A stretch of 35,464 bases of DNA from Sneathiellales bacterium (GTDB taxonomy: Bacteria > Pseudomonadota > Alphaproteobacteria > JANQFL01): assembly GCA_028277845.1 (NCBI GenBank), contig JANQFL010000039.1, forward strand, positions 1 through 35,464. Reading direction: 5' to 3'. The position numbers and the translations under genes are program-made. How positions within the stretch are numbered: the first letter of the stretch is position 1; each line of letters starts with the position of its first letter. A model generated the notes under the pieces. The model was given only the letters and a program-made list of their open reading frames with translations, searched no databases and was not told the DNA's origin. Shown here one piece after another: positions 1-35,464 of this stretch.

Positions 1-231
1 CCTGACGATGAACTCATTTTCGAGGAGATGTTCAAGCTCTTTTCCCTGTGCGAAGAGATCCATGAACTGGAACAAATCGGTTTGAGCGCCGATGACGAAT
101 TGGTGTCCAACTACAAGGATTCTGTCACGGCCTGCCTGATGAAACAGCCGAAGACGGCAAAAGCCGTCGCGCAAATCGAAGAAGAAGACTGGAACAGGGA
201 TCTTTGGTGGATCAAGGCGGCGAACGGTTGA
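1..231 (+). CDS. Partial hypothetical protein, C-terminal part (possible immunity protein)
   Basis: The frame is open from the first base of the window, so the gene probably begins upstream. The ATG at 28 has a purine run directly against it with no spacer, which makes it a poor start. The product is acidic and helical, ending in a Trp-rich tail (DWNRDLWWIKAANG). I do not recognise the family. Acidic small proteins with such tails occur among polymorphic-toxin immunity proteins, and the next genes downstream are immunity-like, so an immunity role is inferred from context only. Confidence 0.55.
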   Translation, partial: PDDELIFEEMFKLFSLCEEIHELEQIGLSADDELVSNYKDSVTACLMKQPKTAKAVAQIEEEDWNRDLWWIKAANG

Positions 232-316
232 ACTGATCGCCTGACGGCCGTCGATCACTGAAGGGACCGGTGCGCCGGATCCCGGAGACCGCTCGGCCGG
301 GTGAATGGAGAATGGT

Positions 317-1006
317 ATGAGCGATACCGGCCAAAATCATCTCAACAACACCGGCGGCATGGCCGCGCAACGCCGTTCCGGTCATCTGCCGCCACCGGCT
401 CCGCCGGAACCGACGGGCCATCCGAACATGGCCGAACGGTCGCTTTCGCTGGTGCAGACCTACGACATCGACAAGCGGCATCCGGTTCGTCATGCGCAAT
501 CCAAGCCGGAAACCGAGCCGGAACGGATGAAGGGAGTCATTTACATCACCGGTCATCGCTTTCTCGGGGTCGGGCCCTATCACACGGCCATCGAATTCAC
601 GCCCCACGGCAGCGATGATACTGCCTGGATCAGTGCCGGTCCGGAAGACGGGCGATTGGTTGGCGGCATCGGTACGCGAACGAATCGTGTTCGAGAGAGC
701 GACGCGCCGAAAAAGAACCGAGTATTCGGCATAATCATACCGCCCCCCGGGGTGACCGCCCATGCGCATTTCGAACGGCTCAAGGCGTCTTCTCTAGCAT
801 GTGTTCTTGGCGGATGTTACGCGGTTTGCGGAGCAGGTTTATGCCGCCGACCCGGCCTCCGACAGCCCGTCCCGTTTGCTGGGATTTCTCGCCGATGCAT
901 TTGCAACGGAAGACGAACAACTGCAGGAACTCATTTCGGTTTCGTTCCTGGAGAACCTGTCACGGGACAAGGAAAGTTACGACGGCATCCGGCGCCTGCT
1001 CAGTGA
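317..1006 (+). pseudogene. Truncated toxin-like gene (3' part lost)
   Basis: The ATG at 317 follows GGAG (307-310) with 6-nt spacing. The first ~155 codons look coding: a Pro-rich linker, then a compact domain with GHRFLGVGPYHTAIEF, WISAGPE and IIPPPGVTAHAHFERL. From memory this resembles a toxin- or peptidase-like domain of phage and polymorphic-toxin proteins, but I cannot name the family. From about 790 the frame turns into an implausible Cys/Arg-rich tail that overlaps, out of frame, a DUF7674-like gene remnant. The simplest reading is a deletion that removed the 3' end of this gene together with the 5' end of the next one. Confidence 0.5.
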
Positions 1007-1040
1007 GTCTTTGCGAAAAGAACTTTCACATTACGAATAG
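798..1040 (+). pseudogene. 5'-truncated DUF7674-like immunity protein remnant
   Basis: The frame encodes HVFLADVTRFAEQVYAAD, then ELISVSFLENL and a final LRKELSHYE. These match the middle and end of DUF7674-type proteins, where a leader of about 40 residues precedes a 'LPH..MADLTRW' motif and the 'VSFLENL' motif follows. Here an in-frame TAG (795-797) lies immediately upstream, so the N-terminal part is missing. A GTG at 801 could start translation but lacks a clear ribosome binding site. The family is common beside toxin genes, so this is probably a dead immunity gene. The family call is from memory. Confidence 0.55.
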
Positions 1041-1128
1041 GGATAGGTGACGTGTTGCAGACGGCACTCCGTGAATGCCAAAGTCGTACGGTTATCGACC
1101 GGCCGCGGCAATCCGATGAGAAGCCAAA

Positions 1129-1515
1129 ATGAGTTATCGCTTTGACGCCAGGCATATCGTTACGCAGGATGACGGTTCGGTAGTCATGGTGGGATTCGCC
1201 GATGACGAATTCGAACCAACACATTTTGTCATCCTGCAAAAAGCGCATGAGTACGACGAGCAGGACACACAAACGGGTATGGACAAAATTCATATCAGCG
1301 TTGCGGATGGATCGAGAGCGAAGTACGGCGGTATCGATACGGTTCAGATAAGTGATGGAGTCGTACACATTGCATTGTCGGATGAAGCGAAATCGGCTTT
1401 GTCGATTGATGGCGCCATCGAGGTCGTCTGTACTGCGGATCACGCCGATTTTGAAGAAGCCAAACTGCAATTGCGGAAAATGTGCGAGGCGGATGGAATC
1501 GCGTTTGCCAGTTGA
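1129..1515 (+). CDS. Imm10 family immunity protein
   Basis: A complete 128-residue protein. The motif series VGFADDEFEPTHFVILQKA, EYDEQDTQTGMDKIHI and KYGGIDTVQIS, a strand-rich middle and a final LQLRKMCEADGI helix match Imm10, an immunity family found next to polymorphic toxin genes and presumed to bind and neutralise a cognate cytoplasmic toxin. The length is normal for the family. It lies 88 bp after the truncated DUF7674 frame. No intact cognate toxin gene is adjacent, so it is an orphan immunity gene here. Confidence 0.8.
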   Translation: MSYRFDARHIVTQDDGSVVMVGFADDEFEPTHFVILQKAHEYDEQDTQTGMDKIHISVADGSRAKYGGIDTVQISDGVVHIALSDEAKSALSIDGAIEVVCTADHADFEEAKLQLRKMCEADGIAFAS

Positions 1516-2113
1516 GGCACGGAAACTCTGTCGCCAGCATCCTTAGGCGCTGCGAGGGGGGTATAAAGATTCAAGAGTTTGCCCGGGTCGCAGATATACA
1601 AAAGCCGGACACACCACCGTCTCCGGGGCGGCCCGGCTCTGCAGCGCCCTCAGGCTCCATGCCGAAAGTTCGACCCGAAGCATACACCCGAAGTGCTAGC
1701 GACCGTCCTGCAGGAAAATTCTAGGTGCCGACAACCCGCAAATCAACCATCTGACATCAATCGGAACGGATGAAACTCCAGGTGCATGAACCGGCCGAGC
1801 CGCCGCTGATGAGATCACCGGTCAGTTCGTAGTCCCGGCTGCCAGTGCCTACAAGTTCGTGCGCGCAACGAATGTGTCGCCTCACGCAGAGCACCCCTCA
1901 GAGTGTCCCCCATGATCCAAGCCACGTGACAATCGCCCAGGGTTCATCCCTTACAGACGACAAATCTGGCCGCCAACCCGACTAACTGGCTGATGTCGCT
2001 TCACAAGTTTATTGTGTGTTTCGCCGAGATCACATTTCATCTAGGCTGTATTAGTGTGCTTCAGTTCTAGCTATCATTTCAATATCTCAGTTCTGGAATT
2101 GTTGGTTAGTCAA
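1516..2113. other. Intergenic region, no gene seen
   Basis: 598 bp between the Imm10 gene and the lipoprotein gene. The short frames across it have poor composition and no convincing ribosome binding sites. The stretch around 1610-1660 contains GC-rich partial inverted repeats but no T-tract terminator. From about 2000 the sequence becomes AT-rich and probably holds the lipoprotein promoter. It may contain decayed gene remnants that I cannot identify. Confidence 0.4.
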
Positions 2114-2767
2114 ATGCAAAAACTCGCCATTCTGATTTCGTTATTTCTCTTTGGATGCGTAACCGTAAAAGACCCCAAACTGGTTGGTGGTGAAGGACAA
2201 TTGTACGTCGGAGGAATGATAAATCAGAGAGTTCAGGGAGATGGCAACCAAGTGTCAGTCTGGAACATTTGGAATGCAAAGGATGGGTTGCCATTCGCAC
2301 AACAGTATTGCCAGCAATTCGGCAAAACCGTTTCGAGCAAGTATCGTTTCAGTGGGGTGACTGGGTACTATACGTGTAAAGGTCTTTCGGACGATCAACG
2401 AAGAAAGATTTTTGAAAAGGCAGAGGTTCGTGACGCCATCTCTGGATTGAGCGTATGTATTCGAAAAAACGTTGTATTCCTGGATGACCTAAGCAGCGAT
2501 GCAAAAACTATTTCTGAGGGTGTTGCTCAAGCTTGTGGCTTGCACTGGAACAGAATTGCGAATGCCTACGTCAAGAACCTCCCGAATTCTGACAAGCTCG
2601 GCAAATCATATGTTGAGAGTATTCGGTCGGCTTTCGTGAATGGAAGGGTGAGCAAAGTTTTGCCTTATGTTCTGACGTGGCGAAGCATTATCAAAAATGG
2701 ATGGAACGAAAAAGAGAGTCCATCTGAAAGAGAAATTCCAGATAGCCTGTTCCCAAAAGGAACATAG
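2114..2767 (+). CDS. Putative lipoprotein, unknown function
   Basis: The ATG at 2114 was preferred over an in-frame start at 2054 because it begins a classic lipoprotein signal: MQK, a hydrophobic run LAILISLFLF, then the lipobox LFGC. The mature 200-residue protein has a region with paired cysteines (QQYCQQFGK... YYTCKG) often seen in small secreted proteins, followed by a helical C-terminal half. I do not recognise a family. The gene is markedly more AT-rich than its surroundings, which suggests recent acquisition. An outer-membrane-anchored protein in a toxin/phage region could be an immunity or entry-exclusion protein, but nothing in the sequence proves it. Confidence 0.7.
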   Translation: MQKLAILISLFLFGCVTVKDPKLVGGEGQLYVGGMINQRVQGDGNQVSVWNIWNAKDGLPFAQQYCQQFGKTVSSKYRFSGVTGYYTCKGLSDDQRRKIFEKAEVRDAISGLSVCIRKNVVFLDDLSSDAKTISEGVAQACGLHWNRIANAYVKNLPNSDKLGKSYVESIRSAFVNGRVSKVLPYVLTWRSIIKNGWNEKESPSEREIPDSLFPKGT

Positions 2768-3027
2768 ATATCTGGTGGAGTCACAAAACTCGTGAATAAA
2801 CTTCACTTGCTCTGGCCGGAATTTGTTTAGGTGGTAATTTTCGTTTTTTCTTCCTTTTCACTTTCACACTAGGCAAGCGCTGCACAACGAGGTCGGCGGA
2901 CGGTGCTCCGCTTATGTTGCGGCCTTGTTGGACGCGCCTGTTGGATATGCCGGTGTTATGCACGAAATGGTCGCGCCGTTACGGGCGAGATTGCCGAATC
3001 AATCGCCATGTCTGATACGTACACCGG

Positions 3028-3336
3028 GTTATGGTCTGAATAGTGGTTTTCTTCATTTTATCAATAATGTTGAAATAATCGCAATGAAATAGGTCGCGAC
3101 GGTGCCTAAACTTCGTCAGGAATTCCGGCGCCTGGTGTCCGTATGGCCCGAAAGAAATGCGGTTGGTCCCGTGTATCCGGGTCAAGGTGCCGGAGCCGTT
3201 TGAACGAGAAAGGCTTGCGGTGACAGACATCGACGGTACACGCGAAGTTCCCGTCAAACCCCTGCACTGGCCGGGCCCGAACACCCGTCCCGTTCACGGC
3301 ACGCCATCGCCCGGTGAGATATCCGCGCCGCCGCAA
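3028..3336 (+). repeat. Direct repeat A, copy 1 (promoter + RBS + 5' coding stub)
   Basis: This segment is closely similar to 4236-4544 with almost no length difference. Shared blocks include GTTATGGTCTGAATAG, the 16-bp promoter-like motif, the ribosome binding stretch GAACGAGAAAGG and a GTG start followed by MTDI-(D/N)-G-(T/S)-RE. Copy 2 leads into the large polyvalent protein gene. Copy 1 leads into unrelated sequence after ~40 codons, so it is the abandoned 5' end of a sister gene. Confidence 0.85.
3069..3084 (+). promoter_or_regulatory. 16-bp promoter-like motif, site 1
   Basis: GTTGAAATAATCGCAA, one of four near-identical sites in this locus (consensus RTTGWDAWAATCRCAA). It precedes the truncated copy of the polyvalent-protein 5' end by ~135 nt. 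Confidence 0.5.
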
Positions 3337-3450
3337 GAGCTCCGTCCGAGCACCTGTCACGACCCGTGTGCCAGTGTATTGGAAGTGCCATTCCTTTGCG
3401 TTCATCCGAGCAATGGTCCTGTCATGAACGTTGCGTTCCGAACGCGCTGA
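3220..3450 (+). pseudogene. N-terminal stub of a polyvalent phage protein
   Basis: The GTG at 3220 is preceded by GAGAAAGG, exactly as in the intact gene at 4428. The first ~40 codons (MTDIDGTREVPVKP... HGTPSPGEIS) match the intact protein's N-terminus, then the frame enters unrelated sequence and stops at 3450. This is a decapitated copy; the rest of the gene has been replaced by the membrane-protein gene at 3613. Confidence 0.65.
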
Positions 3451-3612
3451 AACATTGTTTGGCTCGATAAGAGCATATATATTGCTAATATAATAACCGC
3501 CGCTTCGCTCAACCATGGCTGGTTGGAGCCTGGGTGCGGCGATGCGAGGCCGGTGTCCGGTTCCGCGCGCGTGTTCGGTTCCCGCCGGACGTCACATCAA
3601 ACACGTTATGGC

Positions 3613-4185
3613 ATGAAAAAGAGGACAATCAGGAACATTGCGATCGTCGTCCCGCTTATTGTCGGTGCGGTGCTTTATATCGATCGGCTGTCTTCCCGCT
3701 ATCTAGGATACGAGTACTATTACTACGCAATGCAAAGGGTGGTGTTGCGGGCGGCGCTGGATGATTTCACCACGCCGTTTGATAGTCAGACATACGGTTC
3801 GGACTATTGCACGATCGAGGAACTGGAAAACAGAGAGAGAAAATACTCGGAGTGCGCCGTAACAGGGGACCATAGTTATAAGAACTATTGCCCGAATCAC
3901 TTCGTGCTCCTGCGTCACTGCGTCGAGTTTTTCCTGCCGGAACACATCTATGCGTCGGACTTAGTCATGGGCAGAATCAGACGGGTGCTGGCCAATATGT
4001 GTCCGGTTTTGCTGGACGAGAACCACGATCCGCGACTGTGGAGCTTCGCCTGGAGCATGGCGTGCGACGCCGCCGGCGCAACGAACAGGAAAATCGTCGT
4101 CATCTTCATGAAAGAAACCTCCCGGCAGGACCGCGACGCCGGTATCCGTCCCCCGGATTACGTCACGATCTATTCCCCCCACTGA
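3613..4185 (+). CDS. Membrane-anchored hypothetical protein
   Basis: The ATG at 3613 was chosen over an upstream in-frame start (3523) because it begins a signal-anchor: MKKRTIRN then a hydrophobic stretch IAIVVPLIVGAVLYI. The remaining ~165 residues are predicted extracytoplasmic, rich in Tyr and Cys (about seven cysteines, e.g. DYCTIEEL, YKNYCPNHF, LLRHCVEFF). I do not recognise the family. It is sandwiched between the two copies of direct repeat A, in the position a toxin body would occupy after copy 1. A role as an immunity protein left from a lost toxin is possible but unproven. Confidence 0.65.
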   Translation: MKKRTIRNIAIVVPLIVGAVLYIDRLSSRYLGYEYYYYAMQRVVLRAALDDFTTPFDSQTYGSDYCTIEELENRERKYSECAVTGDHSYKNYCPNHFVLLRHCVEFFLPEHIYASDLVMGRIRRVLANMCPVLLDENHDPRLWSFAWSMACDAAGATNRKIVVIFMKETSRQDRDAGIRPPDYVTIYSPH

Positions 4186-4235
4186 CCCCCAAGAGGTGCG
4201 ATGACCGGTCGTACGGCATCTGCGGCCTGCATCAA

Positions 4236-4544
4236 GTTATGGTCTGAATAGCGGTTTTTCTTAAACACATGAGTAGCGTTGATATAATCACAACATGATA
4301 AGCGACGGCACCGCTTGCGAATCGTCAGGAAACACGGCTTCCGGTGTCTGCAGGATCCGACAGAAAAGCAGTTGGTCCCTTGTGTCCGGGCCGCGTCGGC
4401 CGGCCGGTTGAACGAGAAAGGTTTGCGGTGACAGACATCAATGGTTCACGCGAAGATCCCGTCAAACCCCCGCATGGGCCGGGCCCGAACGCCCGTCCCG
4501 GGCACGGCACGCCGTCCCCCGGCGTGATATCCGTGCCGCCGCCG
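4236..4544 (+). repeat. Direct repeat A, copy 2
   Basis: Partner of 3028-3336. It carries the 16-bp motif at 4278, the ribosome binding site and the first ~39 codons of the large polyvalent protein gene. The near-constant internal spacing shows a single duplication event or repeated recombination using this segment as the homology arm. Confidence 0.85.
4278..4293 (+). promoter_or_regulatory. 16-bp promoter-like motif, site 2
   Basis: GTTGATATAATCACAA, containing a perfect TATAAT (4283-4288). It lies ~134 nt upstream of the GTG start of the polyvalent protein. It is the best match to a sigma-70 -10 box of the four sites; I see no clear -35. Confidence 0.55.
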
Positions 4545-7500
4545 GGTCCGGCCGGGACTGAAGCTTCGCCATCGCGGGTCCTGCCGCCCGACGCATCTCC
4601 GGAAAGCCGCCGGGCCGCGGCGCGGGTTCTGGCCGAGCGCCTGACCGCACCGCTGGAAGACGCCGCCCGGCCACTGCATGCGCCCAGCCAAGACGCCCCC
4701 ATGGCGGACGGCACCGCCCTGTTCCGCAGCAGGCCGGCGGATAGCCAGATCCGGCTGCGCCGCTCGCTGGCCGCGGCGGCCGACGTAGACCCCGACCGCT
4801 ATGCCCGGGTACTCGCCATGGCCAAACGCACCGGCCTGCCGTCCCGGGCCGTGGCCCTGGAGCTGGAAAAGATCGAGCGCAAGGTACAAATCCAGGACAA
4901 CATGGTCCTTCTGCGCGACGCCCCGGTCACGGCACAAGCCATGCAGGAGTCCGAGTTCGCCAACCTGGCGCTGCGCGACATCAAGAATATGACCTATTTC
5001 GAAAGACTTTGGGGGGCGACCAAACAGTCTTTCAGCATAGGCCGCGACTCCGTGACGCTGGGCCAGATCGGGTTCGACCAGATCATGGGCAGGGCGACGC
5101 CGGAACAATTGGCGGAGGCCACTAGGATCGAAACGAAAGCGCGGCGGGAATTCGGTATCGATGGCTTTTTCGAGGGCATAATTCCGGCGACGGCGGAAGC
5201 ACTGCCCATGACTTATCAGTCCTTTAAGGGCGGTATGGATGAGTCGGTTGCAGGTGCGACGATCGGCGCCGGTGTGATGTTGTTTGCGGGCAATGCAGGA
5301 CCACAGGCGTTGGTGCCGGAAGAAGTCGTCACGGTGCCAATCGGCGCTGTAGGCGGCGCCATCATCGGCCACCGGATCGGGTCGGCGTTCGAAACCGCCA
5401 CTCTCGAGGCCGGCTTGGCGTACCGCGAGTACATCAAGATCGTCGACGAGAACGGCAACAAGATTGACGAATCGGTTGCAAAGGCAGCGGCATTGACCGT
5501 GGGTGCGATCGGCGGCGCGTTGGAATCCGTCGGGTTGGACAAGATTCTGAAATCGATCCCCGGCGGCAAGAAGGTTCTGACGCAATTGACCCGCGGCGGC
5601 ATGAAGAACCTGCTGAAGGTGCCGTCGGTGCGCAAGGCGCTTGTCGAATTCGTCGGTAACACCCTGAAGTCGGCGACCGAGGAAGGTATCGCCGAATTTC
5701 TCCAAGAGTCGGTCACGATGCTGGCCGCGGAATTCGCCAAGATCCTCTCGCAAGGCGAATTCGAGCACATCACCGCCGAAGAGTTTCTGACCCGCGCCTT
5801 GAAAGCTGCCATTCAAGGATTTCAGGGCGGACTCGGCCTGGGTGCGCCCGGAGCGACGGTCACTCTCGGGCGGGATGCCGTTAGGACCCGCACCGCGAAG
5901 CGAACCCGGCATCTGGTCAAGGCGATGGGCGAATCGGCGCGGACATCCAACGTGCGTGCGCTCATGCCGAGCAAGTACCGCCAGTATACGAAAGCCGTTA
6001 AGGCGCAGGGTGTTACCGATCATGTCTATGTCGATGCCGAGGCCCTGGCCGCCTACTTCCAATCGGATGGTGTTCCGGCGGACTGGTTCGAGTTCATGCC
6101 GGAACTGCCACGGGAACTGTCCGAAGCGGCGGCAACAGACCGGCCTGTAGCGATCCCCTTCGAAGACTACCAGACCTACGTCGCGCCGACCGATGCGCAC
6201 GACAGTCTGGCCAAGGACATCAAGTTTCGTCCCGACGACATGACGCTGCGAGAGGCGGAACGCTTCGAAAGCGACGCGCTGGCGATGATGCAAGCCGAAT
6301 ACGAAGAGGCGCTGAAACGGGACCCGAAAGAGCCCGATCTCAACGACCCGGCGGAGTTCGCCTACGAGACGGTCCGCGCACAACTGGTGGAAGCCGGCAT
6401 GACGCCGGACCAGGCGGCGACACAGGCGGCGCTGCACAGGGTGGCGACCAGAGTGATGATGGAACGCTACGGCGCCAGCGCGACCGAGGTTTTGCGCCGC
6501 TATGGCGGATTGCAGATTACCGGCGCACTTCCGGAGACGTTGCGGCCAGAAAATATCGGCGACGTCGATTTGCTGCTGGAGCGGGCCAGGCGGGGCGTGC
6601 GCACCGGCGACAGGGCGCAGTTCGGCGAATCGCTCGATGAATTCGTGCGCCGGCTCGGCATCATGGATGATCAAGACGATCTGGCGGCCAAGGGTATCGA
6701 CAAGGATTTGAAGCCGTTTCAGCGCAAAGCGCTGCGCGACACCGGCATGTCGGTCGATGCCCTGGCGCGGGCAGCGTTCGAGGCCGGCTACTTCCCCGAA
6801 CTGAACGCGCCCCCTGATAGCCGTACCTTCCTGCAGGCGCTGGACGATGCCGGCGACCTGTTTGCCGGCGAACCCACAGGCGCCGATGCGTCACAGCGCA
6901 TTCAGGCGGCCGAGGATTTGATCGGCACCCTTGGAAGGCTCGGTATCGGCTTGGACGAAGACAACGCCGTCATTAAAGCGGCGCTTGCCAACGCGGCACA
7001 CGAACCGGACGGCGCCGCGCAGACGTTGGGGCAAGCCGCCAAGGGGAAAAATAGGCAGGCGGTCAAGGACATTACTCAGGCCGCAAAGATAAAACGCAAG
7101 ATAAACAAAAAGATCAAAGATCATATGAACAAATCGGAAGGCGACAAGGAAATAGTGCCCACGGGGCCGTGGGGACGCACCAAGCTCTTCGACAATGATC
7201 TCAGTAAATGGAAAGCGAAAATCGAGTCGTATTTTAAGGGCGGTCGGTTCCCTGATGAAGGCTTGCTCGTCGGCGATCTGAATATTGTCCTACTCGAAAT
7301 GTTGGGCAGTGCAAATGCACAAAACGAGAGGCCTGACAGTTTCGGAAAGCAAACTAAGAAGATATCCAATGAGGAGGTGTATCTTGAAAGGCAGGTAATA
7401 GAGAAAGTCAGGCAGAAACATCCGGATGTGCCAAAGGAGGTTTTGGAAAATCTCCCCGAGCTGATTCAGAACCCAGCATATGCATATCCCCACAGGGAAG

Positions 7501-8411
7501 GTGGGTTGGTCTTTTTGATCGACGCCAAGTCGACACACGGTGATCCATTGGTAGTCGGAATACGGGGTGGATATGTTCGAACAATCACGCCATTTCATCC
7601 CGGCGGCGGGCGTACAGGCTACGAGCGAATGATGGACACCATCGCAATGGCTGCGGAAAAAAATCAGTCCGGAAAAAGTCGAGCCAAAAACAAGATTTAT
7701 GTGAGGGATAAAGAGGCCCGTGATGAGCTGAATAGGTACATTGAGAGTATCCGTCGGGACAAAAAACGTGAAGGGAAAAGACCGGATCAACTTGCTCGGC
7801 CCAATATAACCTTCCGCGACAAAGTTTTTCGGGCGCATGGGTATCTGTTTTACCAAGACATGCCCGAGACCATGTCGACCGTGAACGGTGAACGCGGCGC
7901 AATCCAATTTCTGCCTGATGAGAAAACGGTCATCCATCTTTTCGAGAACGCTGACCTATCGACCTTCGCCCACGAATCCGGGCATCTGTTTGTTCGTGCC
8001 GTTGAAGAAATGGCAACAGTGAGTGAAGAGGCTAGAGTAGATCTCAGTGCTATGATGGCGTTCACTGGGGTTGCGACGGTCGAGGATTTCCGAACCAACA
8101 TCGAGGCTCAGGAAAAACTGGCCCGCGCCTTCGAAGCCTATCTGCGAGAAGGCGAGGCACCGTCTCCCGAACTGCGGGCGGTGTTCCAGCGCATGCGCGA
8201 GTGGTTGGTCCAGCTCTATCGCTCCTTGCGTGAACTGGATGTCGAACTGAACGACGACATTCGCGCCGTCTTTGACCGCATGCTTGCGACCGACGATGAG
8301 ATAGCGGCGGCCAAACGTCCATCGACAACAGATATTCGGGACAGCGATTCCACCGGCAATCATCGCCGTCATGCACAGGATAATGGCCCCAGACCGAGCC
8401 ATTTGCCGTAG
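4428..8411 (+). CDS. Large polyvalent phage protein: internal-virion-like region, MuF-C/PBECR-type nuclease-like region, C-terminal zincin
   Basis: The GTG at 4428 follows GAGAAAGG and gives 1327 residues; a frame start at 4344 has no ribosome binding site. Order of regions: Pro-rich disordered leader (1-100); helical 'DPDRYARVLAMAKRTGLPSR' segment (~120-170) typical of phage polyvalent proteins; Gly/Ala-rich, membrane-active-looking section (~270-330) and SATEEGIAEFLQESV (~417); long helical linker; MuF-C/PBECR-like domain (~900-1065, with NPAYAYPHREGGLVFLIDA and PLVVGIR); zinc-peptidase motif HESGH (H1182, E1183, H1186) followed by the usual 'AFEAYLREGEAPSPELRAVF' and 'DRMLATDDEIAAAK' signatures. 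Such proteins are known or predicted to be packaged in phage heads and injected with DNA. The C-terminus ends abruptly after the ATDDEI signature with a low-complexity tail, so it is probably truncated. Confidence 0.75.
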   Translation: MTDINGSREDPVKPPHGPGPNARPGHGTPSPGVISVPPPGPAGTEASPSRVLPPDASPESRRAAARVLAERLTAPLEDAARPLHAPSQDAPMADGTALFRSRPADSQIRLRRSLAAAADVDPDRYARVLAMAKRTGLPSRAVALELEKIERKVQIQDNMVLLRDAPVTAQAMQESEFANLALRDIKNMTYFERLWGATKQSFSIGRDSVTLGQIGFDQIMGRATPEQLAEATRIETKARREFGIDGFFEGIIPATAEALPMTYQSFKGGMDESVAGATIGAGVMLFAGNAGPQALVPEEVVTVPIGAVGGAIIGHRIGSAFETATLEAGLAYREYIKIVDENGNKIDESVAKAAALTVGAIGGALESVGLDKILKSIPGGKKVLTQLTRGGMKNLLKVPSVRKALVEFVGNTLKSATEEGIAEFLQESVTMLAAEFAKILSQGEFEHITAEEFLTRALKAAIQGFQGGLGLGAPGATVTLGRDAVRTRTAKRTRHLVKAMGESARTSNVRALMPSKYRQYTKAVKAQGVTDHVYVDAEALAAYFQSDGVPADWFEFMPELPRELSEAAATDRPVAIPFEDYQTYVAPTDAHDSLAKDIKFRPDDMTLREAERFESDALAMMQAEYEEALKRDPKEPDLNDPAEFAYETVRAQLVEAGMTPDQAATQAALHRVATRVMMERYGASATEVLRRYGGLQITGALPETLRPENIGDVDLLLERARRGVRTGDRAQFGESLDEFVRRLGIMDDQDDLAAKGIDKDLKPFQRKALRDTGMSVDALARAAFEAGYFPELNAPPDSRTFLQALDDAGDLFAGEPTGADASQRIQAAEDLIGTLGRLGIGLDEDNAVIKAALANAAHEPDGAAQTLGQAAKGKNRQAVKDITQAAKIKRKINKKIKDHMNKSEGDKEIVPTGPWGRTKLFDNDLSKWKAKIESYFKGGRFPDEGLLVGDLNIVLLEMLGSANAQNERPDSFGKQTKKISNEEVYLERQVIEKVRQKHPDVPKEVLENLPELIQNPAYAYPHREGGLVFLIDAKSTHGDPLVVGIRGGYVRTITPFHPGGGRTGYERMMDTIAMAAEKNQSGKSRAKNKIYVRDKEARDELNRYIESIRRDKKREGKRPDQLARPNITFRDKVFRAHGYLFYQDMPETMSTVNGERGAIQFLPDEKTVIHLFENADLSTFAHESGHLFVRAVEEMATVSEEARVDLSAMMAFTGVATVEDFRTNIEAQEKLARAFEAYLREGEAPSPELRAVFQRMREWLVQLYRSLRELDVELNDDIRAVFDRMLATDDEIAAAKRPSTTDIRDSDSTGNHRRHAQDNGPRPSHLP

Positions 8412-8464
8412 TCCATCTCGGTTAGCCGATAGGTCGGTATGATTTCTCATAAATCTGACTGATA

Positions 8465-8590
8465 GGTTCAATCAAAACCACCGGAAGGCGTGATCTGGTT
8501 CTGGCATCTATGGGGAAGTCCTCCGCCACGATGAATGAAGCCAGTGTCCTGGCTTCCCTCGACACCAACACCCAAGGCGCAACGGGCCGA
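8465..8590 (+). pseudogene. Remnant of PBECR nuclease-like domain
   Basis: The frame reads IKTTGRRDLVLASMGKSSATMNE in the forward direction and continues ASVLASLDTNTQG. The intact second polyvalent gene has VRTGRRDMALASMRKYPATMNE and ASILASLDPNAQG at about 9510-9605. The DNA is also similar. No start, and an incompatible frame on both sides: a dead fragment of a sister gene. Confidence 0.75.
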
Positions 8591-8708
8591 CACGGCCAAG
8601 AAAACCGCGAAGATACTGACTGACATCAGTCAAGCCACATCAAAGCTGCAGACGCGCAGTCCGAAGGCGCCCGCCTGGCACAAGGGATAGGTTTTATGTA
8701 GCAATGGT

Positions 8709-8724
8709 GTTGAGAAAATCACAA
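8709..8724 (+). promoter_or_regulatory. 16-bp promoter-like motif, site 3
   Basis: GTTGAGAAAATCACAA, 17 nt before the TTG start of the PBECR-JAB gene. The AATCACAA half is identical to sites 2 and 4. Confidence 0.5.
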
Positions 8725-8741
8725 TTACCGGCGAAGGATTA

Positions 8742-10697
8742 TTGAATATCAGTCAAGCCGGGATGGACATGCCGCCGGCCGAGGGCCCGGACCGGGGCGA
8801 CGGGAGCACGCCCGACACCGGCCGCGCGGCGCGGGGCGATCTTGAGCTGACGCCGGAGCAGTACGCCGCCCTGCCGGCCGAGACCGCCGATGCGCTGATC
8901 GATCACACCCGCATCAACGACGGCATGATACCGGCCGAGGCGAAGGACTTCGAAGCCAACGGCCTGCGCCGGGAACTGGAATGGCTGTCGGAGCCGCCCG
9001 GCGACGCGGACGCCGCATCGCCGGATGACGCGCGGACCAGCCGGGAAGGCGCCGACTCGCCGTCGGATGTGACCGGTGAAAAAACACGAGAGCTGACCCA
9101 GGGCCGGGGCTTCGAGCAAGGCAAGTTTGCCGATGCAATTCGGAGCGGTATAGCGACGATCATCGCGGCGGCGAAGCGTCCCGGCCACAACCAGCTAAAA
9201 GAACGGTACGGGCGAGTGTCGTCCTGGCTCGCCGATCAGGCCGGAAAAGTGGACGTGGATCTGCGCGGATTCAATGGTTCCATCGATACGTCCGCAGTCC
9301 GGCACGCGTTCATCGAACATGGCGACTCTGACGTAGAAGTTTTGCGTGGCCAACTTCCCATCACGGAGGAAGACATTCTGTCATTGCTGGGCACGGTTGC
9401 CCATGCGGACAAGGTTGTGTTCGGACTTAAGAACCGTCGCGGCCAGGACGAGATTGCCACCCTGACGAAGCTGGAAGACGGGGCAACGTTGGTCGTCAAG
9501 GAAGTACGCACCGGCAGGCGCGATATGGCTTTGGCGTCTATGCGGAAGTACCCCGCCACGATGAATGAAGCCAGCATTCTGGCCTCCCTCGATCCCAACG
9601 CCCAGGGCGATGGCGGGGATGGGCTGATAATAGTCGACGTGCCCGAAGATGTCACGCTGATCGACGCGTTCGAACCGAATCAATATGACGTCAATTCCCA
9701 ACTGGAAGAGTTGGACCAGTCGCCCGAAAGCACCGGTGATGGGAACCGTGCATCGGCCCAAGACCGGGTCTCGGAGCAGGAATACGAAAACAAGAACGAA
9801 TCGCTAAGGGATGGCAAGACTTTCTACGGCGAGATCGCGGAATTCGTTCAACGGGCCGGGGACATAGGTACCGACGCCTATTCACTAGAGGCGCACGATG
9901 CGGCCCGTGCATTCGTGAGAGAGTTCGGAATAGCGGACGGCCTTGAACACCTGATCGCGTTCGATTTGGAGTCGGGGTTATTATTTTCCGTGGGACCAAC
10001 TTACGAGGTTGGGGCCGTCGCGTTTCCGCCCGCTATGCAGGATGTGTGGATTCGGGGAGCAGGTGCAAGATTCGTCGTCCATCATAATCATCCGGGAAGC
10101 ACGGCGCTTAGCGATGCTGATGTTTCTATTCTCGCGTCACCCGTATTCGATACCGTTATTGCGCACGGGCACAACGGGAACATTTCCGCTGCGCGCTTGT
10201 CTGATAAAGCACCTGCTTTCTTGACAGAAAAACACAATGGCGATGATCTTCTTTTGTACACAATAGACCTCGTTTATGAGGAACTATTCGAATTGTTGGG
10301 GAATCAGATAAATGCCGGCGAAGTATCGGCTGAAATGGCCCGGCGTGTCGTGACCGACTATGTGAATAGGGGGCTGGCCACTGCTGGTATTATTGACTAC
10401 TTCACTTCACATCCAGCACCGAGCACCCCATATCTCGAGCAAGCTTTGGAGGCCGCGATAAATGAAGCGAGAGAAATCACTACAAAATCAAAATCATGGG
10501 AAGGGGCAGGTCTACTTGATCGACCCGCCGTCTCCATTCGAAACGAGGGAGACTTGGGAGCAGTTCTTGAAAACTCTGGAATCTTACACTCAGGAGAGTT
10601 CAGTCGTGAAGGTGCTAACACAGCGAGCGCAAAAGATCATCGCACGGAAAAAGGCGGAAGAGGCGAGGCAGCGCTAGACCCGAAGGATTCCAATTGA
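8742..10697 (+). CDS. Polyvalent effector-like protein: PBECR-like nuclease plus JAB (JAMM) peptidase domain
   Basis: TTG start at 8742 behind CGAAGGA; ATG 8763 is an alternative. 651 residues: acidic, Pro-rich leader with ELTPEQYAALPAETADALI; PBECR-like domain (phage barnase-EndoU-colicin-RelE-like fold) at ~180-275, with VRHAFIEHGD, ITEEDILSLL and RTGRRDMALASMRKY; linker; JAB domain at ~385-490 with the metal motif H448-N-H450-P-G-S-T-A-L-S457-D-A-D460. JAB peptidases cleave isopeptide or peptide bonds and serve as toxin or processing modules. The last ~80 codons overlap, in another frame, the first of four paralogous small ORFs, so the C-terminal tail may be fortuitous read-on. The order suggests an injected effector followed by its immunity gene. 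Confidence 0.75.
   Translation: MNISQAGMDMPPAEGPDRGDGSTPDTGRAARGDLELTPEQYAALPAETADALIDHTRINDGMIPAEAKDFEANGLRRELEWLSEPPGDADAASPDDARTSREGADSPSDVTGEKTRELTQGRGFEQGKFADAIRSGIATIIAAAKRPGHNQLKERYGRVSSWLADQAGKVDVDLRGFNGSIDTSAVRHAFIEHGDSDVEVLRGQLPITEEDILSLLGTVAHADKVVFGLKNRRGQDEIATLTKLEDGATLVVKEVRTGRRDMALASMRKYPATMNEASILASLDPNAQGDGGDGLIIVDVPEDVTLIDAFEPNQYDVNSQLEELDQSPESTGDGNRASAQDRVSEQEYENKNESLRDGKTFYGEIAEFVQRAGDIGTDAYSLEAHDAARAFVREFGIADGLEHLIAFDLESGLLFSVGPTYEVGAVAFPPAMQDVWIRGAGARFVVHHNHPGSTALSDADVSILASPVFDTVIAHGHNGNISAARLSDKAPAFLTEKHNGDDLLLYTIDLVYEELFELLGNQINAGEVSAEMARRVVTDYVNRGLATAGIIDYFTSHPAPSTPYLEQALEAAINEAREITTKSKSWEGAGLLDRPAVSIRNEGDLGAVLENSGILHSGEFSREGANTASAKDHRTEKGGRGEAALDPKDSN
10462..10677 (+). 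CDS. Small paralog A of the 4-copy family (putative immunity/antitoxin)
   Basis: 71 residues, ATG at 10462 with GGAGG at 10448-10452 (9-nt spacing). The core (VYLIDPPSPFETRETWEQF, then a helix ending IIARKKAEEARQR) is shared with paralogs B-D. It sits entirely inside the 3' end of the PBECR-JAB gene in another frame. Most differences among the four copies are synonymous in this frame, which supports it as a real gene. The family is not one I recognise; a cytosolic immunity partner for the JAB toxin is inferred from position. Confidence 0.65.
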   Translation: MKREKSLQNQNHGKGQVYLIDPPSPFETRETWEQFLKTLESYTQESSVVKVLTQRAQKIIARKKAEEARQR

Positions 10698-10774
10698 GCC
10701 AGCCGGCTTGAGTGTCTCGCACAAACCGGATGCGCCAGATTACACTTTGATGGGGAACGGGGAAGTCAGGACGT

Positions 10775-10984
10775 ATGACGCAAAAGGAATCGAAGCAAAA
10801 TACCCGCAAGGTGCCGGCCTATTTAATCGACCCGCCATCGCCATTCGGGCCGATCGAGATCTGGGAAGAGTTCTTGAAAACTTTGGAATCATTCCCGCAG
10901 GACGATCCGAGCGTGATAGCGGAAATGCGGATGGCTCGGGAGATCATCGCGGAAAAGAAGGCGGAAGAGGCGCGCCGTCGGTAG
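10775..10984 (+). CDS. Small paralog B of the 4-copy family (putative immunity/antitoxin)
   Basis: 69 residues, ATG at 10775 with GGGGAAG at 10759-10765. Core VPAYLIDPPSPFGPIEIWEE, then FPQDDPSV and a charged helix AREIIAEKKAEEARRR. This copy matters most: the DNA upstream of its ATG does not match the JAB gene 3' end found before copies A, C and D, so homology starts with the small gene itself. The upstream sequence in the other frame (APDYTLMGNGEVRTYDAKG) looks like the end of a different toxin. Followed by TAGACCCGAAGGATCC and ACTAGTCTTGTCAGC, also present after copy D. Confidence 0.7.
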   Translation: MTQKESKQNTRKVPAYLIDPPSPFGPIEIWEEFLKTLESFPQDDPSVIAEMRMAREIIAEKKAEEARRR

Positions 10985-11145
10985 ACCCGAAGGATCCTAA
11001 CTAGTCTTGTCAGCTGGCAAAGTTTGTCCCGCCACCATCCATATGCGGACTGGCGCAACGATCTTCGATATCGCTAGAGCTTCGACAGCAGCGCCATTCG
11101 TGTGGTAGCACTCTCTAAACTGAGGAATGACGTGCCGGGGTCACT

Positions 11146-11478
11146 GTGAAGCTCGAAGATCAACAAAAGGGTGTTTGCGATAAATTTTCGGCATCGTACC
11201 AGCCCTGCGACCTAAACCTCAAAGTTGGTGTATCGAGAAACGTTAAAGACGGAATTCAGCCCATACATGGTCTTCGGGTGAAGGAAGAGCATGGAACGAG
11301 TGGTTGGTATATCTGGGCGGGTGATTGGTCTGACGATCCCGACTTCTTTGTGCCGGTTCACGGCGTCCATCTATCTGAGCGGGCGGACATCGTGATGCCT
11401 TATCTGGGCCTACCTGAAGGGTGGCGGTTTCTGGTGGCGGAAGACTATGAAGATGTTGGGAAGATACGGCGCTTCTAA
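11146..11478 (+). CDS. Imm33-like (DUF2185-related) immunity protein
   Basis: 110 residues from a GTG at 11146, the longest frame with matching N-terminal composition. Motifs: QQKGVCDKF, LKVGVSRNV, IHGLRVKEEHGTSGWYIWAG, SDDPDFFVPVHGVHL, YLGLPEGWRFL and a final YEDVGKIRRF. From memory the GWYIW-G / DDPDFF-P-H / YLGLPPGWRFL-GYEDVW pattern is that of Imm33-domain proteins, presumed to neutralise a cognate toxin by binding. The usual terminal VWYD is altered to VGKI here, so the last residues may be degenerate. It lies between paralogs B and C of the small-ORF family with no intact toxin beside it. Confidence 0.7.
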   Translation: MKLEDQQKGVCDKFSASYQPCDLNLKVGVSRNVKDGIQPIHGLRVKEEHGTSGWYIWAGDWSDDPDFFVPVHGVHLSERADIVMPYLGLPEGWRFLVAEDYEDVGKIRRF

Positions 11479-11502
11479 CCGAGCAATAACGATTATGCAG
11501 GG

Positions 11503-11772
11503 AGTGTTGTCACCGATTATATGAAACGGGGGCTGGCCGCCGGTATTATTGACTACTTCACTTCATATCCAGCCCCAGATTCCCCTTATCTCGAGCAGGC
11601 TTTGGAGGCCGTAACGAATGACGCAAGAGAAATCATCACAGAATCATGGGAAGGTGCCGGCCTACTTGATCGATTCGCCGTCACCGTTCGAGACGAAGGA
11701 GACCTGGGAGAAATTCTTGAAGTTTCTGAAATCACTTCCGCAGGACGATCCGGCAGTAATCGCGGAGATTGA
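11503..11772 (+). pseudogene. JAB-gene 3' end remnant (before paralog C)
   Basis: The frame reads VVTDYMKRGLAAGIIDYFTS and PYLEQALEAV, matching residues after the JAB domain of the intact gene (VVTDYVNRGLATAGIIDYF). It has no JAB domain and no own promoter, and stops at 11770-11772 inside paralog C. A 3' duplicate of the toxin carried along with the immunity-like gene. Confidence 0.7.
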
Positions 11773-11827
11773 GGAGGCACGGGAGCTTGTTGCGGAGAAG
11801 AAGGCTGAAGAGATGCGCCGACTCTAG
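11618..11827 (+). CDS. Small paralog C of the 4-copy family (putative immunity/antitoxin)
   Basis: 69 residues, ATG at 11618, GGAGG at 11604-11608. Core VPAYLIDSPSPFETKETWEK, LPQDDPAVIAEIEEARELV, AEKKAEEMRRL. It is the most divergent copy, with hydrophobic changes around FLKFLKS. The overlapping toxin-frame remnant is interrupted by a stop within this gene while the small ORF stays open, again indicating that selection acts on the small frame. Confidence 0.65.
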   Translation: MTQEKSSQNHGKVPAYLIDSPSPFETKETWEKFLKFLKSLPQDDPAVIAEIEEARELVAEKKAEEMRRL

Positions 11828-11868
11828 AACCCATCGCAACGTCCGGTAAACCGAACGTTCTTTGCTTC

Positions 11869-12273
11869 CTAAACAACAACCCACTTTATGCTGGCTACAT
11901 ACCAGCTGAAACGGCACAGCGTGTTGTGACCGACTATATGAATCGTGGGATGGCTACCGCTGGGATCATTGACTATTTCACTTCACATCCTGCTCCTGAC
12001 ACCCCATGTCTTGAACTGGCTTTAGAGGTTGCCATAGATGAAGCAAGAAAAGTCACGACGAAATCAAAATCATGGGAAGGTGCCGGCCTACCTGATCGAC
12101 CCGCCCTCCCCGTTCGGGCCGAGGGAGACTTGGGAGAAATTCTTAAGAACTCTGGAATCGTTTCCGCAGGACGATCCGATCGTGCAGGCGCAAATGCAAC
12201 GCGCGCGGAAGATCATCGCGGAGAAGAAGGCGGAAGAGGTGCGTCTTTGCTAGACCCGAAGGATCCCAACTAG
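11869..12273 (+). pseudogene. JAB-gene 3' end remnant (before and overlapping paralog D)
   Basis: The frame reads NNPLYAGYIPAETAQRVVTD and YMNRGMATAGIIDYFTSHPA, equivalent to NQINAGEVSAEMARRVVTDY... in the intact gene, so homology starts just past the JAB domain. An internal ATG at 11926 exists but there is no catalytic domain. It remains open to 12273, ending LDPKDPN as in the intact gene. Confidence 0.7.
12038..12253 (+). CDS. Small paralog D of the 4-copy family (putative immunity/antitoxin)
   Basis: 71 residues, ATG at 12038, AGAGG at 12024-12028. Core VPAYLIDPPSPFGPRETWEK, FPQDDPIVQAQMQRARKII, AEKKAEEVRLC. Closest to paralog B through the core and in the 3' flank. In the stretch L-I-D-P-P-S-P-F the DNA differs from copy B at five codons, all synonymous. 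Predicted as a short Pro-rich N-terminus plus two amphipathic helices; no DNA-binding or catalytic motif is visible. Confidence 0.7.
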   Translation: MKQEKSRRNQNHGKVPAYLIDPPSPFGPRETWEKFLRTLESFPQDDPIVQAQMQRARKIIAEKKAEEVRLC

Positions 12274-12366
12274 TCTTGTCAGCTTGAGGAGCCGGGTCAG
12301 GACGAGGGCGCTGTGTCGGAACTTTTGCCGCGACTGCACTCTCGACAAAAGCGACGGCCACCCCCA

Positions 12367-12798
12367 ATGAGCAGTCACGTTAAAATATTGTTTGAAGTGT
12401 CATTCGAGGGTTCGAAAGTGGTCGAATTCGAAAGCGTCTGGGCTTTGCCAAGCGGGAACGGATACAAGTTGGACAATATTCCCTTCTACGCGAAGGGGAT
12501 CGCCTACGGCGACGTTGTTGCAGCCGTCGAAACAGAGGGCATGCTGCTTTTCGATGGATTGTTGGAGCCATCGAACCATAGCACGGTGCGTATCTGGTTC
12601 GCTGACGCCGTTGACGTTGGCGATACCCGAAAAACCTTGGAAGCGATGGGGTGTAGCTCCGAAGTCAGCGACCGTCCGCGGCTCGTCGCAGTCGACATTC
12701 CACCTTCGGTTTCCTATGAAGAGGTAAAGGCCTATCTCGATGAAGGTGAAGCAAATGGACGATGGGATTTCGAAGAGGCTTGCCTAGGTTTCCAATAA
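12367..12798 (+). CDS. DUF4265 domain protein
   Basis: I prefer the ATG at 12367 (MSSHVKILFEVSFEG) because the DUF4265 domain begins there; an in-frame GTG at 12313 would add an 18-residue basic leader with no family likeness. The 143 residues carry the DUF4265 signatures ESVWALPSGNGYKLDNIPFY, AKGIAYGDVVAAVE, LEPSNHSTVRIWF and YLDEGEANGRWDFEEACLG. DUF4265 genes are often found near polymorphic toxins and are regarded as candidate immunity genes. It follows small paralog D and precedes the tail-fibre genes, closing the immunity array. Confidence 0.8.
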   Translation: MSSHVKILFEVSFEGSKVVEFESVWALPSGNGYKLDNIPFYAKGIAYGDVVAAVETEGMLLFDGLLEPSNHSTVRIWFADAVDVGDTRKTLEAMGCSSEVSDRPRLVAVDIPPSVSYEEVKAYLDEGEANGRWDFEEACLGFQ

Positions 12799-13025
12799 AC
12801 CGGGATGCCTAGTCGGTGTGTTTCTCCGACAAATGCTGTTCCTCCGACGATCAATCCAGGGCGGCGCATTTCAATAAACGGACAGAGACAGAGATGGCTT
12901 GATTTCGGTCGTCAAGGACGCGTGCGCAGGCAGGCGCGATCCTGCATTGGTGTTAATATGTCAGCACCGGATCGCGGCAATGTTCCGATTCGGAAGATGT
13001 TTTGGCGGCAAGTCATGTCTAGTAT

Positions 13026-13041
13026 ATTGTGAAAATCACAA
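13026..13041 (+). promoter_or_regulatory. 16-bp promoter-like motif, site 4
   Basis: ATTGTGAAAATCACAA, immediately upstream of the first tail-fibre gene. Same AATCACAA half as sites 2 and 3; distance to the ATG at 13057 is 15 nt, like site 3 before the PBECR-JAB gene. Confidence 0.5.
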
Positions 13042-13056
13042 CAATGGATGCAGTTG

Positions 13057-14334
13057 ATGACCGTTTCGTCCGATAATCCCAAGGTCACCATAGACGGCAA
13101 CGACATGGCGACGGTGTTCGGCTTCGACTTCGCCATCTTCGCCGACGCGGATTTGAAGGTGGTCCATACCGACGCCTATGACAAGGAAACCCCGCTGGCC
13201 CAGGGCGTCGATTACACGGTGGCTGTGACGGCCTATCCGGGCACCGGGTCGATCACCTATCCGGTGTCGGGCGACCCGTTGCCGGAGGGCGAGAAGCTCA
13301 CGCTCTACCGCGAGCTGACGGCGGAACAGCAGACCGATCTCAACAAGCAGAAGGCCTATTACCCAGACACCCTGGAAGCAGCGCTCGACCGCATCGTGAT
13401 GCTGGTGCAGCAGGCCGAGGAGCTGTTGTCGCGGGTGCCCCGGCTGCCGGTGTCGGACACGTCCAACATCGGCCTCGACCTGCCGGTGCCGGTCGAAGGC
13501 CGCTATCTGCGCTACGGCGCCGGCAAGATCGAGGCCGCGGCCCTGGCCATGGCCGACGGGTCGGCATCCGACACCACGCCGCGCCCCGTCTCCGGCACCG
13601 CCGGTGCCACCGGCAGCGCCGCCGACTACGCCCGCGAAGACCACGAACACCTGCTGCCCGACGGCGTCGTCACCACGGCGAAGCTGGCGGACGATGCGGT
13701 GGAAACGACCAAAGTCAAGGACGATGCGGTGACGCTGGCCAAGCTGGCGCACGCCGCGCACGGCGATCTTCTACTTTATGGCGCCGGGGGTGCGCCATCG
13801 GCGTTGGCCATCGGAGCGGATGGGACCGTTCTCAAGTCGGACGGCACGACGGCTGCTTGGGGCCAAGCCGGACCGGTCGTACAAACAATCATTGCCAAGG
13901 TCGGTTACGAAAACGGATCGTCGGAAACTATCCCCCGCGACACGTCGACGCCGTTGGCTTCGGAAGGCCGTGCTTTGGTTCCGACGAACGCGAACAAGAT
14001 CACGCCAAAGTACGATGCCAGCAAAGTGAAAATAGACTTCAGCTGTTCCGCGTTTGTCAGCACGGCCGGTACGCCTTTGATCTTCGCTTTTTTTCGCGGG
14101 ACGACATGTATCGGCGTGGCGGAAGCGACACCGAACAGCGCGAAGGAAGGTGTATCGTTTTATGCCTCGGTGCTCGATGAGCCCAACACGGTGAGCCAGG
14201 TCGAGTACCAGGTCAATGTCGGCACGCCTGATGGTTCCGGGTTCGCGATTAATCAGAACACGGACATTCCGACGTCTTACGGTTGGAAGATGTCGGAAAA
14301 TAGTCTCTTCGTCATGACGGAACTGGCCATATGA
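13057..14334 (+). CDS. Phage tail fibre, T7 gp17-like N-terminus
   Basis: Start set at the ATG at 13057 (MTVSSDNPKVT) because its paralog at 14548 begins at the same point; ATG 13048 is 9 nt upstream in frame. 425 residues. The N-terminal ~130 residues (FDFAIFADADLKVVHTD, ELTAEQQTDLNKQKAYYPDT, LEAALDRIVMLVQQ) resemble the virion-attachment domain of T7 gp17-type fibres. A middle stretch has ADYAREDHEH and repeated 'TTAKLADDAVETTKVKDDAV' units typical of fibre shafts. The C-terminal ~150 residues look like a jelly-roll tip (FRGTTCIGVAE, FYASVLDEPN, SLFVMTELAI). It would bind a surface receptor. Confidence 0.8.
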   Translation: MTVSSDNPKVTIDGNDMATVFGFDFAIFADADLKVVHTDAYDKETPLAQGVDYTVAVTAYPGTGSITYPVSGDPLPEGEKLTLYRELTAEQQTDLNKQKAYYPDTLEAALDRIVMLVQQAEELLSRVPRLPVSDTSNIGLDLPVPVEGRYLRYGAGKIEAAALAMADGSASDTTPRPVSGTAGATGSAADYAREDHEHLLPDGVVTTAKLADDAVETTKVKDDAVTLAKLAHAAHGDLLLYGAGGAPSALAIGADGTVLKSDGTTAAWGQAGPVVQTIIAKVGYENGSSETIPRDTSTPLASEGRALVPTNANKITPKYDASKVKIDFSCSAFVSTAGTPLIFAFFRGTTCIGVAEATPNSAKEGVSFYASVLDEPNTVSQVEYQVNVGTPDGSGFAINQNTDIPTSYGWKMSENSLFVMTELAI

Positions 14335-14547
14335 CGTTCCAAGTATCTCGGACCGAAACAATCCTTCCCGGTGTGCAGGGAGGGCATGTCAATACACAGA
14401 TTGACCTCATCGTCCAACCGATTCCCTTGCGCCGCAGGTGGCGAGGCGATCGGTTCGATATTGGAATTCCGGGAAATCTCTCACCTGATTGATGCTTTGA
14501 AAGCAATACCCAAGATAAGCATTGGTAATAAATATTAAAGGCTCCAA

Positions 14548-15501
14548 ATGACCGTTTCGTCTGATAATCCGAAGGTCACCAAGGTCGGCAACAGCGAAGC
14601 GACCGTGTTTTCGTTCGATTTTGCCATCTTTGCCGACGCGGATCTGAAGGTGGTTCACACCGATGCCGGCAAGTTGGAAACGGCGCTGACGCAGGGCGTC
14701 GACTATTCGGTGTCGGTTCCGTCGTATCCCGGCAACGGTTCGATCACCTATCCCATCTCCGGCATTCCTCTGCCGTCCAGCGAAAAACTTACCCTGTACC
14801 GCGAGCTGACGGCGGAGCAGCAGACCGACCTCAACAAGCAGAAGGCCTACTACCCCGATACGCTCGAAGCGGCGCTGGACCGCATCGTCATGCTGGTGCA
14901 GCAATCGCTCGAGAGCATTTCGCGGGCCATCAAGGTGCCGATCTCCGACAATTCGGGCGCGGATTACACCTTGCCGACACCCGAGGCTGGTCGGGCGCTA
15001 GGCGTCTGGAACGCGGCCGGCAACGCCATCGAAATCGGCCCCACCGCAAGTGATATCGTTGACGCGCAGGGTTATGCTTCGGATGCACAGTTGGCAAAAG
15101 CTGATGCTGAAACCGCCAAAACGAACGCCGAAATTGCGGCTGGAAACGCTGAAACGGCGGAAGTCACTGCTGAGAACTGGGGCCGGGGGGTGTTCGGTGT
15201 TAACGAACAAACGAGTGCTGGCTACGTGCTTGTTCTCACCGATGCTGGCAAATTGGTCAAAATGAACAACGCGTCGGCACAGACCCTCACCGTTCCGCCA
15301 AATTCCAGCACTGCATTTGCTGTCAACGAGCAGATCGTCGGCGGCCAATACGGCGCCGGCCAAGTGATCATCGTGCCCGGTTCTGGCGTAACCCTGCGTG
15401 CCGCTGGAGGACGTCTCAAAACGTACGAACAGTACAGCCAATTCACGCTCACGAAAATCGGCACCGACGAATGGTGGGTGGCCGGAGATCTGGCGTCATA
15501 A
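14548..15501 (+). CDS. Second phage tail fibre, paralogous N-terminus
   Basis: 317 residues, AAAGG upstream of the ATG. Residues 1-130 are near-identical to the first fibre, so both probably attach to the same tail site. Then a coiled-coil-like Ala/Glu stretch (AKADAETAKTNAEIAAGNAE) and a C-terminal domain (TDAGKLVKMNNASAQTLTV, GGQYGAGQVIIVPGSGVTL, TLTKIGTDEWWVAGDL) known from many phage tail tips. The stop TAA shares one base with the next ATG (TAATG at 15499-15503), so the glycine-rich gene is translationally coupled. Two fibres with alternative tips could widen host range. Confidence 0.8.
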   Translation: MTVSSDNPKVTKVGNSEATVFSFDFAIFADADLKVVHTDAGKLETALTQGVDYSVSVPSYPGNGSITYPISGIPLPSSEKLTLYRELTAEQQTDLNKQKAYYPDTLEAALDRIVMLVQQSLESISRAIKVPISDNSGADYTLPTPEAGRALGVWNAAGNAIEIGPTASDIVDAQGYASDAQLAKADAETAKTNAEIAAGNAETAEVTAENWGRGVFGVNEQTSAGYVLVLTDAGKLVKMNNASAQTLTVPPNSSTAFAVNEQIVGGQYGAGQVIIVPGSGVTLRAAGGRLKTYEQYSQFTLTKIGTDEWWVAGDLAS

Positions 15502-16439
15502 TGCGCGCGGCGATGGGACCAATTGCCGCTTCTCGTGTCATTCCTTCCGGATTGGCTTCGTACACCACGTCCGGTACACACACTGTGGCAAACCGTGTCA
15601 ACTCAGTTGTTATCGAGTCGTGGGGCGGTGGCGGTGCATCCGGAGGTGGTATGCTTGGCGGCGCGCACGGGGGTAACGGCGGCGGCGCCGGGTATCTGAA
15701 ATCAACGCATTCGGTGAACCCGGGTGAATTCTTGACTGTGATCGTCGCCACCGGTGGCACGAAAGGCTTTGGCGGCGGTTCGTTTAGAGGCGGTTACGGC
15801 GGCGGAGGAGGAGGCCTGAGCGGTATCAAGCGCGGATCGACTTGGCTCGCGATCGCTGGAGGCGGCGGTGGTGGTGGTGGTGGTGCCCAGGGAACGGGTA
15901 ATCCCGGTGGTGGCGCCGGCGGTGTCGGCGGCGGGTCGGTCGGTGGTGCAGGTGGACAGGATAGCGAATCTTTGAACGGCGGTGGCGGTGGCGGCACGCA
16001 ATCTGCGGGTGGCGCCGGTGGCACAGGGGTTCATACGAATGGTGGAGTCGGTTTCTCCGAAACCGGCGGTGGTGGCGCTGATCAGACCGGCGCGACAAAC
16101 GGAGGCGGACAGGCGGGAGGTACGCCGGGTGGTGGCGCGGGTGGCTTACGTGGCGGATCGACTTCGGACGATGAAGGGTCCGGCGGTGGTGGCGGTGCAG
16201 GGTATTACGGGGGCGGTGGTGGCGGTGCGTCAAATTCAGGCAACGATGCGGCCGCCGGCGGCGGTGGCGGTTCAAATTACTGCTCAGTGACCGCGGACGT
16301 TGATGAGAAAGGTGTCAGCCGGACTTCCGGTGGGACGGGTAGCGCCAACTATGTGTCAGGGAAGGGCGAAGGTGGCGAAGGTTTCGCGCAAGAAGGAGAA
16401 GACGGCGGCGATGGCTATGTTGTTATCTCCTGGGGATAG
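15501..16439 (+). CDS. Glycine-rich phage tail tip/adhesin
   Basis: Start at the ATG at 15501, overlapping the previous stop by one base. 312 residues with a short N-terminal region (SGLASYTTSGTHTVANRVNS, VVIESWGGGG) and then almost continuous Gly-rich repeats (GGGG, GGAGG, GGNGG) ending GGDGYVVISWG. This VxVxxWGGGG...GDGxVxIxW layout is the glycine-rich domain found at the tips of phage fibres. Such repeats can form polyglycine-II bundles, as in T4-like gp38 adhesins. Likely host-recognition tip or fibre accessory. Repetitive DNA here could slip and vary the tip. Confidence 0.7.
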   Translation: MRAAMGPIAASRVIPSGLASYTTSGTHTVANRVNSVVIESWGGGGASGGGMLGGAHGGNGGGAGYLKSTHSVNPGEFLTVIVATGGTKGFGGGSFRGGYGGGGGGLSGIKRGSTWLAIAGGGGGGGGGAQGTGNPGGGAGGVGGGSVGGAGGQDSESLNGGGGGGTQSAGGAGGTGVHTNGGVGFSETGGGGADQTGATNGGGQAGGTPGGGAGGLRGGSTSDDEGSGGGGGAGYYGGGGGGASNSGNDAAAGGGGGSNYCSVTADVDEKGVSRTSGGTGSANYVSGKGEGGEGFAQEGEDGGDGYVVISWG

Positions 16440-16502
16440 GCGCGTGTGGATACCCACTCCATTGACGGCAAATTCGCGATCTGACACCGGTAAGGTATTG
16501 CC

Positions 16503-16814
16503 TTGACAAAGAAAATCCTCACGATCCTCCTCTTGCCCATATTATGTGTTCTTACGGCTTCGGCCACCGCGCACACGCTTATCTGCATGGAGCGCGACCG
16601 ATGGGCCGAGATGTTGCGGGAGCGGCACGGCGAATTGCCCGCCGGTGCCGGCCTGGCGTTGGACGGTACCGTGTATGAGCGCTTCGAATCGCGGGACGGC
16701 ACAACATGGTCGATGTTGATCACTCATCCGAACGGCCGGTCCTGCGTCATCGGCGCCGGTACGGACTGGGTGGAAGACGGCCGGTTCCGCGCACCGCAAG
16801 GGCCACAATCGTGA
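16503..16814 (+). CDS. Small exported hypothetical protein
   Basis: TTG start at 16503. 103 residues: signal peptide MTKKILTILLLPILCVLTASATA, then a conserved-looking body with WAEMLRERHGELPAGAGLAL and RSCVIGAGTDW. Similar small exported proteins of unknown role occur in alphaproteobacterial prophage and gene-transfer-agent-like clusters (memory, no search). Two Cys (LICME and SCVIG) could pair in the periplasm. It ends by a GTGA overlap with the next gene, suggesting coupled translation in the lysis-type operon. Confidence 0.65.
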   Translation: MTKKILTILLLPILCVLTASATAHTLICMERDRWAEMLRERHGELPAGAGLALDGTVYERFESRDGTTWSMLITHPNGRSCVIGAGTDWVEDGRFRAPQGPQS

Positions 16815-17071
16815 GCGACGACATTGCCCGGATCCGCGAGGACATCGGCGAGATCAAGGGCCTGTTGAGCGGTATCGCCAAGTCCATCGACAAGGACCGC
16901 GCCGACCGCAAGGACGGCGACGACGCCCTGCACAAACGGGCCGATCAGGCCGACGGGCGGCTCAAGTCGCTGGAAATCAGCCGCGCCCGCGATCGCGGGT
17001 TCGTCGCCGCGCTGGCCGCCGGTGCCGGGTTTCTCGGCTCCCACCTCAAGCAATGGCTGGTGGGGCCCTGA
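16811..17071 (+). CDS. Coiled-coil protein with C-terminal membrane segment (DUF1515/XhlA-like)
   Basis: The GTG at 16811 overlaps the previous TGA by 4 bases. 86 residues: SDDIARIREDIGEIKGLLSG and a charged coiled coil, then a C-terminal hydrophobic span GFVAALAAGAGFLGSHLKQW. This is the layout of holin-associated phage proteins (XhlA, DUF1515). It would sit in the inner membrane and may assist the neighbouring holin-like protein. Longer in-frame extensions upstream overlap the previous gene and are unlikely. Confidence 0.65.
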   Translation: MSDDIARIREDIGEIKGLLSGIAKSIDKDRADRKDGDDALHKRADQADGRLKSLEISRARDRGFVAALAAGAGFLGSHLKQWLVGP

Positions 17072-17127
17072 CGCTCCGGCCGCCCGCGCGGCGGCTTGGC
17101 GCATTTTGAACTGACGGAGTATCGCCG

Positions 17128-17304
17128 ATGAAACACGGACCGAGGACCACCGAGTTTTGGGCAACGATCGCCACCGCGGCAGTGATCGTCGCCAACGACA
17201 TTTTCGCCATGGGGCTGAGCCAGGAGGCGGTGATGAGCGTCGTCGCGGCGGTGGCCGGGTACGCGCTGTCCCGTGGCGTGGCCAAGCGGGGCGCGGATCA
17301 ATAA
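17128..17304 (+). CDS. Small holin-like membrane protein
   Basis: 58 residues. ATG at 17128 after CGGAG. MKHGPRTTEFWATIATAAVI begins the protein, followed by a hydrophobic span, NDIFAMGLSQEAVMSV and a second hydrophobic helix VVAAVAGYALSRGVAKRG. Two membrane helices with a short loop and a basic tail fit small phage holin-like proteins beginning 'K..TTEFW'. Located between the coiled-coil membrane protein and the alpha/beta hydrolase, as expected for a lysis cassette. A role in pore formation is inferred. Confidence 0.6.
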   Translation: MKHGPRTTEFWATIATAAVIVANDIFAMGLSQEAVMSVVAAVAGYALSRGVAKRGADQ

Positions 17305-17327
17305 CCCGGTAACGGCCAAACAGAACC

Positions 17328-17969
17328 ATGACAACGCTCTTCGTCCACGGCTACAACTACGACATCGCGTCGGGGGAGGATCCTGAACGCCAATACGTTT
17401 ACTGGCGCGAATTCGTCGATGACGCGGACGTCGTCGCGTTTCGCTGGCAGTCGACGCCGCGCGACGGCGTGTGGGGCGCGTGGGTGTCCGGACACTGGAA
17501 CACCTATCACTGGGCCTGGTCGCAGGCGATCAAGGCCGGCGATCGCCTTGCCGGCCTGTTGCGGCGCCAGGACGGTCCCTGCGATGTGGTGTGCCATTCG
17601 CTGGGTTCCCGTGTCGCCTACCACGCCATGTCGCGCACGCCGGACCGGGTCCGCCGGGTGCTCACCTTCAACGGCGCCGATTCCGTCAGTCACGCGCGGC
17701 AGTGCATCACGTCCGTCGACGGACCGGTGGTCATTTCGGTGAAGACCAAGGCCGACGACGTGCTCGCCCGCATGGGCCGTCTGTTCACGCCGAAAATCGG
17801 CCCGGAATGGGTCGTCGGCTATGACGGCCTGGACAAGCCCTGGCCCCCGGGCTGGTTTGAGATCGACCTGGGCGCGGGGGGCGACGGGCCGGGCTACGGC
17901 GACCACGACTGGTCGTTCATGAACCCCGACTTCTGGCCGCGCTGGCGGAGCGTGCTGGCCGGCGGCTGA
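17328..17969 (+). CDS. Alpha/beta hydrolase (serine esterase/lipase-like)
   Basis: 213 residues, ATG at 17328. N-terminal TLFVHGYNYD oxyanion-type strand and the nucleophile elbow VVCHSLGSR with Ser91; candidate acid and His lie in the last third (e.g. GDHDWSF). Domain length is short for secreted lipases and there is no signal peptide. It follows the holin-like gene at 23 bp and precedes a strong terminator, so it is the last gene of the phage-derived operon. No peptidoglycan hydrolase is seen nearby. A lysis-assisting esterase is conceivable, but a cargo gene is equally possible. Confidence 0.75.
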   Translation: MTTLFVHGYNYDIASGEDPERQYVYWREFVDDADVVAFRWQSTPRDGVWGAWVSGHWNTYHWAWSQAIKAGDRLAGLLRRQDGPCDVVCHSLGSRVAYHAMSRTPDRVRRVLTFNGADSVSHARQCITSVDGPVVISVKTKADDVLARMGRLFTPKIGPEWVVGYDGLDKPWPPGWFEIDLGAGGDGPGYGDHDWSFMNPDFWPRWRSVLAGG

Positions 17970-18020
17970 CCGCACAGGCGGCGGAATACCGCGCGCGATC
18001 CCGAAATCCGCGGATCCGGT

Positions 18021-18049
18021 TCGGCGATCCGAGGCCGCCGATTTTTTTT
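18021..18049 (+). terminator. Rho-independent terminator
   Basis: Stem TCGGCG (18021-18026) pairs with CGCCGA (18036-18041) across a 9-nt loop, followed at once by eight T (18042-18049). It ends the phage-derived operon and marks the likely boundary with chromosomal genes. Confidence 0.85.
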
Positions 18050-18121
18050 CCGACACTGCATCCAAATCCTCTTTACCGGCATCTCTATGCATAAGATCGT
18101 TGCATGGCATAGGAGGCCGAT

Positions 18122-18553
18122 ATGGGCAGCATTGGATTGGGCGCCGGGCTGAGCGCCCTGGCTTTTTGGGGCTTTCTGGCCGTCGTGGTGGCGGCCTATT
18201 ACTGGGACAGCGCCCGTAAGCGCGAATCCCGGCACGAAACCCTGCGCCGCATCGTCGAGAGCGGCCGGGACATCGACCGCGACCTGATGGACAAGCTGCT
18301 GACCGCCAGCCGGGGCACCGACCATCTCGACCGCGATCTCAAGGTTGCCGGGCTGATCTGCCTGTCGGTGGCGCCGGGCCTGGCGCTGCTCGGCTGGATG
18401 CTCAGCTTCCTGTCGGCCAAGACGCTGATGCCGCTGCTGGGCGTCGCGGCGCTGATGCTGTGCATCGCCATTGGCCTGCTGGTGGCGGCCAGGGCCGCGC
18501 GCGGCGACGGCCGGGACGCGCACACCGCAACGTTCAACCCGCCGCGCGGCTGA
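18122..18553 (+). CDS. DUF6249 membrane protein
   Basis: ATG at 18122 after AGGAGG. 143 residues: N-terminal membrane helix (LSALAFWGFLAVVVAAYYW), a soluble helical section with RHETLRRIVESGRDIDRDLM, then two further helices (LICLSVAPGLALLGWM and LGVAALMLCIAIGLLV). The 'KHETLRRMVESG...DLK.GGLI' pattern is that of DUF6249 proteins, which recur just upstream of ECF sigma genes. It is 5 bp upstream of the sigma start, so it probably belongs to the same signalling unit; it may sense membrane state. Confidence 0.75.
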   Translation: MGSIGLGAGLSALAFWGFLAVVVAAYYWDSARKRESRHETLRRIVESGRDIDRDLMDKLLTASRGTDHLDRDLKVAGLICLSVAPGLALLGWMLSFLSAKTLMPLLGVAALMLCIAIGLLVAARAARGDGRDAHTATFNPPRG

Positions 18554-18558
18554 AACCC

Positions 18559-19128
18559 GTGCCGCCGGTGACGGCAAATCACGCGAACAGCCCCGAGGCG
18601 CTGGTGGTCGCGCTGGCGTGCGCCGGCGACCGGGCGGCCTTCGCCGAACTGGTGCGCCGGCGCCAATCGTGGCTGCGCAATCTTTTCAGGCGGTTTTGCG
18701 GCGATCCCGTTCTGGCCGACGACCTGGCCCAGCAAGCGTTTCTGCAGGCCTGGCGGACCATTGCCGGCCTGCGGCATCCGACCCGGTTCGGTTCCTGGCT
18801 GCGCCGGGTGGCGGTCAATACCTGGCTGCAGCACCTGCGCCACAACGATGCCTTGCGCGACGCCGACGCCATCGACGACATGCATGCGGCCGATCCCGGC
18901 ACGACCGGCGCGGCCATGGACCTGGACCGGGCGTTGGCGTCGCTCGCGCCCACGGTGGGCCTGTGTATCGTGCTGTCCTATCACGAAGGCCTGACCCACG
19001 ACGAAATCGCCGGCCAGACGGGCCTGCCGCCGGGCACGGTCAAATCCCATATCCGCCGCGGCACCGCCCGCCTGCGGGATTTGCTGGCGGCGTACAACGA
19101 AACGTCCGAACCGGAGGAAACCAGATGA
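18559..19128 (+). CDS. ECF-type RNA polymerase sigma factor
   Basis: Start set at the GTG at 18559, 5 nt after the DUF6249 stop; GTG 18568 is an alternative, and earlier in-frame starts lie within the neighbour. About 189 residues. Region 2: WLRNLFRRFCGDPVLADDLA, QQAFLQAWRTIAG, FGSWLRRVAVNTWLQHLR. Region 4: LSYHEGLTHDEIAGQTGLPP, GTVKSHIRRGTARLRDLL. It would direct RNA polymerase to a stress or envelope regulon. It overlaps the next gene by ATGA and is likely controlled by that gene's membrane protein. Confidence 0.85.
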   Translation: MPPVTANHANSPEALVVALACAGDRAAFAELVRRRQSWLRNLFRRFCGDPVLADDLAQQAFLQAWRTIAGLRHPTRFGSWLRRVAVNTWLQHLRHNDALRDADAIDDMHAADPGTTGAAMDLDRALASLAPTVGLCIVLSYHEGLTHDEIAGQTGLPPGTVKSHIRRGTARLRDLLAAYNETSEPEETR

Positions 19129-19472
19129 CCGAGGAACGCGATCCCCACATCCAGTCCTTGTTCGCGAACACTGATGCCGATTTGCCCGACGACGGCTTCA
19201 CGGCCCGAGTCATGACGGACGTCCGCCGGCGACGGAACCGCCATGTGTTCGCCAAAATCACGGCAGGGATCCTGTTGATCGCCGGCGCCATTGTCCTGCT
19301 GGCGCCGTTGCACGATGCCGTGCCCGGATTGTCGGCATGGCTGACGGTGCCGCTGTTCGCCCTGGACAATCCCTGGCTGACGGATCTTCTTGCCCCGCTC
19401 AACAGTGTCGCGGCGGTGTGCGTGGCCGGGCTGGCCATGCTGCGCTTCGCTTACAAGCGGGTGTTCGGCTAG
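19125..19472 (+). CDS. Probable membrane anti-sigma factor
   Basis: ATG at 19125 within the ATGA overlap; GGAGG at 19112-19116. 115 residues: cytoplasmic N-terminus (DPHIQSLFANTDADLPDDGF, TARVMTDVRRRRNR), then membrane helices ITAGILLIAGAIVLLAPL and a C-terminal pair ending RFAYKRVFG. Size, position and topology fit anti-sigma proteins paired with ECF factors; no zinc motif is seen. Its stop and that of the convergent AraC gene share the palindrome CTAG (19469-19472). Confidence 0.7.
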   Translation: MTEERDPHIQSLFANTDADLPDDGFTARVMTDVRRRRNRHVFAKITAGILLIAGAIVLLAPLHDAVPGLSAWLTVPLFALDNPWLTDLLAPLNSVAAVCVAGLAMLRFAYKRVFG

Positions 19473-20398
19473 CGGGCGCCCGCCCGTTTGCGCATGGCGG
19501 ACGGCGACAGGCCGTAGCGGCGGCGGAAGCTGCGGCTGAAGTGGCTGGCGTCGGCAAAACCGGCCGCCTGGCCGATATCCGTCAGCGCGTGCTCCGGTTC
19601 CAGCAGCACCGCCAGCCGGGCCTGGTGCAGCCGGCAATGCAGCAGATATTCACCGAAGCTCTGGCCGCCGCGGGCGAACAGCCGGTGCAGGTGCCGGACC
19701 GAAATGCGGAAATGATCGGCCACGGCCCGCGGCGTCATGGCCGGATCGGCGCATTCCTGCCGGATGAACGCCCGGATGTGTTTCAAGTGCTTGTCGGCGA
19801 GGGTGTCGGCGCCGCCGTCCCCATAACACAGCCGGAGCAGATGCATGAGATAGTCGGTGGCGCCGGTCGCCTGCGGTTCGTCCAGCAGGAAATCGACACT
19901 GTCCCACAGGGCGCCGCCGTAGATGTGCGAGCGGTCCACCGTCCGGGCCATGGCGCATGCCGGGTCGAAGTCGTGGCTCTCCAGCCAGTCCATGGGCAGA
20001 TGCAGGCAGACCTGTTTGAAGGCCTTGTCGAAGCGCATGTGAAACGGCTGCCGGGCATCCAGCAGCACGAACGATCCGGGCGCCAGGCTGGCCTGCATGC
20101 CGCGCTGGCTGACCACGCTGGTGCCGGCCACCTGGATGTTGACGAACACCGCGTCGCACGGGCTTTCGGCCACCTCCCGGCGGCCCCGCGCCACTGTCTG
20201 CGGGCTGGCGGTGATTTGCGACACCGTGCCCTGGTTGCCGATGGGGGACAGCCGCACCTCGCCGGCGAACGGGCTGCGGTCGATCCGTTCGGGCGACAGC
20301 TTGGTGAAGGCCTGGCACACCACCTCGCGCCAATGCACGAAGGCATCCTTCCCGCCGAGGGTGGACCAGGTCTGTGTTTGCGCCTGCGGGGCGGTCAT
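19469..20398 (-). CDS. AraC family transcriptional regulator
   Basis: Start at the ATG at 20398 (MTAPQAQTQTWSTLGGKDAF); an upstream in-frame ATG adds 21 residues without a ribosome binding site. 309 residues. The N-terminal half resembles the AraC_binding_2 (FeaR-like) sensor domain (FVHWREVVCQAF, VARGRREVAE, GSFVLLDARQPFHM). The C-terminal HTH pair is clear: MTPRAVADHFRISVRHLHRL and LTDIGQAAGFADASHFSRSF, then RRRYGLSPSAMRKR. Divergent from the nitronate monooxygenase operon across 149 bp, which it may regulate. Confidence 0.85.
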   Translation of the reverse strand: MTAPQAQTQTWSTLGGKDAFVHWREVVCQAFTKLSPERIDRSPFAGEVRLSPIGNQGTVSQITASPQTVARGRREVAESPCDAVFVNIQVAGTSVVSQRGMQASLAPGSFVLLDARQPFHMRFDKAFKQVCLHLPMDWLESHDFDPACAMARTVDRSHIYGGALWDSVDFLLDEPQATGATDYLMHLLRLCYGDGGADTLADKHLKHIRAFIRQECADPAMTPRAVADHFRISVRHLHRLFARGGQSFGEYLLHCRLHQARLAVLLEPEHALTDIGQAAGFADASHFSRSFRRRYGLSPSAMRKRAGAR

Positions 20399-20547
20399 GA
20401 CGGTGAAAGTGTGCACGTTTCCGACCCTGAGGACAATCGCCCGCATCAGACGGCACTGCATGCCAAGTCCGTGGCACGCTGAGTCCAGCGCCCTGCCTTC
20501 CGCCCCGCTACCCTACGGTGAACGGTAAACATCGGGGAGAACCGGAC

Positions 20548-21570
20548 ATGACGGCACTGCGCACACGGCTGACGGAGAAATACGCATTGGAGACGCCCAT
20601 CGTCCAGGCGGGCATGGCCTTCGCGGGCATGACGCCGCCCCTGGGCATCGCCGTCAGCGAGGCCGGGGCCATGGGCTCCATCGCCGGCGTCGGCATCATT
20701 CCGCCCGAGGGGGTGCGCATGCTGGTGGGCGGCGTGCAGGCCGGCACGGACAAGGCGTTCCACGTCAACTTCATCACCTGCTACACCATGCCCGCGCACA
20801 TCGACCTGATGTGCGAAATGAAACCGCGCGCCGTGTCGTTCCACTGGGGCCACCCGGACCAAACGTGGGTCGACAAGCTGCACGGCGCCGGCATCGACGT
20901 GTGGGAACAGGTAGGCAATGTGGACGATGCCCAGCGGGCGGCCGGTGCGGGTATCGACGTCATCGTCGCCCAGGGCGCCGAGGCCGGTGGCCACAATTAC
21001 GGCTCGGCCGGCACCATGGCGTTGACGCCGGCCGTGGTGGACGCCGTCGGCGGCCGGGCGCTGGTATTGGCGGCGGGCGGGATCGGCGACGGGCGCGGCG
21101 TGGCCGCCGCCCTGATGCTGGGGGCCGACGGCGCCTGGATCGGCACCCGCTTCGTGGCGACGCAGGAAAGCGCCGTGGCCGACGAATACAAACAACGCAT
21201 CGTCGCGGGCGCCACCGCCGACACGGTGCGCACCCACGTGTTCGGCCGCCATCATCCCGACTTCAATCCCATCCGCGTGATCCGTAACTCGGTGGTCGCG
21301 GAATGGGACGACCGTGTCGACGACATTCCCGCCGACAATAATGCCGAACCGGTGATCGGCCAGATGGACCTGCTGGGCCAGCCGACGCCCCTGCACAAGT
21401 TCGCCAACATGGTTCCGATGGAGGGCGCCACCGGGGACTACGAGGAAATGCCGCTCCTGTCGGGCGAGGGGCTCGGGCTGATCACCGACATCCCGCCGGC
21501 GGCCGACGTGGTGGCGCGCCTGGACGCCGAGGCCCGGGCCGCCCTGAACGGGCACGGCGGCGGAGGCTGA
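20548..21570 (+). CDS. Nitronate monooxygenase family FMN protein
   Basis: ATG at 20548 after GGGGAG; an in-frame ATG at 20518 is less likely. 340 residues forming a TIM-barrel flavoenzyme: ETPIVQAGMAFAGMTPPLGI, VAQGAEAGGHNYGS (substrate His and FMN loop), LVLAAGGIGDGRGVAAALML and GADGAWIGTRFVA (phosphate binding). The family oxidises alkyl nitronates or reduces related compounds using FMN. First gene of an operon with an NmrA-like protein (2-bp gap) and an amidase, suggesting breakdown of a nitro- or amide-containing compound. Confidence 0.85.
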   Translation: MTALRTRLTEKYALETPIVQAGMAFAGMTPPLGIAVSEAGAMGSIAGVGIIPPEGVRMLVGGVQAGTDKAFHVNFITCYTMPAHIDLMCEMKPRAVSFHWGHPDQTWVDKLHGAGIDVWEQVGNVDDAQRAAGAGIDVIVAQGAEAGGHNYGSAGTMALTPAVVDAVGGRALVLAAGGIGDGRGVAAALMLGADGAWIGTRFVATQESAVADEYKQRIVAGATADTVRTHVFGRHHPDFNPIRVIRNSVVAEWDDRVDDIPADNNAEPVIGQMDLLGQPTPLHKFANMVPMEGATGDYEEMPLLSGEGLGLITDIPPAADVVARLDAEARAALNGHGGGG

Positions 21571-21572
21571 CC

Positions 21573-22439
21573 GTGGCCCGGATCCTGGTCACGGCGGCGA
21601 CGGGCCGGGTCGGATCGGCGTTGCTGCCGTTGCTCATGACCAACGGCCACGACGTGGTGGCCGTCACCAGCCGCGAGGAAGGCGTGGCGGCCCTGAACGC
21701 CACCGGCGCGAGCGGCGCCCGCGTCGACCTGCGCGACCCGGCGGCCCTGGACGCCCATCTCTACGGCGTCGATGCCGTGTTCCTGGCCACCGCCGACGAC
21801 CCGCGGCAGGACGCCATCGAAACCGCGCTGATCGATATGCTGGCGCAACGGGACGGCCTGCACGTGGTCAAGCTGTCGGCCCAGTCCGCCGGCCTCGACC
21901 CGCCGGTCAGTTTCGGAACCTTTCACCGCCGCTCGGAAACCGCCCTGGAGCAAAGCGGCCTGCCGTTCACCATCCTCCGGCCCACCTTCTTCATGCAGTC
22001 GCTGCTGTTGTTCGCCGATGACGTGGCGGGCAAAGGCAGGATCATCGCGCCGGTGGACAAGGGCAGGATCGCCATGGTCGACATCAACGACGTGGCCCGG
22101 GCCGCGGCGGCGGTGCTGGCCAACCCGGACCATCACGGCCGGACCTACACCCTGACCGGCCCGGCGGTGCACAGCTTCGGCGATGTGGTGGAGACCCTGT
22201 CGGCCCGGCTCGACAGGACCGTGCGTCATATCAGCCCGCCGGCGCTGCTCGCCCGGCTGGTCATGCCCCTGGCCACCGGCATGCCGCGCTGGCAGACCAA
22301 CCTGATCGTCGATCTGCTGACGGCGCTGAAGGCCGGGGCCCAGGAAACGGTCTCCAACGACGTCGCCGCCATCACCGGGCAGGCCGCCACCGGCCTGGAC
22401 GATTTTCTCGACGCCAACATGGACGCCTTCCGCCCATGA
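21573..22439 (+). CDS. NmrA-like NAD(P)-binding protein
   Basis: GTG at 21573. 288 residues with the Rossmann motif ILVTAATGRVGSALLPLL, then VVAVTSREEGVAAL, VDAVFLATADDPRQDAIE, VVKLSAQSAGLDPP and FHRRSETALEQSGLPFTILR. This is an atypical SDR of the NmrA / quinone-oxidoreductase-2 type: no YxxxK catalytic pair is seen, so it may reduce quinones or sense redox state. Overlaps the amidase start by ATGA, so translation is coupled. Confidence 0.8.
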   Translation: MARILVTAATGRVGSALLPLLMTNGHDVVAVTSREEGVAALNATGASGARVDLRDPAALDAHLYGVDAVFLATADDPRQDAIETALIDMLAQRDGLHVVKLSAQSAGLDPPVSFGTFHRRSETALEQSGLPFTILRPTFFMQSLLLFADDVAGKGRIIAPVDKGRIAMVDINDVARAAAAVLANPDHHGRTYTLTGPAVHSFGDVVETLSARLDRTVRHISPPALLARLVMPLATGMPRWQTNLIVDLLTALKAGAQETVSNDVAAITGQAATGLDDFLDANMDAFRP

Positions 22440-23791
22440 CCGCCGGCGGCATCGACCGGCCGTTGCGGGACATCGCGGCGGCGGTGCGCGACGGGTCGTT
22501 GGATCCCGCCCGCCTGGCGGCCCAGTGCCTGGTGCGGGCGCGGACGCGTGCGCCGGACGGGGCGGACGGCAATGCGTTCACCGTCCTGGCCGACACGCCC
22601 GTGGTGGGGACATCGGGACCGCTCGCCGGCGTGCCCTACGCCGCCAAGGACGCCCTTGAAACCGCCGTGCTGGACACGTGCGCCGCGTCGCCGGCCCTGG
22701 AGGGGCTGCGGATCGATGGGGATGCCGACATCATCGACCGTCTCACCCGCGCCGGTGCGACGCTGATCGGCAAGACCAACATGCACGAACTGTCGTTCGG
22801 CGTGACCAGCAACAATGCCGCCTTCGGCCCGGTGCGCAACCCGTACGATCCGGCCCGGTCGGCCGGCGGATCCTCGGGCGGTAGCGCCGCCGCCGTGGCG
22901 TCGGGCGCGGCGGCGTTCGCGCTGGCCGCCGACACCGGCGGTTCGGCCCGCATCCCCGCCGCCCTGTGCGGGCTGGTAGGCTTCCGCCCCACCACCGGCC
23001 GCTGGCCCGACCGGGGGCTGCTCAAGGTTTCGCCGACCCGAGACGCCGCCGGCGCCATCTGCCGCTCCGTCGACGACGTGGCGCTGCTGGACGCCATCGT
23101 CACCGGCGACGGCGCACCGCTCAGCGCGCCGCCGCTGTCCTCCCTGCGCCTCGCCCTGTTGACCGACCCCTACATGACCGACGTCAGCCCGGCGATCCGA
23201 TCGGCGGTGACGGCCGGACTCGACCGCCTCCGCGCCGCCGGCGCCGTCATCGAGGCGGTGTCGGGCCGTGACCTGTTCGAATTGGAGGAGGCCTGCGGCT
23301 TCGCCATCGCCCTGTTCGAGGCCCGCGGTGAAATGCATGCCCTGGCCGACCGCCTCGGCCTGCCGTTCGCGGCGTTCGTCCGCAAGGTCGCCGGCCCCGA
23401 CGTGCGCGGCATTTTGGAGAGTTTGGCCGAACCGGGCGACAAAGATGCCTACGAGACCGCCCTGCACGTCACCCGACCGAAACTGCAACAGGCCTACGCC
23501 GATATCTTCGCGGCGGGCTTCGACGCCGTCGTGCTGCCCGCCACGCCGGTCACCGCGCCGCGCATCGGCGAGGACGAGGAAATCGACCTCAACGGCCGCG
23601 CCGTGCCCGTCTTTTCCACCCTCGCCCGCCACACCAGCCCGGCCAGCGTCGCCGGCGTGCCGTCCATCACCATCCCGATCGGGTGCGCGGACGACGGCCT
23701 GCCCGTGGGCCTGTTGGCCGAAGCCCCGGCCGGCGCCGACCGGCGGCTGCTGGCGGTGGCCGAGGCGCTGTCTGGCGCGGTCTTGAGGTAA
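22436..23791 (+). CDS. Amidase signature family hydrolase
   Basis: ATG at 22436 in an ATGA overlap. 451 residues, normal for the family. Catalytic triad visible: Lys71 in VPYAAKDALET, cis-Ser146 in the SAGGSSGGSAAAVASG block and nucleophile Ser170 in ADTGGSARIPAALCG. Cytoplasmic; hydrolyses an amide to an acid and ammonia. The substrate is not readable from sequence; indole-acetamide or allophanate-type hydrolases are relatives. Last gene of the three-gene operon; GC content falls abruptly after its stop. Confidence 0.88.
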   Translation: MTAGGIDRPLRDIAAAVRDGSLDPARLAAQCLVRARTRAPDGADGNAFTVLADTPVVGTSGPLAGVPYAAKDALETAVLDTCAASPALEGLRIDGDADIIDRLTRAGATLIGKTNMHELSFGVTSNNAAFGPVRNPYDPARSAGGSSGGSAAAVASGAAAFALAADTGGSARIPAALCGLVGFRPTTGRWPDRGLLKVSPTRDAAGAICRSVDDVALLDAIVTGDGAPLSAPPLSSLRLALLTDPYMTDVSPAIRSAVTAGLDRLRAAGAVIEAVSGRDLFELEEACGFAIALFEARGEMHALADRLGLPFAAFVRKVAGPDVRGILESLAEPGDKDAYETALHVTRPKLQQAYADIFAAGFDAVVLPATPVTAPRIGEDEEIDLNGRAVPVFSTLARHTSPASVAGVPSITIPIGCADDGLPVGLLAEAPAGADRRLLAVAEALSGAVLR

Positions 23792-24052
23792 AACAGTTCA
23801 TGACACGCAGCTCTGAATTGCTAGTGCCTGTGGTGGCACAGCCTGCTACGTATTCAATTACGTAGGAGAACTGTTCGGGTGTGTCGATGTTGAGAGCACT
23901 ACCTCTCTCTACAAGAAGGATATATGCAGCATATTGTTTGACCACGCCGGAAGGGCATTTTGCGACATTGGTGCTCAAATCATAAAGTTGGAAAACAACG
24001 ACCAAACAAGATGTTGTCGGACATGGTCGAGTAGGTTGCCATTTGTGCTAGA
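23792..24052. other. Left edge of AT-richer island, no clear gene
   Basis: 261 bp with lower GC than its left neighbour. GTGCC-N6-GGCAC (23824-23839) forms a small hairpin but lacks a T-tract. A minus-strand frame reaching from 24005 into the amidase gene looks like noise. Confidence 0.4.
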
Positions 24053-24538
24053 CTAAATGTGTCCGAAACTTTCCCACTCTCCTTTCATATTTTTGTCGTA
24101 CCACGGCCATTCCGGTCGAGGCCCAACACATGGCTTGTTGGCTTCGCCTACCCCGAAAAACATGCTGTATTCCAACCAGTACCGAGGACTGTGCAGGCTA
24201 AGTTCAACTTGCTCATGTGCAATTATCTCAAAATAGTCTTCGTTTCTTTCGTTTAGCTTGGTCATCAACTTCCTTGCTCTTGCAATGTCATCTCCTAGAG
24301 ACGAGACGCGTTGATCACGGCCACCAATGTTTTGAACTATCTCGCACACTGCTCCGTTTCTGTGCTTTTCCAACCAAATGACACGTGAACTACGAAAGGG
24401 TTTCGCATCATGTTCAACCAATTTTGCAGTGCAAATTCGCAAATTTGCGGGAACAGTGAACACCCATATGTCACTCCTATACAATTTGTGTTTGGTCCAC
24501 TTACCCTTCTTTGAGTAGTTTTTGAGATATTCAGTCAA
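24053..24538 (-). CDS. Hypothetical protein
   Basis: 161 residues, ATG at 24538. The product is basic at the N-terminus (YLKNYSKKGKWTKHKLYRSD) and Trp/Tyr-rich at the C-terminus (RYWLEYSMFFGVGEA, PEWPWYDKNMKGEWESFG). The central part is a mixed alpha/beta segment with a charged helix (ARARKLMTKLNERNEDYF). I do not recognise a family. Codon use is AT-rich compared with the surrounding chromosome. It is divergent from the XRE gene across ~180 bp. Confidence 0.6.
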   Translation of the reverse strand: MTEYLKNYSKKGKWTKHKLYRSDIWVFTVPANLRICTAKLVEHDAKPFRSSRVIWLEKHRNGAVCEIVQNIGGRDQRVSSLGDDIARARKLMTKLNERNEDYFEIIAHEQVELSLHSPRYWLEYSMFFGVGEANKPCVGPRPEWPWYDKNMKGEWESFGHI

Positions 24539-24677
24539 ATTCTCCTCTCCATGTTCGTAGATGTGACAAATGGTTGTAACATTTTCTCACGATACATATT
24601 TCTTGTCACGCGCGGGCAACGCGGCGTGAGGAAAAGTCCGCGACTAAGATGATTCCTGATTCCTAAATCGATCAAAA

Positions 24678-24700
24678 TGATTGACAAGACAGGTCAATCA
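24678..24700. promoter_or_regulatory. Inverted-repeat operator of the XRE gene
   Basis: TGATTGAC (24678-24685) and GTCAATCA (24693-24700) are perfect 8-bp arms around a 7-nt spacer. The left arm overlaps the -35 box, so binding of a dimeric HTH protein would block transcription; autoregulation is the likely use. Confidence 0.65.
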
Positions 24701-24709
24701 AAATAACTA
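24681..24709 (+). promoter_or_regulatory. Sigma-70 promoter of the XRE gene, probably leaderless
   Basis: Consensus -35 TTGACA (24681-24686), 17-nt spacer, -10 TAACTA (24704-24709). The expected start of transcription is at or next to the ATG at 24716 and no ribosome binding site precedes that ATG, so a leaderless mRNA is predicted. Confidence 0.6.
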
Positions 24710-24715
24710 TGTTTA

Positions 24716-25231
24716 ATGATTACGCCGGAACAAAGTCGGGCTGCTAGAGGTCTACTAGACTGGTCACAAAACAAGCTGGCGGCAGAAGCACAAGTGAGCC
24801 GCCAGACAGTCGTAGACTTCGAGCGAGGCGAACGAATTCCAAGAGAAAGGAACATTAGTGCAATGCAGAAAGCATTCGAAAATCATCGAGTTGAATTTAC
24901 AAAAGGAATCGAGAGCGACTCCGGCGTGAGCTTGAGACCTTCAATTTGGAAGCTCACGCCCATCGATGACACCGACTTGAATTGGAAGGCTTCTATATAT
25001 TCTGGCGAGTTGGTTGTTCGTGCGCCGTCGGAGCGACGGGCTCGACAAATTGCCGGATTAGCATTGGCAATTGCTGTGCAGAAAAAGCCCGGTCAACCAA
25101 CTATCACCAATCCTTGGAATCGAATTGTCGGATGCGCGACGTGCGAAAGGCTGATCGATTCTGATTACGAAGACGATGGGCCAGAATCTATACTTTTCCC
25201 GAAACAATTTGACTCCAGCTGGAGACGCTAG
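24716..25231 (+). CDS. XRE/HTH_3 transcriptional regulator
   Basis: 171 residues. The N-terminal HTH is clear: QSRAARGLLDWSQNKLAAEA, QVSRQTVVDFERGERIPRER, then AMQKAFENHRVEFTKG, typical of single-HTH XRE proteins in alphaproteobacteria. The C-terminal ~100 residues form a separate unidentified domain with a CxxC-like element (VGCATCERLIDSDY). It sits behind an inverted-repeat operator that it probably binds, between an unknown gene and a DUF3800 gene. It may be the repressor or antitoxin of this small island. Confidence 0.8.
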   Translation: MITPEQSRAARGLLDWSQNKLAAEAQVSRQTVVDFERGERIPRERNISAMQKAFENHRVEFTKGIESDSGVSLRPSIWKLTPIDDTDLNWKASIYSGELVVRAPSERRARQIAGLALAIAVQKKPGQPTITNPWNRIVGCATCERLIDSDYEDDGPESILFPKQFDSSWRR

Positions 25232-25269
25232 CCAATACTCTGTATTCGCTAAACTCATGCCTATTTTTT

Positions 25270-25482
25270 TTGAATGCGATTTGTGTCGTTCATGATGTTT
25301 CGGAATGGAATGGCGATCGAGTGCAGAAACAAAGCCCATTTGAATTTCAAACTAGTCAGTTGGTCGATGTTTGGAAGATTTGTTCGGAAGTTCCAAGAAA
25401 CACCAATCCGTGGATCGATTCGCTGTTTTATGATAAGAAATATGCGCGGTTGACAAACCCGTTCTTTGAAGCGGGGGAGTAA
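25270..25482 (+). CDS. Possible small hypothetical protein or fragment
   Basis: 70 residues from a TTG at 25270 with no good ribosome binding site. Composition is protein-like (VVHDVSEWNGDRVQKQSPFE, NTNPWIDSLFYDKKYARLTN). An ATG at 25255 starts another frame through a run of eight T (25263-25270), so a frameshift joining the two frames is possible. Could also be the tail of a decayed gene. Confidence 0.3.
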   Translation: MNAICVVHDVSEWNGDRVQKQSPFEFQTSQLVDVWKICSEVPRNTNPWIDSLFYDKKYARLTNPFFEAGE

Positions 25483-25518
25483 CCGACTGAGCGGCCATCC
25501 TTGCGATGGCCGTCTCTA

Positions 25519-26307
25519 TTAGTATCGAACTATCCCGTCGCCTGAATGGCTGACTGCAATATTCAGAAGCTTCGCAGGAATCGAATCGTACAAATTTTCG
25601 AGGCGAAGTTTCTTTTGCCATGCTTCGAGCTCACCACGTTCCCCTTTTAGTTTGAGAAAAGCGGAGTAAGCAACCAAATCGGCAGTTTGAGTGAATAGAC
25701 AGTGTTTTGAATCCTTTTCGTTTCCATCTTTGGTGAACATGCTGAGAGGAAGGTTTCTAGTTGAGCTCCCATACTTACTACCTGTTGGGAGATAGACTTG
25801 AGCCTGCCGGTATAGTTTTCGATATTCAGGATGTCCTTGATCAAAAAAAGTTATCGCATTGACGTTTGAGTCAATGCATTTGTTGCGCAGTCTCTGAAAT
25901 AAGGCAGTTAGCGCAGCTTCAAGCCGGTCCTTGCCATACAAAAAACGTCCGCGATTTGTTGAAGCCGTCATAACTGAGGACTCAGGCAAAAAATCTATGT
26001 CCTCTAGTATTCGACGATATACTGCATTTGCTTTTGGTTTTTTGAAATTGTGCTTTCCTCCCAGGAAGTGGCCTCGGCCAGAAGCCAGAACATTCCCATG
26101 TAATTCCTTTTTTCGCGGAACGTCGTAACTGTTTTTCATCCGCTTTCGCCAACTCTTCGCAGCGCCCAAGTGATTTTCCCATACAAGTGTCCATTGACCT
26201 TCAATTTGTCGAAGGAAGGGAACTGCGACTGCGGTAACTACATAGACTTTTCGATCATGTGACTCGTCTATGTAGAATATGTCGATACCACCTTTTCGCA
26301 GCCGCAT
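25519..26307 (-). CDS. DUF3800 domain protein
   Basis: 262 residues, ATG at 26307 with GGGAGG upstream on the minus strand. The N-terminal IDIFYIDESHDRKVYVVTAV carries the D-E-S acidic motif that defines DUF3800, a predicted RNase H-like fold. Further family features: KELHGNVLASGRG, NAITFFDQGHPEYRKLYRQA, and CLFTQTADLVAYSAFLKLKG near the end, with another Asp for the acidic site. DUF3800 proteins are frequent in genomic islands and near restriction systems; their reaction is not established. Part of the AT-richer insertion at 23.8-26.5 kb. Confidence 0.85.
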   Translation of the reverse strand: MRLRKGGIDIFYIDESHDRKVYVVTAVAVPFLRQIEGQWTLVWENHLGAAKSWRKRMKNSYDVPRKKELHGNVLASGRGHFLGGKHNFKKPKANAVYRRILEDIDFLPESSVMTASTNRGRFLYGKDRLEAALTALFQRLRNKCIDSNVNAITFFDQGHPEYRKLYRQAQVYLPTGSKYGSSTRNLPLSMFTKDGNEKDSKHCLFTQTADLVAYSAFLKLKGERGELEAWQKKLRLENLYDSIPAKLLNIAVSHSGDGIVRY

Positions 26308-26621
26308 TCTTAGCCTCCCTCAGACAACATTTGAAATTGTCAAAAATCTGACACCTGAAAGTTCAATGCTGCGGCCTCTTAATTTGACTCTGGCAAATGT
26401 CGCCAACAGGCGATCAATTACTTGAATCGTAGTGCACGATAGTTTTCCCGTAAATCACGATATTCGAAGCCTTAATACTGCTCACAGTCGATAGAACTGT
26501 GAAGAGTTATTTCTATCAACAAATCTTTCCCTCCCCCCCTGTCGGAATCGCTCCGTCCCGTTCGTCTTTAGAATGACGGGGCGTCGGGCGCTATAATGGC
26601 GGACGCAGGGGAGGAAGACCT
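26308..26621. other. Intergenic right edge of the AT-richer island
   Basis: 314 bp. Close to the DUF3800 start are two small inverted repeats, GACAA-N9-TTGTC (about 26322-26340) and TGTCA-N6-TGACA nearby, possible regulator sites. At the right end TATAAT (26592-26597) and GGGGAGGA serve the TfoX-like gene. No gene is seen between. Confidence 0.45.
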
Positions 26622-26969
26622 ATGGCTTATGACGAGGGATTGGCGGACCGGTTCCGGCAGGCGCTGGACGGGCTGCCGGGGGTGAGCGAGAAACGCATGA
26701 TGGGCGGCGTGTGTTTCCTGCTGGACGGCAACATGATCGGCGGCGCCGACCGCTCCAAGGACGGTGTCGGGCGCTTCATGTTCCGGGTCGGCAAGGACAA
26801 CGAGGCCGAGGCCCTGTCCAGGCCGGGCGCGGAGGTCATGAACCAGGGCGGGCGGCGCATGACCGGCCTGGTGTTCGTCGGCGAGGAGGCCTGCGACGAC
26901 GCCCGGCTCAAGGACTGGGTGTCGCTGACGCTCTCGTTCACCACCACCTTGCCGCCCAAGAAGAAATGA
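26622..26969 (+). CDS. TfoX/Sxy N-terminal domain protein
   Basis: 115 residues, ATG at 26622 with GGGGAGGA upstream. The TfoX N-terminal fold is clear: YDEGLADRFRQAL, VSEKRMMGGVCFLLDGNMIG, VGRFMFRVGK and the closing MTGLVFVGEEACDDARLKDW with ASLTL-like C-terminus. Stand-alone TfoX-N proteins are common in alphaproteobacteria; a link to competence is known only for gammaproteobacterial Sxy, so function here is open. Followed 31 bp later by the DUF2461 gene. Confidence 0.85.
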   Translation: MAYDEGLADRFRQALDGLPGVSEKRMMGGVCFLLDGNMIGGADRSKDGVGRFMFRVGKDNEAEALSRPGAEVMNQGGRRMTGLVFVGEEACDDARLKDWVSLTLSFTTTLPPKKK

Positions 26970-27000
26970 CACTCCAGTACGCATTGCGGGAGACGCAGCG

Positions 27001-27663
27001 ATGACCGACACGGCCTTTTCCGGATTTACCAAGGATACCCTGGCCTTCTTCAAGGACCTGGCGGCCAACAACGACCGCGACTGGTTCAACGCAAACAAAC
27101 CTGTTTATGAAAGCGCGGTGAAAAAACCGGCGGCGTTGTTCTGCGACGTCATGCACGGCGCGCTCGAAGACCTGTGCGGCGCGCCGCTCAAGGCCAAGGT
27201 GTTCCGCATTCACCGCGACGTGCGGTTCTCCAAGGACAAGACACCCTACAACGCCCACCTGCACATCTCCTTCGCGCCCGAACACGGCAGTGAGACGCCC
27301 ATGGCGTGGATGTGGGGCCTGTCGCCGGAGTACTTCTCCATCGGGTGCGGCGCCTTCGCCTTCGACAAGGACATGCTGGTGCGGTTCCGCGAACACGCCG
27401 CCGGCCAGGGCGGCGACAAGCTGGCGAAGCTGCTGGCCAGGCTGGAAAAGGACGGCGTGCGGTTGGGCGAACCCGAACTCAAGCGGGTGCCGTCGGGCTT
27501 CGACAAGGACCATCCGCGCGGCGACCTGCTGCGGCGCAAGGGCCTGGCCGGATGGGTCGATTTCAAAAGCCCCGGGGACGCGCTGGGCCCGGACATGGTG
27601 CCCGCCTGCGTGCAGGGATTCCGCCGCCTGAAACCCCTGTTCGACGGCCTGCGGGCGATCTGA
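27001..27663 (+). CDS. DUF2461 family protein
   Basis: 220 residues, ATG at 27001. Family landmarks: FSGFTKDTLAFFKDLAANND then RDWFNANKPVYE, the central KVFRIHRDVRFSKDKTPYNA, then HLHISFAP, the YFSIGCGAF strand, and a C-terminal FKRLKPLFD-like helix. DUF2461 proteins are cytosolic and of unknown reaction. Convergent with the YafY-like regulator with only 3 bp between stops. Confidence 0.88.
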   Translation: MTDTAFSGFTKDTLAFFKDLAANNDRDWFNANKPVYESAVKKPAALFCDVMHGALEDLCGAPLKAKVFRIHRDVRFSKDKTPYNAHLHISFAPEHGSETPMAWMWGLSPEYFSIGCGAFAFDKDMLVRFREHAAGQGGDKLAKLLARLEKDGVRLGEPELKRVPSGFDKDHPRGDLLRRKGLAGWVDFKSPGDALGPDMVPACVQGFRRLKPLFDGLRAI

Positions 27664-27666
27664 TCC

Positions 27667-28365
27667 TTAGGGGTTTTCCTCGTTGTAGCGCTTGAGCCGG
27701 GCGACGAATTCCCGGTTCATGGCGACGCGGCGGGGGCGAAAGCTCTCATCGCTGACCTGCAGCCTGCGGATGCGGTCGACGCGGAAGGCGCGGTAGTCCC
27801 GGCGCAATTGGCACCAGGCCAGCAGCACCAGCACCTGGTCCATGAAGACGATGGACAGCGGCAGCACCCGCCGCGCCGTGCGTGCGCCCTTTTCGTCGCT
27901 GTAGCGGATATCGACGGCGGTTTCCTCCCGCGCCGCCGCCCGCAGTTCGGCCACGTCCACGGTAATCTTCGGCCGCTCGTGGAAGCGGCGCACATGCAGC
28001 ACGCTGTGTTCGAGCTGCCGCCGCCGGCTGTCGGGCAGGCAGGCCTTGAGCTTGCCCAGCGCGTCGCGGGCGGCGCGGGACAGCACCGGGTCGCCGACGG
28101 CGCGCACTTCGCCGAGCCCCAGCACCAGCGCCTCCATCTCGTCCTGGCTGAACATCATGGGCGGCAGGGCCGGGTCCTCCACCAGGGTGTAACCGACCCC
28201 GGCCGCGCCGTCGATCACCGCGCCGGAGCCGCGCAGGGTGTCGATATCGCGGTAGATGGAACGGACCGAGACACCGAGCTCGTCGGCCAGGGTCTGCGCG
28301 CGCAGCGGCGGCGCGTGGCTGCGCAGGCACTGTATGAGCTGCAGCAGTCGTTGGCTTCGGGACAT
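27667..28365 (-). CDS. YafY-type HTH/WYL transcriptional regulator
   Basis: Start at the ATG at 28365 (MSRSQRLLQLIQCLRSH); another ATG two codons upstream is possible. 232 residues. N-terminal HTH_11: LRAQTLADELGVSVRSIYRD, IDTLRGSGAVIDGAAGVGYT. The C-terminal WYL-type domain includes DIRYSDEKGARTARRVLPL, QVLVLLAWCQLRRDYRAFRV and DRIRRLQV. WYL proteins bind ligands or nucleic acids through this domain. Divergent from the GST-like gene with a shared regulatory gap of 83 bp, the usual arrangement of such a regulator and its target. Confidence 0.87.
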   Translation of the reverse strand: MSRSQRLLQLIQCLRSHAPPLRAQTLADELGVSVRSIYRDIDTLRGSGAVIDGAAGVGYTLVEDPALPPMMFSQDEMEALVLGLGEVRAVGDPVLSRAARDALGKLKACLPDSRRRQLEHSVLHVRRFHERPKITVDVAELRAAAREETAVDIRYSDEKGARTARRVLPLSIVFMDQVLVLLAWCQLRRDYRAFRVDRIRRLQVSDESFRPRRVAMNREFVARLKRYNEENP

Positions 28366-28386
28366 GGGCAAGTATCGCCGCTACTA

Positions 28387-28417
28387 CTGACAAAAACTGG
28401 CAGGAGCCTGTGATACA
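28387..28417 (+). promoter_or_regulatory. Putative promoter of the GST-like gene
   Basis: CTGACA (28387-28392) and TGATAC (28411-28416) at 18-nt spacing. The stretch TGACAAAAACTGGCAGG resembles an imperfect repeat and could bind the divergent WYL regulator. Confidence 0.4.
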
Positions 28418-28448
28418 CCATCGGCCGCAGTAAACGAAAGGAAAAGCG

Positions 28449-29150
28449 ATGTTGAGTTTGACGGTCTATCCCAAGAATTTCGGCGAACCGAGCGCCAGCC
28501 CGTTCTGCGTCAAGGCCATGTGCCTGCTGGAGATGGCGGGCGCGTCGTGGACACCCGAGTTTTCGACCGACCCGCGTAAGGCGCCGAAAGCCAAGTTTCC
28601 GGTTCTCCAGACCGAAGCACGGCCCATCGCCGACAGCGACCAGATCCGCGAGTATCTGGAAGATTCCCTCGGCGCCGATTTCGACCAGGGCCTGACGCCC
28701 GAACAAAAGGCGACGTCGCGGGCCGTGATCCGCATGGCCGAGGAACATCTGTACTTCGCCCTGGTCTGTGACCGCTGGCTCGATGAGGCCAACTGGGCGC
28801 ATGTGCGCGAGGTTTTGTTCGGCAACATCCCGTTTTTCATCCGTGGCATCGTTACCCGGAAGGTGCGCAAGCAGGCCTTCGCCTATGTCCATGGCCAGGG
28901 CATGGGCCGCCACACGGCGGAGGAGCGCTTTCGCCGCGCCCGCAAGGACATTCGGTCGATCCGCGACCTGCTGGGCGACAAGCCCTTCCTGTTCGGCGAC
29001 CATCCGACCGCCGCCGACGCCACCGTCGTGCCTCTATTGCGCGGCATCGCCGCCGCGCCGGAACCGACCGAGTTGAGCACCCTGGTCAACAGTGACAGCG
29101 CGCTGACGGCGTATCTGGAGCGCGGCCGGAAGGCCATGTACCCGCGGTAG
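28449..29150 (+). CDS. Glutathione S-transferase family protein
   Basis: 233 residues, ATG at 28449 after AAAGGAAAAG. N-terminal thioredoxin-like domain (SPFCVKAMCLLEMAGASWTP, PKAKFPVLQTEARPIADSDQ, IREYLED) with the cis-Pro in KFPVL and the S/D pair that holds glutathione. C-terminal helical domain ends FLFGDHPTAADATVVPLLRG, the usual GST_C signature. It is the metaxin/Fax-like branch rather than classical detoxifying GSTs, judging by the long helical middle. Probably regulated by the divergent YafY-type protein. Confidence 0.82.
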   Translation: MLSLTVYPKNFGEPSASPFCVKAMCLLEMAGASWTPEFSTDPRKAPKAKFPVLQTEARPIADSDQIREYLEDSLGADFDQGLTPEQKATSRAVIRMAEEHLYFALVCDRWLDEANWAHVREVLFGNIPFFIRGIVTRKVRKQAFAYVHGQGMGRHTAEERFRRARKDIRSIRDLLGDKPFLFGDHPTAADATVVPLLRGIAAAPEPTELSTLVNSDSALTAYLERGRKAMYPR

Positions 29151-29159
29151 ATAGGATGC

Positions 29160-29196
29160 GGCGGGCCGGCCATGGAACCTAGCGCCGAGGCCCGCC
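29160..29196. terminator. Hairpin between convergent genes
   Basis: GGCGGGCC (29160-29167) pairs perfectly with GGCCCGCC (29189-29196) across a 21-nt loop, between the stops of the GST-like and SDR genes. No T-tract follows, so it may act as a weak bidirectional terminator or merely stabilise 3' ends. Confidence 0.4.
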
Positions 29197-29199
29197 GGT

Positions 29200-29994
29200 T
29201 CAGGTGAAGCTGCTCAGATTGGACCCGTGGCCGCCGTCGACGGTGATGACCGTGCCGTTGACGTAGCTGGCCCGGTCGGAGGCCATGAACACCACCACAT
29301 CGGCGATCTCCCGCACCGACGCCGCGCGGGCGGCGGGCAGGTTGGCGAGATAATCGCGCCAGCGTCCGGCATCGCCCTGTTCCGCCTCGGCCCGGCTCTT
29401 CATCAGGTTGACCAGGCGCTCGGTCTCGACCGGGCCTGGGCTGACGGAAAGCACCCGCACCCCGTCGTTCAGGCTCCTGCCGCCGACCGCCCGGGTGAAG
29501 GCGTTGAGCGCGGCATTGCCCGTGGTGCCGGCCACATATCCCGCGTCGGTGCGGTCCGCCGCCAGGCCGGTCACGTTGACCACGACGCCGTGCCCGCGCG
29601 CCGTCATGGCCGCCAGGAAGGCGCGGGTCATGTTGATGTAGCCGAACACCTTCAACTCCCAGGCTTCGCGCCAGCGGTCCTCGGTGATGGCCTGCAGGTC
29701 GCCGCCGGGAATGGCGCCGGCGTTGTTGACCAGGATGTCCGGCAAGCCCGCTGCGTCCAGAAGCTTGGGCACGCTGGCGCTGTCTGACATGTCGAATGCA
29801 TGCAGATGCAGCCGGCCGCGGTCGCCGCCACCGCCGCCACTGATGTCTGCCGCGGCGGCTTCCAGATTGTCCATGCTGCGCGACACCATGTGCACGTCGC
29901 AGCCTTCGCCGTGAAACGCCGCCGCCACGCCCTTGCCGATGCCCGCCGAGGCGCCGGTGACCACCACCGATTTGCCGCTCAGTCCCAGATCCAT
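29200..29994 (-). CDS. SDR family oxidoreductase with atypical active site
   Basis: ATG at 29994 (MDLGLSGKSVVVTGASAGIG); a frame start at 30096 would add 34 unlikely residues. 264 residues. Cofactor motif TGASAGIGKG and the NNAGAIPG loop are intact, and VLSVSPGPVETERL and a closing GTVITVDGGHGSNL are standard. The catalytic segment reads YVAGTTGNAALNAFTRA: when aligned on AALNAFTRA, the positions of the usual Tyr and Lys (YxxxK) are Gly and Asn. I recall a set of proteobacterial SDRs with this GNAAL signature, so it is probably a real subfamily with a different chemistry. Confidence 0.82.
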   Translation of the reverse strand: MDLGLSGKSVVVTGASAGIGKGVAAAFHGEGCDVHMVSRSMDNLEAAAADISGGGGGDRGRLHLHAFDMSDSASVPKLLDAAGLPDILVNNAGAIPGGDLQAITEDRWREAWELKVFGYINMTRAFLAAMTARGHGVVVNVTGLAADRTDAGYVAGTTGNAALNAFTRAVGGRSLNDGVRVLSVSPGPVETERLVNLMKSRAEAEQGDAGRWRDYLANLPAARAASVREIADVVVFMASDRASYVNGTVITVDGGHGSNLSSFT

Positions 29995-30115
29995 GCCGCT
30001 CTCCCCGTAACCCCGCCTGCCATGCCTGGCGCGTATGCATGCCCATGATACGCAAACCCGATGTGCCGTGCAGAATTCTATTGAGCGACGCGGCATCCTT
30101 CGTTAGGGATCGCTC

Positions 30116-30646
30116 ATGAGCAATCCAGCATTGACCACCCGCCAGGCCACCGGTGACGACGCCGCCGCCATCGCGGCGCTTTACAACGACGGCATCGCCG
30201 ACCGGGTCGCCACGTTCGAGACCGAGCCGCGCACGGCAGAACAGGTGGCGGCCATACTGGCGGAAAAAGACGGGACCTATCCGGTCGTCGTCGTGGAACG
30301 GGACGGCGCCGTGGTCGGCTTCGCCTGGGCCGGCGCTTACCGCAGCCGGCCGTGTTACGACGGCATTGCCGAACACTCGGTCTATGTCGGCCGCAACCAG
30401 CGCGGCAGCGGCATCGGCCGCGTGGCGCTCGACGCCTTGTGCGCGGCCTACGAGGAGGCCGGGTTCTGGAAACTTCTGTCGCGCATCTTTCCGGAAAATC
30501 AGGCCAGCCTGGCCCTGCACGAGCGGGCCGGGTTTCGCGTCGTCGGCACCTACTATCACCACGCCAAACTGGACGGCGTATGGCGCGATACGGTCATTGT
30601 CGAAAAACTGCTCGGCGAGGCGGCCCGCGAACAGCAGGGCCGCTGA
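30116..30646 (+). CDS. GNAT N-acetyltransferase (phosphinothricin acetyltransferase-like)
   Basis: 176 residues, ATG at 30116. GNAT pattern of the pat/bar type: TRQATGDDAAAIAALYNDGI at the start, FETEPRTAEQVAAILAEK, VVGFAWAGAYRSRPCYDGIA, EHSVYVGRNQRGSGIGRVAL (acetyl-CoA loop R-G-S-G-I-G) and NQASLALHERAGFRVVGTYY. It would acetylate a small amino-containing compound such as methionine sulfone/sulfoximine or phosphinothricin-like molecules. Convergent with the small gene at 30674. Confidence 0.87.
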   Translation: MSNPALTTRQATGDDAAAIAALYNDGIADRVATFETEPRTAEQVAAILAEKDGTYPVVVVERDGAVVGFAWAGAYRSRPCYDGIAEHSVYVGRNQRGSGIGRVALDALCAAYEEAGFWKLLSRIFPENQASLALHERAGFRVVGTYYHHAKLDGVWRDTVIVEKLLGEAAREQQGR

Positions 30647-30673
30647 CGCCGGCGCACGCCGGAAACGGACGTG

Positions 30674-30946
30674 CTAGCGCATGGCCGAAAGGTTGACGAT
30701 CAGCGCGTCGTTTTTCCTGCGGATGGCCGTGGCGATCTTGTGGGCGATGTCCTGTTCCGCTTCGCCGATGTCCTGTTCCGCTTCGCCGATGTCCTTGCAG
30801 GCATCGACCGCCTGATGCTGGCTCTCCAGCATGCCCCGGATCGCCGCCGCCTCGATCACCTTGGCGACCTCGTCCTTTTTATCGGCGGGAACGAGTCCTT
30901 CCAGCTTCCCCAGCGCTTCGTCGACAATGTCTTTCAGTACTTCCAT
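30674..30946 (-). CDS. Small helical hypothetical protein with internal repeat
   Basis: 90 residues, ATG at 30946 with GAGGAAA upstream. Almost fully helical and acidic (MEVLKDIVDEALGKLEGLVP, ADKKDEVAKVIEAAAIRGML). A 21-bp tandem duplication gives the peptide DIGEAEQ twice. I do not recognise the family. A soluble coiled-coil or four-helix protein is likely. Confidence 0.55.
   Translation of the reverse strand: MEVLKDIVDEALGKLEGLVPADKKDEVAKVIEAAAIRGMLESQHQAVDACKDIGEAEQDIGEAEQDIAHKIATAIRRKNDALIVNLSAMR
30745..30794. repeat. 21-bp tandem repeat
   Basis: Two perfect copies of a 21-bp unit (30745-30765 and 30766-30786) plus 8 bp of a third. The length is a multiple of three, so the reading frame of the small gene at 30674-30946 survives. 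Confidence 0.85.
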
Positions 30947-31140
30947 GGGCCTGTTTCCTCAAAATCCAATTCAACGTCTTCGAGGGTTTCCACCCGAGCC
31001 GAACACTCCCGGATAACCGTCAACGTGACGCCAAGTGTAGCCAATATTCCCGCCCATGGAAAATGACCGCCAAGCAGCCGTTTTTTGTCGCCCCGGCAGT
31101 TGTCTGCCCGCTCGTCACGGATGCCGGTCGCGGTTTTCCG

Positions 31141-31581
31141 TTACAGGTGTTTGCGCACTTTGTTCCTGTGATAGGTCAGCGCCAGGCCGATGCAGTGACG
31201 CAGGGCGTCCTCGGGCAACTCGTCGGCGGCGTCGAAGTGGATGGCCCGGTTGCCCACATAGGTCATGGCGTCGGGATACAGCTCCTTGAACGTGTCGACC
31301 AGGTTGGTCTGGCAATGCACGAACAGGGCGTATTGGCCCGGTGCGTCCTTCAGTGCGTCGATCCGTACCGTCGTGCCGTTTTTGGTTTCCGACGTCAGGT
31401 AGCTGGGCTGCCCCCACTTCAGCGTTTCCTCCAGCGTGCCGACGCCGTCGGTCTTCGCCGCCGTGTCGAAGATCAGCGCGCGCAGCGCCAGCATCTTCGT
31501 CCGCACGGCCTTTGAATAGCCGTCGAACACGGAGGCGACGTCGGGGTCGGCGAAAGGCGGTCGTTTGGTCCTCGGTGCCAT
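31141..31581 (-). CDS. DUF1801 domain protein
   Basis: 146 residues, ATG at 31581. DUF1801 (YdhG-like) landmarks: VFDGYSKAVRTKMLALRALI, ETLKWGQPSYLTSETKNGTT, YALFVHCQTNLVDTFKELYP, NRAIHFDAADELPEDALRHC. The fold is a small cytosolic alpha/beta domain of unknown function, frequent in proteobacteria. Divergent from the methyltransferase-like gene across 85 bp. Confidence 0.85.
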   Translation of the reverse strand: MAPRTKRPPFADPDVASVFDGYSKAVRTKMLALRALIFDTAAKTDGVGTLEETLKWGQPSYLTSETKNGTTVRIDALKDAPGQYALFVHCQTNLVDTFKELYPDAMTYVGNRAIHFDAADELPEDALRHCIGLALTYHRNKVRKHL

Positions 31582-31666
31582 CGTGACGCTTTTTGTTCGG
31601 TTCGGAGTTGGCGTACACTAACGCACACCAGAATACTTCAACAGACCCGTTAGTCGGAGAGCGCCC

Positions 31667-32776
31667 ATGTCCACGTCCGCCGCCAAGTCGAAGCCGCCGT
31701 TCCGGGCCGAGCATGTGGGCAGCCTGTTGCGGCCGCCGGAGTTGCGCCGGGCGTTCCGCGATTTCAACGACGGCCGCCTCAACGCCGAGGGGTTCCGCGA
31801 GGTGCAGGACGCCGCGATCCGCGACGTGGTGGCGCTGCAGGAGGATATCGGGCTGCTGGCCGTGACCGACGGGGAATTCCGCCGCGCCTCCTACTGGTCC
31901 CATTTCGTCGAGGCGACGGACGGGCTGGAGGTCGCCCAGGCGGTGTTCGATTTCCACAACGAAGACACCAGCACCCACTTCCTGGCGCCCAGGCCGGTCG
32001 GGCCGTTGAAACGGTCGCGGCCGATCTCGGGCGGCGAGTACGATTTCCTGTCGTCGGCGACCAGCGTGACGCCCAAGATCACCCTGCCGTCGCCGCCGAC
32101 CATGCAGTTCTGGGCGGCGCCGGACAGCCTGGCCGAGGCCGGCTACGACCTGGATGGGTTCATCGACGACCTGGCCGCCGTCTACCGCGCCGAAATCGCC
32201 GACCTGTATGGCCGCGGCGCGCGCTACATCCAACTGGACGACGTGCCGTTCGCCATGCTGTGCGACGACGCCATCCGCAAGGACCTGGGCGGCCGCGGCG
32301 ACGATCCCGACCTGCTGGTCGACAAGTATGTCGGCCTGTTCAACAAGTGCCTCGACGGCCGGCCCGACGACCTGACCGTCGGCATGCATCTGTGCCGCGG
32401 CAATTTCAAGGGCCAGTGGCTGTCGGAAGGCAGCTACCGCTATGTCTCCGAGAAGCTGTTCAACGACATCGGCGTCGACGCCTTCTTCCTGGAGTACGAC
32501 ACGCCCCGGGCCGGCGACTTCGCGCCGCTTAAGGCGGTGCCGGCGCACAAATCGGTGGTGCTCGGGCTGGTCAGTTCGAAAGTCCCCGAACTGGAAGACG
32601 CCGACGCCCTGCGCCGCCGCATCGACGAGGCGGCGCAATTCATCGACCTCGACCGGCTGGCCGTCAGCCCGCAATGCGGGTTCGCCAGCGCCGTGTCGGG
32701 CAACCCGGTGACCCTGGACGACGAAATCGCCAAGCTCAAATTGGTGGTCGAGGTCGCCGCGCAAGTCTGGGGCTAG
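31667..32776 (+). CDS. MetE C-terminal-like (cobalamin-independent) methyltransferase
   Basis: 369 residues, ATG at 31667. Stand-alone version of the MetE catalytic barrel (YxjG/YxjH type): FRAEHVGSLLRPPELRRAF, LAVTDGEFRRASYWSHF, YIQLDDVPFAML, VGMHLCRGNFKGQWLSEGSY. Zinc ligands expected at His241 and Cys243 (HLCRGN), Glu276 (LEYDTPRAGDF) and Cys337 (SPQCGFAS). It would transfer a methyl group to a thiol such as homocysteine from a folate or other methylated donor. Lacks the MetE N-terminal half, as is normal for this class. Confidence 0.87.
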   Translation: MSTSAAKSKPPFRAEHVGSLLRPPELRRAFRDFNDGRLNAEGFREVQDAAIRDVVALQEDIGLLAVTDGEFRRASYWSHFVEATDGLEVAQAVFDFHNEDTSTHFLAPRPVGPLKRSRPISGGEYDFLSSATSVTPKITLPSPPTMQFWAAPDSLAEAGYDLDGFIDDLAAVYRAEIADLYGRGARYIQLDDVPFAMLCDDAIRKDLGGRGDDPDLLVDKYVGLFNKCLDGRPDDLTVGMHLCRGNFKGQWLSEGSYRYVSEKLFNDIGVDAFFLEYDTPRAGDFAPLKAVPAHKSVVLGLVSSKVPELEDADALRRRIDEAAQFIDLDRLAVSPQCGFASAVSGNPVTLDDEIAKLKLVVEVAAQVWG

Positions 32777-32949
32777 AGCAATTCCGCATCGCGGGATTTC
32801 CGCCGATTTTCAAACCTAATGTAGAGCTATTATAAACATACGCCCTTAGGGCGAGTGTGTTGGGTGGTTTTCCATCTAATACCAAAGGATGGGCGCAACT
32901 ATGGCCGCGCCGGCTGACGACAGCCGGTTCAACCATAGGAGACCCATCC
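32777..32949. other. Intergenic region with two hairpins and a short repeat element
   Basis: Begins with CTAGAGCAATTCC (32774-32786), related to the repeats at 33660 and 35388. CGCCCTTAGGGCG (32841-32853) is a perfect palindrome. CCGGCT/AGCCGG (32910-32927) forms a hairpin just upstream of the ATAGGAG ribosome binding site of the next gene. Confidence 0.5.
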
Positions 32950-33663
32950 ATGTCCAAGAAAATACCTCTATTGTTGATTCCCGGTCTGGCTTCCAACCGC
33001 CTGATGTGGCAGCCGCAGATCGAAGGCCTGGCCGACATCGCCGATTGCTGGGTCACGCCCTTGCCGGCGGCCGATGATTTGGGCCTCATCGCCCAGGAGA
33101 TTCTCGCCGGCGCGCCGTCCCGGTTCGCGGCGGCGGGGCATTCCATGGGCGGCTATCTGTGTTTCGAAATTTACCGCAGGGCCCCCGAACGGGTCCAAGG
33201 CCTGTGTCTGTTGAGCACCACGGCGGAACCTGAGTCCTCGGGTGCCGCCGAACGGCGGCGGGCCTCCATCGACGATATCGCGCGCGATGGGTTCATGCCG
33301 ACGATCCGGCAAATCATCCCCCGCTTTGTCCGGCCTGACGAACGCCGTGGCGGCCCCGTGTTCGACGCCATGCTGCATCAGGCCTACGAAACCGGCCGGG
33401 ACGCGTTCTGCCGTCATCAGATCGCGTCGTTGGCCCGCGCCGGATACAGGCGGTCGCTGGACGGCATAGGCTGTCCCGTACTGGTCGTCGGTGGCCGGCA
33501 CGACGTGGTGACCCGGACGTCGGGCCAGGCCAGGATGGCCAGGGCGATCCCCCGGGCCGATTTTCATGTGGTCGAGCACGCCGCCCATATGATCACCATG
33601 GAAAACGCGGATCAGACGAACGCGATCATGCGTGACTGGCTGCAGTCGGAGTTGTTGGCCTAG
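32950..33663 (+). CDS. Alpha/beta hydrolase
   Basis: ATG at 32950 after ATAGGAG; an upstream in-frame start at 32857 is less likely. 237 residues. LLLIPGLASNRLMWQPQIEG gives the oxyanion region, AAGHSMGGYL the nucleophile elbow (Ser65), LVVGGRHDVVT the acid and VEHAAHMITMEN the His. Cytosolic, substrate unknown; the family includes MhpC-like and esterase enzymes. Its stop TAG is the start of a 23-bp repeat. Confidence 0.87.
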   Translation: MSKKIPLLLIPGLASNRLMWQPQIEGLADIADCWVTPLPAADDLGLIAQEILAGAPSRFAAAGHSMGGYLCFEIYRRAPERVQGLCLLSTTAEPESSGAAERRRASIDDIARDGFMPTIRQIIPRFVRPDERRGGPVFDAMLHQAYETGRDAFCRHQIASLARAGYRRSLDGIGCPVLVVGGRHDVVTRTSGQARMARAIPRADFHVVEHAAHMITMENADQTNAIMRDWLQSELLA

Positions 33664-33682
33664 AGCAGTTCCTCTTTAGATG
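33660..33682. repeat. 23-bp direct repeat, left copy
   Basis: Identical 23 bp beginning CTAGAGCAGTTCCTC and ending TTTAGATG occur here and at 35388-35410, same orientation, flanking the IS5-N/PAS gene. Both are followed within a few bases by CATTCTG. Confidence 0.8.
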
Positions 33683-33766
33683 TAAACATTCTGACGGAGC
33701 GTATTGGCGGATACCCCGCCCCGGTCCGGTGCGCCCGTGTCGGGCCGCCGGGCCGTCCGGCGGCGG

Positions 33767-35335
33767 TCAGTTGACGGCCAGGGGCTTGATCAGCGTGACG
33801 CCCAGCAGCATCGCGATGCGCCCTTGGTCGTCCGCCACCGGTGCATGCACGGTCCACATCTGGCAGCGCCGGCCACCGGAATTGATGTAATACGTGCTGG
33901 TGCCGGCGGGACCGACCCGGTTCGCGGCGCGGGAGAAGACGGCCAGCAGGTCGTGCTGCAGGCCGGGGTGGCCATATTTTATGGTGTTGTGTTTGGCCTT
34001 GGCACTGACGACGGCCCCGGTTGCGTCGCCTTCGTTCGCGGTCTTGATATGCTGGCCGATATATTCGTAGCGGAACTGGTTGTCCGGCAGGACACGGGTG
34101 ACGGTAAGATACGGGCCCAGTTCGAACAGGCTGGTGAGCTTGATGTCCGATAGTTGCGGCGACTGGCGCTCCCCGCGCAACCCGTTCCAGTAATCAAGAA
34201 ACCCCTGCTCGATCTTGACCCAGTCCGACGGACCCAGGGCCCGGTGGCTCACGTCGCTGCCGAAAATCCGTTTCGGTGTCTGACGCACCTTGTCGAAGGT
34301 ATACGGGGTGCGCGCGCCGGCCAGAAGCGGTTCGGACATGGGCATGAACAGCACCACGCCGGTCAGCAATTGCACCGGAGAGTCCACCGTGTTGGCCGGG
34401 GCGAACACCGACCAGAACTGGCAGTACTTACCGGCGTCGTCGAGGATGTATCCGCTGGTCCGAATGGCCCGCCGTTCGCTCAAGGCCAGGTGACACGCCT
34501 TGAGCAGATTGCTGTGAATGCCGGCATGGCCGTAGGTTTCCAGATTGGCGTCGGCTTTTTCGCGCAATGTCGTCTTGACCGGCGCCACGTGTTCGCCGTC
34601 CGCGATGGAATCGCCGGCCCACTCGAGGACGAAATCGTCCGCCGTGATCCGATGGCCGTCCGTGGCCGCGTCCCGTTGTCCGGTGGACGCTGCCTTGCGC
34701 ACGTTGAGGGCGCGAAAGACGACGCAATGGGTGCGAACGGAATCGGGAATGTCCGCCAATGCGGCCGACGCAAATCCCTTCTCGCCGAACAGGGCCGGTT
34801 GATCCGACCAGAACCGCAGATACGACTGCTCGAGGGCGGCCCAGGCCGGTGGTTCGAACATTTCGACGTCGGACGCGAGCACATAGGGCGAGGGTTGCCC
34901 GCTTCTGGACGACGCATCCGATTGGCTGGTGGGCTCGTTCAGCAAGGCCGACGCCTCGAATTGCCGGCGCAGTTCGCCGAACACGTCGGTGGCGATGTCC
35001 CGTTCGATCAGCAGGCGCCGAAACGTCGCGATGGCCAGGTGGTCCGGTGCCGCCGTGCCGGCCGGGACGCCGATGAACTTGCGGAAGGCCATGCTGTCAC
35101 TGACGAGATAATCGAAGTCCGCGGCAATCAGCCCGTGCCAGTGCTGCAGCAGCATGGCCTTGAACAACACCAGCGGGGAGTGATCCCCGGTGTTCTGCGA
35201 ATCCGGCTTTATCCAGCGCAGATACTTGTCGAAGGCCTGCCAGTCGACGCTGCGGTCGATCAGTGCCAGCCGGTCCTGCCAGTTGGCGGTGTGCCCGGCT
35301 TGCGGCGCAGCTTTGTCTTGTTCGGTCGAAGGCAT
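33767..35335 (-). CDS. Fusion of IS5-type transposase N-terminal domain with PAS_5-like sensor domains
   Basis: ATG at 35335 (MPSTEQDKAAPQAGH); the frame stays open to 35443 but that part reads into the repeat. 522 residues. Residues ~28-135 match the DUF772/InsH N-terminal domain of IS5 transposases: DWQAFDKYLRWIKPD, PLVLFKAMLLQHWHGLIAAD, SMAFRKFIGVPAGTAAPDHL, ATFRRLLIERDIA. The DDE catalytic domain is absent. Instead there are two PAS-like domains with similar order: YLRFWSDQ..., ETYGHAGIHSNLLKACHLAL and LLTGVVLFMP; then FLDYWNGLRGERQSPQLSDI, FRYEYIGQHIKTANEGD, KYGHPGLQHDLLAVFSRAAN, MLLGVTLIKP. This looks like a domesticated DNA-binding part fused to a ligand sensor. Confidence 0.78.
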   Translation of the reverse strand: MPSTEQDKAAPQAGHTANWQDRLALIDRSVDWQAFDKYLRWIKPDSQNTGDHSPLVLFKAMLLQHWHGLIAADFDYLVSDSMAFRKFIGVPAGTAAPDHLAIATFRRLLIERDIATDVFGELRRQFEASALLNEPTSQSDASSRSGQPSPYVLASDVEMFEPPAWAALEQSYLRFWSDQPALFGEKGFASAALADIPDSVRTHCVVFRALNVRKAASTGQRDAATDGHRITADDFVLEWAGDSIADGEHVAPVKTTLREKADANLETYGHAGIHSNLLKACHLALSERRAIRTSGYILDDAGKYCQFWSVFAPANTVDSPVQLLTGVVLFMPMSEPLLAGARTPYTFDKVRQTPKRIFGSDVSHRALGPSDWVKIEQGFLDYWNGLRGERQSPQLSDIKLTSLFELGPYLTVTRVLPDNQFRYEYIGQHIKTANEGDATGAVVSAKAKHNTIKYGHPGLQHDLLAVFSRAANRVGPAGTSTYYINSGGRRCQMWTVHAPVADDQGRIAMLLGVTLIKPLAVN

Positions 35336-35387
35336 CGCGGCGGTCTTCGTACGTCGGTTCGATTGAGGGGTTAGAATACACGATATG

Positions 35388-35410
35388 CTAGAGCAGTTCC
35401 TCTTTAGATG
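35388..35410. repeat. 23-bp direct repeat, right copy
   Basis: Second copy of the repeat at 33660, upstream of the IS5-N/PAS gene start. The following bases GAATCCATTCTG extend the similarity. Confidence 0.8.
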
Positions 35411-35464
35411 GAATCCATTCTGTTTCTCGAGCGGCCTGCCCATCCACCAGGAAGACGGGGCCGC

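Follow-up and report, generated by a model that had tools for sequence, protein, structure and literature searches.

We describe a family of alphaproteobacterial proteins in which, by sequence comparison, an IS5-type transposase N-terminal domain (DUF772) lacking any detectable DDE nuclease is followed by one or two PAS_5-like domains. The family has eight members in six genomes: three paralogues in the genome analysed here and five members in other Alphaproteobacteria genomes. We consider it fairly probable that these proteins are one-component regulators, in which a domesticated IS5 domain would contact DNA and the PAS domains would sense a ligand, the whole being tied to the pathway of a neighbouring hydrolase. 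The member studied here lies near the end of the window, by which we mean the whole stretch of 35,464 nt that was analysed and that is the complete contig C101 (Table 1). The two 23-bp repeats that flank this gene are ends of an unrelated MITE-like element, copies of which often sit on stop codons.

Table 1. Features of the fusion locus in the window, with strand and the source of each assignment.
Feature	Position	Strand	Basis
Convergent alpha/beta-hydrolase gene	32950..33663	+	Pfam, blastp
Truncated 50-bp MITE-like end; 23-mer at 33660-33682, its TAG being the hydrolase stop codon	33660..33709	+	L048 alignment
DUF772-PAS-PAS fusion gene, 522 aa, without detectable DDE	33767..35335	-	ORF list and domain searches
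PAS domain 2 with its N-terminal helix (predicted), residues 364-522	33770..34246	-	AlphaFold2, fold comparison, hhalign
PAS domain 1 (predicted), residues 202-332	34340..34732	-	Fold comparison; profile matches
DUF772 core (IS5 transposase N-terminal domain), residues 53-121	34973..35179	-	Pfam, NCBIfam, hhalign
Opposite MITE-like end, directed away from the fusion gene and truncated at the contig end	35388..35464	+	L048 alignment

Domain make-up and distribution of the fusion

The fusion gene reads from an ATG at 35335 to a stop codon at 33767-33769; this start codon is our choice, and the frame is open up to the contig end. Pfam recognised DUF772 in the protein (E 3e-8, 34 bits against a cut-off of 23.1), and NCBIfam matched NF033581, "IS5 family transposase" (E 1.5e-13), over residues 26-142 only. 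Homology to IS5 transposases spans residues from about 22 to 142. When the N-terminal domain was compared by hhalign with four IS5-type transposases, each carrying DUF772 and DDE_Tnp_1 by Pfam, the two aligned over 115 columns (probability 99.6, E 4.7e-24). Neither Pfam nor NCBIfam reported a DDE domain in the protein, and the domain searches found no recognised HTH in its N-terminal half. The predicted model of this half is all-helical but too poor for a fold search (mean pLDDT 48.1), so we make no claim about the fold of the N-terminal domain.

The remainder of the protein is predicted to contain two PAS-fold domains that are PAS_5-like by profile. Both were invisible to Pfam at E<=1, PAS_5 included. 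Three PAS_5-like proteins encoded in this genome served as references: PAS2 matched them with a probability of 98.6 (E 1.4e-15, hhalign) and PAS1 with a probability of 93.3 (E 2.7e-7, profile-profile comparison); one of these three references is itself a Pfam PAS_5 match (E 2.1e-15), and the other two were chosen by similarity. The profiles of PAS1 and PAS2 also matched each other (E 1.2e-44). Among predicted folds, that of PAS1 (residues 202-332) resembled the solved PAS domain 3fc7 (Z 9.5, 2.3 A over 93 residues), and that of PAS2 (residues 399-522) resembled the solved PAS domain 3kx0 (Z 8.7, 3.5 A over 109). The AlphaFold2 model of the protein was built from two sequences and is poor overall (mean pLDDT 55.6); it reaches 72-90 within residues 371-520 but stays at 37-73 across PAS1. 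Sequence relatives in the PDB came to two weak matches only (E 0.069 and 0.97). The original prediction of an IS5-type N-terminal domain joined to two PAS_5-like domains without a DDE domain thus agrees with Pfam, NCBIfam, hhalign and the fold comparisons.

A search for the same fusion, proposed with that prediction, yielded seven further members. The two paralogues in the same genome lie on contigs C77 (DUF772 and two PAS domains) and C35 (DUF772 and one PAS domain). The other five are in genomes G286, G193, G014, G396 and G385, the last being Rhodospirillaceae bacterium ARS1032 (NZDS01000007.1), where residues 11-522 were matched with 35% identity in the best segment. Across the eight members, Pfam found DUF772 in seven and PAS_5 in five (E<=1, best 4e-6), and no DDE model in any of the eight at E<=1. 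In the control, all nine IS5-type frames tested had both DUF772 and DDE_Tnp_1, and so did the IS5 of this genome.

The fusion is rare. Some match was present in 49 of the 385 genomes sampled from the class, and both halves stood in one frame in four of them (G000, which is the genome analysed here, G286, G193 and G014), as judged by matched ranges; the sample of the phylum gave one genome in 398 at E<=1e-20, again this one, and members may be missed in these counts because only the best three first-look candidates were scored in most of the class and phylum genomes listed. Directed searches added G385, bringing the tally to three of seven genomes in the family of G193 and three of 15 in its order, and G396, which together with G014 makes two of 17 genomes in that order. 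Two further matches in the order of G014 and G396 were IS5 transposases.

The DUF772 clade, selection and the neighbouring genes

In a tree of 30 DUF772 rows, the eight fusion rows stood on one side of a branch and 22 IS5-type rows on the other, with a support of 100/100. This tree leaves out five rows: L027 and L028 (cut copies of the window gene), L080 (a broken fragment), L075 (a long branch) and L041 (the genome's own IS5, which had no match to the domain model). When L075 and the genome's own IS5 were included in a wider tree of 32 rows, the eight fusion rows no longer stood on one side of a branch (16% of bootstrap trees), because L075 fell among them; L075 is long-branched, and no DDE match follows the DUF772 part in it. 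Nine of the 22 comparison rows were checked with Pfam and all nine had DDE_Tnp_1; three of these rows were represented in the test by the same gene at a different locus. Matched against the DDE half, 18 of the 22 comparison rows had it in the same frame, three in a second frame and one (L088) not at all, with a model built partly from those very rows.

Selection was estimated between the congeneric genomes G286 and G193 by the Nei-Gojobori method. The dN/dS was 0.087 for the N-terminal domain, 0.147 for the linker and PAS1, and 0.075 for the neighbouring hydrolase; for PAS2, pN was 0.109 and synonymous sites were saturated. These values are rough because synonymous sites are near saturation throughout, but each part still lies far below one, which indicates that each part of the fusion is under purifying selection.

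The fusion shares N-terminal homology over about 115 residues with IS5-family transposases (NF033581, PF05598 and PF01609), and differs from them in that PAS domains follow in place of a detectable DDE nuclease. Terminal inverted repeats of its own were not found around the gene in the window, where the right flank is visible for 129 bases only. In place of identical copies there are paralogues that have diverged, with a neighbouring gene conserved beside them. The presence of the fusion at eight loci in six genomes, its DUF772 clade, purifying selection and the conserved neighbour together support domestication of the IS5-type N-terminal domain, an idea first raised from the window sequence by itself.

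The conserved neighbour is the hydrolase gene, which faces the fusion from beyond its 3' end. A convergent homologue occupies this place in six of the seven assessable loci (the window, C35, G385, G286, G193 and G014), with 41-59% identity to the hydrolase of the window and a stop-to-stop gap to the fusion of 21-263 bases. No hydrolase was found beside the G396 fusion; the neighbour of the C77 fusion is outside the count because that contig ends about 100 bases after the fusion. The best NCBIfam relatives of the window hydrolase are 3-oxoadipate enol-lactonases, at 94 bits against a cut-off of 390, and the enzyme may be called distantly lactonase-like.

An additional gene, encoding an HTH-like protein, is divergent from the hydrolase gene in C35, G385 and G014, and a homologue of it adjoins the fusion in G396. 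Of these proteins, those of C35 and G014 reach an HTH cut-off of Pfam and those of G385 and G396 do not, and the C35 protein also gave a weak match to capH (29 bits, PADLOC). Comparing the 300 bp that precede the hydrolase and fusion genes gave one 10-mer common to three loci, two of which are congeneric, and no common 11-mer or 12-mer.

Proposed function and its alternatives

If the fusion proteins are one-component regulators, the PAS domains would bind a small molecule or report the redox state, and this signal would alter dimerisation and the grip on DNA of the transposase-derived N-terminal domain. The convergent hydrolase is the genetic partner of the fusion; it may produce or clear the ligand, or belong to the pathway under control. 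We infer DNA binding from the IS5 origin of the N-terminal domain, and the claim stays conditional because that half has no recognised HTH and a poor model. Ligand sensing, the choice of target genes and a link between hydrolase and ligand are each proposed in the same conditional sense. Known regulators that resemble this design are PpsR and VqmA, both among the matches listed, in which a sensor PAS is joined to a DNA-binding part (putative in the fusion). PpsR and VqmA have their HTH at the C-terminus, whereas the putative DNA-binding part of the fusion is N-terminal and transposase-derived.

The gene order bears on what the fusion might regulate. Regulators usually lie divergent from their targets or in one operon with them, not convergent to them. 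The HTH-like protein occupies the classical divergent position of a regulator in three loci, which counts against the regulator reading of the fusion. Taken together, the convergent order, the HTH-like gene in the usual place of a regulator and the lack of a shared word argue against simple local control of the hydrolase, and the targets of the fusion may thus lie elsewhere.

The main rival to the regulator reading is that the N-terminal domain does not bind DNA but serves as a module for dimerisation or protein docking, the fusion then being a PAS scaffold that acts on proteins in the manner of MopJ. The PAS halves are indeed closest to PAS_5 and MopJ, with a PAS fold and profile similarity in both sensor domains, and the missing HTH match in the N-terminal half would also fit. 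According to PMC4432633, MopJ consists of a single PAS_5 domain, lacks an effector domain and acts on signalling proteins of the cell cycle; the fusion, in contrast, carries one or two PAS copies behind a transposase domain. Its PAS domains also lie below the curated cut-offs: the C77 and C35 paralogues reached 18.7 and 15.9 bits with PAS_5 (PF07310, cut-off 22), and the window, C77 and C35 proteins 13.1-24.4 bits with the MopJ model (NF051868, cut-off 200). What speaks against a scaffold is that the N-terminal domain is still IS5-like over 115 columns and constrained, as expected if its old function, presumably DNA contact, had been kept. We regard a scaffold as possible, though unlikely.

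A bolder proposal, which we hold to be rather doubtful, places the DUF772-PAS protein in an undescribed signalling circuit with the hydrolase and the HTH-like protein. The lactonase-like hydrolase would set the level of a small lactone or ester and the PAS domains would sense it; through its domesticated IS5 domain the protein would then bind DNA, perhaps at former ends of insertion sequences, and so control many genes. Such a circuit, if true, would amount to a bacterial class of sensor-regulator built from a transposase.

The same three genes might also be a mobile or selfish module, for instance one for defence or addiction, and spread together as a cassette. This would be consistent with the patchy distribution of the family and with the three diverged copies found in a single genome. 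However, no PADLOC family matched either the fusion and hydrolase of the window or the C77 fusion at E<=0.01; 21 of 72,556 plasmid records matched, none over more than 80% of the query and, among the 20 listed, at a coverage of at most 40%; and PAS2 had no match in 50,697 phage records. We therefore judge a mobile module improbable.

The rarity of the fusion (four of 385 class genomes sampled) is what a recent accidental fusion, or a decaying and functionless IS5 remnant, would give, but a recent accident was rejected on the strength of the eight-member family, the 100/100 DUF772 clade and purifying selection, and with the conserved neighbour added we consider either origin very improbable.

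That transposase domains can be re-used as host proteins is well documented for eukaryotes, going by the titles of several papers, and bacteria offer fewer worked examples. In the literature searched, we found no paper on DUF772 together with a PAS domain and none on a transposase-derived bacterial transcription factor. Papers on DUF772, judged by their titles and the openings of their abstracts, held no such fusion; those on domesticated transposases and bacterial transcription factors were mostly eukaryotic among the papers listed, and one dealt with REPINs. A broader query gave nothing relevant among the titles listed. The parts of the system are thus known, and it is their combination with the partner gene that was not found, so that novelty is limited to that search. 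With one DUF772 clade, defined sensors, paralogues and a partner gene in hand, the question of whether an IS5 N-terminal domain can become a ligand-controlled regulator is directly testable.

The flanking 23-bp repeats

The fusion gene had been noted to lie between two identical repeats in the same orientation, one at the stop codon of the neighbouring gene, and it was suggested that these could be either a common dispersed repeat or the scars of an insertion. The arrangement is exactly as described: the 23-mer CTAGAGCAGTTCCTCTTTAGATG is present at 33660-33682 and 35388-35410 in direct orientation, and no such pair arose in 100 shuffles of the window. The left copy begins at the CTAG stop of the hydrolase gene. 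Upstream of the fusion, 52 bp separate the right copy from the chosen start codon, and the contig ends 54 bp beyond this copy. A common dispersed repeat it certainly is, with 120 matches (54 + 66) in the 5.39-Mb genome at <=3 mismatches against none for the reversed control, and with 35 exact copies among the matches listed.

A MITE-like element of 0.2-0.32 kb, too short to hold a transposase gene, has the 23-mer as its terminal inverted repeat. Seven stretches with facing 23-mers were fetched and six complete elements were read from them, 201-321 bp long and with matched inverted ends; in the seventh, one end was missed by the pattern. All six complete copies have TA at both ends, as a TA duplication would leave. 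A search of the genome with the whole element gave at least 89 matching pieces (40 of 164 candidates scored). In the window, the left copy is identical to the element end in L048 at 49 of 50 bases, where the match stops, and the right copy aligns with gaps to the reverse complement of the L048 element as far as the contig end. Out of 30 exact copies fetched (of the 35), 28 lie at most 252 bases from a contig end, on the element side. This indicates that the assembly breaks in the MITE-like repeat, and the contig of the window ends in one.

Could the element have carried the gene into its present place, as a composite transposon or by leaving an insertion scar? The 23-mers match each other base for base and stand close to the gene on both sides, but they are direct copies that come from opposite ends of the element, and the 23-mer is found about 120 times in the genome. 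Moreover, the MITE end is absent at <=3 mismatches around the fusion in C35, G385, G286, G193, G014 and G396. These six loci hold the fusion without the repeats (five of them the gene pair, G396 the fusion alone), showing that the gene did not arrive with them. We give an origin through the repeats almost no credence, and the insertion-scar option must be abandoned. The original prediction had set two findings against itself: a repeat that is abundant and unrelated to the gene, which is the case, and absence of the fusion from all other genomes, which is not, the family having eight members. Flanking repeats can thus mislead as insertion scars, and here they are MITE debris.

The position of the left copy on a stop codon is not exceptional. 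The TAG of the repeat itself terminates the longest incoming frame in 13 of 18 loci (frames of >=100 codons, 30 loci fetched; binomial p 0.0009 against one third), a count that includes the left copy of the window and uses a 100-codon cut set after seeing the table; the leading C of the repeat was part of the searched pattern, and the variants listed start with C or T, rarely A. IS630 prefers the TA within CTAG, going by the title of a 1991 paper cited in PMC2170065, and PMC2170065 itself reports a TA duplication for the related ISY100. Either a CTAG preference or the harmlessness of an insertion at a gene end would explain the copy on the hydrolase stop codon.

The element resembles Tc1/mariner-IS630-type MITEs in its matched ends, the TA on both sides of six of six copies and its length of 201-321 bp. 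It differs in that no PF13358 (IS630 DDE_3) transposase was found in this genome at E<=0.001, the assembly breaking at these repeats. The IS5 of this genome (C60:264-1798) was rejected as the source of the MITE since its 21-bp inverted ends differ from the MITE ends. An exact MITE end was found in none of the viral contigs, Rfam had no match at gathering scores in the whole window, and no paper on this element was found, judging by titles, in a search for MITEs and stop codons in alphaproteobacteria. Folding one of the elements gave a long stem that contains inner hairpins (z -15.8 relative to 200 shuffles).

Repeats at stop codons

The fusion gene (a DUF772 domain followed by two PAS domains) has a paralogue on C77, another contig of the source genome. 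The TAG of the MITE end (TTAG), the 23-bp terminal inverted repeat of a MITE-like element, is the stop codon of this paralogue, the same arrangement as in the window hydrolase gene. The C77 contig breaks at the MITE end on that stop codon.

The Meth_synt_2 gene ends in CTAGAGCAATTCC (window 32773-32785). This sequence has 13 bases in common with the MITE end in one of its forms, whereas the remainder of that end is not shared. Thus, it probably represents a second repeat family, related to the MITE end and likewise located on stop codons.

Features and their coordinates
Feature	Location	Remarks
Paralogue stop codon/MITE end	L054 (C77), 2873-2979	
IS5 element	L053 (C60), 264-1798	perfect 21-bp inverted ends
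IS5 transposase gene and neighbours	L106, 1-2639	genome G326
Protein frame	L075, 1363-3330	genome G126; divergent DUF772-like start
Meth_synt_2 gene	window, 31667-32776	precedes the hydrolase gene; Pfam, E 6e-20

MITE ends as insertion site and upstream sequence

The IS5 element of contig C60 is inserted at the CTAG that terminates a MITE copy; this target is therefore common to two element types.

Located 52 bp upstream of the fusion start codon, the right MITE end may provide the fusion promoter or interfere with it. A promoter scan listed no site in this upstream region (window 35336-35464).

DUF772-like and IS5 genes in other genomes

The L075 frame is 656 residues long in the locus and 863 residues long in the search row; it had no match in a Pfam search, and a DDE match sought after its DUF772-like start was not found. 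It is possibly a second re-use of the DUF772 domain. At L106, apparent CRISPR repeats and a putative Cas1-like frame, both judged by eye from translations, adjoin the IS5 transposase gene.
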